Below are positions 1 to 64,000 of a stretch of 64,000 bases of DNA, one piece after another. The DNA lies in the NCBI GenBank assembly GCA_947453965.1, contig CANGIQ010000013.1:1-64000 (forward strand). Direction: 5' to 3'. The notes below the pieces were generated by a model. The model worked only from the letters and a program-made list of their open reading frames with translations, ran no database searches and was not told where the DNA came from. Source of the stretch: Comamonadaceae bacterium. Its GTDB lineage: Bacteria; Pseudomonadota; Gammaproteobacteria; Burkholderiales; Burkholderiaceae_C. Every line of letters starts with the position of its first letter. The first letter of the stretch is position 1. Both the position numbers and the translations under genes were made by a program.

Positions 1-345
1 GCTCGCCACAGCCAGTCACCCGCCATGGTCTACATGCTGGGCTTTGCCCCAGGCTGTCCGTACATTGCGTTGCTCGATCCGGTGTTTGCCATTCCAAGGC
101 GCGATACACCTGTCACGGCAGTGCCCGCAGGGGCTGTGGTCGTGGCCAACAGACAAAACATGATTTACCCCAGCACGCTGCCCTGCGGTTGGCATATTTT
201 GGGCTCGACCCCGTTGAAGATGTTTGACCTTGAGCGCAGCTCACCCGTCTTGCTGTCGCCCGGTGACCATGTGGCGTACCGACCAATCAGTTCGGAAGAA
301 TACGACCACCTCAAACACACGCAAAGCCTCGAGGTGTCTGCATGA
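1..345 (+). CDS. pxpB: 5-oxoprolinase subunit B (KipI family), 3' part
   Basis: This is the C-terminal 114 residues of a KipI/PxpB protein; the frame is open from base 1, so the start lies outside the window. With PxpA and PxpC it forms the ATP-dependent prokaryotic 5-oxoprolinase that opens 5-oxoproline to glutamate in the cytoplasm. The visible part has the family motif GFAPGCPYI, the VPAGAV turn and the late LLSPGDHVAYRPI segment. Its stop overlaps the pxpC start by 4 nt (ATGA), the usual translational coupling of this pair. It resembles allophanate hydrolase subunit 1 as well, but separate B and C subunits point to PxpB. Confidence 0.88.
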   Translation, partial: ARHSQSPAMVYMLGFAPGCPYIALLDPVFAIPRRDTPVTAVPAGAVVVANRQNMIYPSTLPCGWHILGSTPLKMFDLERSSPVLLSPGDHVAYRPISSEEYDHLKHTQSLEVSA

Positions 346-1352
346 GTTTTGAAGTGCTCAAGCCAGGGCTGCTGTCTACTTTCCAAGATTTGGGACGTTT
401 GCAACACCAACGCTTGGGCATTCCCGTGGCGGGCGCACTCGATGTCAATGCGCACAGGCTGGCCAATTTGCTAGTGGGTAATGGGGCTGAAATGGCCACC
501 TTGGAAATGAATTTGTTTCCACCCACGTTGAAAGCCCATGCCTCTTGTTGTGTGGCCTTCTCAGGTGCCGATATGGGGCCTGTGGTGAGTGACTGCCAAG
601 TGCCCATGAATCGCCCGGTTGTTTTGCGTGCAGGGGATGAAATTTCATTTGGCACACGCACCGACGGCGCCAGAATTTACATGGCGGTGCACGGTGGTTT
701 TCAATTGAACGCTGTGTTCGACAGTGCAAGCACCTACTTGAGGAGCGGCATTGGTGGTTTTCAGGGACGGGCGCTGAAACGCGGCGATGTGGTTGACATC
801 CATGAGCCCTTATCTGACATTGATTTGACTGTCTTGGCCCAAGAGCTTTGGGACGTCAAAATTTATCTGAAGTCGTCCTTGGTGAAGAAAAAAACGCCGA
901 AGCTGCGCATCATCAAAAGCGCGCAATGGGATGAGTTCACGCCCGAGAGCCGCGCAGATTTGATCACCCAACCGTTCAAGGTCACGCCCGTCTCCGATCG
1001 CATGGGTTTTCGCCTGGAAGGGCCGACGTTGAAACTGAGTCAACCACGCCAAATGATTTCAGAGTCGGTGGTGTTTGGAACCATCCAAGTGCCCGTTGGT
1101 GGGCAGGCCATTATCTTGATGGCCGATCGGCAGCCCACAGGGGGTTATCCCAAAATTGCTTATGTGGCCAGCGTCGATCAACCACTGCTTGCCCAACTCT
1201 CTCCGGGCGATACGTTCACTTTTTCGCTGATTGATATTGCAGATGCCCAGAAACTGGATGTCAAACGCGAGCAAGATTTCATCGATCTCCAGAGACAACT
1301 GCAACCTATCGAGGGATTGTTGAAGCATGCCGTCGGGGCAAGGCATGTTTGA
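342..1352 (+). CDS. pxpC: 5-oxoprolinase subunit C (KipA family)
   Basis: A 336-residue KipA/PxpC protein, the partner of PxpB in 5-oxoproline cleavage. The N-terminus has the family pattern LSTFQDLGRLQHQRLGIPVAGALD, seen in pieces between residues 10 and 35, and the C-terminal half carries the GYPKIAYVASVDQ and LSPGDTFTF segments typical of the biotin-dependent carboxylase-like fold. Length is normal for the family. The start is fixed by the 4-nt overlap with pxpB. The end overlaps the next transporter gene, so the three genes are probably one transcript. pxpA is not visible and may lie before the window. Confidence 0.9.
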   Translation: MSFEVLKPGLLSTFQDLGRLQHQRLGIPVAGALDVNAHRLANLLVGNGAEMATLEMNLFPPTLKAHASCCVAFSGADMGPVVSDCQVPMNRPVVLRAGDEISFGTRTDGARIYMAVHGGFQLNAVFDSASTYLRSGIGGFQGRALKRGDVVDIHEPLSDIDLTVLAQELWDVKIYLKSSLVKKKTPKLRIIKSAQWDEFTPESRADLITQPFKVTPVSDRMGFRLEGPTLKLSQPRQMISESVVFGTIQVPVGGQAIILMADRQPTGGYPKIAYVASVDQPLLAQLSPGDTFTFSLIDIADAQKLDVKREQDFIDLQRQLQPIEGLLKHAVGARHV

Positions 1353-2094
1353 ACTGCTAGCGATCACCTTGGTCTTTTTGCTTGCCGGGTATGTCAAGGG
1401 CGTCATTGGCATGGGCTTGCCGACCATTGCGATGGCTACCCTGGGTTTGCTGCTGGAGCCTGCGCAAGCGGCGACCCTGCTGGTCATTCCATCCCTGGTG
1501 ACCAACGTTTGGCAATTCTTAGCCGGTGGTTCCAAAATGGCTACGATCAAGCGGCTCTGGTTGATGCTGGTCTTTGTGTGTATCGGCACTTGGTTGGGGA
1601 TTGGATTTTTGACATCATCCAATAGCGCTTGGCCGAACATCTGGCTGGGCAGTGTGCTGGCGCTGTATGCCTTGGTGGCGCTGTTGCACCCTCACTTTTC
1701 AATGCCTCCCCGATACGAACGACGTGTGTCACCGCTGATTGGCATTTCGACGGGCATTTTGACGGGGGCCACGGGGGTGTTTGTGATTCCAGCCGTCCCC
1801 TTCATCAGCGCCATGAATTTGTCTAAAGATGCGTTGATTCAGGCACTGGGCTTGTCGTTCACGGTCTCAACCATCGCCCTAGCGGTCGGACTCGGCATGA
1901 ATGAAAGCTTGTCCAAGTCAGATCTCACCACGTCATTGCTTGCCGTACTGCCCGCCATGATGGGCATGTACATCGGACAAAAAACCAGAGATGGCATAGA
2001 GCCGATGGTGTTTAAGAAATACTTTTTCGGCGCGCTTCTCATCCTGGGTATCTTCATGGCCTTGCGCTCAGGCTTGAGTCTGCTCTTTCGATAG
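1345..2094 (+). CDS. TSUP family membrane transporter (TauE/SafE type)
   Basis: A roughly 249-residue integral membrane protein with about eight hydrophobic segments and the two half-repeats of the TSUP family (GYVKGVIGMGLPT near the N-terminus and GISTGILTGATGVF near residue 140). The family exports or imports small anions such as sulfite, sulfoacetate or organic acids; the substrate here cannot be read from sequence. Its place at the end of the pxpBC operon suggests a carboxylate linked to oxoproline use, which is inference. I prefer the ATG at 1345, 8 nt inside pxpC; an in-frame ATG at 1327 is the alternative. Confidence 0.8.
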   Translation: MFELLAITLVFLLAGYVKGVIGMGLPTIAMATLGLLLEPAQAATLLVIPSLVTNVWQFLAGGSKMATIKRLWLMLVFVCIGTWLGIGFLTSSNSAWPNIWLGSVLALYALVALLHPHFSMPPRYERRVSPLIGISTGILTGATGVFVIPAVPFISAMNLSKDALIQALGLSFTVSTIALAVGLGMNESLSKSDLTTSLLAVLPAMMGMYIGQKTRDGIEPMVFKKYFFGALLILGIFMALRSGLSLLFR

Positions 2095-2106
2095 ATTTGA
2101 TATTTT

Positions 2107-3012
2107 TCAGGGCTTGTGTTTTTTAACACTGATCTCTTGTAACAAATGCGCCCTGAATGCCAAAGTCACAGGCGATAGCTTCTGATTGGCATGGTGCACC
2201 ATATGCCATGCTGATGGCAACGGAAAACCATCCACATCCACAATTCGCACACCATGTTCTTTGTCCATGCCGTGCAAGGCATGTTGAGACACCACGCCAA
2301 GCCCCAGGCCTCCCGCAACAGATTCTTTGATGGCTTCATTGCTGCCCAGCTCAAGCCGGATGTTGGGTTTGAATTTCTTTTTTCGAAAATATTGGTCTGC
2401 GGCCATGCGTGTTCCAGAACCTGGTTCACGCATGATGAGGCGATGCGCCAGCAACTCTTTGAGAGGAATTTTTGCCCTCTTCGTCAAGGGGTCTGACATG
2501 GGCGCAATGACGACGATGGGGTTAGGCATCAAGCGTTCGTCATGCAAGTCCATATCGGTGGGCGGCATGGACATGATGTAGAGATCGTCCAAATTATTTT
2601 CCAAACGTTGCACCACACCGTCACGGTTAAGGATTTCAAGCGCCACATCAATGGCGGGGTATTTTTTACAAAAACGACCGATCAGACGAGGCATGAAGTA
2701 CTTGGCGGTGCTCACAACTGCAACACGTAACTTTCCACGCGATAACCCTTTGAGCTGGTCAACGCGTTGTTCAAACAATTCCCAATTCAAGATCATTTCT
2801 CTGGCCGTGGTCGCTAGCTCTTTACCGACCTCGGTGAGATGAACCTTTTTGCCGATCACTTCATACAAAGGAAGTCCGATCGCCTGTGACACCTCTTTGA
2901 GCTGCATAGACGCCGTAGGTTGCGTGACATGCAGGGCACGGGCTGCCGCACTCACACTGCCAGTTTCGGCGAGTGCTTGAAAAAGACGCATCTGCCGGAA
3001 TGTCACATTCAT
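2107..3012 (-). CDS. LysR-type regulator, CbbR/CmpR-like
   Basis: A 301-residue LysR family regulator. An N-terminal winged helix-turn-helix (residues about 1-60, with SAAARALHVTQPTAS) is followed by a two-lobed effector domain. The DNA-binding region and the RGKLRVAVVSTAKYFMP linker resemble CbbR/CmpR regulators of CO2 fixation and inorganic carbon uptake. It is divergent from the sbtA-type gene with 84 bp between the two starts, the classic LysR arrangement, so it probably controls that transporter and itself. Its 3' end meets the TSUP gene tail to tail. The effector is not known from sequence. Confidence 0.85.
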   Translation of the reverse strand: MNVTFRQMRLFQALAETGSVSAAARALHVTQPTASMQLKEVSQAIGLPLYEVIGKKVHLTEVGKELATTAREMILNWELFEQRVDQLKGLSRGKLRVAVVSTAKYFMPRLIGRFCKKYPAIDVALEILNRDGVVQRLENNLDDLYIMSMPPTDMDLHDERLMPNPIVVIAPMSDPLTKRAKIPLKELLAHRLIMREPGSGTRMAADQYFRKKKFKPNIRLELGSNEAIKESVAGGLGLGVVSQHALHGMDKEHGVRIVDVDGFPLPSAWHMVHHANQKLSPVTLAFRAHLLQEISVKKHKP

Positions 3013-3096
3013 AGACTTTTACCTATAGATAACTATTTAAAAATCGATTTTACAAATAATTGATCCATTCCTATCATTCTCGAAAGGAACTCAATC
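3013..3096. promoter_or_regulatory. LysR/sbtA divergent promoter region
   Basis: An 84-bp AT-rich intergenic stretch between divergent genes. It holds an ATAG-ATAA-CTAT inverted repeat at 3025-3036 and a perfect 12-bp palindrome AAAATCGATTTT at 3040-3051, both candidate sites for the LysR protein. A Shine-Dalgarno sequence, AAAGGAA, lies just before the ATG at 3097. That it is a regulator target is inferred from position and symmetry. Confidence 0.45.
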
Positions 3097-4071
3097 ATGC
3101 AAAATATTCTTGATCCGGCCATCTTATTTTTTCTCGTTGGGGTGATGGCTGGCGCAGTCAAATCCAACCTTGAAATTCCCCCATCCATTTCGCGATTTCT
3201 ATCGCTTTATCTCTTGATGGCGCTTGGACTCAAGGGTGGTTTTGCACTGTCGCAATCTGGCTTGACTGCGCAAATCGGGGCAAGCCTGGCCGCAGCGATC
3301 GCTCTGGCTGTGGTGGTGCCTTTGCTCGGCTACAACTTGCTCAAGCGCTTTCTTTCTGGGTTTGATGCAGCCGCTGTTGCCGCAACTTATGGGTCTGTCA
3401 GCGCAGTGACGTTTGTCACAGCAGTTCAGTACTTAGAGAATCAACACATCCCCTACGGTGGACACATGGCTGCGGCCATGGCTTTGATGGAATCTCCAGC
3501 CATCATCATGGCGGTGATTTTTGCGAATTCACTCAGGCAGCAAGTGACGCCAGCACAAGGCGCGACAGGCTCGACGGGACTGCCTATCGGCAAAATTCTG
3601 CATGAGTCGTTCACGGATGGCGCTCAATTGCTCCTGTTGGGCGCCATGCTTGTAGGACTGGTTACCGGGGAATCTGGCAAGGCTGCCATGCAACCCTTCT
3701 CTGGCGACCTCTTCAAAGGCATGCTGTCTTTCTTCTTGTTGGACATGGGTCTGATGGCCGCTCGCAACCTGCCACAAGTGCGCGGCCAGTCACCTTGGTT
3801 GCTGGCCTACGCCATTGTTGGCCCGCTCACGCACGCCAGCATTGCGCTGGGCCTGGCCTGGCTGCTGCAGCTGCCGCAAGGGGATGCCACCTTGCTCATG
3901 GTGCTGGCTGCCAGCGCGTCTTACATTGCAGTCCCTGCCGTGTTGCGTTACGCCATACCTGAGGCGAATCCTTCTCTGTATTTCGGCCTGTCGCTGGGCG
4001 TGACATTCCCGCTCAATATCTTGTTGGGCATCCCTTTTTACAGCCAGGTGAGCGGCTTGGTGCTGAGTTAA
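3097..4071 (+). CDS. sbtA: SbtA-type sodium-dependent bicarbonate transporter
   Basis: A 324-residue polytopic membrane protein of the SbtA (DUF897) family, known in cyanobacteria as a high-affinity Na+/HCO3- symporter. About ten hydrophobic helices are visible. Family marks include FFLVGVMAGAVKSNLEIP at the N-terminus, the LALGLKGG-like segment near residue 45, and repeats such as ASASYIAVPAVLRYAIPEANPS near the C-terminus. It is a little shorter than cyanobacterial SbtA because the cytoplasmic loop is short. Divergent LysR control and a tightly linked DUF6671 gene follow. In a heterotroph the bicarbonate would feed anaplerotic carboxylations; this role is inferred. Confidence 0.85.
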   Translation: MQNILDPAILFFLVGVMAGAVKSNLEIPPSISRFLSLYLLMALGLKGGFALSQSGLTAQIGASLAAAIALAVVVPLLGYNLLKRFLSGFDAAAVAATYGSVSAVTFVTAVQYLENQHIPYGGHMAAAMALMESPAIIMAVIFANSLRQQVTPAQGATGSTGLPIGKILHESFTDGAQLLLLGAMLVGLVTGESGKAAMQPFSGDLFKGMLSFFLLDMGLMAARNLPQVRGQSPWLLAYAIVGPLTHASIALGLAWLLQLPQGDATLLMVLAASASYIAVPAVLRYAIPEANPSLYFGLSLGVTFPLNILLGIPFYSQVSGLVLS

Positions 4072-4074
4072 GAC

Positions 4075-4917
4075 ATGACAGACCGCTACTTAGGAAAAAC
4101 CGCAGCCTTCCTCACACAGCACGGCAAAGAACACTTGATTGGTCCTTTGTTTCAGGAGGCGCTGGGTTGCACCCTGCTGCGCGCAGAGGGTTATGACACC
4201 GACCTGCTCGGCACATTCTCGGGAGAAATCCAACGCACAGAAAGTCAGCTCATCACCGTCAGAAAAAAGGCCAGGATCGGCATGGAGTTGACCGGGGCAT
4301 CACAAGGCATCGCCAGTGAGGGGGCATTTGTGCCAGATCCGTTTGGGGGCCTGATGCCTTGGAACATTGAAATGCTGGTTTGGCTGGATGACGAAAATCA
4401 GCTTGAGATTGTGGGCATGGCCCAAGGCCCCGCACGAAATGTGCAACGCGTGGTGGGCAGTATTTCTGAGCTTGAAGCGTTTGCACGTGAAGCAGGTTTT
4501 CCTCAACATCACATCATGCTGCGCCCGCAAGCTGAGACTGATACAAGAATCCGAAAGGGACTGTCTGACTGGCACGCACTGCAACAAGCCTTCACTGATT
4601 GCTTGCATGAATCAAAGAATCAGTTGGTATACACAGAAAACGATCTGCGTGCGTTTTGCAACCCAACGCGACAGTCCATTATTCGACGTGCTGCCGAGGA
4701 TTTGATCAAGAAAATTCATTCGGCATGTCCAGCGTGCTCCATGCCTGGATTTGCTGTCTATGCGCATCACGCAGGCCTGCCTTGCCGCGCATGTGGTGAG
4801 GCCACACAGTTGGCTCAATCGTATTTATGGTGCTGCGCTGTGTGTCAGCACAAGGCCCAAACACCGTCCTTGGAGGCCCACGCAGATCCGAGCCGTTGTG
4901 ATCGATGCAACCCATGA
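4075..4917 (+). CDS. DUF6671 family protein with C-terminal cysteine pairs
   Basis: A 280-residue protein I recognise only as DUF6671; function unknown. The first about 210 residues are an acidic, soluble domain (LITVRKKARIGMELTGASQG, LMPWNIEMLVWLDD). The last 63 residues form a cysteine-rich zinc-ribbon-like tail with CPAC at 218-221, CRAC at 237-240, CCAVC at 253-257 and CDRC at 275-278. It starts 3 nt after the sbtA stop, so it is almost certainly co-translated with the bicarbonate transporter. In cyanobacteria the gene in this position is the PII-like SbtB; this protein is unrelated and may be a different partner. Confidence 0.75.
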   Translation: MTDRYLGKTAAFLTQHGKEHLIGPLFQEALGCTLLRAEGYDTDLLGTFSGEIQRTESQLITVRKKARIGMELTGASQGIASEGAFVPDPFGGLMPWNIEMLVWLDDENQLEIVGMAQGPARNVQRVVGSISELEAFAREAGFPQHHIMLRPQAETDTRIRKGLSDWHALQQAFTDCLHESKNQLVYTENDLRAFCNPTRQSIIRRAAEDLIKKIHSACPACSMPGFAVYAHHAGLPCRACGEATQLAQSYLWCCAVCQHKAQTPSLEAHADPSRCDRCNP

Positions 4918-4952
4918 AGCTCAAGCAATGAGGCTTTCGAGTGGTGAGCCAG

Positions 4953-5043
<91 letters not shown>

Positions 5044-5078
5044 GGGTTTCGATGACGTTTGTCGAAGCCGAGATTCTA

Positions 5079-6410
<1,332 letters not shown>

Positions 6411-6427
6411 TTAAAAGTTGATTTAAT

Positions 6428-6733
6428 TTATGCAGCTGCGTGTTGAAACACGCGGATACGCGGTGCAATTTTGTCGTGTAGCGTGCGCGAAGCAACGCGC
6501 ATATCAAACTCGGCTTGTAGGTTCATCCAAAAACGAGGTTCCATTTTAAAAAACAAGCCCAAGCGAAGCGCTGTATCGGCAGTAATCGGACGCACACCAT
6601 TCACCACATCGCTGATGCGACTGGGAGACACATCAATATCCGCAGCCAGTTGGCGCGCAGAAATGCCCATGGGTTTCATGAACTCTTCCAACAAAATTTC
6701 GCCAGGATGAATTTCATCTAGTAATTTGGCCAT
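6428..6733 (-). CDS. higA: HigA family antitoxin
   Basis: A 101-residue XRE-type helix-turn-helix antitoxin. It opens with MAKLLDEIHPGEIL, the usual HigA start, and has the HTH at about residues 25-60 (ARQLAADIDVSPSRISDVVNG) and the family tail PRFWMNLQAEFDM. I chose the ATG at 6733 rather than the longer open frame because the extra N-terminal residues only overlap higB. It lies 11 nt after the toxin gene and should neutralise HigB and repress the pair by binding the upstream operator. Confidence 0.92.
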   Translation of the reverse strand: MAKLLDEIHPGEILLEEFMKPMGISARQLAADIDVSPSRISDVVNGVRPITADTALRLGLFFKMEPRFWMNLQAEFDMRVASRTLHDKIAPRIRVFQHAAA

Positions 6734-6744
6734 TTCTTTCACTC

Positions 6745-7023
6745 CTAGTGGTAGTCCACGATTTCGACTTGGTGGGCGCCATCCTCTCGCCAGACAAAAC
6801 AAATGCGCCACTGGTCGTTCACGCGCATGCTGTACTGGCCTGCGCGCCCACCTTTGAGTGCTTCCAATTGATTACCCGGTGGCACGCGCAAACTCACCAA
6901 ATCTGTCGCTGCGTGGAGTTGCAACAACTTTCTTCTTGCCACTCGCTCAATGTTCTTAAAACGGGGAACAACGCGACTTTGAAAGAGCGCCTCCGTATTC
7001 GGACAAAGAAACGAATGAATCAT
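6745..7023 (-). CDS. higB: HigB family toxin (RelE superfamily)
   Basis: A 92-residue RelE-fold toxin, first gene of the pair as usual in higBA. Family signs are RVVPRFKNIERVARRKL near residue 18, VPPGNQLEALKG, and the core strand QYSMRVNDQWRICFVW with the catalytic-type Arg, Trp and Arg residues, ending EIVDYH. HigB toxins cleave ribosome-bound mRNA. It is directly upstream of higA and preceded by a symmetric operator. Whether it is active cannot be told, but no key part is missing. Confidence 0.92.
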   Translation of the reverse strand: MIHSFLCPNTEALFQSRVVPRFKNIERVARRKLLQLHAATDLVSLRVPPGNQLEALKGGRAGQYSMRVNDQWRICFVWREDGAHQVEIVDYH

Positions 7024-7034
7024 GGCGTCATTAT

Positions 7035-7051
7035 ATTCCGCGAAACGGAAT
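7035..7051. promoter_or_regulatory. Probable HigA operator upstream of higB
   Basis: A perfect inverted repeat ATTCCG-CGAAA-CGGAAT, 6-bp arms with a 5-nt spacer, lies 11 nt before the higB start codon. HigA antitoxins bind such dyads and autorepress. The symmetry is seen; the binding is inferred. Confidence 0.55.
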
Positions 7052-7072
7052 CTGCAACAAGGTATCCGAAAT

Positions 7073-8008
7073 CTACTTCAACCCTTTAGGTAAAGGGAAT
7101 TTGATGGTTTCTTCAACACCATCCAAGGTACGTACCGACACAGCACCCAAGGCGCGCATGCGGGCAATCACTTGTTGAACCAAGATGTCGGGGGCAGACG
7201 CACCAGCGGTCAAACCCACGCGGGTTTTGCCTTCAAACCATTCGGGTTGAAGCTCGTCCGCGTTGTCGACCATGTAGCTTTCGGTGCCGTGGCGTTGGGC
7301 CACATCGCGCAAGCGGTTGCTGTTGGAGCTGGTGGGGCTGCCCACCACGATGACCAAGTCCACTTGCGGGCTCAAGACCTTGACCGCATCTTGACGGTTT
7401 TGGGTAGCGTAGCAAATGTCTTGCACCTTGGGTTTGCGGATGTTCGGAAATCGCGCCACCACAGCGGCCGTGATGTGCGCGGCATCGTCTACGCTGAGGG
7501 TGGTTTGAGTCACCACGGCCAAACGCTCGGTTTGTTTGGGTGTGACATGGGCCACATCGGCAACGTCTTCCACCAGGTAGATGCCATCGAGCAACTGGCC
7601 CATGGTGCCTTCGACTTCGGGGTGGCCTTTGTGGCCAATCATGATGAATTCAAAACCTTCTTTGTGCAGCTTGGCCACTTCCACATGCACCTTGGTCACC
7701 AATGGGCAAGTGGCATCGAACACATTGAAGCCACGTCGCTCGGCTTCGGCCTCAACCGCTTTAGGCACACCGTGCGCGCTGAACACCAGCGTGGCGCCCG
7801 CAGGGACATCGGCCAAGTCTTCAATGAAGATGGCGCCGCGTTGTTTGAGGTCTTCCACCACATAGGTGTTGTGCACGATTTCATGGCGCACATAGATGGG
7901 AGCGCCAAACTTTTCTAGGGCCCGGTCGACGATGTCAATCGCGCGGTCCACGCCCGCGCAAAAGCCACGCGGCGAAGCCAACACAATTTCTTCAAACATG
8001 CTGCTCAT
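7073..8008 (-). CDS. ispH: 4-hydroxy-3-methylbut-2-enyl diphosphate reductase
   Basis: A 311-residue IspH (LytB), the last enzyme of the MEP isoprenoid pathway, which reduces HMBPP to IPP and DMAPP with a [4Fe-4S] cluster. The three cluster cysteines are visible: Cys17 in [13 protein letters not shown], one in [13 protein letters not shown] near residue 100 and one in [10 protein letters not shown] near residue 200. The [10 protein letters not shown] and [10 protein letters not shown] motifs are also present. It starts 9 nt downstream of an FKBP-type isomerase gene, the same pairing as fkpB-ispH in other proteobacteria. Confidence 0.98.
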
Positions 8009-8017
8009 GGGGCGCGA

Positions 8018-8476
8018 TCAAAGAATGCCAATGACCTGTACTTCAAACGTCACGGGTTGACCCGCCAGGGGATGGTTGAAATCGAACAGGACCGAGTCAT
8101 CCGTGACTTGTTGCACCGCACCGGCAAATGAGCCTTGGCCATTGGGCGCAGGAAACTGCACCACATCGCCCGGGGTGTATTGCTCGTCCGGGTCGCCAAA
8201 TTCTTTGAGCAGAGCTTTGCTGACCCATTGCTGCATGTCGGGGTTGCGTTCGCCAAAGGCTTCGCCTGCTGCCAACTCAAATTGGGTGCGGGTGCCTTCT
8301 GCCAAACCCAGCAAGCGTTGCTCCACGGCGGGTGACAACTCGCCCGAGCCCAAGGACAAGGTGGCGGGTTTGTCGGCAAAGGTGTTGATGACATCGCCTT
8401 GCGGTCCCGAAAGCCGATAGTGCAGCGTTAAAAATGAAGCAGGGCCGATGGTAGGGTGAGCGTTGGTGGCAGACAT
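8018..8476 (-). CDS. FKBP-type peptidyl-prolyl isomerase, SlpA/FkpB-like
   Basis: A 152-residue FKBP-type cis-trans proline isomerase and chaperone of the SlyD/SlpA group. It shows the FKBP edge (LSLGSGELSPAVEQRLLGL near residue 45), the inserted flap (AAGEAFGERNPDMQQWV) and the closing DFNHPLAGQPVTFEVQVI strand. The ATG at 8476 gives the normal start (MSATNAHPT); the longer open frame upstream only overlaps the radC promoter. It sits just before ispH, as in E. coli, but lacks the His-rich tail of SlyD. Confidence 0.9.
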   Translation of the reverse strand: MSATNAHPTIGPASFLTLHYRLSGPQGDVINTFADKPATLSLGSGELSPAVEQRLLGLAEGTRTQFELAAGEAFGERNPDMQQWVSKALLKEFGDPDEQYTPGDVVQFPAPNGQGSFAGAVQQVTDDSVLFDFNHPLAGQPVTFEVQVIGIL

Positions 8477-8564
8477 GGGTTTCTCAATGAACTGGTGGCT
8501 ATTGTAGAAAGCTCTCGTCCTACGCTGCCAAACAGCCCCGTGAACCCACACCGAAAGGCGCGTC

Positions 8565-9254
8565 ATGCAGGAACCCGTGTCCATTCAGCAGTTGCCTCCC
8601 GAAATGCGCCCACGCGAGAAGCTGCTCAAGCACGGGGCAGCAGCACTCAGCGACACCGAGTTGCTGGCCTTGTTTTTACGCACCGGCATCAAAGGCAAAA
8701 GCGTGTTTGTGATGGCCCAAGAGCTGCTGGAGCGCTTCAAAGGCTTTGCCGGCCTGATTCACGCCAGTGCCTCCGAGCTCAAAACCTTCAAAGGCATGGG
8801 GGGCGACGCCAAACGGGCTCAACTGGTAGCGGTGCTGGAAATGGCGCGCCGTGCGCTGACCCAACAATTAACCGAAACCACGGTGATGAATTCGCCCCAA
8901 GCAGTGAAACAATACCTGCAACTTGAATTGGCTCAACTCAAACACGAGGTATTTGCAGTTTTGTTTCTCGATGTTCACAACCGCCTGCTGTCGTACCAGC
9001 CCATGTTTCGTGGCTCACTGTCACAAACCATGGTCTATCCACGTGAAGTGGCCAAAACTGCGTTGGCGCTGGGCGCCGATGGTGTGGTGTTGGCACACAA
9101 CCATCCCAGCGGCACGGTCAAGCCCTCACCCGCAGACATGACGCTCACCCGCACCTTGCAAGAAGCCCTGGCCTTGATTGACGTGAGCGTGCGCGACCAC
9201 ATCATCGTGGCCCAAGGCAAGTATTTGTCCATGGCCGAAGAGGGGCTGCTGTGA
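8565..9254 (+). CDS. radC: RadC family protein (JAB/MPN domain)
   Basis: A 229-residue RadC protein. The N-terminal half has a helix-hairpin-helix region (GAAALSDTELLALFLRTG, then FKGFAGLIHA). The C-terminal JAB domain carries the metal-binding motif HNHPSG followed by PSPADMTLTR. RadC is named as a DNA repair protein but its activity is not settled. It is divergent from the FKBP gene and overlaps the next gene, an Smr protein, by 4 nt. Confidence 0.95.
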   Translation: MQEPVSIQQLPPEMRPREKLLKHGAAALSDTELLALFLRTGIKGKSVFVMAQELLERFKGFAGLIHASASELKTFKGMGGDAKRAQLVAVLEMARRALTQQLTETTVMNSPQAVKQYLQLELAQLKHEVFAVLFLDVHNRLLSYQPMFRGSLSQTMVYPREVAKTALALGADGVVLAHNHPSGTVKPSPADMTLTRTLQEALALIDVSVRDHIIVAQGKYLSMAEEGLL

Positions 9255-9892
9255 AAGCCAAATCACTGCAAGACTTGGGCGCCATCCGCAAACAAGTCAA
9301 TGACGCCGCACAAGCTGCGGCCGCTGCTGAAGAAGCACGTCGCGAAGCCGAGCGTCGTGCCGAGGCCGAACGCCATTTGTTCACCCGCGCAGTCGGAGCC
9401 GTCAAACCGATTGCAGCCAAAGAGCGAGTTTTCACCCCACCGCAACGCCCAGCCCCTCGCCCGCTGCAACAAGACTTGGACGACCAAGCGGCCTTGCAAG
9501 AAAGCATGAGCGATGAGTTTGATGTGAGCACTCTGCTCGATGTGGACGACCAGCTCAGCTTCAGACGCCCCGGCATCGGCACCGATGTGACGCGCAAGCT
9601 GCGCAAAGGCGAATGGAGCATGCAAGGCCAGCTCGACCTGCACGGCCTGCGCAGCGATGAGGCGCGTGAAGCCCTGGGGCAATTTGTGCGCGATGCCAAG
9701 CGCATGGGATGGCGCTGTGTGCGGGTGGTGCACGGCAAAGGCTTGGGCTCACCCGGCAAAGAACCAGTGCTCAAAAGCAAAGTGCAGCGCTGGTTAGTGC
9801 AAAAGAACGAGGTGCTGGCCTTTGTGCAGGCCAAGCCTTCAGATGGTGGCGCGGGGGCCTTGGTGGTGTTGCTGGGGCCAAGCAACGTGTGA
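9251..9892 (+). CDS. Smr domain protein (MutS2 C-terminal-like nuclease)
   Basis: A 213-residue protein with a charged alanine-rich N-terminus and a C-terminal Smr domain. The domain signature LDLHGLRSDEAREAL is near residue 125, then VRVVHGKGLGSPG near residue 155. Stand-alone Smr proteins are nicking or RNA endonucleases. The start is a GTG inside the radC stop (GTGA overlap), so the two genes are coupled. Length matches the YdaL/SmrA group. Confidence 0.9.
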   Translation: MKAKSLQDLGAIRKQVNDAAQAAAAAEEARREAERRAEAERHLFTRAVGAVKPIAAKERVFTPPQRPAPRPLQQDLDDQAALQESMSDEFDVSTLLDVDDQLSFRRPGIGTDVTRKLRKGEWSMQGQLDLHGLRSDEAREALGQFVRDAKRMGWRCVRVVHGKGLGSPGKEPVLKSKVQRWLVQKNEVLAFVQAKPSDGGAGALVVLLGPSNV

Positions 9893-9899
9893 GCAAGGC

Positions 9900-9918
9900 A
9901 GGCTTTGCATGAAAGCCT
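9900..9918. terminator. Hairpin between convergent genes
   Basis: A perfect 7-bp stem AGGCTTT/AAAGCCT with a 5-nt loop sits between the Smr gene and the convergent haemoglobin gene. It lacks a clear U-tract, so it may be a weak bidirectional terminator or chance. Confidence 0.3.
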
Positions 9919-9927
9919 TCTCACACA

Positions 9928-10332
9928 TCAAACACCTTTGTTGCGCATCCAATCGGCGGTTTGAAAAAAGCTGTTTTTCAACCGCGTGCGCAAACTCTCA
10001 GGCACTTCGGTCTCGCCCATGGCTTGGTCCATGCACGCCACCCATTGATCACGCTCTTTGATGCCAATCGCAAACGGCATGTGACGCATGCGCAAGCGCG
10101 GATGGCCAAACTGGTCGGTGTAGTAGCTGGGTCCACCCAGCCAGCCGCACAAGAACATGAACAAGCGTTCACGCGCGTTGTGTAAATCAGGACCGTGCGC
10201 CGCACGCAGCTCGGCATAGCCAGGCTCCAGGTCCATCAGGTCGTAAAAACGTTCGGTCAGTGCGCGCACGCGCGCTTCGCCGCCGATCCACTCGAAAGGG
10301 GTGTCAAACGGAGGTTTGTCTTCTATTTGCAT
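9928..10332 (-). CDS. Group II truncated haemoglobin
   Basis: A 134-residue globin of the truncated group II type. Typical features are FEWIGGEARVRALTERFYDLMD at the N-terminus, the CGWLGGPSYYTDQFGHPRLRMRH stretch in pieces near residues 65-90 with the proximal His in MRHMPFAIG, and the WVACMDQAM helix. These proteins bind O2 or NO in the cytoplasm and are linked to stress or redox use. The ATG at 10332 is preferred; a TTG 18 nt upstream would also keep the frame. It lies close behind the large permease gene on the same strand. Confidence 0.9.
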   Translation of the reverse strand: MQIEDKPPFDTPFEWIGGEARVRALTERFYDLMDLEPGYAELRAAHGPDLHNARERLFMFLCGWLGGPSYYTDQFGHPRLRMRHMPFAIGIKERDQWVACMDQAMGETEVPESLRTRLKNSFFQTADWMRNKGV

Positions 10333-10365
10333 GGCGCGATTTTCAATCAAAGAGGTGGCCGCACA

Positions 10366-13008
10366 TCAATGGCTGGCTTGGCGCAAGGTCTGCACCACCG
10401 GACGGCGCAACACATCGCGCAAGCCCCACCACCCTGCAGCCAAAGCCAACAAGGCACCAACGGCTGCGCCCAGCACAGGCACCCAGGGGCTGGCCGTCCA
10501 TTCAAACTCAAACACAAAACGGGCCAACCCCCAACCCATGGCCATGGCCACGCAGCTTGCCAGCAAACCCGCCAGTGCGCCAATGCCGGCCAACTCGGCG
10601 CGTTGCACATTCGCCAGCAACTGGTTCGACGCACCCAGCGCGCGCAACACAGCGTACTCACGCGCGCGTTCTTCACGCGTGGCCGTGACAGCGGCGAACA
10701 ACACCACCAAACCGGCAGCTAAGGTGAACAAAAACAAAAACTCCACCGCGCTCACCACTTGGTCGAGCACGCGCTGCACTTGGTTCAAGGTGGCCCCCAT
10801 GTCGACGTTGGTGACGTTGGGAAAACGGCTGATGAGTTGGTTGTCAAATGTGGGGCCAGCTACTGGCGCAGTCGTGCGTTGTGGCGCACGGAAAGCGGCG
10901 ATGTAGGTGGTGGGCACATCGAACCCCGCCTCTGTGTGCAAACGGCTGACGGGATAGATGACAAAGAAATTGGCGCGCATCGACGTCCAGTCCACCCGTC
11001 GCACCGAGGTGATGCGGGCTTCGTGCAAGACCCCCGCCATGTCAAAGCGCAAGCTGTCGCCGAGTTTGAGTTGCAAGGTTTTGGCAATGCCTTCTTCGAT
11101 GCTCAAGGCGTTGGCTTCTTCGGCTTGCCAAGCACCGGCGACCACGCTGTTGTGTTCGGGCTTGTCGGCGCTGAAAGACACATTGAACTCGCGGTCCACC
11201 AAGCGCTGTGCGCGTTCTTCGGTGTAACTGTCGGGGGTGACGGTGTTGCCGTTGACGGCTACCAAACGGGCGCGCACCATGGGGTACCAGTCGAGCTTGT
11301 TCACGCCCGCCTCACGCAAGGTGTGCAAAAAAGGCTCGGCTTGCGCGGGTTGGATGTTGATGACAAAACGATTCGGTGCATCGGCCGGTGTGGCCTTGCG
11401 CCAGCTGCTGATCAAGTCGGTGCGCAACAACACCAGCAGCGCTAAGGCCAACAAACCCACAGCCAGTGCGCTGACCTGCACCACCGCATACACAGGGCGT
11501 GCGCTGACCTGCCGCGTGGCCAGCATGAGCCACGGTGGCGCAGCACCTTCGACCACGCTGCGGCGCAACACCACCACTGCCAACCAGGCCATGCCTGCGA
11601 ACAACAGCACAGCAGCTGCAAAGCCACACACCACCATGAGGCCTAATTTCAAATCACGGCTCACGGCAATCAACAACACGGCAAAACCTGTGAGGCCCAA
11701 GGCCCACACGCTGAGCGTGGTGGCTTTGAGCTCCCCCACATCGCGGCGCATCACACGCAACGCAGGCACGCTGGCGAGTTGCAACACAGGCGGCAAACCA
11801 AACGCGAGCAGCAAGGTCAACCCCGTGCCCAAGCCGTACACCGCAGGCCACACGCTGGGTGCGGGCAAAGCGGTGTCGACCAAGCCTTTGAGCAAGCTCA
11901 CAAACAGCAAATGAACGGCATAACCCAAGATCAAACCCAGCACGCTGGCGAATGTGCCCACCCACACAAACTCTGCTGTGTACGACCAAGCAATGTGGCG
12001 TTGGCTCAAGCCCAACACGCGCAGCATGGCGCAATCGTCCAAATGGCGGGCCGCAAACGCACGCGCTGCCAAAGCCACAGCCACCGCGCTGAGCAAGGCG
12101 GCCAACAAGGCCACCAAATTGAGGAACTTGGCCGCGCGATCCAGGGTTTGACGCATCTCCGGACGCCCCGCTTCCAGCGACTCCACGCGCACACCGCGCA
12201 CCTCAGGCTTTTTGCTTTCAACCTCGGCCCAGGTCAAGAAATCTTTCACTGCCATCTCAGGGCCCACCACGGCATAGCGCCACGTGATGCGGCTGGCCGG
12301 TTGCATCAAGCCCGTGGCTTTCAGATCTGCACTGTTGACCATCACGCGTGGGGCAAAGTTCATGAAGCCGGCACCACGGTCAGGCTCTTGCACCAGCACG
12401 CGGCTGATGCGCAAACGGCTGTCGCCCAACATCAAGGTATCGCCCACCTCCAAGTTGAGTGCTTCTAAGCCGCCTGCTTCGACCCAAGCCTCGCCGCTGG
12501 CAGGAATGGTGTTTGTTTTCTGTGCTGCGTTAGATTTGCTGTCGCTGCCCACGCTGTCATTGTTCAAGGCGGTTTGCGCTTGCGCCAAGCTGCTGGCGAC
12601 TTGAAGTTCGCCACGCAAGGGATAGCCCGCCTCCACCGCTTTGAGTGCTACCAAACGGCTGTTGCTCTCCACACCGTTTTGTGTGAGTCCACGCGCCATG
12701 GTGGGAAAGCTCAAGGTGGTCACCCCATGCAGTCCTGCCTGTTGGGCGCGTTGCATGATGTGCGCAGGGGTGGCTTGGTCGCTCACCACCACCGCATCGC
12801 CGCCCAAGAGTTGGCGCGCATCGCGCTGCAAGCCCGCGTTCAAGCGGTCGGCCAAAAAGCTGACCGAACTCAAGGCAGCCACACCCAACACAACGGCCAC
12901 CACCAACAAACGCAACTCACCCGCACGGGCATCACGCCACAGCGTGCGCCAAGCCAACGCCCACCATGTCACGCCCACAGAGGGGGTGTTGTCAGATGCG
13001 GCACTCAT
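10366..13008 (-). CDS. FtsX-like ABC transporter permease (YbbP type)
   Basis: An 880-residue permease with an N-terminal membrane helix (LLVVAVVLGVAALSSVSFLADRL), a large periplasmic domain, and two FtsX-type four-helix units in the middle and at the C-terminus (FAAVTATREERAREYAVLRALGAS). It is of the YbbP/LolC-like MacB superfamily, which normally pairs with an ATPase (YbbA) to move lipophilic substrates or transmit force across the envelope. No ATPase gene is adjacent here. Its ATG overlaps the fdhD stop by 4 nt, so it is co-translated with fdhD. Confidence 0.85.
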   Translation of the reverse strand: MSAASDNTPSVGVTWWALAWRTLWRDARAGELRLLVVAVVLGVAALSSVSFLADRLNAGLQRDARQLLGGDAVVVSDQATPAHIMQRAQQAGLHGVTTLSFPTMARGLTQNGVESNSRLVALKAVEAGYPLRGELQVASSLAQAQTALNNDSVGSDSKSNAAQKTNTIPASGEAWVEAGGLEALNLEVGDTLMLGDSRLRISRVLVQEPDRGAGFMNFAPRVMVNSADLKATGLMQPASRITWRYAVVGPEMAVKDFLTWAEVESKKPEVRGVRVESLEAGRPEMRQTLDRAAKFLNLVALLAALLSAVAVALAARAFAARHLDDCAMLRVLGLSQRHIAWSYTAEFVWVGTFASVLGLILGYAVHLLFVSLLKGLVDTALPAPSVWPAVYGLGTGLTLLLAFGLPPVLQLASVPALRVMRRDVGELKATTLSVWALGLTGFAVLLIAVSRDLKLGLMVVCGFAAAVLLFAGMAWLAVVVLRRSVVEGAAPPWLMLATRQVSARPVYAVVQVSALAVGLLALALLVLLRTDLISSWRKATPADAPNRFVINIQPAQAEPFLHTLREAGVNKLDWYPMVRARLVAVNGNTVTPDSYTEERAQRLVDREFNVSFSADKPEHNSVVAGAWQAEEANALSIEEGIAKTLQLKLGDSLRFDMAGVLHEARITSVRRVDWTSMRANFFVIYPVSRLHTEAGFDVPTTYIAAFRAPQRTTAPVAGPTFDNQLISRFPNVTNVDMGATLNQVQRVLDQVVSAVEFLFLFTLAAGLVVLFAAVTATREERAREYAVLRALGASNQLLANVQRAELAGIGALAGLLASCVAMAMGWGLARFVFEFEWTASPWVPVLGAAVGALLALAAGWWGLRDVLRRPVVQTLRQASH

Positions 13009-13892
13009 GCAGCAGCCACGCCGTGCACGGTGGCTTTGGCCAACGCAGGGTCTAGCTGCAAGCGCTCAGCGGCGGTGTAGCACAGAAAGTGTTTGTTCAT
13101 GGCACGCCCCACCGTGCACAGCTGCAAACGTGCGGCGAGGTCATAGCCCATCTGGGTGATGCCGCTGCGCGACACCACCACCGCCACACCCATTTGCGCA
13201 GACTTCATCACCATCTCGCTGGTCAAGCGGCCGGTGGTGTAAAAAATGGAATCGGCATCGGCGCTCACCCCGTGCATCCACATCCATCCCGCGATGGTGT
13301 CGATGGCGTTATGCCGCCCCACATCTTCGACAAAGATTTGCATGTCTTCGCCACTGAACAAGGCACAACCGTGGACCGAACCCGCTGACTTGTAGGTGCT
13401 CTCTTGCAAGCGGATCGCGTTGAGCACGCCGTACAAACGCGCTTGACTGATGTGGGCATCCGGCAAAGCCAAGGTGTCAATCTCATCCATCAAGTCGCCA
13501 AACACGCTCCCCTGCCCGCAGCCTGTGGTGACCACACGTTTTTCGGTGCGGGCTTGAATATCGGCAATGCCTTGGTACGTTTTAACGGCGGCCACACCGG
13601 CACCGCCCTCGCCTGCATCCCAATCCACCGTGATGGATGCCACCTCGCTCACCTGGCTGACCAGACGTTGGTTGCGCAAATAGCCCAATACCAACAGCTC
13701 GGGATGAGCACCCAGGGTCATGAGCGTGACGATTTCGCGTTTGTCCACGTACACGGTGAGTGCACGCTCGGCAGGAATCGACACCTGCTCATGCACGCCT
13801 TGGGCATTGACCACATCGACTTGACGGGTCAACGGAGCTTGGGCCTGGGTGAGATGCGGGAGATTTTGAGCAAGAGAAGAAGCAACAGACAT
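13005..13892 (-). CDS. fdhD: Formate dehydrogenase accessory sulfurtransferase FdhD
   Basis: A 295-residue FdhD protein, which passes sulfur from IscS to the molybdenum cofactor and so activates formate dehydrogenase. Family motifs include RALTVYVDKREIVTLMTLG, the sulfur-transfer loop TTGCGQGS near residue 130, and DVGRHNAIDTIAGW in the cofactor-binding half. The loop has one cysteine rather than the CxxC pair seen in E. coli. ATG 13892 is chosen from the MSVASSLAQN start. It lies downstream of the formate dehydrogenase genes but behind a terminator, and is coupled to the permease gene. Confidence 0.93.
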   Translation of the reverse strand: MSVASSLAQNLPHLTQAQAPLTRQVDVVNAQGVHEQVSIPAERALTVYVDKREIVTLMTLGAHPELLVLGYLRNQRLVSQVSEVASITVDWDAGEGGAGVAAVKTYQGIADIQARTEKRVVTTGCGQGSVFGDLMDEIDTLALPDAHISQARLYGVLNAIRLQESTYKSAGSVHGCALFSGEDMQIFVEDVGRHNAIDTIAGWMWMHGVSADADSIFYTTGRLTSEMVMKSAQMGVAVVVSRSGITQMGYDLAARLQLCTVGRAMNKHFLCYTAAERLQLDPALAKATVHGVAAA

Positions 13893-13908
13893 AGGCCGAC
13901 AGGCTACA

Positions 13909-13940
13909 ACAAAAAGGGCCGCCACCTGACGGCGCGGCCC
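13909..13940 (-). terminator. Intrinsic terminator at the end of the formate dehydrogenase operon
   Basis: On the minus strand a GGGCCGC/GCGGCCC stem (13916-13922 with 13934-13940) is followed by five U residues. It lies between the small secreted protein gene and fdhD, so it probably ends most formate dehydrogenase transcripts and separates fdhD. Confidence 0.6.
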
Positions 13941-13963
13941 GATGCACAGCCCAGCTGTGTGGG

Positions 13964-14326
13964 TTAGGACTTTTTAGCCGGGGCTACAGCGGGAACAGCA
14001 GCCTTGGCAGGGGCCGCAGGTGCTGCGGCAGAGGCGCCAGCAACAGGCGCCGCAGCCTCAGGCGGGGTGTAGACGAACTTGCCAGGATCAGCACACGGTG
14101 GCGTGGCCACCGGCTTGCCCGCTTTGGCCTTGTTGGTCTTTTGCACATGCGCCGCCACTTTGTCTTGCGACTTGCACAGCAAGTAGCCATCGACTTTGCC
14201 TGCATGGGCTGTTTTGGCCGCAGCTTCCGCGGCTTTGGCTTTGGCCTCGTCGCTGGGTGCGGGCAGTTTGGCAAAGGCGGTGGCGCTCAAGGCAACCAAG
14301 AGCCATGCGAAGAGAGTTTTGTTCAT
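13964..14326 (-). CDS. Small Ala/Pro-rich exported protein of the formate dehydrogenase cluster
   Basis: A 120-residue protein of unknown function. It has a clear signal peptide (MNKTLFAWLLVALSATAFA), a central lysine-rich part with two cysteines (LLCKSQDKV and PPCADPGKFVY, a possible disulfide), and a low-complexity Ala/Pro tail. It starts 15 nt after the cytochrome b subunit gene, so it belongs to the same transcript. A periplasmic role beside the enzyme is inferred only from this. The composition makes database matches weak evidence. Confidence 0.65.
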   Translation of the reverse strand: MNKTLFAWLLVALSATAFAKLPAPSDEAKAKAAEAAAKTAHAGKVDGYLLCKSQDKVAAHVQKTNKAKAGKPVATPPCADPGKFVYTPPEAAAPVAGASAAAPAAPAKAAVPAVAPAKKS

Positions 14327-14341
14327 ATCGGTTCTCCAGTA

Positions 14342-15469
14342 TCACGCGTGGGCGGTGGTGCCCGCCGCTTCAGCGGAACGGTGCGCAGGAATCTTGCCGG
14401 CTTGAATGTCGTCATGCCAGAGCTCATGGTGTTCTTTGGCCCAGGTTTCGTCCACATAGCCGGTCTTCATGGCTTTGTAGGCGCCTTCCATGCCGATGGT
14501 GCCCATGTAGATGTGGCCCATGAACATGGCCATCATCAACACCGTGGCCACGCCATGCACCATGTTGGCCATTTGCATGGTGCTGCGTTCGTACACCAAG
14601 CCCGGAACGATTTTGTCAAGCACAAAGCCCGAAGCCACCACCACCGCGCCCAAGAAAAACACGCCGCCCCAGAACACAATTTTTTCGCCCGCATTGAAGC
14701 GGTGTGAGGGCACTTCTTTGCCGCCGAACAATCCGCCGGCTTTGATGATCCACACAAAGTCTTCTTTGCTGGGCCAGTTGTCTTTGAGGAAGGTGAAAAA
14801 CACCACCGTCAAAGAAACCGCAAACAAAGGACCGGCAAAGTTGTGCGCGTTCTTGAGCAAGTAGGTCAGCCAACCAAACAGCGTGTCGCCGATGATGGGT
14901 TGCATGAAGAACTTGCCAAACGCCATGACGGTGCCCGACACCGCCAACACCACAAAGGCGATGGCATTGGTCCAATGCGCCGAGCGCTCGAACGGTGTGA
15001 AACGCTCAATCTCTTTGCCGGTGGGCGCGCCATGCAAACGCATCATGCCCTTGCGCCAATAGAACACGGCAATCGCGCCCAACACAATCAACAACAGTGA
15101 ACCGCCGTAGGGAATGATCCAGTTGTTACGCACTTGTCGCCAAGCTTCACCCGCATTGGTCAGGCGTGAACCTGGGTATTGCACAAACGGTTGAATCAAC
15201 ACACCCGCTTCTGGCGCTTGTGACTTGGGCAAGCTGCTGTAGCCCTCGACACCCTTACCGACATCACGCCACATGGGCGCGTTGTTGCCAGGTTGGACCT
15301 TGCTGCGTTCACCATTGGTTTGCGCGGCATAGCCGGGTGCATCGCTAGCGTCAGGCTTGACGTCTTGGATGTTGACGCTCTGCACAGCAGGCGCTTTGTC
15401 TTGTGCGAGTGCCGACAGTGCGAACACCGTCAACGCTGCACACAACACCGATTGAAAAGAGCGGTACAT
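14342..15469 (-). CDS. Formate dehydrogenase cytochrome b556 (gamma) subunit
   Basis: A 375-residue membrane subunit. A signal peptide (MYRSFQSVLCAALTVFALSALAQ) and a soluble stretch of about 100 residues precede one helix and then the four-helix di-haem cytochrome b core (ERSAHWTNAIAFVVLAVSGT, HNFAGPLFAVS, VHGVATVLMMAMFMGHIYMG), with His residues placed as haem ligands. It takes electrons from the iron-sulfur subunit and passes them to quinone. The N-terminal extension makes it longer than E. coli FdnI and is typical of the FdoI/FdhC form in betaproteobacteria. Confidence 0.93.
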   Translation of the reverse strand: MYRSFQSVLCAALTVFALSALAQDKAPAVQSVNIQDVKPDASDAPGYAAQTNGERSKVQPGNNAPMWRDVGKGVEGYSSLPKSQAPEAGVLIQPFVQYPGSRLTNAGEAWRQVRNNWIIPYGGSLLLIVLGAIAVFYWRKGMMRLHGAPTGKEIERFTPFERSAHWTNAIAFVVLAVSGTVMAFGKFFMQPIIGDTLFGWLTYLLKNAHNFAGPLFAVSLTVVFFTFLKDNWPSKEDFVWIIKAGGLFGGKEVPSHRFNAGEKIVFWGGVFFLGAVVVASGFVLDKIVPGLVYERSTMQMANMVHGVATVLMMAMFMGHIYMGTIGMEGAYKAMKTGYVDETWAKEHHELWHDDIQAGKIPAHRSAEAAGTTAHA

Positions 15470-15484
15470 GGTGTGCCCCTTGGT

Positions 15485-15706
15485 TTACGGTGCGCGACTG
15501 TGGTCGTTCATGCCGTATTGGCCGCGTGCGCGCAGGTGCTGTTCCCAGCTGTTTTTGTCACCCGCTTGCCAACCTGGCGCAACAAACGCGTTGTTGGCGC
15601 CGCTGAAAGCCGTGGCATCGTTTTTGGTGCCGAGGGTTTGGGCTTTCTCACCGCAAGCAGTGAGTGCTACCACGCTCAAGAGGATGAGGGAAATGCGTTG
15701 CATCAT
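15485..15706 (-). CDS. Small lipoprotein in the formate dehydrogenase operon
   Basis: A 73-residue lipoprotein with a lipobox (SLILLSVVALTAC, cleaved before the Cys). The mature part is short and polar and ends with WEQHLRARGQYGMNDHSRAP. The ATG at 15706 overlaps the stop of the iron-sulfur subunit gene by 4 nt, and the gamma subunit starts 15 nt after it. The tight spacing shows it is part of the operon. I do not know its role; it could anchor or assemble the complex on the periplasmic side. Confidence 0.75.
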   Translation of the reverse strand: MMQRISLILLSVVALTACGEKAQTLGTKNDATAFSGANNAFVAPGWQAGDKNSWEQHLRARGQYGMNDHSRAP

Positions 15707-16332
15707 TTCTTCACTCCTTCGACCTTGGCAGGTGCTTGGCCCGCTTGCTTGGAACCGTAAGCCGTGCCCCAGCCCCACACTTCCGCACCCTTGTTGCGCT
15801 TGACCACGCGGTTGCGGAAGATATCGGCCACCACATCGCCGTCACCGGCGAGCAAGGCTTTGGTCGAACACATTTCGGCACACGCTGGCAACTTGCCTTC
15901 GGCCAAGCGGTTGCGACCGTATTTTTCAAACTCGGCTTGGCTGCCGTTGGCTTCTGGACCACCGGCACAGAAGGTGCACTTGTCCATCTTGCCGCGCACA
16001 CCAAAGGTGCCTTGGCTGGGGAACTGCGGGGCGCCAAACGGGCAAGCGTAAGAGCAGTAGCCGCAGCCAATGCAAATGTCTTTGTCGTGCAAGACCACGC
16101 CTTCGTCGGTCTTGTAGAAGCAGTTGACCGGGCACACCGCCATACAAGGCGCGTCCGAGCAATGCATGCAGGCGACCGAAATGGATTTCTCGCCCGGCAC
16201 ACCATCGTTCAAGGTGACCACGCGACGGCGGTTCACGCCCCAGGGGACTTCGTGTTCGTTTTTACAAGCGGTGACGCAACCGTTGCACTCGATGCAACGC
16301 TCGGCGTCACAGATAAATTTCATGCGTGCCAT
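15703..16332 (-). CDS. Formate dehydrogenase iron-sulfur (beta) subunit
   Basis: A 209-residue ferredoxin-like subunit with four [4Fe-4S] cysteine groups: CIECNGCVTAC near residue 13, CMHCSDAPCMAVCP near 55, CIGCGYCSYACP near 87, and CTFCAGG with the late CAEMC. It relays electrons from the molybdenum subunit to cytochrome b. It lacks the C-terminal membrane anchor of E. coli FdnH, as is common in this group. It is 12 nt downstream of the catalytic subunit gene and overlaps the lipoprotein gene by 4 nt. Confidence 0.95.
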   Translation of the reverse strand: MARMKFICDAERCIECNGCVTACKNEHEVPWGVNRRRVVTLNDGVPGEKSISVACMHCSDAPCMAVCPVNCFYKTDEGVVLHDKDICIGCGYCSYACPFGAPQFPSQGTFGVRGKMDKCTFCAGGPEANGSQAEFEKYGRNRLAEGKLPACAEMCSTKALLAGDGDVVADIFRNRVVKRNKGAEVWGWGTAYGSKQAGQAPAKVEGVKK

Positions 16333-16344
16333 ATCAGTTTCTCC

Positions 16345-19308
16345 TTAGGCGCGTTCGATGTTGCAAACGGTGGTCTTGGTTTCTTGCATCATGGTGACGC
16401 TGTCATAACCATAGGTGGTGGCCGTGTTGACCGCTTCACCGCGCACGATAGGCGCTGCGCCTTGGGGGTAGTACTTGAGCATGTCTTCACCTTGCCAGCG
16501 ACCCGAGAAGTGGAAAGGCATCCACACGGTGCCGGTGTCCACGCGCTCGGTCACCAAGGCTTGCACATTCAAACGTGCGCCCGTGGGGCTCTTCAACCAC
16601 ACACGCTCGCCGTTGCGAATGCCACGGTCGGCTGCGGTCTTGGGGTTGATTTCCACATAGGCTTCTTGTTGCAACTCGGCCAACCAGGGGTTGGAACGGG
16701 TTTCTTCGCCGCCGCCTTCGTACTCGACCAAACGGCCCGAGGTGAGGATGAGCGGGAACTTCTCGTACACCTTGTCGGCGATGTTTTTGTCTTGCACGGT
16801 TTTGTACAAGGTGGGCAAGCGCCAGAAAGCTTTTTTGTCGTCGTGCGTGGGGTACTTGGCCGCCATGTCAGGACGCGTGCCGTACAAAGGCTCGCGGTGC
16901 TGCGGGATGGGGTCTGGGAAGTTCCACACCACGGCACGCGCTTTGGCGTTGCCAAAAGGATGGCAGCCGTGGTTTTGCATGAACACGCGCATCATGCCGC
17001 CCGAGTTGTCGGTCTTCCAGTTTTTGCCTTCGGCCAATGCTTTTTCAGCATCGGTGAGCTCGTCCCACCAACCGAGTTTCTTGAGCAAGACGTGGTCGAG
17101 TTCGGGGTAGCCGGTGGTGATGTCCGCGCCTTTGGAGTGCGAACCATCTTCGGCCAGCAGGTTTTTGCCTTCGCGCTCCACACCGAAGTTGGCGCGGAAG
17201 TTACCGCCACCGTCCATGACGTGCTTCGAGGTGTCATACAGATTGGGCGAACCAGGGTGCTTGAGCTCAGGGGTGCCAAAGCAAGGCCATGGCAGACCAA
17301 AGTAATCGCCACCGAAGTCGTAACCGGTTTCTTTGTCTTTGCCGCCTTTGGACTTGAGGGTCTTGACGTCAAAGAGGTGCATATTGCGCATGTGCGCTTT
17401 GAGACGTTCTGGGCTTTGACCGGTGTAGCCAATGGTCCAGACCGACTTGTTGATTTCGCGCAGGATGTCTTCGGGCATGGGTTCGTCCATGCCTTTGACT
17501 TTTTGCAGCTTGTAGTTCTTGACCAGCTCTTTGCCAAAGCCGAGTTTGTCGGCCAATTGGTACATGATCATGTGGTCGGTGCGGCTCTCCCACAGCGGGT
17601 CAATGACCTTCTCACGCCATTGCAGCGAACGGTTCGAGGCGGTGCAAGAACCGCTGGTTTCAAACTGCGTGGCAGCAGGCAGCAGATACACCGCACGGTT
17701 GGGGTTGAGGTCTTCGGCTTTGCCTGGCATCGCAGCCATGGCCGCTGTGGCCGATGGATAGGGGTCGACCACCACCAACAAGTCGAGCTTGTCCATGGCG
17801 CGCTTCATCTCCAAACCACGGGTTTGTGAGTTGGGTGCATGGCCCCAATAGAACACGGCCTTGAGGTTGCTGTCTTGGTCGATGAGTTCGTTTTTCTCGA
17901 GCACACCGTCGATCCAGCGCGAGACGGTGATGCCGGGCTTGCTCATCATCGCGGGGGACGCAAAGCGACCTTTGATCCAGTCAAACTCCACACCCCAGGC
18001 TTTGGCGAAATGCTTCCACGAGCCTTCCACAAGACCGTAGTAGCCGGGCAGCGAGTCGGGGTTAGGACCGACGTCGGTGGCGCCTTGCACGTTGTCGTGG
18101 CCACGGAAGATGTTGGTGCCACCGCCGGACTTACCGACGTTACCCAACGCCAGTTGCAAGATGCATGAGGCACGCACGATGGCATTGCCAATGGTGTGCT
18201 GGGTTTGGCCCATACACCACACGATCGTGCCAGGGTTGTTCTCGTGCAGCATGGTGGCCACTTTGAGCAATTGGTCGGCCTTGACACCACAGGCTTCTTC
18301 CACCGCGTCTGGCGTCCACTTGGCCAAGACTTCTTCTTTGACCTTGTCCATGCCGAACACACGGTCGTTGATGTACTTTTTGTCTTCCCAGCCGTTCTTG
18401 AAAATGATGTGCAAGAGGCCAAACAAGAAAGCAATGTCAGAACCCGAACGGATACGCACGTACTCGTCGGCCTTGGCCGCTGTGCGGGTGAAGCGTGGGT
18501 CGACCACGATCATCTTGCAGCCGTTTTCTTTGGCGTGCAGCATGTGCAACATGGACACGGGATGGGCTTCTGCCGCGTTAGAGCCGATGTACAAAGCGAC
18601 CTTGCTGTTTTGCATGTCGTTGTACGAGTTGGTCATGGCGCCATAACCCCAGGTGTTGGCCACACCGGCCACCGTGGTGGAGTGACAAATACGGGCCTGG
18701 TGGTCGCAGTTGTTGCTGCCAAAGTAGCTCACAAACTTGCGCAGCAAATACGCTTGTTCGTTGTTGTGCTTCGATGAACCGATCCAGTACACGCTGTCAG
18801 GGCCTGAGGTCTTGCGCAGCTCCAGCAACTTGGCGCTGATTTCATCCAAGGCGGTTTCCCAGCTGATGCGCTCGTACTTGCCGTTGACCAGCTTCATGGG
18901 ATAGCGCAGGCGGAACTCGCCGTGGCCATGCTCACGCAGGGCCGCGCCTTTGGCGCAATGGGCGCCCAAGTTGATAGGCGAATCGAACACCGGCTCTTGG
19001 CGCACCCAGACGCCGTTTTCCACCACCGCATCGACAGCACAACCGACCGAGCAGTGGGTACACACGGTGCGTTTGACTTCGAGCTTGCCGCTGCCGTCAC
19101 CCGCGGTGGCGCTGGCAGCACCTGCTTTTTTGACCAAGCTCAGTTGCGTGGCTGCGAGACCGACACCAACGCCCAGGCCCGAGCGACGCAGAAAACCGCG
19201 ACGATCGACGGTGGGCAAGGCTTGTGACAAGCCGCGTTGCAAGCGATCCACAAAGGCCGAACCGGCAACTTTGTGAGAGGAAGAATCAGATTTACGGGTC
19301 AACAACAT
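16345..19308 (-). CDS. Formate dehydrogenase catalytic (alpha) subunit, molybdopterin, Tat-exported
   Basis: A 987-residue molybdopterin oxidoreductase that oxidises formate to CO2. A twin-arginine signal (DRRGFLRR, Arg36-Arg37) marks export through Tat to the periplasm. The [4Fe-4S] cysteines are Cys83, Cys86, Cys90 and Cys118. The active-site residue is Cys208 in ARICHSTTV where some homologues have selenocysteine, so no SECIS element is needed. The ATG at 19308 has a good Shine-Dalgarno (AGGAGC) and avoids running into the preceding small gene. It is the head of the structural part of the cluster. Confidence 0.96.
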   Translation of the reverse strand: MLLTRKSDSSSHKVAGSAFVDRLQRGLSQALPTVDRRGFLRRSGLGVGVGLAATQLSLVKKAGAASATAGDGSGKLEVKRTVCTHCSVGCAVDAVVENGVWVRQEPVFDSPINLGAHCAKGAALREHGHGEFRLRYPMKLVNGKYERISWETALDEISAKLLELRKTSGPDSVYWIGSSKHNNEQAYLLRKFVSYFGSNNCDHQARICHSTTVAGVANTWGYGAMTNSYNDMQNSKVALYIGSNAAEAHPVSMLHMLHAKENGCKMIVVDPRFTRTAAKADEYVRIRSGSDIAFLFGLLHIIFKNGWEDKKYINDRVFGMDKVKEEVLAKWTPDAVEEACGVKADQLLKVATMLHENNPGTIVWCMGQTQHTIGNAIVRASCILQLALGNVGKSGGGTNIFRGHDNVQGATDVGPNPDSLPGYYGLVEGSWKHFAKAWGVEFDWIKGRFASPAMMSKPGITVSRWIDGVLEKNELIDQDSNLKAVFYWGHAPNSQTRGLEMKRAMDKLDLLVVVDPYPSATAAMAAMPGKAEDLNPNRAVYLLPAATQFETSGSCTASNRSLQWREKVIDPLWESRTDHMIMYQLADKLGFGKELVKNYKLQKVKGMDEPMPEDILREINKSVWTIGYTGQSPERLKAHMRNMHLFDVKTLKSKGGKDKETGYDFGGDYFGLPWPCFGTPELKHPGSPNLYDTSKHVMDGGGNFRANFGVEREGKNLLAEDGSHSKGADITTGYPELDHVLLKKLGWWDELTDAEKALAEGKNWKTDNSGGMMRVFMQNHGCHPFGNAKARAVVWNFPDPIPQHREPLYGTRPDMAAKYPTHDDKKAFWRLPTLYKTVQDKNIADKVYEKFPLILTSGRLVEYEGGGEETRSNPWLAELQQEAYVEINPKTAADRGIRNGERVWLKSPTGARLNVQALVTERVDTGTVWMPFHFSGRWQGEDMLKYYPQGAAPIVRGEAVNTATTYGYDSVTMMQETKTTVCNIERA

Positions 19309-19321
19309 ACGGTGCTCCTGA

Positions 19322-19534
19322 TCAGACGCGGGTGGTCTGGTAATAGCGTTTGACATGCTCGCTCAGGCTGTAGCCGCCACCGTTTTCAGGTGCGGGAGGA
19401 AGTTGGTTCAATTCAGCAACTGGCGCTTGGACGCCAGGCAAAGCCGTGACAGCAGCGGCTGCCGCACCTGCAGCGGCGGCCCCCATAAAAAATCCACGGC
19501 GCGATGGCGCAGCTTGGGCGGTGTCTTTTTTCAT
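19322..19534 (-). CDS. Formate dehydrogenase region Tat-target protein FdhX
   Basis: A 70-residue protein that is mostly a twin-arginine signal (SRRGFFMGAAAAGAAAAAV) followed by about 35 residues with YSLSEHVKRYYQTTRV at the end. It belongs to the small family found directly before formate dehydrogenase alpha subunits. Its role is unknown; it may help Tat targeting or stay as a tiny subunit. A strong Shine-Dalgarno (AGAGGAG) precedes the ATG and the catalytic subunit begins 13 nt after its stop. Confidence 0.88.
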   Translation of the reverse strand: MKKDTAQAAPSRRGFFMGAAAAGAAAAAVTALPGVQAPVAELNQLPPAPENGGGYSLSEHVKRYYQTTRV

Positions 19535-19693
19535 GTCTAGCTCCTCTTGAAATCGTTCTTATGCACGACTTTGCATACTGTAGTGGCATAGAACTTTAGC
19601 TCAATACGTAAAAACATCCACATGTCACCTGATCGACTCTTTTGACTTAGGTAGATACGCTTAGAAAAATCAGTCAAAAAAAGAAACTTCAGG
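19535..19693. promoter_or_regulatory. Leader region upstream of fdhX and the catalytic subunit gene
   Basis: A 159-bp AT-richer gap splits the accessory half of the cluster from the structural half. On the minus strand a TTGACT hexamer occurs in its first third. I can support a likely internal promoter from gap length and base composition, but not an exact -10 box or a regulator site. Confidence 0.35.
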
Positions 19694-20311
19694 TCATGTC
19701 AGCAGATCGAAGCCCTGTGTCTCCACGCTCACAAACGCGCGCGTGAGTTCAGCCAAAGCCGCATAAAAACGCGCCCGTGGATGGGCTTGCACCGCATCGC
19801 ACAAAGCAGGCAACCAGGTCTGCACATGGGTCGCAAAAAACTTGGCTTGTTGTGTGAGGTTGGACACCGACACGTCGTCGCCAGCGACCAGAAAGCGCAT
19901 GACCTCGAACACATAAGACACATGGTCTTCGGTCTCCGACATGGTGGCGGCATCACGGGTCAGGCCCAGCGCGGTCAAGTCGGTACGCAGCTGTGCCAGC
20001 GGTTTCTCGTTCAAAAAGCCGGTCAAGAAATGCGAGGCATACACATACACCTCAGGCTTGCCCACGCCGCCAAACAAAGCGTCGTGTTCTTTTTGAATTT
20101 GGGTGTCGTCCATCTCGCGTGACACGCCCACCAGCTGACGCCAAGGCTCTTCCAAAAAGCCACCGGCCGCAGGTGCATCGGTGGCGGCGACACGCAATTG
20201 CGCCAGCAGCTCGGCACGCGGTGGCGCATAAAACAGCTCAGCGATCAAGCCATACAGCTCGGCGCGTGCGGTTTCTTCATCCAGGGCAGAAGACAAATGG
20301 GGTTGGGTCAT
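19694..20311 (-). CDS. TorD/DmsD-family molybdoenzyme chaperone
   Basis: A 205-residue all-helical cytoplasmic protein of the TorD family, which binds the Tat signal of a molybdoenzyme and holds it until cofactor is loaded. Family signs are ARAELYGLIAELFYAPP near residue 15, the KEHDALFGGVGKPEVYVYASHFL segment near residue 75, and EDHVSYVFEVMRFLVAGDD. Its start overlaps the stop of the polyferredoxin gene by 4 nt. By position its client is the formate dehydrogenase catalytic subunit. Confidence 0.88.
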   Translation of the reverse strand: MTQPHLSSALDEETARAELYGLIAELFYAPPRAELLAQLRVAATDAPAAGGFLEEPWRQLVGVSREMDDTQIQKEHDALFGGVGKPEVYVYASHFLTGFLNEKPLAQLRTDLTALGLTRDAATMSETEDHVSYVFEVMRFLVAGDDVSVSNLTQQAKFFATHVQTWLPALCDAVQAHPRARFYAALAELTRAFVSVETQGFDLLT

Positions 20312-22407
20312 AAGATTTTTTGCTCGTCGCCAGCAGAGTAAATATCGATCACGCGGCAGTCACCACACATTTTGAGGCGCTCCAAAGCTGCGCCTTGGAA
20401 CATGGCGTGGCCTGCGAGTTTGCCGATCATCGCTTCCACCCCCTTGAGCGTGCCAAAGGGTTTGCCGCAGCGCACGCAGCCATAAGGTTGGGTTTCGTTG
20501 AGCACACGCACTTCTTTGCGCTGCGGTGTGAGCAATAAACGTGGCACCAAGTTCAAGGCTTTTTCAGGGCAGGTGCTGACGCACAAGCCGCACTGCACAC
20601 AGTTCTTTTCCACAAAGCGCAGTTGCGGCGCTTGTTGGTTGTCTTGCAGCGCGTTGGCGGGACAAGCGCTGACACAGCTCATGCACAAGGTGCAGCTGTC
20701 TTTGTTGACTTCGACGGTGCCAAACAAGGCCCCGTCTTGAGGCAAAGCCAAAGCCGTGGGCGGTGTGGCTGTCTTCAAAGCAGGTGCATGGTCCAACAGA
20801 TGGTCCACCACCAGCCCCAAGGTGCTGCGCTTTTCAGCCGTCACCGCAAAGGTGGCCAAGGGCACGGCGCTGTTCAAGCGTTGCTTGCCGGTGGTGAGGC
20901 GTTGCAGCTCGGCATCAAGCTCGGTGGCTTGGGTGGCGCGCAGCAGCTGCACAGGCATACGGCCGGGTTGGGCATAGCCCAAACCTTCGAGCAAAGCTTG
21001 GGCTTGTGCCATTTGCGCTTGCAAGCCCTCGGCATACTGCGGCGCTTCTTCGGCAGTTTGCAGCACCAGCACCTGGGCGGCACCATAGGCCAATGCGGTG
21101 AGCCAAACATCCAATCCCAGACTGGCGGTGTGCCACACAGACACCGGAATCACATGCGCAGGCACACCTTGCGCCACCTTGAGTTGCGCGGCACGCCCAA
21201 GTTCTTCCACCAAGGCTTGGCCTGCCTCTTGGCTGTGCAACAAAATGACCGCATCTTGGCCACCCGCCTTTTGGTAAGTGCCCAGCAGCGTCTTGAGTTT
21301 TTGCCCCTGCTCGCTGGCACGTGGATACGCATAGGTCAGCGCACCGGTGGGGCACACCGTGGTGCAGGCACCGCAACCCACACACAAATTGGGGTTGACC
21401 TTGATTTGCTGGCGCGACTTGTCAGAGCTCACCGCCTCGGCCGAGCAAATGTCCACACAGGCGTTGCAGCCCACTTGTTCGTTGCGGCTGTGTGCGCACA
21501 GTTTTTGTTTGTAGTCAAAGAACTTGGGCTTTTCAAACTCACCCACCAACTCGCGCAAGCGCAGCAAGTTGGCGGCCGTGGCGCCTCGGAAATAACCTTG
21601 TGGCAAAGCATGGCGGTTAAAGGCCGAGGACGACCGCAAGTCGAGCACCAAATCAAAGGCCGCTGTTTCTTGCGGCGCTTGTCGGTCAAAGTTGATCGCG
21701 CCAATGGCGCCACACGCGGTGACGCAATCGCGGTGTGCGCTGCACTTGCTCATGTCAATTTGGTAGTCCAAGCCAATCGCTTGCTCAGGACAGGCAGCCA
21801 CGCACGCATTGCAGCGGGTGCACACATCCAAGTCGATTGGGTTGTTACGCTGCCAGGTGAGCGTGAAATCGCCCAACCAACCCTCGACACGCACCACCTG
21901 GCCACCGAGCACAGGGAAGCGACGGCTTTGGGCACCACCGGCTTCGCCTGCGCCTTGGGTGAACAGGGTGATGTTCAAGTTGTCAGCCAACAAGGCGGCT
22001 GCTTGTTCTGCCTGATCGAGTTCACCGATGATGAGCAAACGCCCCGCACTCTTGAAAGTGACCGTGGTCACAGGTTCTGGCTCGGGCAAGTGCGCTGCGG
22101 CTAATAGCGCGGCGATTTTGGGTGAGGCGTTTTTGGCGTCACGGCTCCAACCACCGGTTTCGCGGATGTTGACGAATTTGATGACCGAAGTTTTGGCTTG
22201 CGCTTGAATCGCCAGTTCACCAAACAGCCGCTGCTCTTGGGTGCAGGCCACCACCACATCGTCGGTGCCTTGTACGGCTTGAATGAAGGCACCCGCTTCA
22301 CGGCGGCACAGCGCGGTGTGCAGGGTGAGGTTTTCAGACAGGCTTTGACCCAGGGCTTTCGGGTCGAGTGCTTGGGTCTGGTTGCAGTCGCAAATCAGCG
22401 TGGTCAT
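20308..22407 (-). CDS. Polyferredoxin-type 4Fe-4S protein of the formate dehydrogenase region
   Basis: A 699-residue cytoplasmic iron-sulfur protein. Cysteine groups in order include CTRCNACVAACP near residue 195, CNACVDIC near 320, CVGCGACTTVCP near 345, CTLCMSCVSACP near 565, CVQCGLCVSTCP near 600 and a final CVRCG...CGDC. A flavodoxin- or HdrA-like N-terminal part (LICDCNQTQALDP) precedes them. It lacks membrane helices. The chosen ATG (22407) lies 74 nt inside the DUF3306 gene in another frame. It is a fixed neighbour of formate dehydrogenases in this group; an electron-transfer or cofactor role is inferred. Confidence 0.83.
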   Translation of the reverse strand: MTTLICDCNQTQALDPKALGQSLSENLTLHTALCRREAGAFIQAVQGTDDVVVACTQEQRLFGELAIQAQAKTSVIKFVNIRETGGWSRDAKNASPKIAALLAAAHLPEPEPVTTVTFKSAGRLLIIGELDQAEQAAALLADNLNITLFTQGAGEAGGAQSRRFPVLGGQVVRVEGWLGDFTLTWQRNNPIDLDVCTRCNACVAACPEQAIGLDYQIDMSKCSAHRDCVTACGAIGAINFDRQAPQETAAFDLVLDLRSSSAFNRHALPQGYFRGATAANLLRLRELVGEFEKPKFFDYKQKLCAHSRNEQVGCNACVDICSAEAVSSDKSRQQIKVNPNLCVGCGACTTVCPTGALTYAYPRASEQGQKLKTLLGTYQKAGGQDAVILLHSQEAGQALVEELGRAAQLKVAQGVPAHVIPVSVWHTASLGLDVWLTALAYGAAQVLVLQTAEEAPQYAEGLQAQMAQAQALLEGLGYAQPGRMPVQLLRATQATELDAELQRLTTGKQRLNSAVPLATFAVTAEKRSTLGLVVDHLLDHAPALKTATPPTALALPQDGALFGTVEVNKDSCTLCMSCVSACPANALQDNQQAPQLRFVEKNCVQCGLCVSTCPEKALNLVPRLLLTPQRKEVRVLNETQPYGCVRCGKPFGTLKGVEAMIGKLAGHAMFQGAALERLKMCGDCRVIDIYSAGDEQKIL

Positions 22408-22948
22408 GCGTGGAGGGCTCAGGGTTGGAATTATTTTCGGCAGGGACGGACTGTGCCACGGCTTGGGTTCCCTGTGCAGCAGATGGGTCACCTGTGTTGG
22501 CTTGGGCTGTTTTTTCGGATTCCTCATCAAAGAGGTTCAAAAATTGGGCGCTGGTCATTTGACGCAGCATCGCAGCAGGCAAGGGGTCAGGCTGGCTGTA
22601 GTCGTCGATGTACACATCCATGCGGTCCATCACATTGAAATGCGGATCGCTGAAGAGTTTTTTCATGGCCGCGTTTTTGACCTCGGGCGCGACGTCACGG
22701 GCCATGAAGCTGGTGTAGTCTGACTCTGGTGTCAGTTGTTCCACATCACCCAAGGTGGGAGCGGGTGTGGCAGGTGCGGGAGCGTCTTGAGATTGCGTTT
22801 GATGCGCAGGCGGTTGGCTCAGATGGGTGGACGCAGAGGCTGCTGTGGGAGTGACTACCGCAGGCGGTAAGACAGGCTCTTCGAGCGCCTCGGCTTTGCG
22901 GCGCGACCAACGGCTTAAAAAGCCAGCAGGCGTGTTGTCATTGGCCAT
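22334..22948 (-). CDS. DUF3306 domain protein
   Basis: A 204-residue soluble protein of unknown function. The N-terminus FLSRWSRRKAEA and the central block (VEQLTPESDYTSFMARDV, then KKLFSDPHFNVMDRMDVYIDDYS) are the DUF3306 signature. The C-terminal third is a low-complexity Gln/Pro/Asp tail. It overlaps the upstream DUF3305 gene by 11 nt and the polyferredoxin gene by 74 nt, so the three are translated from one message. ATG 22948 is preferred to one 30 nt earlier. Confidence 0.82.
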   Translation of the reverse strand: MANDNTPAGFLSRWSRRKAEALEEPVLPPAVVTPTAASASTHLSQPPAHQTQSQDAPAPATPAPTLGDVEQLTPESDYTSFMARDVAPEVKNAAMKKLFSDPHFNVMDRMDVYIDDYSQPDPLPAAMLRQMTSAQFLNLFDEESEKTAQANTGDPSAAQGTQAVAQSVPAENNSNPEPSTHDHADLRLQPDPSTRPESPGSKPV

Positions 22949-23528
22949 GGCCGGCGCCTCCGGAATGACCACCGCCACGAATTTTGTCGGTGCTCACCGA
23001 TGCAGGGTTGCCAAAGCGGTCTTGCAAGGGCCTGAAGCTGTCGGGGCGTTTGCGGCGCTTGGCCTCCACCACCCAATGGGTGTCCATGAATTCCGTCATC
23101 CATGCCACCACCTCGGCTGGGGCAGGCACTTGGTCCACGTTTTCTTGCGCATCCAGCCAACGGCCTGCATCGTGGTAGCTCAGGCTCACCATGGTGGGCA
23201 CAGCCATCACCTCGTCGCTGAGGGTGGGTTCTTCTTCCATGCGCCACAACACAAACCAACAAGGGGCCGGTGTGGTGCTGTTGAGGTAATAGCCTTCGGC
23301 ATCGTCTTTGAAAAGCTCGACCGTGAAGCCTGGGTGCAGCCACAGCTGCTCGTCCTCGGTGCTGCGCAAACAACGTGGCGCGCTGCCAAAGTGTTCTTCG
23401 TGTGGCGTGAGGTCATGCCCCAGCACATCGTGCAGCACCCAGCGCCACGTCTGCCAACGGCTCATGGCACCGGGCACACGCTCGCGGCGCATGACAACAG
23501 CAACTTGCAAACTGGGACGGTGGTTCAT
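22938..23528 (-). CDS. DUF3305 domain protein
   Basis: A 196-residue soluble protein of the DUF3305 family. The start MNHRPSLQVAVVMRRE and the WRWVLHDVLGHD and YYLNSTTPAPCWFVLWRMEE segments fit. Its last residues are basic and glycine-rich. The family occurs with DUF3306, a TorD chaperone and a polyferredoxin beside formate dehydrogenases, but its job is unknown to me. It starts 47 nt downstream of boxA on the same strand, so it is the junction between the box and formate dehydrogenase modules. Confidence 0.82.
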   Translation of the reverse strand: MNHRPSLQVAVVMRRERVPGAMSRWQTWRWVLHDVLGHDLTPHEEHFGSAPRCLRSTEDEQLWLHPGFTVELFKDDAEGYYLNSTTPAPCWFVLWRMEEEPTLSDEVMAVPTMVSLSYHDAGRWLDAQENVDQVPAPAEVVAWMTEFMDTHWVVEAKRRKRPDSFRPLQDRFGNPASVSTDKIRGGGHSGGAGHGQ

Positions 23529-23575
23529 AGGGGGCTGATGGTACTGGCCCCCGCCGTCCTGCACCTTGCCAGGGG

Positions 23576-24853
23576 TTAATAGGTCTCTAAATGCAAGCGA
23601 CCTTCGCGCTTCAAGGCGGGTGCCACGTTGTCCCAACCGATGCCAGCGTCGTTGGCAATGTCGCGCAAGGCCAGCACCACGCCCTCTTCCATGCTCTTCA
23701 AGCCGCACACATAAAAATAGGTGTTGGGGTCTTTGAGCAGAGCCGCCACATCAGCACTGCGCTCGCGCATCAGGTCTTGCACATAGCGCTTGGGCTGGCC
23801 GCTGGTGCGTGAGAAGGCAAAGTTGGTGTCGATGAAATCTTTGGGCAGTTTTTGCAGCGGGCCAAAGTACGGCAGTTCTTCTTGGGTGCGGGCACCAAAG
23901 AACAGCATGAGTTTGCCGCCTTCAAATTTGCCGCTTTGACGCAAGCGGCGACGCCACTCGGTCATGGCACGCATAGGCGCGCTGCCCGTGCCGGTACAAA
24001 TCATGACGATGTTGGACTTGGGATGGTTGGGCATCAAGAAGCTGGCACCAAAAGGGCCAATCACTTGTACCGTGTCACCGGTTTTCAAGTCGCACAAAAA
24101 GTTAGACGCCACGCCGCGAACGGCTTTGCCTTGGTGGTCTTCGACCACACGCTTGACCGTCAACGACAGGTTGTTGTACCCCGGACGCTCGCCGTTGCGT
24201 GGGCTGGCAATTGAGTACTGGCGTGCGTGGTGGGGCTTGCCTTGAGCATCCACACCGGGCGGGATGATGCCGATCGACTGACCTTCCAACACCGGGAACG
24301 GCATGCTGCCAAAGTCGAGCACGATGTGATGCGTTTCGTTGGCGGTGCCGGCATCGTTGACCTGCACATTGCCCACCACACTGGCCATAACCGGCGCTTT
24401 GGGTCCATGCAAGTTGGTGTACGGATGCGCAGCAGACCACGGTGGGGTGGTGGCACCCAACACGCCGGAATTGAAAGCTTCCCCCTCGCCTGCGCTAGCA
24501 CTGGCCGAGGCGGCTGACGCTGCACTGGTAGGCGCGGGCTCAGCCGCTGGACTGGCTGCACCCGCAGCTTGCAATTCGGCCTCGGTCAAGGCCGCGGGCA
24601 ACTCGTCCCAGGTCAACTGCTCTTCCACGCTGTATGCAGCGGCTTTGGGCATGCTGCGCCAGTTGTCGATCGAGCCTGTCGGACAAGGTGGCACGCAGGC
24701 CATGCACAAATTGCATTTGTCGGCGATGACCACGTAATTGCGTGAATCGTGCGTGATCGCCCCCACCGGACAAGTGGCTTCACAGGTGTTGCATCGGATA
24801 CAGATTTCTGGATCGATGAGATGCTGCTGAATGAGTTCGGTGGTGGCGTTCAT
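23576..24853 (-). CDS. boxA: Benzoyl-CoA 2,3-epoxidase reductase subunit BoxA
   Basis: A 425-residue iron-sulfur flavoprotein that supplies NADPH electrons to the BoxB oxygenase. Two [4Fe-4S] motifs lie at the N-terminus ([12 protein letters not shown] near residue 18 and [12 protein letters not shown] near 47). A proline/alanine-rich linker precedes a ferredoxin-NADP reductase module with FAD binding ([11 protein letters not shown]) and NADP binding ([14 protein letters not shown]), ending in HLETY. It sits 25 nt after boxB. The aerobic box pathway handles benzoate as its CoA thioester. Confidence 0.96.
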
Positions 24854-24878
24854 GGCACAAATTTAACCGCAAGTGGGA

Positions 24879-26306
<1,428 letters not shown>

Positions 26307-26396
26307 GAGAGTCTCCAGAAATTAAAAAGCAACGGTGGGATCAAATTTCGGTTGCAGTGTGGACCACCGGGCACCGCACTGCACAACGCAAAAACA

Positions 26397-28064
26397 TCAA
26401 ACGCGGTTCAGGTCGAACTGTACTTTTTCGCCTTTGCCATACACCTTCAAGGCACCCTTTTCGCCGACCGCGTTGGGTCGCTGGAAGATCCAGTTTTGCC
26501 AGGCCGAGAGGCGGCCAAAAATACGTGTTTCCATCGACTCTTTTTGGCAGAAGCGCAGGTTGGCTTCCAAACCCGTCAAGCTGTCGGGCGACATGGCCGC
26601 ACGCTCTTCGACAGCGAGGCGAATTTCATCGGCCCAGTCGATGTCGTCAGGCGCGGCCGTCACCAAGCCCAACGCCAGCGCTTGGTCAGCGTCCAGCATT
26701 TGACCCACTGTCGCGCGCACGTTTTCCAGTGCCGTGACTTCTTCGTAGAAGCGACGTTGCAAACGCGACTGGTGATTGACCATGGGGAAGTGACCAAAGT
26801 TGAGTTCGCTCAAGGCCAACTTGGGCGCAGTATCAGGTGAATCAGGCAAGGCCAGCATGTAAGCGCGGTCAGCGGCAAATGCCAATTCGGCCAAGGTACC
26901 CACAAAGCATGAACCTTCGTCGATCAAGGCAAACAGCGAACGCGACGACACGTCGATGCGCGCCAAGGTGCGGCGCAGCAGACCCAGTGTTTCGTTGACC
27001 AACCAATGCGCTTGGTGTTGGGCCAACACAGCGTCCGATTCCAAGGCGAGCTTGGCGTCACCCGCCGTGCGCAAGAGCCAAGTGCCGACATCGAGTTCGT
27101 TGGTGCGCATGCTCAAAATGGCGTCATCCAATTCACGCGCCATTTGCAAGGGGTACCAGTTCACGCCAGCGGCTTCGATGCCGGCCACGCTGTTGGGCAC
27201 TGCGGCTTTGGGCGCGTGCACGGTGAAGGTGGCGGTGCGCTTGGCGCGGTCGATGCTGACTTGCACGTACTCGTACGTGAGCGCGTCAGCGGTGACGGTT
27301 TTGTTCAGAGGGGTGAGCTTGACGCCTTTGCCAGCCGCAGCCGCGCCTGGGCGCTTGCTGGTGGCGGCATATTTGCTAGCGCGGGCTTGCACAGCTTCAG
27401 CAAATTTGGCGGGCTTGGCAATCTCGTCGACCAAACGCCAGTCCACGGCTTTTTGACCACGCACACCTTCCACGCTGGTGCAGAAGATGTCGGCATGGTC
27501 ATGGCGCACTTTGCGTTTGTCGGTCACACGGGTCAAACCGCCGGTGCCTGGCAGCACGCCGAGCAAAGGCACTTCAGGCAGCGATACGCTGGAAGAACGG
27601 TCGTCGACCAACACAATGTCGTCACAGGCCAAGGCCAATTCATAGCCACCGCCAGCGCAAGCACCGTTCACTGCGGCGATGAACTTCAGGCCATCGTGGC
27701 GGCTGGAGTCTTCAATGCCGTTGCGGGTTTCGTTGGTGAACTTACAGAAGTTCACTTTCCAGGCGTGGGTCGACAGGCCCAACATGAAGATGTTGGCGCC
27801 CGAGCAGAAGATGCGGTCTTTCAAGCTGGTCACCACCACGCTCTTGACTTCAGGGTGTTCAAAGCGGATGCGTTGTAAGGCGTCGTGCAACTCAATGTCC
27901 ACACCCAAGTCATACGAGTTGAGCTTCAATTTGTAGCCGGGGCGAATGCCACCGTCTTCGTTGATGTTGAGTTGCAAAGTGGCGATTTCGCCGTCGAACT
28001 TGATGCTCCAGTGCTTGTACTGGCTGGGGTCAATTTGGTAGTCGACCGTGGTGGCTTGGCTCAT
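26397..28064 (-). CDS. boxC: 2,3-epoxybenzoyl-CoA dihydrolase BoxC
   Basis: A 555-residue enoyl-CoA hydratase-superfamily enzyme that opens the epoxide ring with two waters to give 3,4-dehydroadipyl-CoA semialdehyde and formate. The crotonase core is in the N-terminal half (FIAAVNGACAGGGYELALACDDI and SLPEVPLLGVLPGTGGLTR, in pieces); a second half-domain follows. ATG 28064 has a TGGAGA Shine-Dalgarno like that of boxB, so I reject the 26-codon upstream extension. It is the first gene of the box operon behind BoxR. The formate it frees is a substrate for the neighbouring dehydrogenase. Confidence 0.96.
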   Translation of the reverse strand: MSQATTVDYQIDPSQYKHWSIKFDGEIATLQLNINEDGGIRPGYKLKLNSYDLGVDIELHDALQRIRFEHPEVKSVVVTSLKDRIFCSGANIFMLGLSTHAWKVNFCKFTNETRNGIEDSSRHDGLKFIAAVNGACAGGGYELALACDDIVLVDDRSSSVSLPEVPLLGVLPGTGGLTRVTDKRKVRHDHADIFCTSVEGVRGQKAVDWRLVDEIAKPAKFAEAVQARASKYAATSKRPGAAAAGKGVKLTPLNKTVTADALTYEYVQVSIDRAKRTATFTVHAPKAAVPNSVAGIEAAGVNWYPLQMARELDDAILSMRTNELDVGTWLLRTAGDAKLALESDAVLAQHQAHWLVNETLGLLRRTLARIDVSSRSLFALIDEGSCFVGTLAELAFAADRAYMLALPDSPDTAPKLALSELNFGHFPMVNHQSRLQRRFYEEVTALENVRATVGQMLDADQALALGLVTAAPDDIDWADEIRLAVEERAAMSPDSLTGLEANLRFCQKESMETRIFGRLSAWQNWIFQRPNAVGEKGALKVYGKGEKVQFDLNRV

Positions 28065-28287
28065 GTGTATCTCCAGAAGTAAGGGCGAAACGCCTGTGCT
28101 TTTGATGCGGTGTTGAATTCGATGATGTGCATCATATTGCATATTCAGAATTTTGCAAATGCATTTTTGTGCATCTTAGGGAATATGCCTAGATGCCAGC
28201 GTGCAAGTGGCGCCAGCCCATCTGCCAAAAAAAGCAAGCACACCCAGACCTGTCTAGGTATATCTTGATTTAAACGAGAGTAGGTAC
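28065..28287. promoter_or_regulatory. box operon promoter region with TGCA half-sites
   Basis: A 223-bp gap between boxR and boxC. It contains five TGCA tetramers starting at 28129, 28139, 28155, 28161 and 28171. Two pairs have the TGCA-N6-TGCA spacing (28129/28139 and 28161/28171). Tandem TGCA repeats are the known target of BzdR-type regulators. I see no other clear structure in the rest of the gap. Confidence 0.6.
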
Positions 28288-29178
28288 TTACATTGGCAGC
28301 TTCAAAGCCTGACGCACTTGGGTCCGCAAGGCTGAAAAACTGTCGTCCAGCGGCTGGGCGCTGGTGTCAAAAGCCAGGTCGGCTTTGGCATAAAAGGCCG
28401 AGCGGCCTTCCAAAATGCGCTTCAAATCTTCCAACGCTTCTTTGCTACCGGCCATGGGGCGCATGTCGCCTTGCGCCGCCACACGTGCCAAGTGGTCTTC
28501 GGGCGCGGCCTTGAGCCACACGGTGAAGCAATGCGCCAGCGTCTCGTTGAAGGTGGCTGAGTCAGACACCAAGCCACCGGGGGTGGCGATCACCACCTCG
28601 GGGTAAATTTGAATCGCTTCTTCCAAGGCCCGGCGCTCATAGCGGCGGTAGGCGTTGGTGCCGTAGAGGTTGTGAATTTCACTGATGCTGCAACCGGCAA
28701 ATTTTTCAATTTCGCGGCTGAGTTCGATGAACGGAAAACCCAGGTCATCGGCCAATCTTTGGCCCAAGGTGGTTTTGCCCGCACCGCGCAAACCTACCAG
28801 CGCAATGCGGTTGCTGCGGGCTTGTTCGTCACCATGGGTGCCAAACATCTCAGCGATGTGTTGACGCGCACGACGCAATTCGCTTTCGTTGCGCTTTTCC
28901 AGCAACTCGCGAATCAGCAGCCATTCGGGGGACGAGGTGGTCACATCGCCCAACAACTCAAAGATGGAACATTGCAAGGCCTGTGCAACCTGCAACAAGA
29001 TCAGGATGGACGCGTTGCCGGTGCCTGATTCCAAGTTGGCCAAATGCCGCTCCGACACCTGCGCAGCTTGCGCCACCGCCTTGCGCGTGAGGCCACGCCT
29101 TGCACGCAAGGTGCGCACGCGCTCACCCAAGCTGGTGAGAAAAGGATGGCGGCTGAGTTCGTCGTCTGCGTTGGACAT
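28288..29178 (-). CDS. boxR: BoxR/BzdR-type benzoyl-CoA-responsive repressor
   Basis: A 296-residue fusion of an XRE helix-turn-helix (residues about 18-75, GERVRTLRARRGLTRKAVAQ, SERHLANLESG) to a shikimate-kinase-like domain with a P-loop GLRGAGKTT at 129-137. In this family the kinase-like part binds benzoyl-CoA and relieves repression. It is upstream of boxC on the same strand with its own TGCA array upstream, which fits autoregulation. Length is standard. Confidence 0.94.
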   Translation of the reverse strand: MSNADDELSRHPFLTSLGERVRTLRARRGLTRKAVAQAAQVSERHLANLESGTGNASILILLQVAQALQCSIFELLGDVTTSSPEWLLIRELLEKRNESELRRARQHIAEMFGTHGDEQARSNRIALVGLRGAGKTTLGQRLADDLGFPFIELSREIEKFAGCSISEIHNLYGTNAYRRYERRALEEAIQIYPEVVIATPGGLVSDSATFNETLAHCFTVWLKAAPEDHLARVAAQGDMRPMAGSKEALEDLKRILEGRSAFYAKADLAFDTSAQPLDDSFSALRTQVRQALKLPM

Positions 29179-29181
29179 GGC

Positions 29182-29223
29182 TGCACTTTAATGCAATTTC
29201 AACTCAAAATGCAAGATAGTGCA
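29182..29223. promoter_or_regulatory. TGCA half-site array upstream of boxR
   Basis: Four TGCA tetramers start at 29182, 29192, 29210 and 29220, that is two TGCA-N6-TGCA pairs. The pair geometry matches the array before boxC. Binding by BoxR is inferred from the family. Confidence 0.55.
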
Positions 29224-29260
29224 GCAGGTGTGTGATGAATCTGAGATGGTTTGCGCTGGA

Positions 29261-29557
29261 TCAAACGTGTTGCTCATGCCAACTTCTGAGTGCATCGTTG
29301 ATGCGCGTCTGCCAACCGGCACCTGTTGCTTTGAAGCTCTCCAGCACATCGGTGTCTAGTCGCAGCGTCACTTGTGTTTTGTTGCCACTACCCAAGGGAC
29401 GACCACGCCGCATCAATGGCTGGGCTTGCGACCACTCGGCATCCGTCAAAGGATGCGCGTCCGGGTCGCTCCACGCTGCTTGGTTGATCTCTGCGTCCTC
29501 TTGCACATTAGGCACAAGCAAGACACGCCCAGAGCGCGTTTTAATTGTTGTCGACAT
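29261..29557 (-). CDS. brnA: BrnA family antitoxin
   Basis: A 98-residue antitoxin with a ribbon-helix-helix domain in the C-terminal half (TQVTLRLDTDVLESFKATG, then WQTRINDALRSW). The N-terminal half has the BrnA DPDAHPLTDAEW and GRPLGSG motifs. It overlaps the end of the brnT gene by 17 nt, the usual toxin-first order. It should bind BrnT and the operator upstream of brnT. Confidence 0.92.
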   Translation of the reverse strand: MSTTIKTRSGRVLLVPNVQEDAEINQAAWSDPDAHPLTDAEWSQAQPLMRRGRPLGSGNKTQVTLRLDTDVLESFKATGAGWQTRINDALRSWHEQHV

Positions 29558-29810
29558 AGTGCTTCACCTCTCGTTCATTGGCCTTGCGCAAACTGATCAC
29601 CCGGCGTACGTCATCACGGTCTACAAATGCAACGAAATACAAACGTTGACCTTTGGGAACCAAGGCGCATTGCCGCTCTTCCCCGTAATCGCGTCTCAAG
29701 TCAATCCACACCCAGGACGCCGCCCAATCCAATGAATCGGCCAAGGCCAACGAGACACCGTGCTTTGCCACATTGGCTGCATTCTTTATCGGATCAAACA
29801 TCAAGCGCAT
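29541..29810 (-). CDS. brnT: BrnT family toxin
   Basis: An 89-residue RelE-like ribonuclease toxin. The start has the family pattern FDPIKNAANVAKHGVS, followed by LRRDYGEERQCALV, YFVAFVDRDDVRRVISLRKANEREVKHY; the late Arg, Ser and Arg-x-x-x-E-x-x-x-Y positions are conserved in BrnT. It blocks translation until BrnA binds it. It is the first gene of the pair and its upstream region has a dyad. Confidence 0.92.
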   Translation of the reverse strand: MRLMFDPIKNAANVAKHGVSLALADSLDWAASWVWIDLRRDYGEERQCALVPKGQRLYFVAFVDRDDVRRVISLRKANEREVKHYVDNN

Positions 29811-29823
29811 ATTTATTGTAGTT

Positions 29824-29840
29824 ACGTTTAATTAAAACGT
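29824..29840. promoter_or_regulatory. Probable brnTA operator
   Basis: An inverted repeat ACGTTT-AATTA-AAACGT, 6-bp perfect arms with a 5-nt spacer, lies 13 nt upstream of brnT. BrnA ribbon-helix-helix proteins autorepress at such sites. The assignment is inferred. Confidence 0.45.
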
Positions 29841-29896
29841 CCATCCCTCAAAAATTGAGTACGAGCCAATACCTGAGGTTTTACCGAGATTGAAGA

Positions 29897-29932
29897 CGAA
29901 AAAAAACCGCAAAAGTTTGAACTTTTGCGGTT
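29897..29932 (-). terminator. Intrinsic terminator of apbC
   Basis: A perfect 13-bp stem (29905-29917 with 29920-29932, AACCGCAAAAGTT and its complement) with a 2-nt gap, followed on the minus strand by a run of eight U. It lies 30 nt after the apbC stop. Confidence 0.9.
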
Positions 29933-29962
29933 GGCACTTAAAGCGCCAGCGGCGCCTGGCGA

Positions 29963-31054
29963 TCAGGTGTCTTTAGAGATCTTGATGCTCGGGAACTTGC
30001 TCGAAAAGTCTTTGGCCTTGGCCGCAATCTTGACCGCCACTTGGCGCGCCACGGCTTTGTAGATGGTGGCTACCTCGCCATCGGGATCGGCCACCACGGT
30101 GGGTTTGCCGCTGTCGGCTTGCAGGCGAATTTGCATGTTCAAGGGCAAAGCGCCCAGGTAGTCCATGTTGTATTGCGCTGCCATCTTTTTGCCACCATCG
30201 GCACCAAAGATGTGCTCCACATGGCCGCAGTTCGTACAGACGTGCACCGCCATGTTCTCCACCAAACCCAGAATGGGCACGCCCACCTTCTCAAACATCT
30301 TGATGCCTTTTTTGGCATCCAACAAGGCGATGTCTTGCGGTGTGGTGACGATCACCGCACCGGTCATCGGCACGCGTTGGCTCAAGGTGAGCTGAATGTC
30401 GCCGGTGCCAGGGGGCATGTCGACGATCAAATAGTCCAGCGCTTTCCAGTTGGTTTGGCGAAGCAACTGCTCCAGCGCTTGGGTGGCCATGGGGCCGCGC
30501 CAAATCATGGCCTCGTCTTGGTCGACCAAGAAACCAATCGACATGACTTGCACGCCGTAGTTCTCCAGCGGGTCCATGGTTTGGCCGTCGCTGCTCTCCG
30601 GGCGCCCCTCGATGCCCATCATCATGGGCTGGCTGGGACCGTAAATGTCGGCGTCGAGCAAACCCACGTTGGCGCCTTCGGCGGCCAAGGCCAAGGCCAA
30701 GTTAGCGGCCGTGGTGCTTTTGCCCACGCCACCTTTGCCCGAGGCTACGGCAATGATGTTTTTGACTTGCGGCAACAGCTGCACGCCGCGTTGCGCGGCA
30801 TGGGCCACCACCTCGGTGGTGATGTTGGCCGACACGTTGTCGACCCCAGCCACGCCTTTGGCAGCGGCAATCAGCGCTTTGCGAAAGCCTGCAATTTGGC
30901 TTTTGGCGGGGTAACCCAACACCACATCAAACGAGACATCACCGCCTTGAATTTGCAGATTTTTGAGTGCTTTGCTGGTGACAAAGTCTTTGCCCGTGTT
31001 GGGGTCAATCACTGCTTGCAGGGCAGCGGTCAGGGCTTGTTCGTTCAGGGCCAT
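29963..31054 (-). CDS. apbC: Iron-sulfur cluster carrier ATPase ApbC/Mrp
   Basis: A 363-residue Mrp/NBP35-family P-loop ATPase that carries and delivers [4Fe-4S] clusters in the cytoplasm. An N-terminal MIP18-like domain (about residues 1-85) precedes the deviant Walker A GKGGVGKST at 106-114, the LLDADIYGPS motif and the cluster-binding CTNCG. Demand is plausible here because of the many Fe-S proteins in the formate dehydrogenase and box genes, but it is a housekeeping gene in this group. It ends at a strong terminator. Confidence 0.96.
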   Translation of the reverse strand: MALNEQALTAALQAVIDPNTGKDFVTSKALKNLQIQGGDVSFDVVLGYPAKSQIAGFRKALIAAAKGVAGVDNVSANITTEVVAHAAQRGVQLLPQVKNIIAVASGKGGVGKSTTAANLALALAAEGANVGLLDADIYGPSQPMMMGIEGRPESSDGQTMDPLENYGVQVMSIGFLVDQDEAMIWRGPMATQALEQLLRQTNWKALDYLIVDMPPGTGDIQLTLSQRVPMTGAVIVTTPQDIALLDAKKGIKMFEKVGVPILGLVENMAVHVCTNCGHVEHIFGADGGKKMAAQYNMDYLGALPLNMQIRLQADSGKPTVVADPDGEVATIYKAVARQVAVKIAAKAKDFSSKFPSIKISKDT

Positions 31055-31147
31055 AAAAGTCTCATTGAATAGGAATTGCGCGCAAGTCTAGCGCGAGGGC
31101 GTTGACCGCACGGCGTGCAGGTCATCCAGGCAGCAGATCGACATCCA

Positions 31148-31720
31148 CTAGGGTCGGGGGTAGCGCTTGGCGCTCAGCAGCTTGCCTTGTGCATCAAACT
31201 GCACCAACACCATGTCACCGGAGTCCACGTTGTCGCCCATGTAGTCCAAGATGTTCACATGGTGGGTCACCAACACCAAGGCTTGGCTGCCCTTGGTGTG
31301 ACTGGCTTGGGCCAGCAGCTTTTGGAGTTGTTGGGTGAATTCACCCGCACGTTGCGGTTCATCAAAGAACGAGGCCAGCGCGGGATCGACCGCAGGCTTG
31401 TCAAAACCCAACAGTTGCGCCGTGTCTTTGCAGCGGCACCATGGGCTGGTGCGCACTTGGGCACTGGCCACACCTTGCTGGCGCAACCATTGCCCCACAC
31501 GCACCGCCTGTTGTCGACCTTGTGCACTGAGGTTGCGTTGGCTGCTGCAATCGTTGAGCGTGTAGCCAGCGGGGTCGCCCACGCCAGGGGCCAAGGTGTG
31601 ACGCATGAGCAGGGCATAGTGGGGCTGTTTGAGCTTGTCAGCCAATTCAGAGGCGGAAACGCTACTCAGCAGCAACAGCGAGATCGCGCCTACAAGCCAC
31701 TTTTTCATCAGGCCAGCCAT
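31148..31720 (-). CDS. Exported histidine phosphatase family protein
   Basis: A 190-residue protein of the SixA/phosphoglycerate mutase superfamily. A signal peptide (KKWLVGAISLLLLSSVSAS) is followed by the catalytic motif ALLMRHTLAPG with the phosphohistidine RH, a late second histidine VLVTHHVNI, and cysteines in NDCSSQ and SPWCRCKD. It is thus a periplasmic or envelope phosphatase of unknown substrate. I use the ATG at 31720, which overlaps the cupin stop by 1 nt (TGATG); ATG 31708 is the other option. Confidence 0.85.
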   Translation of the reverse strand: MAGLMKKWLVGAISLLLLSSVSASELADKLKQPHYALLMRHTLAPGVGDPAGYTLNDCSSQRNLSAQGRQQAVRVGQWLRQQGVASAQVRTSPWCRCKDTAQLLGFDKPAVDPALASFFDEPQRAGEFTQQLQKLLAQASHTKGSQALVLVTHHVNILDYMGDNVDSGDMVLVQFDAQGKLLSAKRYPRP

Positions 31721-31998
31721 CAGTTTTTCCGCGCCACCCAATACACCGCACCCTCAGGGCCATAGCGCTCGTCGTGCGGCACATCGCGCGCCAGCTCGAA
31801 GGTGTCGCCGGGCAACAGATGCTGGGTCTGGCCATGACAGGTGAGCCACATTTCACCCCGTGTCACCACGGCATTCACGGCAAACGGGTGGGTGTGCGTC
31901 TCCAACACGGTTTGGGGTGCCCACTCGCGTTCAAGCACTTCGTCAAAGCCTTGGGCCAATGACTTTTGTTGAAATTCGTCAAAGCTAGGGAGGTTCAT
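31720..31998 (-). CDS. Small cupin domain protein
   Basis: A 92-residue single-domain cupin. The conserved beta-barrel motifs are ETHTHPFAVNAVVTRGEMWL (metal-type histidines in THTHP) and LLPGDTFELARDVPHDERY with a later His. Such proteins bind a metal and a small ligand; no substrate can be named. It is divergent from metG with about 50 bp between the starts, and touches the histidine phosphatase gene. Confidence 0.85.
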   Translation of the reverse strand: MNLPSFDEFQQKSLAQGFDEVLEREWAPQTVLETHTHPFAVNAVVTRGEMWLTCHGQTQHLLPGDTFELARDVPHDERYGPEGAVYWVARKN

Positions 31999-32050
31999 GG
32001 CCAGATTTTGCAGGATCTAAAATCCACCCCCTTGTTCAAAGGTCTTGTCC

Positions 32051-34153
32051 ATGTCCCAGCGTCAGCTTTTCGTCACCACCGCCCTGCCCTATGCCAACGG
32101 CAATTTCCACATCGGCCACATCATGGAGTACATCCAGGCTGACATTTGGGTCCGGTTCCAGCGCATGCAGGGCCACCAGGTCGATTTCGTGGGCGCAGAC
32201 GACACACACGGCGCACCCATCATGATTGCGGCAGAGAAGGCGGGCATCACACCGCAGCAATTTGTGGCCAACATCGCCGCCGGTCGCAAGCCCTATTTGG
32301 ACGGCTTTCACATCCAGTTTGACAACTGGCACAGCACCGACGCGCCTGAGAACCACGAGTTGGCACGCCAGATCTACCGCGAGTTGCGCGACATTCCCGA
32401 GTCCGCAGGCGGCTCGCTGATTGAACGGCGCACGATTGAACAGTTCTTCGACCCCGAGAAGAACATGTTCTTGCCCGACCGCTTCATCAAAGGCGAATGC
32501 CCCAAATGCCACGCCAAAGACCAATACGGTGACAACTGCGAGGTGTGCGGTGCGGTCTACGCCCCGACCGACCTGATCAACCCGTTCTCAGCGTTGTCGG
32601 GCGCCAAGCCCGAGTTGAAAAGCTCAGAGCATTTCTTCTTCAAGCTGTCCGACCCACGCTGTGTTGAGTTTTTGGAAAAGTGGACGCAAGACGGCAAGTT
32701 GCAACCGGAAGTGGCCAACAAGGTCAAAGAGTGGTTCACCGTACGCACCAACCCCGATGGCACGACCAGCGAAGGCTTGGGCGACTGGGACATTTCGCGC
32801 GATGCACCGTACTTCGGCATTGAAATTCCGGATGCACCCGGCAAATACTTCTACGTTTGGCTGGACGCTCCCGTGGGCTACTTGGCCTCGCTGAAAAACT
32901 TGCTGGACAAGCGCGGCGAAAGTTACGAGGCCTACATGGCCAACCCGAAGTTGGAGCAATACCACTTCATCGGCAAAGACATCGTCACCTTCCACACCCT
33001 GTTCTGGCCTGCCATGCTGCATTTCAGCGGCCGCAAAACGCCTGACAACGTGTTTGTCCATGGCTTTCTCACCGTCAACAACGGCGAGAAGATGAGCAAG
33101 AGCCGTGGCACCGGCCTGGACCCGCTCAAATACCTGAGCCTGGGCATGAACCCCGAGTGGCTGCGTTACTACTTGGCCGCCAAACTCAATGGCCGCAACG
33201 AAGACGTGGACTTCAACCCTGAAGACTTCATGGCCCGCGTGAACTCGGATTTGGTGGGCAAGTTCATCAACATCGCATCGCGCTCGGCAGGCTTTATCAG
33301 CAAGCGCTTTGGTGGAAAACTCGGCGAGGTCTCGGCCGATGGTGATGCACTGCTGTCGCACCTGCGCGATGGTCTGCAACCCATCGCCGCACACTACGCC
33401 GAACGCGACTTTGCCAAGGCCCTGCGTGAAATCATGCTGCTGGCCGACCGCGTGAACGAATACGTGGACGCCAACAAGCCTTGGGAGCTGGCCAAGCAAG
33501 AAGGCATGGAAGGCCGCTTGCACGATGTGTGCACCACCTGCATCGAAGCCTTCCGCTTGCTCAGCGTCCTGCTCAAACCCGTGCTGCCCGCTTTGGCTGC
33601 CAACGTGGAAGCCTTTTTGAACGTCAGCCCCATGACCTTCACGCACGCAGCCCAAGCGCTGGGGGCAGGCCACGCCATTGGCGAGTACAAACACCTGATG
33701 CAACGGGTGGACATCAAGATGCTTGACGCCTTGTTTGAGCCGCCTGCTGTGGTGGAAGAAAAAGTCATCCCAGGCGGCGAAGAGATCGCCCCCACCATCA
33801 GCATCGACGACTTTGCCAAGATCGATTTGCGCATTGCTCAGATCGTCAACTGCGAAGCGGTGGAAGGCTCGACCAAGCTGTTGCGCCTCACACTCGATGT
33901 GGGCGAGGGCATCGACCCGCAGGGGCGTCCCGTCACGCGCAATGTCTTCAGCGGCATTGCCAGCATGTACAAACCCGAAGACTTGGTGGGCAAGCTCACC
34001 GTGATGGTGGCCAACCTGGCGCCACGCAAGATGAAGTTTGGTGTATCCGAAGGCATGGTGCTCGCTGCCAGCCACGCCGACGAGAAAGCCGAGCCCGGCA
34101 TTCACGTGCTGCACCCTTGGCCAGGCGCCAAGCCCGGCATGCGGATTCACTAA
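32051..34153 (+). CDS. metG: Methionyl-tRNA synthetase
   Basis: A 700-residue class I synthetase that charges tRNA-Met. The HIGH motif is at residues 20-23 ([10 protein letters not shown]), the zinc knuckle cysteines are [17 protein letters not shown] near residue 145, and KMSKS is near residue 347 ([13 protein letters not shown]). A C-terminal dimerising tRNA-binding domain follows ([18 protein letters not shown]). The ATG at 32051 is used; a TTG two codons earlier is unlikely. Length matches E. coli MetG. Confidence 0.98.
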
Positions 34154-34165
34154 ATTCGAATCAGG

Positions 34166-35854
34166 ATGGACATGAAATTCTCAGTGTTGCGTTTGTTCCG
34201 TCCTCGATTGTTTGATGCCCTGCAGGGCTACAACCGTGAGCGCTTGGTGCAAGACGTCGGCGCAGGCCTCACGGTAGGCGTGGTCGCCTTGCCACTGGCC
34301 ATGGCATTTGCCATTGCCTCCGGGCTCAAGCCCGAAGCGGGTTTGTTCACCGCCATCATTGCGGGATTTTTAATTTCGGCCTTGGGTGGCAGCCGGGTGC
34401 AAATTGGCGGGCCCGCCGGGGCCTTCATCGTCATCGTCTACGGCATCTTGGAACGCTATGGTTTGGCCAACCTCATCATTGCCACCGCCATGTCGGGCGT
34501 GATGCTGTTTGCCATGGGCTTGCTGCGGTTGGGCTCTTTGATTCGCTTCATTCCCGTCGCTGTGGTGATTGGGTTCACCAACGGCATTGCGGTGCTGATC
34601 ATGGTGTCGCAGATCAAAGACTTTTTGGGGTTGGACGTCAAAGCCATGCCTGCTGATTTCTTTGGTGTGGTGTCAACCTTGCAGACCCACATGGCCAGCC
34701 TGAACCCGCAGGCCTTTGCGCTGGCAGGCGTGTCGTTGCTGGTTTTGGCAGCTTGGCAGTTGCTGCTGCCACGTCTGCACACCCAACAGCCTGTGACGCA
34801 AAAAATGTCGGTAGTACCTGGCTCCATCGTGGTGCTGGTTGGCGCCACACTGGCCGCCCATCTCTTGGGCTTGCAGGTGGAAACCATCGCATCGCGCTTT
34901 GGCAGCATCCCCAACACTTTGCCAGCATGGGTGTGGCCAGAATTCAGCTGGGACACCGCCCAGTTCTTGCTTATGCCCGCCACCACACTGGCCTTGTTGG
35001 GTTCGATTGAGTCCCTGCTGTGCGCGCGCATTGCCGATCAAATGATGGCTGACGGCCCCTACGGCGACCGCCACGATGCCAACCAAGAACTGATGGCACA
35101 AGGCATTGCCAACCTCGTCACCCCCTTCTTTGGCGGCATGCCCGCCACAGGCACGATTGCGCGCACCGTCACCAATGTGAAAAACGGCGGTAACAGCCCG
35201 GTCGCCGGCATGGTTCACGCCCTCACTTTGTTGGTCGTGATGCTGGTGGCAGCGCCGTTGGCGGGTCATGTGCCCTTGGCCGCGCTGTCGGCCATTTTGA
35301 TGTTCGTGGCCTGGAACATGGGTGAGTGGCGCGAGTTCATCCACCTGCGCCAGTACCGCCTGCCCTACCGTGCCACGTTGCTTGCCGTGTTCTTGCTCAC
35401 TGTGGTGGTCGATTTGACGGTGGCCGTCGAGGTCGGTCTGATCGCCGCTTGCTTGACCTTCATCTACCGCATCTCCAACCTGACCCGCGCCGAGTCGGTC
35501 CACGCCACGCACTACCCGGTGCTGTCAGGGTTTGAATTCGAGGTGCAGGCGCATCGTTTGTATGGCGCCTTGTTTTTTGGTGCCGTCAAATTGATCGAGG
35601 CCATCGAAGAACACCTGCCCAGCCGCGCCGTGGTGCTGGACCTGAAAAATCTGATCTACATCGACTCCTCGGGCGCCGACGCCCTGCTGTCCTTGGCTCG
35701 TGCCTGTCGCAAAAAACAAGTGCGCTTGATCGTCTGCGGTCTGGAGCACCAACCGCTGGACATGGCCAAGCGCAGCGGCTTGATTGAAGCGCTGAACGAG
35801 ACAGATTTGGCGCAAGACCTGATCCATGGCTTGGGCCTGGCGCTAGGTCGGTAA
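34166..35854 (+). CDS. SulP family anion transporter with STAS domain
   Basis: A 562-residue SulP/SLC26-type transporter. About eleven to fourteen hydrophobic segments are followed by a STAS domain in the last 110 residues (VVLDLKNLIYIDSSGADALLSL). Family marks are GLTVGVVALPLAMAFAIASG near residue 35 and GIANLVTPFFGGMPATGTIARTVTN near residue 310. The family moves sulfate, bicarbonate or dicarboxylates; the MPATG type is often seen in bicarbonate/C4-dicarboxylate-like members, but I cannot fix the substrate. It starts 12 nt after metG. Confidence 0.87.
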   Translation: MDMKFSVLRLFRPRLFDALQGYNRERLVQDVGAGLTVGVVALPLAMAFAIASGLKPEAGLFTAIIAGFLISALGGSRVQIGGPAGAFIVIVYGILERYGLANLIIATAMSGVMLFAMGLLRLGSLIRFIPVAVVIGFTNGIAVLIMVSQIKDFLGLDVKAMPADFFGVVSTLQTHMASLNPQAFALAGVSLLVLAAWQLLLPRLHTQQPVTQKMSVVPGSIVVLVGATLAAHLLGLQVETIASRFGSIPNTLPAWVWPEFSWDTAQFLLMPATTLALLGSIESLLCARIADQMMADGPYGDRHDANQELMAQGIANLVTPFFGGMPATGTIARTVTNVKNGGNSPVAGMVHALTLLVVMLVAAPLAGHVPLAALSAILMFVAWNMGEWREFIHLRQYRLPYRATLLAVFLLTVVVDLTVAVEVGLIAACLTFIYRISNLTRAESVHATHYPVLSGFEFEVQAHRLYGALFFGAVKLIEAIEEHLPSRAVVLDLKNLIYIDSSGADALLSLARACRKKQVRLIVCGLEHQPLDMAKRSGLIEALNETDLAQDLIHGLGLALGR

Positions 35855-35882
35855 AATTCATTGCATCTAAGGAATACACACC

Positions 35883-36086
35883 ATGTCGATTTTTCAACGC
35901 GACCCCTACACCTCCGAAGCGACCCAGTTCATCGAGTCGCTCAAGGCCAAAAAGCCCACCCTCGAAAAAGAACAACGCGAAGGTCGTGCCCTACTGTGGG
36001 ACAAGCACGTCAACCGTGAAATTCAAGCCGACTTGCAAGCTGGCTGCGTGGCGCAAAAGCCCTACGTGTACCAAACCAACGCCTGA
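35883..36086 (+). CDS. DUF3460 family small protein
   Basis: A 67-residue soluble protein matching DUF3460, a small family of betaproteobacteria (YTSEATQFIESLKAKKPTLE, GRALLWDKHVNREIQ). It is charged and probably helical. A Shine-Dalgarno AAGGA precedes it and scpA follows 11 nt later. Function unknown; conservation next to scpA and panC suggests a housekeeping link. Confidence 0.85.
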   Translation: MSIFQRDPYTSEATQFIESLKAKKPTLEKEQREGRALLWDKHVNREIQADLQAGCVAQKPYVYQTNA

Positions 36087-36097
36087 GTACCTCGCGC

Positions 36098-36946
36098 GTG
36101 AATTCGGCTGATATTGATCCGACCTTGGAGGTCACCCCCCTCTCGGCCATGCCCGAGGTGGTCGATCACGTGGCAGTGGCCCGCCTGTATGGCGAGCCGC
36201 TGTTCACCATGCCGCATGATTTGTACATTCCGCCTGATGCGCTGGAGGTGTTCCTCGAAGCGTTTCAAGGCCCGTTGGATTTGCTGCTGTATTTGATCCG
36301 CAAGCAAAACTTCAACATTCTCGACATCCCCATGGCTGCGCTCACGCGCCAGTACCTGAGCTATGTGGACGAGATTCGCACCCGCAACCTAGAACTGGCC
36401 GCCGAGTACCTGCTGATGGCGGCGATGCTGATTGAAATCAAATCGCGCATGTTGCTGCCGCCCAAGAAGGTGGCCGAAGGGCAAGAGCCTGAGGACCCAC
36501 GCGCCGAGCTGGTGCGTCGCCTGCTTGAGTACGAGCAAATGAAGTTGGCCGCCGCCAAGTTGACCGAAGTGCCGCAGTTTGGCCGTGACTTCTTGCGCGC
36601 CCAGGTCTACATCGAGCAGTCGATGCAACCGCGCTTCCCCGATGTGCATGTGGTCGAGCTGAGTCAAGCATGGGCCGATATTTTGAAACGCGCCAAATTG
36701 GTTCAACACCACAAGATTTCCCGCGAAGAGCTGTCGGTGCGTGAGCACATGAGCATCGTGCTCAAAAGGCTGCAAGGTCAGCGCTTTGTCGAATTTGAAA
36801 AACTGTTCGACCCAGAGCTTGGTGTGCCCGTGCTGGTGGTCACCTTCATTGCCTTGCTCGAACTGGCCAAAGAAACGCTGATTGAAATCACGCAGGCCGA
36901 AGCCTTCGCTCCCATCTACGTGCGACTGGCCTACACGCCCACCTGA
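36098..36946 (+). CDS. scpA: Segregation and condensation protein A
   Basis: A 282-residue ScpA, the kleisin subunit of the bacterial condensin with SMC and ScpB. The N-terminal SMC-binding region has [23 protein letters not shown]; the middle shows [19 protein letters not shown]; the C-terminal winged helix has [21 protein letters not shown]. The start is a GTG 11 nt after the DUF3460 stop. scpB is not adjacent. Confidence 0.96.
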
Positions 36947-37008
36947 AGCGTGCAGCCCCTGAAGGCACTTTCCCAACCACACCCCACACGTTTGGCAAGG
37001 AACACTCC

Positions 37009-37863
37009 ATGCACATTGTTCACACCATCGCCGACTTGCGTCGCGCCTTGAAACCCGCCACCCTGCGCGCCTTTGTGGCCACCATGGGCAACTTGCACCA
37101 AGGCCACTTGGATCTGATGCAAATCGCACGTGCCAAGGCCTCGCAACCCGGCGCCATGACCGTGGCCAGCATCTTTGTGAACCGCTTGCAATTTGCGCCC
37201 CACGAAGACTTCGACGCCTACCCTCGCACCTTGGAGCGTGACTGCGAGCTGTTGGCCGCCAACGGCTGTGATGTGGTGTTTGCCCCGAGCGAAAAAGATT
37301 TGTACCCCGAACCCCAGGTGTTCAAGGTCCATCCGCCGGCTGCCATGGCCGACATTTTGGAAGGTGAGTTCCGCCCTGGATTCTTTGTGGGCGTGAGCAC
37401 CGTGGTGCACAAGCTCTTCAATTGCGTGCAACCTGACATCACGGTGTTTGGCAAAAAAGACTACCAACAAGTCATGATCATCCGCCGCATGATCGACCAA
37501 ATGGCCTTGCCGATTGAACTGATTGGCGCCGAGACACGCCGCGCCGAAAACGGCTTGGCCTTGAGCTCGCGCAACGGCTACCTGAGCGCCGAAGAACGCA
37601 CCGAAGCCGTGCAACTGTCGCTGGCCCTCAAAGCCATGATCGCGGCGGTCAAAGCAGGCAACGCCAGTGGTCAGCTGGACGTGGCTGCGATAGAAGCCCA
37701 GGCCATGCAAACCCTGACGGCACGCGGCTGGCAACCGGACTACATGACGGTGCGTCGTCAATACGACTTGTCGCTCATCACGGGGGTTTGCGATGAGCCA
37801 TTGGTGGTGTTGGGTGCGGCGCGATTGGGCAAGACGCGGTTGATTGACAACCTGGAAATCTGA
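37009..37863 (+). CDS. panC: Pantothenate synthetase
   Basis: A 284-residue enzyme that joins pantoate and beta-alanine with ATP to make pantothenate for CoA. The HxGH motif is in [14 protein letters not shown] (about residues 24-37), the second ATP site is [14 protein letters not shown] near residue 147, and the later [13 protein letters not shown] is typical. An AAGGAACA Shine-Dalgarno supports the ATG. It is the last gene of a plus-strand run and is followed by the structured non-coding region. Confidence 0.97.
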
Positions 37864-37907
37864 GTCTTTCGCTTTTGGTGGTTATCGGAGGGCTTTCTCC
37901 GACTACG

Positions 37908-37982
37908 GTTCTGTACGAGGGATAGGGCGGCCGCCTCATACTGTTACAGAAATCGTTGGCCGCCCTATCCCTCGCACAGAAC
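37908..37982 (+). repeat. 75-nt hairpin unit 1 of an inverted pair
   Basis: The arms are 37908-37932 and 37958-37982, 25 bp with one A/C mismatch at 37915/37975. The loop holds a 23-nt core at 37934-37956 containing ACTGTTACAGAAATCG. The same core occurs in reverse complement in the second unit. The GAGGGAT/ATCCCTC part of the stem is shared with unit 2; the rest of the stem differs but stays paired. Confidence 0.85.
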
Positions 37983-38083
37983 TTGTGTTGGCTTGAGAAT
38001 GCTCAACGAGCGTAGCGAGTTGACAAGGCAAGCCATCACGCCACGCCAGAAATGCGTTGAACGCTATATCGCTTCGTCGCAGT

Positions 38084-38158
38084 CTTGGGGGATGAGGGAT
38101 GCGCGGGAGACGATTTCTGTAACAGTATGAGGAACCCGCGCATCCCTCATCCCCCAAG
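38084..38158 (-). repeat. 75-nt hairpin unit 2 of an inverted pair
   Basis: Perfect 24-bp arms at 38084-38107 and 38135-38158 enclose a 27-nt loop. The loop carries the reverse complement of the unit 1 core at 38110-38132. Unit length equals that of unit 1. Divergent stems with kept pairing suggest selection for structure, as in REP-type elements. Confidence 0.85.
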
Positions 38159-38214
38159 CGCGCCCAGCAAAAGCCAAAAACCAAAGCGAATACCAGCAAC
38201 GCCAGAGCAAAAAG

Positions 38215-39228
38215 TTACTCGCCTTTAGCCCCACGTCCCATCAACAAGGCCACCGCCTGCGCCGGCGTGAGCGCACCATCGAGCAAAGCCACCACCGCCT
38301 GCGCAATCGGCATATCCACCCCCAAATACTGGGCACGCTGCACCACGGTGCGGGCGCAGTACACACCCTCGGCCACATGGCCCAAAGAATCCACCGCTTG
38401 TTGCAACGTCATGCCCTGCGCCAAGGCCAGGCCGACTTTGCGGTTGCGGCTCAGGTCACCCGTCGCGGTCAGCACCAAATCGCCCAAGCCCGACAAGCCC
38501 ATGAAGGTTTCGGCTTTGGCCCCTAAGGCCACGCCCAAACGGGTGATTTCAGCCAAACCACGGGTGATCAGTGCCGCACGGGCGTTGAGGCCGAGTTGCA
38601 AGCCATCGCACAAACCAGTGGCGATGGCCAACACGTTTTTCACCGCGCCGCCCACTTCCACGCCCACGATGTCGTCGTTGGCATAGACCCGCAGGCTGGG
38701 GCTGTGAAAGCCCTGTACCATGGCATCGCGCACATCGGCAAACGGGCTGGCGGCCACCAAGGCGGTGGGCATGCCACGTGCAACTTCCTGCGCAAAGCTG
38801 GGTCCGCTCAAGGCACCGCCACGCAGTTGGGGCGCCACTTGGGCGCGCACTTCGTGCGCCATAAGGCCCACCTCCGAGGAGGCGTTCACACCCGAAGATA
38901 TGGCCTCAAAGCCTTTGCACAGCCACGCCACAGGCACGGTGTCGCCCAAGATGGGAGCGAGTTGGGTGAGCATGCCGCGCAAGCTGCTCATGGGTGAGCC
39001 AATGACGACCAAATCTTGCTCGGCCAGCCAAGCGCCGAGTGGCGCACCAGACACCTGCAGGCCAGGGCTGAAAGGCTGCTCAGGCAAGTAGCGCGTGTTC
39101 ATGCGCTGCGCTTGCATGGCGTGGGCTTGGACCGCATCGCGTGCCCACAGCGTCACACTGTGGTGTGCGCCAGCGTTGATGGCCAGCGCTGTGCCCCAAG
39201 CCCCTGCACCCAAAACGGCGATCTTCAT
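38215..39228 (-). CDS. gpsA: NAD(P)-dependent glycerol-3-phosphate dehydrogenase
   Basis: A 337-residue GpsA that reduces dihydroxyacetone phosphate to sn-glycerol-3-phosphate for phospholipids. The Rossmann start is [15 protein letters not shown] (residues 4-18); the catalytic part has [17 protein letters not shown] with [16 protein letters not shown], the essential Lys being in GGAVKN, and then [19 protein letters not shown]. It follows secB by 21 nt in the common order grxC-secB-gpsA. Confidence 0.97.
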
Positions 39229-39249
39229 CGCGTCACGCTCTGCAATGGC

Positions 39250-39684
39250 TTACTGCGCAGCGGCTTGCTGTTGCTCGTACATGGCTTGGAAATTGATTTC
39301 CGCCAAGTGCACGGGTGGAAAGCCCGCACGTTGGATCACGTCGGCCACGTTACCGCGCAAATAGGGGTAAATGATCTGGGGGCAAGCGATGCCGATGATG
39401 GGACCCATTTGCTCTTCGGGCAAATTGCGCACTTCGAAAATACCGGCTTGCTTGGCTTCCACCAAGAACACGGTTTTGTCTTCGATCTTGGTGGTCACGG
39501 TGGCGGTCACGGTGACTTCGACGATGCCGTCAGCCACTTGCTCCATGCCCACGCCCAATTGGATGTCCACCGACGGTTGCTCGGGGTTGGCCAAAATTTG
39601 CGGCGAATTGGGTTGCTCCAACGACAGGTCTTTCAAATAGACACGTTGAATTTGGAACACGGGGGGTGCTTGTTCGTCAGACAT
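39250..39684 (-). CDS. secB: Protein-export chaperone SecB
   Basis: A 144-residue cytoplasmic chaperone that keeps precursor proteins unfolded and hands them to SecA. Family marks are [19 protein letters not shown] near residue 10 and the [32 protein letters not shown] segments near the C-terminus. Length and charge are normal. It lies between grxC and gpsA, the usual order in proteobacteria, though a terminator hairpin precedes it. Confidence 0.97.
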
Positions 39685-39701
39685 TCTTTTTTTCCTAGTA
39701 C

Positions 39702-39735
39702 AAAAAAGCCCGCTGCGGCAAATACCGAAGCGGGC
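39702..39735 (-). terminator. Intrinsic terminator between grxC and secB
   Basis: On the minus strand a GCCCGCT/AGCGGGC stem (39708-39714 with 39729-39735) has an inner CGG/CCG pairing and is followed by six U residues. It lies after grxC and just before secB, so it could lower expression of secB-gpsA from the upstream promoter. Confidence 0.75.
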
Positions 39736-39765
39736 AACAAATCGGGATACTGAATTATGTCAGCT

Positions 39766-40023
39766 TCAAGATTGAAGCAAAGGCAGCAAACCGCCTTGGC
39801 TGTCGAGCGCCATCAAGTCATCACAACCGCCCACATGGGTGTCGCCAATGAAGATTTGCGGCACGGTACGTCGGCCCGTGACTTGCATCATGTGGGCACG
39901 CGCTTCGGGGTCGGTGTCGATGCGAACTTCTTCAATGTGAGCGACCCCTTTTGAAGTCAGCAATTGCTTGGCACGAATGCAGTAAGGGCAGACGGCGGTG
40001 GTGTACATCTTGACGGCTTGCAT
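39766..40023 (-). CDS. grxC: Glutaredoxin 3
   Basis: An 85-residue dithiol glutaredoxin with the active site CPYC at 12-15, the cis-proline motif RTVPQIFIGDTHVGG, and DDLMALDSQGGL at the end. It reduces disulfides and mixed glutathione disulfides. It begins 18 nt after the rhodanese gene and precedes secB. Length matches GrxC. Confidence 0.96.
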   Translation of the reverse strand: MQAVKMYTTAVCPYCIRAKQLLTSKGVAHIEEVRIDTDPEARAHMMQVTGRRTVPQIFIGDTHVGGCDDLMALDSQGGLLPLLQS

Positions 40024-40041
40024 GGCGTGGTTCCGTGGTAA

Positions 40042-40449
40042 TTAAGCTTTGACAACCGGAAGATTAGCCTCTTTCCAAGCAGTCAGCCCGCCTTGCAAAG
40101 AATGCACCTTCTCGTAGCCCAGTTTTTGTGCCATGGCTTGGGCACGCTTGGAACGGGCGCCGGCAGCACACACCAAGATCAGGGGCGTGCTTTTGTTTTT
40201 GGCCGCTGCGGGCAGTTTGGCTTCGAACTGGTCCAAGGGCACGTTGACCGCGCCGTTGATGTGCGAGGCCGCAAATTCTTCGGCGCTGCACACGTCAATC
40301 ACCAAACCTTTTTCACGGTTCATGCACTGCACCGCTTCGGTGGGCGAGATGCCAGATGCGGCGGCGCCTTGCACCACAGGCAGCAGCAAGAAGAAACCAC
40401 TGCCCAAGGCAACAGCCATCAACATCCAGTTGTCGAGAATAAATTTCAC
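40042..40449 (-). CDS. Membrane-anchored rhodanese-like protein
   Basis: A 135-residue protein with one N-terminal membrane helix (WMLMAVALGSGFFLLLPVV) and a single rhodanese domain. The active-site loop CAAGARSKRAQ is near residue 93, with the catalytic Cys kept; VIDVCSAEEFAASHINGAVNVPL is the usual N-terminal domain motif. It resembles YibN, also placed before grxC and secB in E. coli. It is divergent from gpmA. Confidence 0.93.
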   Translation of the reverse strand: MKFILDNWMLMAVALGSGFFLLLPVVQGAAASGISPTEAVQCMNREKGLVIDVCSAEEFAASHINGAVNVPLDQFEAKLPAAAKNKSTPLILVCAAGARSKRAQAMAQKLGYEKVHSLQGGLTAWKEANLPVVKA

Positions 40450-40542
40450 AGGGAGTCCAGTTCAGAGGGGGTTAAAAGTATCGCGTCAGGACGCCATTCT
40501 AAAATCATGGGCAATCTTTCCACGACTTTGTAAAACCTCACC

Positions 40543-41286
40543 ATGTACAAGCTTGTTTTAATCCGCCACGGCGAATCGACCTGGAACCTTGAAAACCGCT
40601 TCACCGGCTGGACCGATGTGGACCTGACCCCCACCGGCATCGAGCAAGCAAAAACAGCAGGCCGTTTACTCAAGGCCGAAGGCTTCCAGTTTGATGTGGC
40701 TTACACCAGCGTCTTGAAACGCGCCATCCGCACCCTCTACCTCGCCTTGGACGAGATGGACTGCACCTGGCTGCCCGTGGTCAAAAGCTGGCGTTTGAAC
40801 GAGCGCCACTACGGTGGCTTGCAAGGCCTGAACAAAGCCGACATGGCCAAACAGTACGGCGACGACCAAGTGCTGATCTGGCGCCGCAGCTACGACACCC
40901 CACCGCCCGTGCTCGAAGCCACCGACCCCCGCAGCGAACGCGGCGACCCCCGCTACGCCAAGCTCGACCCTGCGCAAGTACCGCTAACCGAGTGCTTGAA
41001 AGACACGGTCGAACGCGTCATTCCCTTCTGGAACGAATCCATGGCCCCGGCCATCAAAGCCGGCAAGCGCATCGTGGTGGCGGCCCACGGCAACTCCATC
41101 CGCGCCTTGGTCAAGTACCTGGACAACATCGGTGACAACGAGATCGTGGGCGTGAACATTCCCAACGGCATCCCCTTGGTGTACGAATTGGACGACAACC
41201 TCAAACCCATTCGCCACTACTACCTGGGCGACGCCGAGGCAGCCGCCAAAGCTGCTGCCGCAGTCGCCTCGCAAGGTAAGGCTTAA
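40543..41286 (+). CDS. gpmA: 2,3-bisphosphoglycerate-dependent phosphoglycerate mutase
   Basis: A 247-residue glycolytic mutase interconverting 3- and 2-phosphoglycerate. The phosphohistidine motif is [18 protein letters not shown] (residues 6-23), with [13 protein letters not shown] near 88 and the second His in [16 protein letters not shown] near 181. Length and start are standard. It is divergent from the rhodanese gene with 93 bp between, and is followed by a hairpin. Confidence 0.98.
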
Positions 41287-41297
41287 AACACCATTCA

Positions 41298-41320
41298 CAA
41301 CGCGCCGCTCAGGCGCGTTG
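41298..41320 (+). terminator. Hairpin after gpmA
   Basis: A perfect 9-bp stem CAACGCGCC/GGCGCGTTG with a 5-nt loop starts 11 nt after the gpmA stop. The following bases are AU-rich (TATATT) but not a U run, so termination may be partial. Confidence 0.5.
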
Positions 41321-41363
41321 TATATTGAGCACCTTAAGAAATACGTCTACACGCAAGGGCAAC

Positions 41364-42824
41364 ATGGGCCAAAAACTCAAGATCGCAGGTTGGATCACCG
41401 TCGGCGCTTTGACCGGCGCACTCACCACCGTGTCATTGCAAACCGCAGCACGCGCCAATATGGCGCCGCTGCCGCTGGAAGAACTGCAGCAACTCGCCGC
41501 TGTGTTCAGCATGGTCAAGAGTGACTATGTGGAACCTGTCGACGAGAAAAAGCTCATCAGCGACGCCATCACCGGCATGGTCGCCAGCCTGGATCCGCAC
41601 TCGCAGTACTACGACAAGAAAACCTTCAAAGAATTCCGCGAAGGCACCACCGGTCGTTTTGTCGGCGTGGGCATTGAGATCACCCAAGAAGAAGGCCTGA
41701 TCAAAATCGTCTCGCCCATCGAGGGGTCCCCCGCGTTCCGTGCCGGCATGAAGTCAGGCGACTTGATCACCAAGATTGACGACACGGCAGTCAAAGGCCT
41801 GTCGCTCAACGATGCGGTCAAACGCATGCGTGGCGAGCCCGGCACCAAGGTGCTGCTGACCATCTACCGCAAAGACGAAAACCGCACCTTCCCCGTGAGC
41901 ATCATTCGCGAGGAAATCAAAACCCAAAGCGTCAAAGGCAAAGTCATCGAACCCGGTTTGGGCTGGATTCGTTTGAGCCAATTCCAAGAGCGCTCAGTCG
42001 ATGACTTCACCAAGAAGCTGGAAGAAATCTACAAGCAAGAACCCAACCTCAAAGGTTTGGTGCTTGATTTGCGCAACGACCCCGGTGGTTTGCTCGATGC
42101 CGCTGTGGCTGTGTCGGCCGCCTTCTTGCCCGAGAACGTGGCTGTGGTGTCGACCAACGGCCAACTGGCTGAGAGCAAGTTTGTCTACAAGGCATCGCCC
42201 GAGTTTTACCGCCGCAGCAACGGCAGCGACCCCATCGCGCGTTTGCACCAGGCCACCAAGGGCATTTACAAAACCGTGCCGCTGGTGGTGTTGGTCAACG
42301 AAGGTTCAGCCTCAGCCAGTGAGATCGTAGCAGGGGCCCTGCAAGACCACAAACGTGCCGCCATCATGGGCAGCCAAACCTTTGGCAAAGGCTCGGTACA
42401 AACCGTGCGTCAGCTGGGTGCCGACACGGCGCTGAAGATCACCACTGCGCGTTACTACACGCCCAATGGCCGCTCGATTCAAGCCAAAGGCATCGTGCCA
42501 GATGTGTTGTTGGACGACACCGCCGAGGGCAGCCCTTATGCCATTCTGCGCATGCGTGAAGCCGATTTGGACAAGCACTTGCAAAGTGGCCAAAGCAATG
42601 AAGCCAAAGACAAGGCCCAAGAAAAAGAACGCGAAAAGGCGCGTGAAGAAGCCTTGAAGCGCCTGGAAGAAGAAAGCAAAAAGCCCAACAGCGAACGCCG
42701 TCCGCCTGAGTTTGGCAGCGAGCAAGACTTCCAGCTGCAGCAAGCCGTCAAGCGCCTCAAAGGTCAACCCGTGTTGGCCAGCAAAACACAAACCGAGCGT
42801 CCCGCCGAGAAAAAAGACAAGTGA
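41364..42824 (+). CDS. C-terminal processing protease (S41 family, CtpA/Prc type)
   Basis: A 486-residue exported serine protease. An N-terminal hydrophobic signal (IAGWITVGALTGALTTVSL), a PDZ domain (about residues 95-165, GLIKIVSPIEGSPAFRAG), then the S41 core with the catalytic Ser in VNEGSASASEIVAGAL near residue 315 and Lys in TFGKGSVQT near 341. A charged helical tail ends it. It acts in the periplasm on protein C-termini. ATG 41364 is chosen over an upstream TTG frame. Confidence 0.95.
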   Translation: MGQKLKIAGWITVGALTGALTTVSLQTAARANMAPLPLEELQQLAAVFSMVKSDYVEPVDEKKLISDAITGMVASLDPHSQYYDKKTFKEFREGTTGRFVGVGIEITQEEGLIKIVSPIEGSPAFRAGMKSGDLITKIDDTAVKGLSLNDAVKRMRGEPGTKVLLTIYRKDENRTFPVSIIREEIKTQSVKGKVIEPGLGWIRLSQFQERSVDDFTKKLEEIYKQEPNLKGLVLDLRNDPGGLLDAAVAVSAAFLPENVAVVSTNGQLAESKFVYKASPEFYRRSNGSDPIARLHQATKGIYKTVPLVVLVNEGSASASEIVAGALQDHKRAAIMGSQTFGKGSVQTVRQLGADTALKITTARYYTPNGRSIQAKGIVPDVLLDDTAEGSPYAILRMREADLDKHLQSGQSNEAKDKAQEKEREKAREEALKRLEEESKKPNSERRPPEFGSEQDFQLQQAVKRLKGQPVLASKTQTERPAEKKDK

Positions 42825-42831
42825 GCCAGAC

Positions 42832-43584
42832 GTGGACGATAGCCAGCTGCTGCGCTATTCGCGCCATATCTTGCTCGACGATATTGGCGTGGAAGGTCAG
42901 CAACGGCTGATTGACAGCCATGTGCTGATCGTGGGTGCCGGTGGCCTGGGCTCTCCTGTCGCGCTGTATTTGGCGGCCAGCGGCGTGGGCCACATCACCA
43001 TCGCCGACCACGATGTGGTTGACCTGACCAATTTGCAGCGCCAAATTGCCCACACCACCGAGCGTGTGGGACAAGCCAAAGTCACGTCTGCTGCCCAGGC
43101 CATGCACGCCCTCAACCCCGAGGTGCGCGTCACGGCGTTGAATCACAAATTGGATGCCACCCAGCTGAACGCCTTGGTCCCCACGGTGCAAGTGGTGGTG
43201 GATTGTTGTGACAACTTTGCCACCCGCCAGGCCGTTAACGCCGCCTGTGTGGCACACCGCGTCCCCTTGGTCTCGGGTGCGGCCATTCGCATGGACGGGC
43301 AATTGGCGGTGTACGACGCACGCCAAGACACCTCGCCCTGTTATGCCTGCATCTTCCCGCCTGAGGAAACGCCAGAGGAAGTGCGTTGCGCCACCATGGG
43401 TGTGCTCGCGCCCTTGGTCGGAGTGATTGGCACCATGCAGGCCATGGAGACAGTCAAGCTGTTGGCGGGCATTGGCTCACGCCTGACGGGTAAGCTGCAA
43501 ATGCTCGATGGCCGCGGCATGGAATGGCACGAGATGCGCCTGCAGCGCAACCCCCAATGCCCGGTGTGTGGGTCAACGCATTGA
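42832..43584 (+). CDS. moeB: MoeB/ThiF family adenylyltransferase
   Basis: A 250-residue E1-like enzyme that adenylates the C-terminus of a small sulfur carrier (MoaD or ThiS). The nucleotide motif is GAGGLGSPVALYLAASG near residue 38, the family loop is DLTNLQRQIAHTTERVG near 65, and two zinc CxxC pairs are SPCYACIFP near 168 and CPVCGSTH at the end. It starts with GTG 7 nt after the protease gene. MoeB would serve the molybdopterin needed by formate dehydrogenase, but ThiF cannot be excluded. Confidence 0.88.
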   Translation: MDDSQLLRYSRHILLDDIGVEGQQRLIDSHVLIVGAGGLGSPVALYLAASGVGHITIADHDVVDLTNLQRQIAHTTERVGQAKVTSAAQAMHALNPEVRVTALNHKLDATQLNALVPTVQVVVDCCDNFATRQAVNAACVAHRVPLVSGAAIRMDGQLAVYDARQDTSPCYACIFPPEETPEEVRCATMGVLAPLVGVIGTMQAMETVKLLAGIGSRLTGKLQMLDGRGMEWHEMRLQRNPQCPVCGSTH

Positions 43585-43595
43585 ACGTGCACAGC

Positions 43596-44096
43596 TTAGG
43601 GATGGCAAGACCCAAAGCGTTTTCTGAATGCACGCGGCAGCACCGCACGGCCATCGGCAAATAAACCTTGGCGATGGCTTTGGGCTTGAATTTGCTGCGC
43701 GTCATACAAACCCGCTTGCCGTTTGTAGCGGTACGACCAAGCATGTCCTTGCAGCACCATCCAGGCGCCCACGTCGTGCCCTTGGCGCGTGAGCTGCGCC
43801 AGCAAGCGGCCATAGGTATCCCGGTGGCGGCCCTGCACCTCCACCGTTTGGTCTTGCACCAGGGATTGCAAAGCATCGCGGGCCTGAGGCCCCCAGGCTT
43901 GGCAAATCTCTGGCGCATCAATGCCCAGCACACGAATTTTTTGCGCTTCGCCGCCTTGCATGGGCTGGACCCACACCGTGTCGCCATCGCTCACGTGGGT
44001 GACCACCCCCGACCATGCCCAGGCCGTCATACTCAGCCAGCCGCACACCCACGCCGCCAAACGGTTCACACGCCACAGCTGAAAGGTGAGAGTCAA
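43596..44096 (-). CDS. Exported thermonuclease family protein
   Basis: A 166-residue staphylococcal-nuclease-like protein with an N-terminal hydrophobic signal (LAAWVCGWLSMTAWAWSG). The SNase core shows DGDTVWV near residue 38, RVLGIDAPEIC near 55 and RDTYGRLLAQL near 93, which carry the usual Asp, Arg and Glu residues. It likely degrades nucleic acid outside the cytoplasm. It overlaps the marR stop by 4 nt, so it is coupled to that regulator gene. Confidence 0.9.
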   Translation of the reverse strand: MTLTFQLWRVNRLAAWVCGWLSMTAWAWSGVVTHVSDGDTVWVQPMQGGEAQKIRVLGIDAPEICQAWGPQARDALQSLVQDQTVEVQGRHRDTYGRLLAQLTRQGHDVGAWMVLQGHAWSYRYKRQAGLYDAQQIQAQSHRQGLFADGRAVLPRAFRKRFGSCHP

Positions 44097-44623
44097 GACA
44101 TGTCTCCCGCCGACTTGCGGCCCCGCAAACGGTAGGTCTTGGGCAACTCAGGCGCGATCTCGCTTTTGAGGGCTTGCGCACTGGCGTGCAAACGCGCGAG
44201 GTAGCTGTCCAACTGCGCCATCTCATCAGGTGACAACACACCCAGAATGCGACGGTTGATGTCTTGCACTTCGGGCATCAGGTCTTGGTACAAGCGCACG
44301 CCTTGCGGGGTCAATGCCAAACGCGCAGCGCGTCGGTCCGACGGTGTGGTGGTGCGTGTCACCAACTGCTTTTCCACCAGGGTAGTGATGGCCCGCGACG
44401 TGCGGGCGCGGTCCAACCGCGCAAGCTCGGCCAGCACCGATGGTGGCACATCCTCATGCCCATACAGCAAGCCCAGCACCCGCCATTCGCGGCGTGTGAT
44501 GCCATAACGCCCTTCACACAAACGCACGACCATGGCACCGGCTTCGGCCGACAACAAGCCAAGCCGAAACAAGAGCAAATCGTCGACCGAGTCGAGGCGT
44601 TGAGAAGGGGTGCGTTGTGACAT
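44093..44623 (-). CDS. MarR family transcriptional regulator
   Basis: A 176-residue winged-helix regulator. The DNA-binding part is LARLDRARTSRAITTLVEKQLVTRTTTPSDRRAARLALT in pieces around residues 70-110, with the wing DRRAARLALTPQG. ATG 44623 is chosen because upstream codons run into the divergent promoter. It is divergent from two Bug binding-protein genes and probably controls them. Confidence 0.88.
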   Translation of the reverse strand: MSQRTPSQRLDSVDDLLLFRLGLLSAEAGAMVVRLCEGRYGITRREWRVLGLLYGHEDVPPSVLAELARLDRARTSRAITTLVEKQLVTRTTTPSDRRAARLALTPQGVRLYQDLMPEVQDINRRILGVLSPDEMAQLDSYLARLHASAQALKSEIAPELPKTYRLRGRKSAGDMS

Positions 44624-44645
44624 CAGGGTTTCCGAGAGGGTCAAT

Positions 44646-44664
44646 TGATTAGAACAACCAATCA
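44646..44664. promoter_or_regulatory. Candidate MarR operator
   Basis: TGATT-N9-AATCA lies 23 nt upstream of marR and 47 nt before the Bug gene start. MarR proteins often bind such dyads. Short arms make this uncertain. Confidence 0.35.
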
Positions 44665-44710
44665 TCTGGCGCCTACATTGTGAGGGTTTCCAATCCTTTG
44701 TTTGCAACCC

Positions 44711-45673
44711 ATGAAACTCATCTTTCAATGCCTTCGCTTGACTCTGCTGATCGTTTGTTCGCTGCTGGCACTGGCGCATGCGCAAGACAAGCCTGCACTC
44801 AAAATTGTGGTCGGCTTTCCGCCCGGTGGATCGGCCGACGTGCTGGCGAGGCTCGTTGCCGATGGCATGCGCGAAGACTTCAGCTCGGTCACGGTGGACA
44901 ACAAAACAGGCGCGGGCGGGCGCATTGCCCTGTCTTTTGTGAAAGCCGCCAAACCCGATGGCCAAACCGTGATCGTGCTGCCCAGCGGCCCCATGGTGTT
45001 ATTCCCCCATGTGTACAAAAAGCTGGACTACGACGCGGTGAAAGACTTCACGCCTTTGTCGCAACTCGCACGCTTTCAGTTTGGCGTGGTCTCGGGCCCA
45101 GCCTCCAACGTCAAAACTGTGGCCGAGATGATCAGCAAAGCACGCACCGACCCCAGCACCGCCAGCTACGGCACCCCAGGCCAGGGCACGCTGCCGCACT
45201 TCATGGGCGTGATGCTGGAGCAAGCCGCAGGCATCTCGCTCAACCATGTGCCGTTTCAAGGCGGTGCGCCTGCCAACAATGCCTTGCTCGGGGGCCACAT
45301 TGGCTACAAATTTGATGTGGTGTCTGAAACCGCCGAACTGCACCGCAACCAAAAGGTGCGCATCATTGCAGTGACGGGCTCTCAACGCGACCCGCAAGTG
45401 CCCGAAGTGCCCACCTTGAAAGAAGCAGGCATTGCCATGGAAGCCACGGCTTGGTTTGCCATGTATGGCCCGGCCCACATGAAGCCTGAAGTCTTGCAAC
45501 GCTTGGAAAAATCGGCCATGAAAGCCATGAGCGACCCCGCCATGCGCGAGCGCATGCTTAAACTCGGTTACGAACCCATTGGCTCGAACGCGGCCCAATT
45601 GGCAGCCGCGCAACAAGCCGATTTGAAACGCTGGGAAAAACCCATCAAAGCCACCGGCGTGTCGCTGGACTAG
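44711..45673 (+). CDS. Bug family tripartite tricarboxylate transporter binding protein
   Basis: A 320-residue periplasmic binding protein of the TctC/Bug family. The signal peptide is KLIFQCLRLTLLIVCSLLALAHAQ. Family motifs are IVVGFPPGGSADVLARLVADG near residue 32, NKTGAGGRIA near 63, and the late EVPTLKEAGIAMEATAWFAMYGPA. It binds a carboxylate and normally hands it to a TctAB permease, not seen in the window. ATG 44711 is preferred over the TTG three codons earlier. Confidence 0.93.
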   Translation: MKLIFQCLRLTLLIVCSLLALAHAQDKPALKIVVGFPPGGSADVLARLVADGMREDFSSVTVDNKTGAGGRIALSFVKAAKPDGQTVIVLPSGPMVLFPHVYKKLDYDAVKDFTPLSQLARFQFGVVSGPASNVKTVAEMISKARTDPSTASYGTPGQGTLPHFMGVMLEQAAGISLNHVPFQGGAPANNALLGGHIGYKFDVVSETAELHRNQKVRIIAVTGSQRDPQVPEVPTLKEAGIAMEATAWFAMYGPAHMKPEVLQRLEKSAMKAMSDPAMRERMLKLGYEPIGSNAAQLAAAQQADLKRWEKPIKATGVSLD

Positions 45674-46687
45674 ATGGACCCAACCCCATCACACCCTATG
45701 ACATACCGTATGACACACCCACCCACTCTCCTACGCACCATGGCTCTGGCCCTGGCCTGCCTCAGCCCTTTTTCTGCAGCTTGGGCGCAAGCCCCCAGCT
45801 TTCCAAACAAACCCGTCAAGCTGATCAACAGCTTTCCACCGGGCGGCCCGTCTGACATCTTGGCCCGCTCTTTGGGCGAAGCCATGCAGCAAACCTTGAA
45901 GCAGCCCTTTGTGGTGGAAAACCGCCCTGGCGCCGGTGGCAACCTGGGCGCTGACCTGGTCGCCAAAAGCGCACCCGACGGCCACACCGTGTTGATTGGC
46001 ATCGACACCACCTTCACCATCAACCCCGGCATTTACAAGAACATGCCCTACAAGTTGAGTGACCTCAAGCCGGTGATGATCATCGCGTCGTCGGGTTTGT
46101 TGATTGGCGTGAACCCCGCCACGCAAATCAAAACCATGAACGACTTGATCGCTCGCGGACGTGGCAAGGGCTTGACCTTCAGCTCGGGCAGCAACGGCAG
46201 CCCCGGCCACTTGGCCGCCGAGATTTTTGGTGATGCCGCCAAAGTCAAAGTGACCCATGTGCCCTACAAGGGCAACACACCCGCTGTGACCGCCGTGATC
46301 TCGGGTGAAGTCGATGGCGGCGTGCTGGCCACGCCTGGCATGTTGCCCTTCGTCAAAGCCGACAAGATGAACGCCTTGGCAGTGACCAGCCGCAAGCGCT
46401 CACCGCTCGCACCCGATGTGCCCACCGTGGCCGAGCTGGGTTTGAAAGAGTTGTCGCTCGAAGTGTTCTACATCGCCATGGTGCCCACCGCCACACCGCC
46501 CGAGGTGGTGGCCGTGTTGCAAAAAGCCATGGCCGAGGCCCTGGCACGCCCTGACATCAAAACACGTTTGGACGGTTTGGACTTGGTCATCGAAGCGGAA
46601 ACCGGCAACGCCGCTGCGCAGCGTCTGGAAAACCTGCGCAACCGCTACACGCCCATCATCAAATCCACCGGCATGCAAATCGAATAA
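45674..46687 (+). CDS. Bug family tripartite tricarboxylate transporter binding protein, second copy
   Basis: A 337-residue Bug/TctC protein. After about 20 extra residues comes a signal peptide (TMALALACLSPFSAAWAQA), then KLINSFPPGGPSDILARSLGEA and NRPGAGGNLGADLVAKSAPDG. It starts directly after the previous stop (TAGATG), so it is co-translated; a start at the ATG at 45698 is also possible. It is only distantly like the first copy, so this is not a recent tandem duplication, and the two may bind different ligands. Confidence 0.93.
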   Translation: MDPTPSHPMTYRMTHPPTLLRTMALALACLSPFSAAWAQAPSFPNKPVKLINSFPPGGPSDILARSLGEAMQQTLKQPFVVENRPGAGGNLGADLVAKSAPDGHTVLIGIDTTFTINPGIYKNMPYKLSDLKPVMIIASSGLLIGVNPATQIKTMNDLIARGRGKGLTFSSGSNGSPGHLAAEIFGDAAKVKVTHVPYKGNTPAVTAVISGEVDGGVLATPGMLPFVKADKMNALAVTSRKRSPLAPDVPTVAELGLKELSLEVFYIAMVPTATPPEVVAVLQKAMAEALARPDIKTRLDGLDLVIEAETGNAAAQRLENLRNRYTPIIKSTGMQIE

Positions 46688-46699
46688 TTTTTACGCCTC

Positions 46700-48028
46700 A
46701 TGACACAACGTCCCAACATCATCTTCATCGTCGCCGACGACTTAGGCTTTGCCGACTTGGGCTGCTACGGCGGTCGCGATGCCAAATTTGGCCCCGTCTC
46801 CCCGGTGCTGGACGGCCTAGCCGCCAAGGGCTTGCGCTTGACCGAAGGCTATGCCAACTCGCCCGTGTGCTCACCCACCCGCTTTGCGCTGATGACGGCG
46901 CGCTACCAATACCGCTTGCGCGGCGCGGCCGAAGAACCCATCAACAGCCGCAGCAAAGGCAGCACCACCCTCGGCCTGCCGCCCGAGCACCCATCCCTGC
47001 CCTCGCTGCTCAAAGACAGCGGCTATCGCACCGCCTTGATTGGCAAATGGCACTTGGGCTACCCACCCTCGTTCAGCCCCATCCAATCAGGCTATGAAGA
47101 GTTTTACGGACCGATGGCCGGTGGCGTGGACTATTTCAGCCATTGCAGCGGCAACGGCAGCCACGACCTGTACCAAGGGGAACAAGAGCACCCGGAAGAA
47201 GGCTACCTGACCGATTTGTTGTCCAAGCGCGCCGTCGACTACGTCGAACGCATGGCGCCCGGTGCAGCACAAGGCACGCCTTTTTTCTTGAGCCTGCACT
47301 ACACCGCCCCGCACTGGCCCTGGGAAACCCGCGAAGACCACGCCCTGGCCGAAGAAGTCAAAAGCAATTTGTTCCATCTGCACGGCGGCAATATCCACAC
47401 CTACCACCGCATGATCCACCACATGGACGAAGGCATTGGTTGGGTCATGCAAGCGCTGGAGCGCACCGGCCAGCTCGACAACACCTTGGTGGTCTTCACC
47501 AGCGACAACGGTGGCGAGCGCTTCAGCGACAACTGGCCCTTGGTCGGCGGCAAGATGGACTTGACCGAAGGCGGCATCCGTGTGCCCTGGATTGCCCATT
47601 GGCCTGCGGTGATTGCGCCTGGCGGTGTGAGCCCACAGCACTGCATGACCATGGACTGGTCCGCCACCATGCTCGAACTCGGCGGCGCCACGCCCGATCC
47701 AGACCACCCGCTAGACGGTGTGTCGCTCACCGCGGTGCTGCGCGATGCCTCGCACCAGTTTGACCGCCCGCTGCACTGGCGCATGAACCACCGGGGCCAA
47801 CGCGCCATGCGTCATGGCGATTGGAAGTATTTGCGCGTCGACGGCAACGACTACCTGTTCAACATCCCCGCCGATGAACGTGAACGCGCCAACCTCGGTG
47901 GACGTCAACCCGAACGCCTGCAAGCCATGCGCCAAGCCTGGGAAGACTGGCATGCCACCATGCCGCCAATTCCTGAAGATGCAACAGTGAGTCTGGGCTA
48001 CTCGGTCAAAGACATGCCTCAACGCTGA
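46700..48028 (+). CDS. Sulfatase family protein
   Basis: A 442-residue arylsulfatase-type hydrolase. The formylglycine signature is C57-S-P-T-R61 (NSPVCSPTRFALMTARYQYR). The metal-binding start is IIFIVADDLGFADLGCYGG, and later GKWHLGYPP and VVFTSDNGGER fit. No signal peptide is present, so it should act in the cytoplasm on an imported sulfate ester. A formylglycine-generating enzyme is needed but not in the window. It starts 12 nt after a Bug gene and a SulP transporter follows, which suggests one operon. Confidence 0.92.
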   Translation: MTQRPNIIFIVADDLGFADLGCYGGRDAKFGPVSPVLDGLAAKGLRLTEGYANSPVCSPTRFALMTARYQYRLRGAAEEPINSRSKGSTTLGLPPEHPSLPSLLKDSGYRTALIGKWHLGYPPSFSPIQSGYEEFYGPMAGGVDYFSHCSGNGSHDLYQGEQEHPEEGYLTDLLSKRAVDYVERMAPGAAQGTPFFLSLHYTAPHWPWETREDHALAEEVKSNLFHLHGGNIHTYHRMIHHMDEGIGWVMQALERTGQLDNTLVVFTSDNGGERFSDNWPLVGGKMDLTEGGIRVPWIAHWPAVIAPGGVSPQHCMTMDWSATMLELGGATPDPDHPLDGVSLTAVLRDASHQFDRPLHWRMNHRGQRAMRHGDWKYLRVDGNDYLFNIPADERERANLGGRQPERLQAMRQAWEDWHATMPPIPEDATVSLGYSVKDMPQR

Positions 48029-48060
48029 TCGCAGCCCCTGTCTCCGATTACGATAAAGGC

Positions 48061-49743
48061 ATGCGTCACTTGAAACACGGGCTGCCGTTTTTACACTGGC
48101 CGCGACCCAGCACCGAGCTGCTGCGCAGCGAAGCCTTCGCGGGCTTGAGCGTGGGCTTGATGGTCATCCCCCAAGGCGTGGCCTATGCCGCCTTGGCGGG
48201 CATGCCCTTGATCACCGGCATTTATGCGTCGCTGCTACCCGCCTTGGTGGCGGTGCTGTTCAGTGCGTCGAGCCGTTTGTCGGTGGGGCCCACTGCCTTG
48301 ACTTCGATTTTGGTGGCGGCCTCGCTCACGGGCATGGCCACGCCGGGTAGCGCCGGATGGATCAACCTCACGGTGTGGCTGTCACTCATGACGGGCTTGC
48401 TGCAAGTGGGGCTGGGTTTTGCACGCTTTGGCTGGTTGCTGAACTTGGTCAGCTCGCCAGTACTCATGGCCTTCACACAAGGTGCGGGCGTGTTGATCAT
48501 TGCGTCGCAACTCCCGGCTTTGCTGGGGCTCACACAAGGATGGGCATCGCTGCTCAACCCTGGTTCGATCGACATGGCCAGCTTGATGTTTGGCCTGACC
48601 ACCTTGATTTTGTTGATTTTGGCGCGGCGCTGGCGGCCCACGTTTCCCACGGTGTTGGTGGTGGTCTTAGGCGCAGCAGGCTTGAGTAGTTTGTTCGGAC
48701 TCGAAGCGCAAGGCAGCCATGTGGTGGGCGCCTTGCCGCAAGGGCTGCCCAGTCTCTACCTGCCCACCTGGGTCGATTGGGAGGTGTTCAAACAATTGGT
48801 ACTGCCCACGCTCGTCATCACCTTGGTGAGTTTTTTAGAAACTGCATCGAGCGCCAAAGTGGACAACGACCGCAGCGGCAAACGCTGGGACCAAGACCAA
48901 GACCTGATCGGCCAAGGGCTGGGCAAAATCGCCTCCGGTTTGTGTGGTGCGTTTCCGACCAGCTCCTCGTTCTCGCGTTCGGCCCTCAATTTGTACGCGG
49001 GTGCGCAATCCGCGTGGGCCAACATTTTTTCAGTCCTCGTGATTTTGTTGACCTTGCTGCTGTTCACCACGGTGCTGCATCCGGTGCCGCAATCGGTGTT
49101 GGCCGCCATCGTGGTGGCCGCGGTGATGGGACTGATCAAACCACGCGCCTTTGTGCAGCTCTACACCATCAACCGGGTGGAAGCAGCCACTGCCGTCGTG
49201 ACCTTTGTCATTACCTTGCTCTCAGCCCCTCGCTTGTATTGGGGCGTGTTGGCAGGTGTATTGATGGGCTTGAGCCACTTTTTGCACACCCGCTTGCACC
49301 CGCGGATCATTGAAGTGGGCTTGCATGCCGATGGCAGCCTGCGCGATCGACACCTGTGGAAGTTACCTCCATTAGCCAACCACCTCTATGCGCTGCGCAT
49401 GGATGCGGAGCTCGACTTTGCAGCGGCCAGCACACTGGAGCGCGCCATCATGGAGCACCTGACACAGCACCCCGATGTGCGCCATGTATGCTTATTCGCA
49501 CTGCCCATCAACCGCATTGACGCCACCGGTGTAGAGACCTTGAGCAAGCTCGAAGCCATGCTGCAAGAACGCACCATCACCCTGCACATCAGCGGCATGA
49601 AGCTGCCCGTCGAAACCGTGCTGCGCCGCGCAGGATGCCTGAAAGATCACGCGGGTTTGCGCATGTACCGCACCGATGCGGAAGCGATTCAACAGCTGCG
49701 GCAGTTGGAGACTTTGCCTGCGGACATGGGGTGGTGTATCTAG
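48061..49743 (+). CDS. SulP family sulfate permease with STAS domain
   Basis: A 560-residue transporter of the sulfate permease type. The N-terminal motif FAGLSVGLMVIPQGVAYAALAGMPLITGIYASLLPA is split over residues 23-60 and is typical of true sulfate permeases, then ASGLCGAFPTSSSFSRSALN near 300. The STAS domain is at the end (LPINRIDATGVETLSKLEAML). It lies 32 nt after the sulfatase gene. It might export or import the sulfate released. It differs clearly from the SulP at 34-36 kb. Confidence 0.92.
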   Translation: MRHLKHGLPFLHWPRPSTELLRSEAFAGLSVGLMVIPQGVAYAALAGMPLITGIYASLLPALVAVLFSASSRLSVGPTALTSILVAASLTGMATPGSAGWINLTVWLSLMTGLLQVGLGFARFGWLLNLVSSPVLMAFTQGAGVLIIASQLPALLGLTQGWASLLNPGSIDMASLMFGLTTLILLILARRWRPTFPTVLVVVLGAAGLSSLFGLEAQGSHVVGALPQGLPSLYLPTWVDWEVFKQLVLPTLVITLVSFLETASSAKVDNDRSGKRWDQDQDLIGQGLGKIASGLCGAFPTSSSFSRSALNLYAGAQSAWANIFSVLVILLTLLLFTTVLHPVPQSVLAAIVVAAVMGLIKPRAFVQLYTINRVEAATAVVTFVITLLSAPRLYWGVLAGVLMGLSHFLHTRLHPRIIEVGLHADGSLRDRHLWKLPPLANHLYALRMDAELDFAAASTLERAIMEHLTQHPDVRHVCLFALPINRIDATGVETLSKLEAMLQERTITLHISGMKLPVETVLRRAGCLKDHAGLRMYRTDAEAIQQLRQLETLPADMGWCI

Positions 49744-50072
49744 GCATGAGCCGCAGAGCGAAGCACTTCGCTAGCCCATTGATTCAAACTCTTCCCCGCC
49801 GCTTGCGCCGCCACCAACGCCGCCCCATGTGTTTCAGGCGGCACACGCAGCATGAGCTTGCCTGATGCGGGCTTTTCGGGCGTGATGCCTTGGGCTTTGC
49901 AGTCGTTCAAAAAGTCGTCAATGGCCACTTCAAATTCTTGGCGAAGTTCGAACACGGTTTCGCCATGAAAGCTGATGATGCTGCGTAACCCCAAAACGCG
50001 GCCCACAAAGATGTTGTCGCGCTCATCAAACTCGATGCGGGCAATGTAGTTTTTGTAGGTCATGGTGTTCAT
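49740..50072 (-). CDS. hicB: HicB family antitoxin
   Basis: A 110-residue antitoxin. The N-terminal partial RNase H-like fold has YIARIEFDERDNIFVGRVLGLRSIISFHGETV, in pieces, and DFLNDCKAQG; a C-terminal ribbon-helix-helix (KLMLRVPPETHGAALVAAQA, LNQWASEVL) binds DNA. Its start overlaps the hicA stop by 4 nt. Its last codon overlaps the convergent SulP gene by 4 nt. Confidence 0.93.
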   Translation of the reverse strand: MNTMTYKNYIARIEFDERDNIFVGRVLGLRSIISFHGETVFELRQEFEVAIDDFLNDCKAQGITPEKPASGKLMLRVPPETHGAALVAAQAAGKSLNQWASEVLRSAAHA

Positions 50073-50353
50073 GGCTTCACTCCGATTCGTTCTAACAACT
50101 CGCGCACTTCTTCCACTTGATACCGCTTAGCTTCTTTGCCTGGATGCGGACGATGACAACGCCATTGCTCGCTCTTGAGGATGATCTTGACGCGTGAGCC
50201 TTCTCGCTCATGCACCTCACCACCTAGGGCTACCAGCAGCGACTCAATGTCTGCAAACACTAACGAGGCCGAAGTGGGCTTCGCAAACACAGCGCATAGC
50301 GTTTTGCGGTGCTTGGTGTTGACGCGAACAATGCTATCAAAAAGTGCAAGCAT
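50069..50353 (-). CDS. hicA: HicA family toxin
   Basis: A 94-residue member of the HicA mRNA interferase family, in the long form starting VNTKHRKTLCAVFAKPTSASLVFADIESLLVAL. The double-stranded RNA-binding-like fold is kept, but the canonical catalytic His after Gly-Ser is Arg here (EGSRVKIIL); histidines occur later in RCHRPHP. It precedes hicB. The ATG at 50353 lies 22 nt from a palindrome shared with the polymerase gene. Confidence 0.9.
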   Translation of the reverse strand: MLALFDSIVRVNTKHRKTLCAVFAKPTSASLVFADIESLLVALGGEVHEREGSRVKIILKSEQWRCHRPHPGKEAKRYQVEEVRELLERIGVKP

Positions 50354-50375
50354 AAACAACACCCTTCAAATATTA

Positions 50376-50391
50376 CTGTGTTTAAATACAG
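50376..50391. promoter_or_regulatory. LexA-type SOS box
   Basis: CTGT-N8-ACAG, the standard proteobacterial LexA site, extended to ATTACTGT-N8-ACAGTAAT with perfect 8-bp arms (50372-50395). It lies 5 nt before the polymerase start codon and 22 nt before hicA. It should repress the polymerase in undamaged cells. HicB binding is an alternative. Confidence 0.8.
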
Positions 50392-50396
50392 TAATT

Positions 50397-51704
50397 ATGT
50401 TGCGATCCCTCTTCGTCGACTTCAACAGCTACTTCGCGTCGGTTGAACAGCAGCTCAACCCGGCGTTGCGTGGGCGCCCTGTTGGCGTGGTGCCGGTGAT
50501 GGCCGACACCTCGTGCTGCATTGCTGCGAGCTATGAGGCCAAGGTGTTGGGCATTGGCACGGGCACGGGTGTCGCTGAAGCCAAGCGCTTGTGCCCCGAC
50601 ATTGCCATCGTGCTGGCTGATCACGCCAAATACGTCGAGGTGCACCACCGTGCGGTGGCAGTGGTCGACAGCATCGCGCCCGTGCGCCAAGTGCTGTCGA
50701 TTGACGAGATGGAATGTGAGCTCACCGGTCGCTGGCAACACCGCGCGCGCGCAGTGGCATTGGCAGAGCGCATCAAAACTGAGCTGTTGACGCATGTGGG
50801 CGAGTGCATGCGCACGTCCGTGGGCATTGCGCCCAACACGCTGCTGGCCAAACTGGCGTCGAACATGCAGAAACCCAATGGCCTGACGGTGATTGAGTTG
50901 CACGAACTGCCAGCGCGTTTGTATGAGCTGCCACCCAAGGCCATCAGCGGCATAGGCCCGCGCATGGTGCAGCGATTGGCGCGCTGCGGCATTCACACCA
51001 TGGCGGAGTTGTACGCAGCCCCCCGCGAACTGCTGCGCACAGCATGGGGCGGCGTGGCGGGTGCCGAGATGTACGACAAGCTGCGCGGCCAGTGGTACGG
51101 CCCACGCGAGAAGGTGGCCAAGTCGTTGGGGCACTCACACGTGCTGCCACCCGATTTACGCCACCCCGCAGGTGCGTTTGCGGTGTTAAACCGCTTGACG
51201 CAAAAAGCCGCCATGCGATTGCGCAAGCAAAACGTGTACGCCACCAGCATGAGCGTGCATGTGCGCTGCCGCAGAGGACGCGCAGGACACACAGGCGACG
51301 AGCGTGCCGCACAGGTGGGCGAAACCCAAGACACCGCGTTCTTGTTGCACACGCTCGAACAGCTATGGCACAGCGGCCTGCACTTGCTGCCTCAGCCTGT
51401 CATGGTCGGCGTGCAACTGCATGGCTTGATTGAAGCAGGTCAACACACCGGTGATTTGTTTGGTTTTGATGAAGCCACGGCAGACGCGCAAGCTGTGACT
51501 GCGCCTGCTGGCTCACTGTCCGCACGTACAGCCCAAGGCATGGCCCCTTTGCGCGACCGTCGCAAACTGCTCGCAACCATCGACACACTCAATGGCAAGC
51601 ACGGCAAAAACACGGTGTATTTCGCCAGCGCCCAAGCGGGGCTTGACCACGCGCCGATGCGGATTGCGTTTAACCGGATTCCTGATTTGGAATCCGAGCG
51701 TTAG
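50397..51704 (+). CDS. Y-family DNA polymerase (DinB/UmuC-like)
   Basis: A 435-residue translesion polymerase. Catalytic acids are in LFVDFNSYFASVEQ (Asp8) and LSIDEMECEL near residue 100. The palm and fingers continue with TSVGIAPNTLLAKLASNMQKP and a helix-hairpin-helix AISGIGPRMVQRL near 182. The C-terminal little-finger region is longer than in DinB and lacks an obvious beta-clamp peptide. The group is often annotated as UmuC-like without UmuD; no umuD is next to it. A LexA box overlaps its promoter. Confidence 0.9.
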   Translation: MLRSLFVDFNSYFASVEQQLNPALRGRPVGVVPVMADTSCCIAASYEAKVLGIGTGTGVAEAKRLCPDIAIVLADHAKYVEVHHRAVAVVDSIAPVRQVLSIDEMECELTGRWQHRARAVALAERIKTELLTHVGECMRTSVGIAPNTLLAKLASNMQKPNGLTVIELHELPARLYELPPKAISGIGPRMVQRLARCGIHTMAELYAAPRELLRTAWGGVAGAEMYDKLRGQWYGPREKVAKSLGHSHVLPPDLRHPAGAFAVLNRLTQKAAMRLRKQNVYATSMSVHVRCRRGRAGHTGDERAAQVGETQDTAFLLHTLEQLWHSGLHLLPQPVMVGVQLHGLIEAGQHTGDLFGFDEATADAQAVTAPAGSLSARTAQGMAPLRDRRKLLATIDTLNGKHGKNTVYFASAQAGLDHAPMRIAFNRIPDLESER

Positions 51705-51710
51705 CCCAGG

Positions 51711-52580
51711 TCAAGCCGTGACGATCCAGCCCTCCAAGGGGTCGCACGCGGGTAGGCCATAACGCACATCGCCTGCTTCGTATTGGGCTTGCGCCCAAGC
51801 TGCTTGCACCAAGCACAACACCGCATCCAAGCTGTCGCCACTGGCGTCATCGACCAAGGTGTCGTGTTGAGCGTGCGTGAGTTTGAGGCGCAGGCCCAAG
51901 CGGGTTTGACCAACCTCCAACATTTGCAGCAATTGCTTACGCGCAATCAAACGATCAGCGGTTTGCTTGGCTTTATCGTCGCTTTTGTAGCTGGTGTTGC
52001 CAATCAACTCACGCGCCAACAGGCCGGGATAGGCTTCGAGCGCAACACGCGATGTGGCGGCATTGGAGAGGGGATCGTCTTTCGGGTTGTCGACTGCATC
52101 AGGCACATGCAAGCCAGGCATGGAGACGCCCGCGTTGATCAACAGCGGCACGCCCGCATGCAGCATGTAGGCCACCGGCGGGTTGACCCATTTCATCGAG
52201 GGGCTCGACCCCGCAGGTGTGTCGGTGGCGCGGTGCGCAAATTTGCCGCCCACAGGGCGCGCATCGCAAAAGGCTTTGAAGGTGTCTCGAATCTCAGCGC
52301 GACTCAAGGCGGCGTAATGCCGCATGCAGGGCAACCAATCGGTGGGCCACTGCAAGGTCTCCACCAGCTCACGTGGCAAACCAAACGGCAAGTCAAAACC
52401 GCCCACCCATGCTTGAGGCAGTTGGAGCCAATCGGCAAAGCCTTCTAAGGTGTCAAAGCGCATCAGGCTTTGCAGATGCACACGCCAGCCTTGGGCATGG
52501 CCCAAGGCCAGCACAATGGGTTTGCGCTTGGAGGGGCTGCTGCTGAAATCGCAGCCAATCAGCAAAGACCCCGTGCTCAT
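51711..52580 (-). CDS. DUF429 domain protein
   Basis: A 289-residue cytoplasmic protein of the DUF429 family, which has a predicted RNase H-like fold. Visible acids are in IGCDFSSSPSKRKP at the start, VGGFDLPFGLP near residue 60 and DDASGDSLDAVLCLVQAAWA near 240, an arrangement like a nuclease site. Role unknown. ATG 52580 overlaps the DMT transporter stop by 4 nt. It ends the six-gene minus-strand run that includes folE. Confidence 0.85.
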   Translation of the reverse strand: MSTGSLLIGCDFSSSPSKRKPIVLALGHAQGWRVHLQSLMRFDTLEGFADWLQLPQAWVGGFDLPFGLPRELVETLQWPTDWLPCMRHYAALSRAEIRDTFKAFCDARPVGGKFAHRATDTPAGSSPSMKWVNPPVAYMLHAGVPLLINAGVSMPGLHVPDAVDNPKDDPLSNAATSRVALEAYPGLLARELIGNTSYKSDDKAKQTADRLIARKQLLQMLEVGQTRLGLRLKLTHAQHDTLVDDASGDSLDAVLCLVQAAWAQAQYEAGDVRYGLPACDPLEGWIVTA

Positions 52581-53482
52581 GCCAAGCCCAGCGCCATGAC
52601 GCCGCCCGCAATCAACACCGCCCCCAGCAAACGCAGCCAACGATCGCCCTCACCCAACAAGTGTCCGCCGAGCAAGGCCGCAAACAACATCGACACCTCA
52701 CGCGCAGGCGCGACATGCGACAACGGCGCAGTCTGCATGGCATAGAGCACCAACACATAGGACACAGGGCTGATCACGCCCACCACCACGGCGTACTTCC
52801 ACTGCTGGCGCCACAGCGAGCCAGCCGTAGGCCGATCGCGCAGCACGGCGGGGAGCAAAAACGCCAGACGCACAAAGTTGCCGAGGTAGTCCACCAGAAT
52901 GGGCGACATCCAAAGCATCTTCACCGCATAACCATCCACCACGGTGTAGCTGGCAATGAAGGCGCCAATCAACACGCCGTAGCGCAAGCCCGCGTGGCGA
53001 CGACGTTGTTGTTCCACTTGCTCTGGCGTGGATGCGTCAACACGACGCCAGTCAGCCAAGAACTGCGGGCCACCCGCGATCAAAAACACACCGCCCACCA
53101 CGCCCGCAATGCCCAAGGCGCCAGTCGAAGAAATGGATTCGCCCAACCACAGCAACGCCGCCAACGACGACAGCAAGGGCCCAGTGCCACGCGCCAGCGG
53201 GTACACCACGGTCAAGTCAGCACGTCGGTAACCGCGCAGCAAGGTGACGTAATACAAGACGTGCAACACGCCACTGCCGGCAATGAAAGACCACTCGCGC
53301 ACGCCCCAATGCGGCACCACGTCCCACCCCACCCAGGCGCCGACCGGGGCCCATACGACCATCATCACAAAAGCCGTGAAGAACGCAAAACGTGCGTCAC
53401 CGCCTGCTTTTTTGGCCGCGATGTTCCACAGGGCATGGATCAGCCCTGCGAGTAAGACGAGTGAAAAAGCGGTGGTGCTCAA
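52577..53482 (-). CDS. DMT superfamily (EamA-type) transporter
   Basis: A 301-residue membrane protein with ten predicted helices in two EamA repeats (ALWNIAAKKAGGDARFAFF near residue 17 and LRYGVLIGAFIASYTVVDGYAVK near 150). The family moves amino acids, sugars or metabolites; the substrate is unknown. It overlaps DUF429 by 4 nt and follows the BLUF gene by 19 nt on the same strand. Confidence 0.87.
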   Translation of the reverse strand: MSTTAFSLVLLAGLIHALWNIAAKKAGGDARFAFFTAFVMMVVWAPVGAWVGWDVVPHWGVREWSFIAGSGVLHVLYYVTLLRGYRRADLTVVYPLARGTGPLLSSLAALLWLGESISSTGALGIAGVVGGVFLIAGGPQFLADWRRVDASTPEQVEQQRRRHAGLRYGVLIGAFIASYTVVDGYAVKMLWMSPILVDYLGNFVRLAFLLPAVLRDRPTAGSLWRQQWKYAVVVGVISPVSYVLVLYAMQTAPLSHVAPAREVSMLFAALLGGHLLGEGDRWLRLLGAVLIAGGVMALGLA

Positions 53483-53501
53483 GCCCTTGGCCTGATGCGC
53501 A

Positions 53502-53927
53502 TCAGGCGCGGCCGATGATGGACGCGGTAGCCATCAGTTCTTCGAGCAAAGCGAAGGAAATTTTTCCAGACACCGAGTAAGGGTCGAGTTCGGCGGTTTC
53601 AGAGTACTTCAACACAATGGACGGGTTGAGTTTGTCCAAGCGCACTTGGCCCATGGTCCAGCCGCCGAAGCGACGTTCGCTGATTTCTTCATACGCCAAC
53701 ACCACCACGTCTTTGTGACGCGGATCTTTGACGATTTGGGTATACAGCGCGTTGACCTGATTGCGCCCGCCTTCGATGGCTTGCAAATAGATGCCACCGC
53801 CGTAGCACAGCACACCGGTGATGCCGTTGCTCAAGTTGTGCTCGCGCGAGCTGGCCAAGATAGATTCGGTGTGTTCAGGCGTTTCGGGATGAACTGAACG
53901 ACTCACGTACAACAAGCGAACGAGCAT
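53502..53927 (-). CDS. BLUF blue-light photoreceptor, short form
   Basis: A 141-residue stand-alone BLUF protein that binds FAD and senses blue light. All key positions match AppA: Tyr7 (LLYVSR), Asn31 (SREHNLSNG), Gln49 (IYLQAIEG), Trp90 and Met92 (GGWTMGQ). The C-terminal 40 residues form helices and have no enzyme domain, as in PixD/BlrB. It starts 4 nt after the folE stop, so it is coexpressed with GTP cyclohydrolase I. The output partner is unknown. Confidence 0.95.
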   Translation of the reverse strand: MLVRLLYVSRSVHPETPEHTESILASSREHNLSNGITGVLCYGGGIYLQAIEGGRNQVNALYTQIVKDPRHKDVVVLAYEEISERRFGGWTMGQVRLDKLNPSIVLKYSETAELDPYSVSGKISFALLEELMATASIIGRA

Positions 53928-53931
53928 GGCA

Positions 53932-54630
53932 TCAACCTTTAGGAATCAAAGACAAAAACTCACGGCGCAAATTGGGGTCTTTCAAGAACGCACCGCGCAT
54001 GACCGAATTGATCATCTTGCTGTCCATGTCCTTGACGCCGCGCCATGACATGCAGAAGTGGCTGGCTTCCATGACGATGGCCAAGCCATCGGGCTGGGTT
54101 TTTTCTTGAATCAAGTCGGCCAGTTGCACCACGGCTTCTTCTTGAATTTGGGGGCGGCCCATGACCCATTCGGCCAAGCGCGCGTACTTGGACAAGCCAA
54201 TCACATTGGTGCGCTCATTGGGCAACACACCAATCCAAATCTTGCCGATGACGGGGCAAAAGTGATGGCTGCAGGCGCTGCGCACGGTGATGGGGCCAAC
54301 GATCATCAGCTCATTCAAGTGCTCGGCATTGGGAAACTCGGTGATGGCCGGTGCTTGCACATAGCGGCCTTTGAAGACCTCTTGCAAATACATCTTGGCC
54401 ACACGGCGTGCGGTGTCACCGGTGTTGTGATCGTGTTCGGTGTCAATCACCAAGCTGTCGAGCACCCCTTGCATCTTGGTTTCGACCTCATCCAACAAGG
54501 CTTCGAGTTCACCGGGTTGGATGAATTCGGCAATGTTGTCGTTGGAATGGAAACGCTTGCGCGCGGCGGCAATACGCTCACGGATCTTGACAGAAACCGG
54601 CGTGCCTTCAAAGTTGTCTTTGGCATTCAT
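53932..54630 (-). CDS. folE: GTP cyclohydrolase I
   Basis: A 232-residue FolE that converts GTP to dihydroneopterin triphosphate, first step of folate (and pterin) synthesis. The zinc site is C120-S-H-H-F-C125 (RSACSHHFCP). Other marks are HNTGDTARRVAKMYLQEVF, GLSKYARLAEW and SHFCMSWRGVKD with a late Cys. ATG 54630 is the normal start. It lies between clsB and the BLUF gene, with short gaps, so it is inside a six-gene transcript. Confidence 0.97.
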   Translation of the reverse strand: MNAKDNFEGTPVSVKIRERIAAARKRFHSNDNIAEFIQPGELEALLDEVETKMQGVLDSLVIDTEHDHNTGDTARRVAKMYLQEVFKGRYVQAPAITEFPNAEHLNELMIVGPITVRSACSHHFCPVIGKIWIGVLPNERTNVIGLSKYARLAEWVMGRPQIQEEAVVQLADLIQEKTQPDGLAIVMEASHFCMSWRGVKDMDSKMINSVMRGAFLKDPNLRREFLSLIPKG

Positions 54631-54666
54631 GACAACGATGGTAGCAGCGAACAAACAGCCCCACGC

Positions 54667-55848
54667 TCAGTAACGTTTCCCGGTTAAAAACACGCCAAAA
54701 CGCAGCACCGCCGAGGCCAACCAATCCACACAGCGACTCCACCAAGCCCGCCCCAGATAGGCTTGCGGGTCGACCCGGGTGGCACCCACCGCGATCGCCT
54801 CACACAGACTCGCCTGCAAGGCTTGAGCCAACGACCTATGACGCATGACCAAATTCGCCTCGCGCGCCAGCAACAAGCTCAAAGGATCGAGGTTGGACGA
54901 CCCCACGGTCACCCAGTGCTGGTCCACCACGGCGACCTTGGCATGCAAATAGCTGGCGTGGTACTCATAAATTTCAATGCCGGCCGCCATCAACTGGCCG
55001 TAGAGCTGACGCGAGGCGTGGTAGGGCAGAAAATACTCGTACTGCCCTTGCAACAACAAACGCACCCGCACGCCGCGACGCGCGGCCATCACCAAGGCAC
55101 GACGCAAACGCAGCCCCGGAAAGAAATAAGCACTGGCCAACACCACGTCTTCGCGGGCCGCGGCCAGCGCTTTGCGATACACCCGTTCAATTTGCACACG
55201 ATGGCGCACGTTGTCACGCAACACCAGTTGCACCGCACCGCGTGACGGCAGCGTCAGATCTTGGTCGGCACTGCGCAAGGCGTCGAGGGCACCCGCAATG
55301 TCTTGGCTGCGCAGCTCTTGGACGGCCTCCATGCGCGACCAAAGCTGGGTCATGGTGTCGTGCACCGCGCGCACCACCGGCCCACGCACGCTGACGGCGT
55401 AGTCCAACCGTGGGGCATCGAGCAAGCCCTGGACATGCGGATCCAAATAGTCATCCAAGATGTTGATGCCGCCACAAAACGCCACCGCTTGATCGACCAC
55501 GCACAGTTTGCGATGTAAGCGGCGCCAGCCGCTGGGCATCCAAAAGCCAAATCGCGTTAAAGGCGAATACACATGGCAGTGCACCCCGGCTTGGGAAAAA
55601 CGCTGCGCCCATGCAGATGGCAACTGGCCGGTGCCCACACCATCCACCACCACATAAACCGCCACACCACGCTGCGCGGCACGCACCAACGCATGGCCCA
55701 CATCTGCACCGGCACCCGAAAAATCAAAGATATAGGTTTCTAAACGGACCTCTCGCTGCGCTGCATCCATGGCGCTGACCAAAGCCGCAAACAAATCCAC
55801 GCCGCCACGCAGCAAACGAATGTCGTGGGCAGCATGTTCCACCGTCAT
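54667..55848 (-). CDS. clsB: Cardiolipin synthase B-like phospholipase D protein
   Basis: A 393-residue protein of the phospholipase D superfamily with two HKD motifs, LHRKLCVVDQ near residue 109 and LHAKVAVVDQ near 299, each followed by the G-G/S-x-N motif (FCGGINILD, VGSSNLDPLS). It lacks N-terminal membrane helices, as in ClsB. The start overlaps the endonuclease stop by 4 nt; the same pair (ybhP-clsB) is found in E. coli. It makes cardiolipin or phosphatidylglycerol at the inner membrane. Confidence 0.93.
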   Translation of the reverse strand: MTVEHAAHDIRLLRGGVDLFAALVSAMDAAQREVRLETYIFDFSGAGADVGHALVRAAQRGVAVYVVVDGVGTGQLPSAWAQRFSQAGVHCHVYSPLTRFGFWMPSGWRRLHRKLCVVDQAVAFCGGINILDDYLDPHVQGLLDAPRLDYAVSVRGPVVRAVHDTMTQLWSRMEAVQELRSQDIAGALDALRSADQDLTLPSRGAVQLVLRDNVRHRVQIERVYRKALAAAREDVVLASAYFFPGLRLRRALVMAARRGVRVRLLLQGQYEYFLPYHASRQLYGQLMAAGIEIYEYHASYLHAKVAVVDQHWVTVGSSNLDPLSLLLAREANLVMRHRSLAQALQASLCEAIAVGATRVDPQAYLGRAWWSRCVDWLASAVLRFGVFLTGKRY

Positions 55849-56582
55849 GGCGCATCCCACGCGAACTCGCTCAACAAAGGCAAGTGATCCGACATACGAC
55901 CCCAAATACCGCCCCTGGGCACATGCGTGGCCACCCGGTGCACACCACGGGCGTACACATGGTCGAGTTGCACCAAGGGCAGGCGCGATGGGTAGGTGGC
56001 CACAGGGGTGTCCACATTGGTATGCAAGCCCACACGCGCCATCATGCGCGACACCGTGTTGCCCCAATCGTTGAAGTCACCCGCCACCAACAAAGGTGCA
56101 TCGTGCGGTACTTCGCGGTCGATGTAGCGTTGCAATTGTTGAATTTGTCGCACGCGACTGGCAGGCAACAACCCCAAGTGGATGACGATGACATGTACCA
56201 AACGCTCTTGGAGTGTGAGCATGACATGCAGTAAACCACGTTGTTCAAAACGATGGTCTGACATGTTTTCATGGCGGTGCGTGACCACTGGCCAACGGCT
56301 GAGCAAGGCATTGCCGTGCTCCCCGTGGCGTGTGATCGCATTGGTGCGATACACCGGGGTGTAGCCTTCGGGCGCTAAAAACTCGGCTTGGCCGGACTCT
56401 GGCCAACGTTCAAAACGCCGCGCGTGCAAGCGGTTGAAAGCCCGCACTTCTTGCAGACACACCACATCGGCATCGAACTGCTCCACGGCGTGGCCGAGAT
56501 TATGGATTTCCAAACGCTGCACAGGACCCACGCCTTGCACGCCTTTGTGAATGTTGTAGGTGGCTACTTTGAATGTTTTCAT
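55845..56582 (-). CDS. Endonuclease/exonuclease/phosphatase family protein (YbhP-like)
   Basis: A 245-residue metal-dependent hydrolase. The EEP fold motifs are KVATYNIHKGVQG at the start, VVCLQEVRAF near residue 43, VAGDFNDWGN near 155, and SDHLPLLSEF at the end. YbhP sits before clsB in E. coli too, so a phospholipid or nucleic acid substrate is possible. ATG 56582 is taken over one seven codons earlier. It is divergent from the methyltransferase gene. Confidence 0.9.
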   Translation of the reverse strand: MKTFKVATYNIHKGVQGVGPVQRLEIHNLGHAVEQFDADVVCLQEVRAFNRLHARRFERWPESGQAEFLAPEGYTPVYRTNAITRHGEHGNALLSRWPVVTHRHENMSDHRFEQRGLLHVMLTLQERLVHVIVIHLGLLPASRVRQIQQLQRYIDREVPHDAPLLVAGDFNDWGNTVSRMMARVGLHTNVDTPVATYPSRLPLVQLDHVYARGVHRVATHVPRGGIWGRMSDHLPLLSEFAWDAP

Positions 56583-56698
56583 CTTCAGTTCAAGAGTGTG
56601 CACCAGACACGCAGTCCTCTGTATTGATCTGATACAAACCTAACACACATGAAAACAAATATTTTCAAATTCACACCTGTGCCGCGACACGCATCTCT

Positions 56699-57850
56699 AT
56701 GATGCGCGCCATGGCCCAAGCTCCCACTCCTTTGATCGACCTCCCCACCTGGCGCGCAGAAAGCGGGGCGCCCGCCCCGCGCCGTGTGGTGAGCGCCGAT
56801 GACACACTCACTGCCGATGCAGCCTACCGCTTGGCCTGCGAGGGGACCGGGTTGTTGTGGCAAGGCGACTTTCACAACGCACGCCAACTGCTGCAAGCCT
56901 TGGCGCGGCGAGTCGATCGCAAGCCAACGAAAAAAAGTAAAGCCCCCTCCCCCGAGGTCACACCCGCCCAGGCGTTTCATTTGCACCGCCAAGCGCAAGG
57001 CCAACGCGCTCGCACGCTGGCCATGGTGTTGGTGCCCATGAACGGCGACTACACCATTCCCTTGCGTCGTGCGCCTGATCTGCGAGAGGCATGCACCGAG
57101 GCTTGGGGACCTGCCGAGGGCGAGGCATGCATGGTGTCGCTGCGCGAACTGCTGGGTTTGGTGGGCGCACACGAGTGGCATAAAAAAGGCGTGGAAATTC
57201 CAGCCTTGGGCGAAGCGCCGCACAACCGAATCTATCCGCATTACGGTGTGTTTTCACCCGTGCGTGGTGAGTATGTCGACTTGGTGGCTACCACGCCCAT
57301 TCGCGACAAAAGCTTGGCTTTTGACATTGGCGTGGGCACGGGCGTGTTGTCAGCCGTCTTGGCCAAGCGTGGCGTGCAGCGCATTGTGGCGACGGACCAA
57401 GACCCACGTGCCATCACCTGCGCACGCGACAACCTGCAACGCTTGCAATGTCTCGACAAAGTCGATCTCGTGCAAACCGATTTGTTCCCACCCGGTCAAG
57501 CCCCTCTGGTGGTATGCAACCCGCCGTGGGTGCCAGCACGTCCGAGCTCACCCATCGAGCATGCGGTGTATGACGAAGGCAGTCGCATGTTGCGCGGTTT
57601 TTTGTCGGGACTGCGTGAACACCTGAGCCCGCAAGGCGAAGGCTGGTTGATCTTGTCGGACTTGGCCGAGCACTTAGGGCTTAGAAGCCGCGATGAGCTG
57701 TTGGGTTGGATAGCCGACGCAGACTTGCAGGTGCTGGGGCGCCACGACATTCGGCCCCGCCACAGCAAAGCCAGCGATGCACGCGACGCACTGCATGCCG
57801 CGCGTGCCGCCGAAGTTACTTCACTTTGGCGCCTAGGTAGCGTCGCTTGA
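56699..57850 (+). CDS. Class I SAM-dependent methyltransferase
   Basis: A 383-residue methyltransferase. The SAM motif AFDIGVGTGVLSAVLA is near residue 208, then IVATDQDPRAITCARDN, and the NPPW motif (VVCNPPWVPA near 274) typical of enzymes that methylate amide or base nitrogen, like PrmC and RsmC. The first about 150 residues have no clear match. Its 3' end overlaps the end of the convergent hydrolase gene by 35 nt. Substrate unknown. Confidence 0.87.
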   Translation: MMRAMAQAPTPLIDLPTWRAESGAPAPRRVVSADDTLTADAAYRLACEGTGLLWQGDFHNARQLLQALARRVDRKPTKKSKAPSPEVTPAQAFHLHRQAQGQRARTLAMVLVPMNGDYTIPLRRAPDLREACTEAWGPAEGEACMVSLRELLGLVGAHEWHKKGVEIPALGEAPHNRIYPHYGVFSPVRGEYVDLVATTPIRDKSLAFDIGVGTGVLSAVLAKRGVQRIVATDQDPRAITCARDNLQRLQCLDKVDLVQTDLFPPGQAPLVVCNPPWVPARPSSPIEHAVYDEGSRMLRGFLSGLREHLSPQGEGWLILSDLAEHLGLRSRDELLGWIADADLQVLGRHDIRPRHSKASDARDALHAARAAEVTSLWRLGSVA

Positions 57851-58715
57851 GCCAAGGCCAAAAGCCATGCGCTTGAGCCCCTGCGTGCGTGCTGGCATGC
57901 GTGGGGGCCTGTGGCGCCGCTTGTAAATCGCGCAGCACAAACTGGCAGACCGCCTCGTTGAATGGTGCGGGGTGTTTGGCACCCAGCACCTCAAACACCT
58001 GACAGCGCGGATGCTTGCGCTGCATCTCTAACACCTGCTCGGACAAACACACGCCCGACTCGCTGCCATAGATCAAACGCAAGGGGCCATGGAAGTGCTT
58101 CAACAAGTGGCCAAACTTCATGCCCTTCCAGTCTTTGCGGTAAGGCAGGTCAAAGTGTGAGGGCGATTGCACCGCCAACACCACCCCCAAATGCACACCA
58201 AGTTGTGCCACCAGTTCTTGTGGCTCGGGCATGCGACCGGCTTGCTTCAAATAATCGGACAAACCGTAAATCGACATCCAACTCAAGTTCAAACCAATGT
58301 CGTTGAAGAACAAACCTCCAATCCCGTTGGCAGGATCCGAGGCCAGGTACATGGCCAAGATACCTCCCATGCTGGTGCCCAACACCTCGATGCGCGGCAC
58401 GGCTTGGCCAGGATGCATCACCTCTTGTCGCAAGAACTGCACGATGTCTTGCAAATACACCGACATGGTGTAGCCCGCATCACCCGGCAGAGGGTCGGAG
58501 TCACCACGTCCGCAATGGTCCAACGCGATGACGCGTACACCTGGCACGCCTTGCGCCAGATTGAGCACGGGATCAAAAGTGGCGCGTGTTTCCAGCAAAC
58601 CAGGCAGGCACAGCAGCACATGCGGACTGTGTGTGTCTCCCACCTGGCTGAAGGCCAAACGGCGCGGCGCCGTGAGCAAGGCGCAATAGTGCGTGGTGTG
58701 GTTCGAAATTCGCAT
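57816..58715 (-). CDS. Alpha/beta hydrolase
   Basis: A 299-residue alpha/beta hydrolase. The nucleophile elbow is GTSMG (VLGTSMGGILAMYLAS near residue 113); an early DHCGRGDSDP motif, a lid with YGLSDYLKQAG, and a late His in GAKHPAPFNEAV complete the expected fold. The tail is Ala/His-rich and probably disordered. Substrate unknown. It overlaps the methyltransferase gene tail to tail. Confidence 0.87.
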   Translation of the reverse strand: MRISNHTTHYCALLTAPRRLAFSQVGDTHSPHVLLCLPGLLETRATFDPVLNLAQGVPGVRVIALDHCGRGDSDPLPGDAGYTMSVYLQDIVQFLRQEVMHPGQAVPRIEVLGTSMGGILAMYLASDPANGIGGLFFNDIGLNLSWMSIYGLSDYLKQAGRMPEPQELVAQLGVHLGVVLAVQSPSHFDLPYRKDWKGMKFGHLLKHFHGPLRLIYGSESGVCLSEQVLEMQRKHPRCQVFEVLGAKHPAPFNEAVCQFVLRDLQAAPQAPTHASTHAGAQAHGFWPWLKRRYLGAKVK

Positions 58716-58804
58716 GCTGAGTCAATTCAAAGTAGGCAACGGCTAGTAGAACATAAGCACAAGTCAGTACTGAAGCCTGCCACTCGAACATCCTCGCCCA
58801 GAAT

Positions 58805-58830
58805 AAAAAACGCCACCCGCAGGTGGCGTT
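58805..58830 (-). terminator. Intrinsic terminator of aspS
   Basis: On the minus strand a perfect 9-bp stem AACGCCACC/GGTGGCGTT with a 4-nt loop is followed by a run of U. It lies 46 nt after the aspS stop and before the hydrolase gene. Confidence 0.9.
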
Positions 58831-58875
58831 GTGCGCAAAGCCGCTTGAGCCTGAACGGCTGGTGTGGTTTGCGTT

Positions 58876-60690
58876 TTAGGCGGCTTTCGCTGCGTCCACA
58901 TTGCGCAAACGAATATGCAATTCGCGCAATTGCTTTTCATCCACCGGGCTGGGTGCTTGCGTGAGCAAACATTGAGCGCGTTGGGTTTTGGGAAAGGCGA
59001 TCACATCGCGGATGGATTCGGCACCGGTCATGAGCGTGACGATACGGTCCAAACCGAAGGCCAAGCCGCCGTGCGGTGGCGCGCCGTATTGCAAGGCATC
59101 GAGCAAGAAGCCGAACTTGAGCTGGGCTTCTTCAGGCGTGATCTTCAACGCGTCAAACACTTTTTGCTGCACGTCCGCGCGGTGGATACGGACCGAGCCG
59201 CCGCCCATTTCCCAGCCGTTCAACACCATGTCGTAGCCCTTGGAGATGCACTTCTCGGGCGCGGTGACCATCCAGTCTTCGTGGCCGTCTTTGGGTGCGG
59301 TGAAGGGGTGGTGCACGGCCGTGTAGCGCTGGCTTTCGTCGTCGAACTCGAACATCGGGAAGTCGACCACCCACATCGGGGCCCAACGGTCTTCGAACAA
59401 ACCGTTTTTCTTGCCGAACTCGCTGTGGCCGATCTTGATGCGCAAAGCACCGATCGCGTCGTTGACGATTTTTGCTTTGTCGGCGCCAAAGAAAATCAAG
59501 TCGCCGTTTTGCGCGCCAGAGCGTTCCAGCACGGCGTTCAATGCGGCGTCGTGGATGTTCTTGACGATGGGTGACTGCAAACCGTCACGGCCTTTGGACA
59601 GGTCGTTGACGCGAATGTAAGCCAGGCCCTTGGCACCGTAGATCTTGACGAACTCGGTGTAGGCATCGATCTCGCCACGGCTGATGCCGCCGCCTTCCAC
59701 CGAACCGTTGGGTACGCGCAAGGCGACCACACGGCCGCCCTTCATGTTGGCCGCGCCTGAGAAGACCTTGAAGTCCACATCGCCCATGACATCGGTCACT
59801 TCGGTGAACTGCAATTTCACGCGCAGGTCAGGCTTGTCAGAGCCGTACAAGTGCATGGCATCTTGGTAGGTCATGACCGGGAACTCGCCGAGGTCCACAC
59901 CGATGGTGTTAGTGAACACGCGCTTGATCATGCCTTGGAACATGTCGCGAATTTCTTCCTCGCTCAAGAACGAGGTTTCAATATCAATCTGGGTGAATTC
60001 AGGTTGACGGTCAGCGCGCAAGTCTTCGTCGCGGAAGCACTTGGTGATTTGGTAGTAGCGGTCGTAGCCCGCCACCATCAACAGCTGTTTGAACAGCTGA
60101 GGCGACTGGGGCAACGCAAAGAACTGACCATCATGCACACGGCTGGGCACCAGGTAGTCGCGCGCGCCTTCGGGCGTGCTCTTGGTGAGCATGGGGGTTT
60201 CGATGTCGACGAAGCCGTTTTCATCGAGGTACTTGCGCACTTCCATCGCCACTTTGTAGCGCAGCATCAGGTTGTTTTGCATGTACGGACGACGCAAATC
60301 GAGCACGCGGTGTGTGAGGCGGGTGGTCTCAGACAGGTTGTCGTCGTCGATTTGGAACGGTGGCGTGACCGACTCGTTCAACACGATGAGTTCATGGCAC
60401 AAGACTTCAATCTTGCCGCTCTTCAAACCTTCGTTGGTCGTGCCTTCTGGACGGGCGCGCACCAAGCCTTTGACTTGGATACAAAACTCATTGCGCACGT
60501 CTTCAGCAATTTTGAACATCTCGGGGCGGTCTGGGTCGCACACCACTTGCACATAGCCTTCGCGGTCACGCAAGTCAATGAAGATCACGCCGCCGTGGTC
60601 ACGACGACGGTTGACCCAGCCGCACAGGCTCACGGTTTGGCCATTGAGGGCTTCGGTCACCAGACCGCAGTAGTGGGAGCGCATTGCCAT
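58876..60690 (-). CDS. aspS: Aspartyl-tRNA synthetase
   Basis: A 604-residue class IIb synthetase. The N-terminal OB fold ([21 protein letters not shown]) binds the anticodon; the core has motif 2 ([26 protein letters not shown] in pieces near residue 215), a bacterial GAD insert, and motif 3 ([16 protein letters not shown] near 540). In betaproteobacteria AspRS often also charges tRNA-Asn; that is not decided here. It follows a DUF502 gene by 2 nt. Confidence 0.97.
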
Positions 60691-60692
60691 TT

Positions 60693-61319
60693 TTAGTTTC
60701 TCTTTTGTTGAATTGCTGCAGTGCCGGGAGAGACGGCACCCATGGAAATCACATACGTCAACGCTTCGTCAACGCTCATCTCAAGCTCAATCACATCGGT
60801 GCGTGGCACCAACAAGAAAAAGCCACTGGTCGGGTTAGGGGTGGTCGGCACATACACGCTGAGGTGTTCGCTGCTGAGCTTAGAAGCGACCTCGCCGACA
60901 GGCATCCCGGTTTGAAACGCGATGGTCCACATGCCGGCATGGGGGTACTGAACCAGCAAAGCCTGACGAAACGCATTGCCATTGCTGGAGAACAGGGTGT
61001 CCGAGACTTTTTTAACACTGGTGTAAATCGACTTGACGATGGGAATGTGGGTGAACAACTTGTCCCACTGTTTGACCCACCAGCGACCGGCCACGTTCGA
61101 CACCAAAGCCCCGGTGACCAACAAGCCCACCAAGACCAACACCACACCAAGACCTGTGATCTGGCGCAAGGAGGTGAGTGTGTCGTTCGACACCAAGGGA
61201 CCGATGGTGCCCAAGAACATGCCGTCCATGACACCCACCAGCCAAGTCAGCACCCAGACCGTGATGGCCAAGGGCGTCCAAACCAAGAGGCCTGCAAGCA
61301 GGTATTTTTTAATCGGCAT
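60693..61319 (-). CDS. DUF502 membrane protein
   Basis: A 208-residue inner-membrane protein of the DUF502 family. Two hydrophobic helices are seen ([27 protein letters not shown] and [15 protein letters not shown]), then a soluble domain with [19 protein letters not shown] and the [15 protein letters not shown] motif. Function unknown. The gene sits between an FmdB zinc ribbon and aspS, the usual order in Burkholderiales. Confidence 0.92.
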
Positions 61320-61358
61320 GGTGTATTCAGTGCGTTGAAGAATCGTTCGGGAAGGGGC

Positions 61359-61673
61359 TCAATGGCAAGCGCAAGACGCGCCACAACCACCGGCAGCGGC
61401 GGTGCTGCTGCTGTCGCTGGTTGCCGCGGGTGCGGCCGCTGCGCTGGTGTCGCCACTGGGCGTGGCGGCGGGAGCCGACGTACCGCCCGAGCCACCTTTG
61501 AAATCGGTGGCGTACCAACCCGAACCTTTGAGCTGGAAACCAGCCGCGGTGAGTTGTTTGGAAAAGGTGGATTTACCGCAGGCCGGGCAATCGGTCAGCG
61601 GGGCATCCGCGATTTTTTGCAGGACGTCCTTGGCATGGCCGCAGGACCCGCATTTGTAGGCATAAATGGGCAT
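61359..61673 (-). CDS. FmdB family zinc ribbon protein
   Basis: A 104-residue protein with a zinc ribbon of two CxxC pairs (KCGSCGH near residue 8 and DCPACGK near 33) and the FSKQLTAAGFQLKGSGWY segment of the FmdB/Ssl2295 group. A flexible Ala/Ser stretch leads to a Cys/His tail (CGASCACH) that may bind another metal. It may be a regulator; evidence is weak. DUF502 and aspS follow on the same strand. Confidence 0.9.
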   Translation of the reverse strand: MPIYAYKCGSCGHAKDVLQKIADAPLTDCPACGKSTFSKQLTAAGFQLKGSGWYATDFKGGSGGTSAPAATPSGDTSAAAAPAATSDSSSTAAAGGCGASCACH

Positions 61674-61761
61674 GGCAGGAGGATGGGGTAAAACCCGTAA
61701 TTATAGGCGGCAGGCCGATCTTCAAGCCCTGACCGGCGCCCATCCGCCATGACTGCGCGCC

Positions 61762-63207
61762 TCAGGCCGCGCCCACGAGCTTGTGGTGGCTGCCGTGGGC
61801 GTTGCGGATGGCTTGCGGCCCGACCGAACCGACCCCCATCCCAACCAAACTGGCCAACACACCCGCCAACTGTGCAGGAAACTCTTGCCCGACGGGCGTG
61901 GCCAAAAACAGGCCCCAGGTCAACAAGCCCAACACAATCGCAAAAATAGCGCCTTGGGTGGTGGCACGCTTCCAGTACAAGCCAAAGGTCAACGGCACAA
62001 AAGCGCCGACCAAAGGCACTTGGTAGGCACCCGAGACCATTTCGTAAATTGAGGTGCCTTGCATCAAAATGGCGTAGCACAGCACCACCACGCTGAAAGC
62101 CAACACCGTCACGCGCATGGCCAGTAACTCTTGCTTGTCGCTTTGATGGGGTCGGAATTGACGCCAAATGTTCTCGGTGAAGGTCACGCTCGGGGCCAAC
62201 AAGGTGGCCGAGGCACACGACTTGATGGCCGACAGCAAGGCCCCAAAAAACAGTACCTGCATGATGAACGGCATGTGCTCCATCACCAAGGTGGGCAATA
62301 CTTTTTGCGGGTCTTCAGCCATCAAGACCGCTGCCTTCTCCGGCATGATGAGCATGGCGCTGACCACCAAGAACATGGGCACAAACGCAAACAAGATGTA
62401 GCAAATGCCACCAATCACAGGGCCGCGTGTGGCGGCTTCAAGGCTGTTGGCTGACATGACACGCTGAAACACGTCTTGCTGCGGGATCGAGCCAAACATG
62501 ATGGTGATGGCCGCGGCAAAGAAAAACGCCATCTCTTTGAAATTGGGTTCAGGCAAAAACTTGAACATGTCTTTGCTGATGGCCAAGCTCACCACTTTGT
62601 CGGCACCACCCGCTTGGTCTGCCGCAAACACGGCCAAGATCGACAGCCCCACGACCAAGATGATCATTTGAATGAAATCGGTGATCGCCACCGACCACAT
62701 GCCGCCAAACAAGGTGTAAGCCAAGATGGACACCACCCCAATCACCATGCCCAGCTCAATGCTGATGAGGTTGTTGGACAGCACATTAAAGACCAAGCCC
62801 AAGGCGGTGACTTGGGCTGACACCCAACCCAAATAACTCACCATGATGATGAGCGAGCAAATCACTTCCACCACACGGCCATAGCGCTCGCGGTAATAGT
62901 CGCTGATCGTCAGCAGCGTCATGCGGTAGAGCTTGCCCGCGAAGAACAGGCCGACAAAGATCAAGCAAAAACCTGCACCAAACGGGTCTTCCACCACCCC
63001 ATGCAGACCGCCGTTCACAAACTTGGCTGGAATACCCAAGACGGTCTCTGAACCAAACCAGGTCGCAAATGTGGTGGTCACGATCATGGCCATGGGCAAA
63101 TGCCGACCGGCGATCGCAAAGTCAGCCGAGTTTTGAACGCGCTTGGCCGCCATCAAACCAATGGCAATGGTGACCAGCAAATAGACGATGACGAGTGTGA
63201 GCAGCAC
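61762..63207 (-). CDS. Sodium:solute symporter family protein
   Basis: A 481-residue transporter of the SSS family with about thirteen hydrophobic helices. Marks are AGRHLPMAMIVTTTFATWFGSETVLG near residue 33, split over the first loop, and the long AITIMFGSIPQQDVFQRVMSA segment near 240. It carries an unknown solute with Na+. It lies upstream of the FmdB gene but 88 nt apart, and follows the ubiB-like gene by 20 nt. Confidence 0.88.
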   Translation of the reverse strand: MLLTLVIVYLLVTIAIGLMAAKRVQNSADFAIAGRHLPMAMIVTTTFATWFGSETVLGIPAKFVNGGLHGVVEDPFGAGFCLIFVGLFFAGKLYRMTLLTISDYYRERYGRVVEVICSLIIMVSYLGWVSAQVTALGLVFNVLSNNLISIELGMVIGVVSILAYTLFGGMWSVAITDFIQMIILVVGLSILAVFAADQAGGADKVVSLAISKDMFKFLPEPNFKEMAFFFAAAITIMFGSIPQQDVFQRVMSANSLEAATRGPVIGGICYILFAFVPMFLVVSAMLIMPEKAAVLMAEDPQKVLPTLVMEHMPFIMQVLFFGALLSAIKSCASATLLAPSVTFTENIWRQFRPHQSDKQELLAMRVTVLAFSVVVLCYAILMQGTSIYEMVSGAYQVPLVGAFVPLTFGLYWKRATTQGAIFAIVLGLLTWGLFLATPVGQEFPAQLAGVLASLVGMGVGSVGPQAIRNAHGSHHKLVGAA

Positions 63208-63227
63208 GGGTCAACTCCGTTAAAGCA

Positions 63228-64000
63228 TTAAAAAAACGAATGCAGTCGCACAAACACCTGCATCACCACCAATCCCAGCAAGAAGCCCACGCCACACCAG
63301 AGGAGGCGCTGTAACAAACGATTGGTACGCCGCTGCTCTTCAATCAGCAGTTGCAGCTGGCCTTGGCCATCGTTTTGGCGGTGCTTCAAAAAGTCGTGCA
63401 CCAGGCGCGGCAACTCGGGCAAGAGCTTGGCGTAGCGCGGCGCTTCGGCGACCAATTGGTGCCAGAGTTTTTTAGGGCCCACTTGGTCAATCATCCACTT
63501 TTCCAAGAAGGGCTTGGCCGTGCTCCACAAGTCCAGCTCGGGATCGAGCTGACGGCCCAAGCCTTCGATGTTGAGCAAGGTTTTTTGCAGCAACACCAGC
63601 TGCGGTTGAATTTCGACATTGAAGCGACGCGAGGTTTGGAACAAGCGCATCAGCACCATGCCGAGGGAAATTTCCTTCAAGGGCCGGTCAAAGTAAGGTT
63701 CGCACACGGCACGAATGGCCGACTCCAACTCGTCCACCCGGGTGTCCGCAGGCACCCAGCCCGACTCCACATGCAACTCGGCCACGCGTTTGTAGTCGCG
63801 TCTGAAAAAGGCGGTGAAGTTTTGCGCCAAATACTCTTTGTCGTATTCGGTCAGCGTGCCCACGATGCCAAAGTCCAGTGACACATAGCGGCCGAAGGTG
63901 GCTGGGTCCAAGCTGACTTGGATGTTGCCCGGGTGCATATCGGCATGGAAAAAGCCATCGCGAAACACCTGGGTGAAAAAGATGGTCACGCCATCGCGCG
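63228..64000 (-). CDS. ubiB: UbiB/ABC1-family protein kinase-like, 3' part
   Basis: This is the C-terminal about 256 residues of a UbiB protein, a kinase-like ATPase required for ubiquinone synthesis; the frame stays open to the window edge, so the N-terminus is missing. The catalytic loop is [14 protein letters not shown] near the edge, followed by the DFG-like [10 protein letters not shown]. The C-terminal two hydrophobic helices ([22 protein letters not shown]) anchor it in the membrane, as in E. coli UbiB. Confidence 0.93.

Follow-up and report, generated by a model that had tools for sequence, protein, structure and literature searches.

The window analysed here, a stretch of 64,000 nt of a Comamonadaceae genome, contains two hairpin units in the spacer between the convergent genes panC and gpsA (Table 1). 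Unit B is folded from the minus strand and unit A from the plus strand, and their 5' sides face each other. A sequence-only reading of this DNA had described two 75-nt hairpins in opposite orientation, with an identical loop core and stems of 24-25 bp containing at most one mismatch, all of which was confirmed. The arms of unit B (37908-37932 and 37958-37982) comprise 25 nt and match at 96%, the single mismatch being a G.T wobble on the folded strand, and those of unit A (38084-38107 and 38135-38158) comprise 24 nt and match at 100%. Folded as DNA, the two strands reach -30.5 and -33.2 kcal/mol; z is near -10, and no shuffle out of 200 folded as stably (z from -9.4 to -12 for both hairpins against dinucleotide shuffles). 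A 22-nt loop-core pattern occurred at two places in the window and in none of 100 shuffles. Two details of the earlier description needed correction. GAGGGAT, named as a shared stem block, lies one column out of register under loop-based alignment (columns 24-30 versus 25-31) and is therefore not a conserved block, and only 13 of 24 left-arm positions differ between units A and B, rather than every stem position outside it. Elsewhere in the window, a tRNA-Ser (cga) at about 4954-5043 is the sole Rfam match at gathering scores.

Table 1. Features of the panC-gpsA spacer and its flanking genes (positions in the window).
Feature	Position	Strand	Details
panC, convergent neighbour, 284 aa	37009..37863	+	ORF; name from the sequence-only reading
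Hairpin unit B, 25-bp stem and structured loop	37908..37982	-	model R2, 80.1 bits, E 3.7e-18
Loop core of unit B, ACGATTT-CTG-TAA-CAG-TATGAGG	37934..37956	-	internal-loop bases conserved, inner helix partly covarying
Spacer between units B and A	37983..38083	.	
GCAG, a GYAG tag 5' of unit A	38079..38082	+	
Hairpin unit A, 24-bp stem and structured loop	38084..38158	+	model R2, 81 bits, E 2.2e-18
Loop core of unit A, identical to unit B core	38110..38132	+	
3' tail of unit A, CGCGCCCAGC	38159..38168	+	resembles tails of other A-type units
gpsA, convergent neighbour, 337 aa	38215..39228	-	ORF; name from the sequence-only reading

We identified further copies in the same genome (G000; other genomes and loci are given G- and L-numbers). 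The 22-nt loop core with up to three mismatches was found at nine places, and at none in a reversed control. A first covariance model, built from 11 units of this genome, returned 29 matches at E≤10; once seven weaker opposite-strand echoes and one noise match (E 6.49) are left out, 21 units remain, distributed over 16 sites of which five hold two units, and 11 of the 21 are the sequences from which the model was built. Within the genus, 30 of 61 sampled genomes (G000 included) contained matches at E≤1, 23 of them at E≤1e-5, with up to 27 matches in a single genome, echoes still included. In an order-wide draw, five of 399 genomes matched at E≤0.001, a lower bound with 12 candidates scored per genome; all five belong to the same family, and four to other genera. 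The pair is thus part of a dispersed family, and not the isolated degenerate palindrome that the sequence-only reading had named as the alternative. At 80 public panC loci, model R2 matched two at E≤0.1. Model R1 additionally gave two matches that R2 did not repeat, a weak one in Roseateles depolymerans (L226, E 2.7e-5) and another at E 0.099. Judged by panC, Limnohabitans sp. Rim11 (71%) is the closest named isolate, and the genus is probably Limnohabitans. One contig of G008 (contig 3; L083, 253-1129) contains an array of six related units, five oriented one way and one the opposite.

Searches for exact or near-exact copies returned nothing in several collections. The core pattern of G000 was absent from 60 relatives because these carry another tip, and the covariance model did detect their copies. 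We found no exact match to the 21-nt core of G000 in public genome contigs (a search from which its own and very near records were possibly excluded), none to the 26-nt tip of the relatives in IMG/VR, and none to the 311-bp pair in plasmids and phages. Our searches of the open-access literature yielded no description of Limnohabitans with REP elements or of Comamonadaceae with palindromic intergenic repeats, and a search of PMC3733652 gave no match for Limnohabitans, Comamona-, Polaromonas or Rhodoferax.

We parsed 130 distinct units, orthologues included, requiring a core with at most three substitutions and at least 13 of 20 paired positions, a threshold that slightly favours paired stems and that dropped core-less model matches (e.g. 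L057, L060, L134, L141, L160 and L175). The stem measures 24-27 bp in 114 of the 130 units, under scoring lenient to G.U, and the loop core 23-26 nt, the search pattern itself having spanned about 23-28. For covariation we retained 42 units whose left arms differ at more than five of 24 places, among which some orthologues remain (L138/L179; L049/L158, one base out of register). In this set 94.4% of outer-stem cells are paired, with changes on both sides at all 24 outer pairs; the inner helix is 89.3% paired, with double changes in three of its four pairs; and the central pair of the loop is C-G in 36 units, U-A in six, and never broken. The covariation score was 0.886, compared to 0.195 (sd 0.013) in shuffled alignments and at most 0.175 with slid partners. 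The 28 pairs with double changes were equalled in three of 500 shuffles, and the other four measures in none. The first 11 units of G000 show double changes at 22 of 25 stem pairs even when taken alone. The internal loop has 10 invariant columns, with bases unpaired in the Watson-Crick sense (near-fixed as RAYGATTT on the 5' and YATGARG on the 3' side), and can be written as G.A, A.G, C-G, G.A, A.G, U.U, U-A, U.Y, in which the C-G/U-A exchange was counted and the remaining steps are putative. Selection for structure, as first proposed from the two hairpins, is thus borne out by covariation at all 24 stem pairs and the central loop pair: the tip retains its sequence, the long stem changes yet is nearly always paired, and it is the folded shape that is kept.

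We additionally identified units in frame inside leuS, inside uvrA at two places and inside a formate dehydrogenase alpha-like gene (names read from the protein sequences). At leuS, insert-like PGSS peptides occur in G000, G006 and G077, a different insert in G076, and none in the other 11 of 15 genomes. The first uvrA site is occupied in G000 and G011 and empty in the other 13 of 15, and the second is occupied in G000, G009, G033, G071, G073 and G081 and empty in the other eight of 14 (uvrA of G070 being split there). The unit at the formate dehydrogenase-like site is common to four genomes. The many relatives without a unit at the leuS and uvrA sites indicate that the element was mobile. Grouped by both flanks, the fetched loci fall into 24 site clusters, of which 19 are common to at least two genomes, and 11 of the 14 sites of G000 in this set are shared with other genomes; thus, individual copies have persisted for long, and present mobility is unproven. 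The four in-gene units of G000 (L058, L059, L061 and L062; C21, C22 and C17) encode in-frame linkers rich in Pro, Gly and Ser. In 12 of 15 rows (L319-L332) the open frame of uvrA in this genus comes to 1910-2007 aa, a usual UvrA being about half this length.

We also considered the idea that a stem arm is a host target copied at insertion. A stretch resembling one arm of the G000 insert in leuS of G065, and another resembling the outer part of an arm at the second uvrA site of G083, fit this idea and loss from an older copy equally well. The A stems at several sites are alike by eye, suggesting that stems travel with the element.

The mismatches within the stems are strongly asymmetric. The innermost 20 pairs of 124 units, 2480 pairs in all without the six units of the tandem array L083, include 146 G.U, 11 A.C and 37 other mismatches, with G.U:A.C ratios of 81:3 and 65:8 for units on the two locus strands. 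A first count, under scoring lenient to G.U at stem ends, had given 203:14. G000 by itself shows 17:2 (p=0.0007), the pooled p ignoring kinship. Since the departures are G.U and not A.C, one particular strand must be the folded one. Orthologous units tell the same: 155 comparisons, which are mutually dependent and exclude those with more than eight differing positions or another offset, contain 205 two-sided Watson-Crick changes, 250 one-sided changes between Watson-Crick and G.U, 13 one-sided changes to A.C, 51 to other mismatches and 32 changes of other kinds.

This asymmetry bears on whether the pairing is selected at all. Long inverted repeats are corrected by template switching, and such neutral upkeep could perfect the palindromes and generate covariation without selection on pairing. 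Arms can evidently exchange strands, as the stem-loops of L139 and L200 stand, by eye, in the opposite sense to their flanks when compared with orthologues, indicating that the tip can flip through its stem. Correction of this kind is strand-blind, however, and would yield neither the 146:11 excess of G.U nor the 250 one-sided G.U against 13 A.C changes at shared sites. It would also pair the internal-loop bases, which stay non-Watson-Crick across the 10 invariant columns. We therefore regard neutral upkeep as improbable; the G.U excess and the one-sided changes are what is expected from selection on one folded strand.

Whether that strand is RNA or DNA is a finer question. The hairpin might be a structured RNA element, a 3'-end stabiliser or protein-binding site in transcripts, with the repeat spread passively. 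G.U is tolerated better in RNA than in DNA, and its excess here, over A.C and over all other mismatches, is as in RNA; the central C-G pair is formed by the RNA fold alone; and a crude ORF caller puts many units some 20-60 nt downstream of a stop codon. Passages of PMC3733652 likewise interpret G.T pairing in REPs as pointing to a function at the RNA level. However, seven in-gene units at four sites (the four of G000 and three orthologues, four of the seven being one site) are antisense to their gene and still show a G.U:A.C ratio of 12:2, L092 being in the sense orientation. Units occur in both orientations, and in spacers that the same ORF caller places between convergent or co-directional genes and, in the L043 cluster and at L085, between divergent ones. 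The flipped stem-loops of L139 and L200 also speak against an RNA element, as does Rfam, whose only match in the window at gathering score is the tRNA; around the pair, 11 matches at E≤5, ten of them to microRNA models, all fall below gathering scores. The antisense units with their bias, and the pairs in all three kinds of spacer, fit DNA better than mRNA, and we consider an RNA element a serious but rather unlikely explanation. Ordinary bidirectional intrinsic terminators, to which a position between convergent panC and gpsA would be suited, are hardly credible, as no T-run follows either hairpin on either strand (by eye) and the identical loop type recurs at divergent and in-gene sites.

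In 39 of 40 two-unit loci, representing nine distinct site clusters, the units face outward, L200 alone reading in tandem (>>), and the tags lie inside, i.e. A units stand tail-to-tail. Of 82 A-type units, 64 have GYAG in their 5' flank (15 site clusters), compared to a mean of 10.6 in shuffled flanks; among the 42 B-type units the tag is present in four, the A/B split by a short tail motif misplacing some units. With the origin placed from dnaA and the terminus from sampled GC skew, and with L139 counted by its flanks despite the flipped tip, single units share one sense relative to replication in eight of ten cases in G081 and six of eight in G073, partly at the same sites. A strand-specific fold, a free stem sequence and fixed unpaired bases would also characterise attC-type recombination sites, folded single strands used by a tyrosine recombinase, and the six-unit array of G008 would suit such sites. 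The outward pairs, in contrast, are unlike cassette arrays, which makes attC-type sites a very improbable explanation.

Stems and tips have different histories. Left arms differ at 6.8 of 24 positions across species at one site (283 comparisons), compared to 13.2 between sites within a genome (831 comparisons), whereas tips over all genomes differ by 2.53 edits from orthologues and 2.84 from other sites in the same genome; the two units of a pair differ by 13.7 positions in the arm and 1.7 in the tip (40 pairs). Stem sequence is thus tied to the site, and tip sequence hardly at all. Taken genome by genome, tips in G081, G071, G073 and G076 resemble their orthologues more closely, and the distance within the genome is the smaller one in G033 (1.28 versus 2.11) and for the intergenic units of G000 (3.39 versus 4.43; 4.37 versus 4.43 with in-gene units added). 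Of 19 units of G000, 16 carry TATGA and 13 have a 23-nt core; of 83 units in G033, G071, G073, G076 and G081, 82 carry C in place of the first T and 72 have 26-nt cores. Across the 11 sites that G000 shares with other species, the T is present in 13 of its 16 units, and every unit of the other genomes has C save the four of G031 and G072, at one site. The description of a conserved loop on a diverged stem holds within G000; between species, the stem at one site can be nearly identical and the loop different (L044/L071/L080). At one site, the stems of G000, G009 and G011 are nearly identical and their three tips differ. Both units carry one tip in G011 and in G031. At panC-gpsA, the spacers of G071 and G081 are near-identical to each other. 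There the unit A stem of G000 differs from its orthologues (L138, L145, L179 and L188) at many pairs with pairing kept and, judged by eye, is similar to a stem from elsewhere (L043, L137).

Tips at old sites in the lineage of G000 have changed together, a pattern that could stem from co-evolution with a binding factor, from short tip conversion, or from renewed transfer into old sites. A bolder reading, which we think unlikely, is that loops, as cassettes independent of the stem, are replaced or re-selected in trans across the genome by an enzyme that exchanges or polices the 23-26 nt tip; if true, it would be concerted evolution of a hairpin tip, which the passages of PMC3733652 and PMC8266576 consulted do not describe. 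Against concerted tips speaks the slightly smaller tip distance to orthologues, both over all genomes and in G081, G071, G073 and G076.

We searched for an enzyme that might move the element. G000 encodes a single PF01797 gene, which matches the NCBIfam REP-associated tyrosine transposase model NF047646 (81.7 bits, cut-off 80) and contains HLH and YIDLNPV motifs. PF01797 genes are present in 22 of 23 carriers (the exception, G077, being 70% complete) and in 17 of 24 non-carriers, defined as genomes among G001-G036 without strong element matches (p=0.048, kinship ignored). PF01797 also covers ordinary IS200-type genes, making this a loose test, and the association is weak. None of 42 PF01797 loci (30 + 12, including one for each of the 22 carriers with a RAYT) has a unit beside the gene, within flanks of about 1.5 kb where the contig allowed. 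In a wider stretch of G000 (L041) the nearest unit lies 4 kb from the RAYT gene, and one unit site about 4 kb from it is shared by G000, G071, G073 and G081, for which we roughly estimate a probability of ~6% by chance. Nineteen of 22 carriers and five of eight non-carriers compared have the same methyltransferase-like gene at their RAYT locus, suggesting that RAYT is inherited like a household gene, as passages of PMC8266576 report for TnpAREP. Of the idea that the hairpins are repeats moved by a RAYT elsewhere in the genome, the presence of the gene was thus confirmed, and a role as mover finds no support at the 42 loci.

Taking these data together, we favour, at a little under six chances in ten, the reading that the two hairpins represent a single copy of a non-autonomous, REP-like mobile element that folds from single-stranded DNA, with RAYT as the best candidate for its mover. 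Its working form would be a folded single DNA strand, in which a 24-25 bp stem of largely free sequence carries a short inner helix and the near-fixed internal loop, where G.A/A.G steps enclose a C-G or U-A pair. Loop and fold would be recognised by an enzyme specific to one strand, for which the only PF01797 gene of the genome, a RAYT of the HUH/Y1 type, is the best candidate, and which would cut beside the folded element and insert it elsewhere. Inherited copies would subsequently survive, for the most part between genes, and their stems would drift by compensated changes because only pairing matters. Against a REP/RAYT reading stand the lack of a unit at all 42 RAYT loci, the PF01797 genes in 17 of 24 non-carriers, the shared RAYT neighbour in five of eight non-carriers, and the absence of GYAG from 18 of the 82 A-type and 38 of the 42 B-type units. 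The 130 parsed hairpins provide a natural set, orthologues included, in which a varied stem goes with a constant fold and a few conserved loop bases, showing what a recognising factor may read. The lineage-wide tip change at old shared sites additionally offers a test case for the co-evolution of a household-like transposase and its elements.

Among known systems, integron attC sites are alike in principle, depending on the fold, on unpaired bases and on the use of a single strand (passages of PMC8266576), and differ in that the hairpins here stand in inverted pairs, with no cassettes seen. The RPE/CGTC palindromes of Rickettsia and alpha-proteobacteria share the in-frame insertion into conserved genes as short peptides, and differ, according to passages of PMC3733652, in their 8-9 bp stems and 4-5 nt loops; their CGTC end tag was not seen (uncounted) in our hairpins. 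The likeness to REPs and REPINs suspected in the sequence-only reading is well founded. As in GTAG-type REPs, we find palindromic hairpins with G.T pairs in their stems, inverted dimers (outward in 39 of the 40 loci with two units), a mostly intergenic distribution, insertions in uvrA and tRNA-synthetase genes, both known to harbour REPs (passages of PMC3733652), and a RAYT encoded in the genome. A degenerate GYAG stands 5' of most A units, a partial likeness to the GTAG tag that few B units show. The stems, in contrast, mostly measure 24-27 bp and are of largely free sequence, about twice the published maximum (5-13 bp, with loops of 2-20 nt; Table 1 of PMC3733652); the 23-26 nt loop is structured and holds conserved bases, the units number 21 in G000, and, in contrast to REPtrons, none of 42 RAYT loci has an adjoining unit. 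The element thus resembles a REP in its workings, and we do not class it as one because of its stem length and the RAYT flanks. The hairpin family is real, structure-selected and formerly mobile, and represents a new REP-like variant with a long stem and a structured tip, widening the REP idea to elements of this form.
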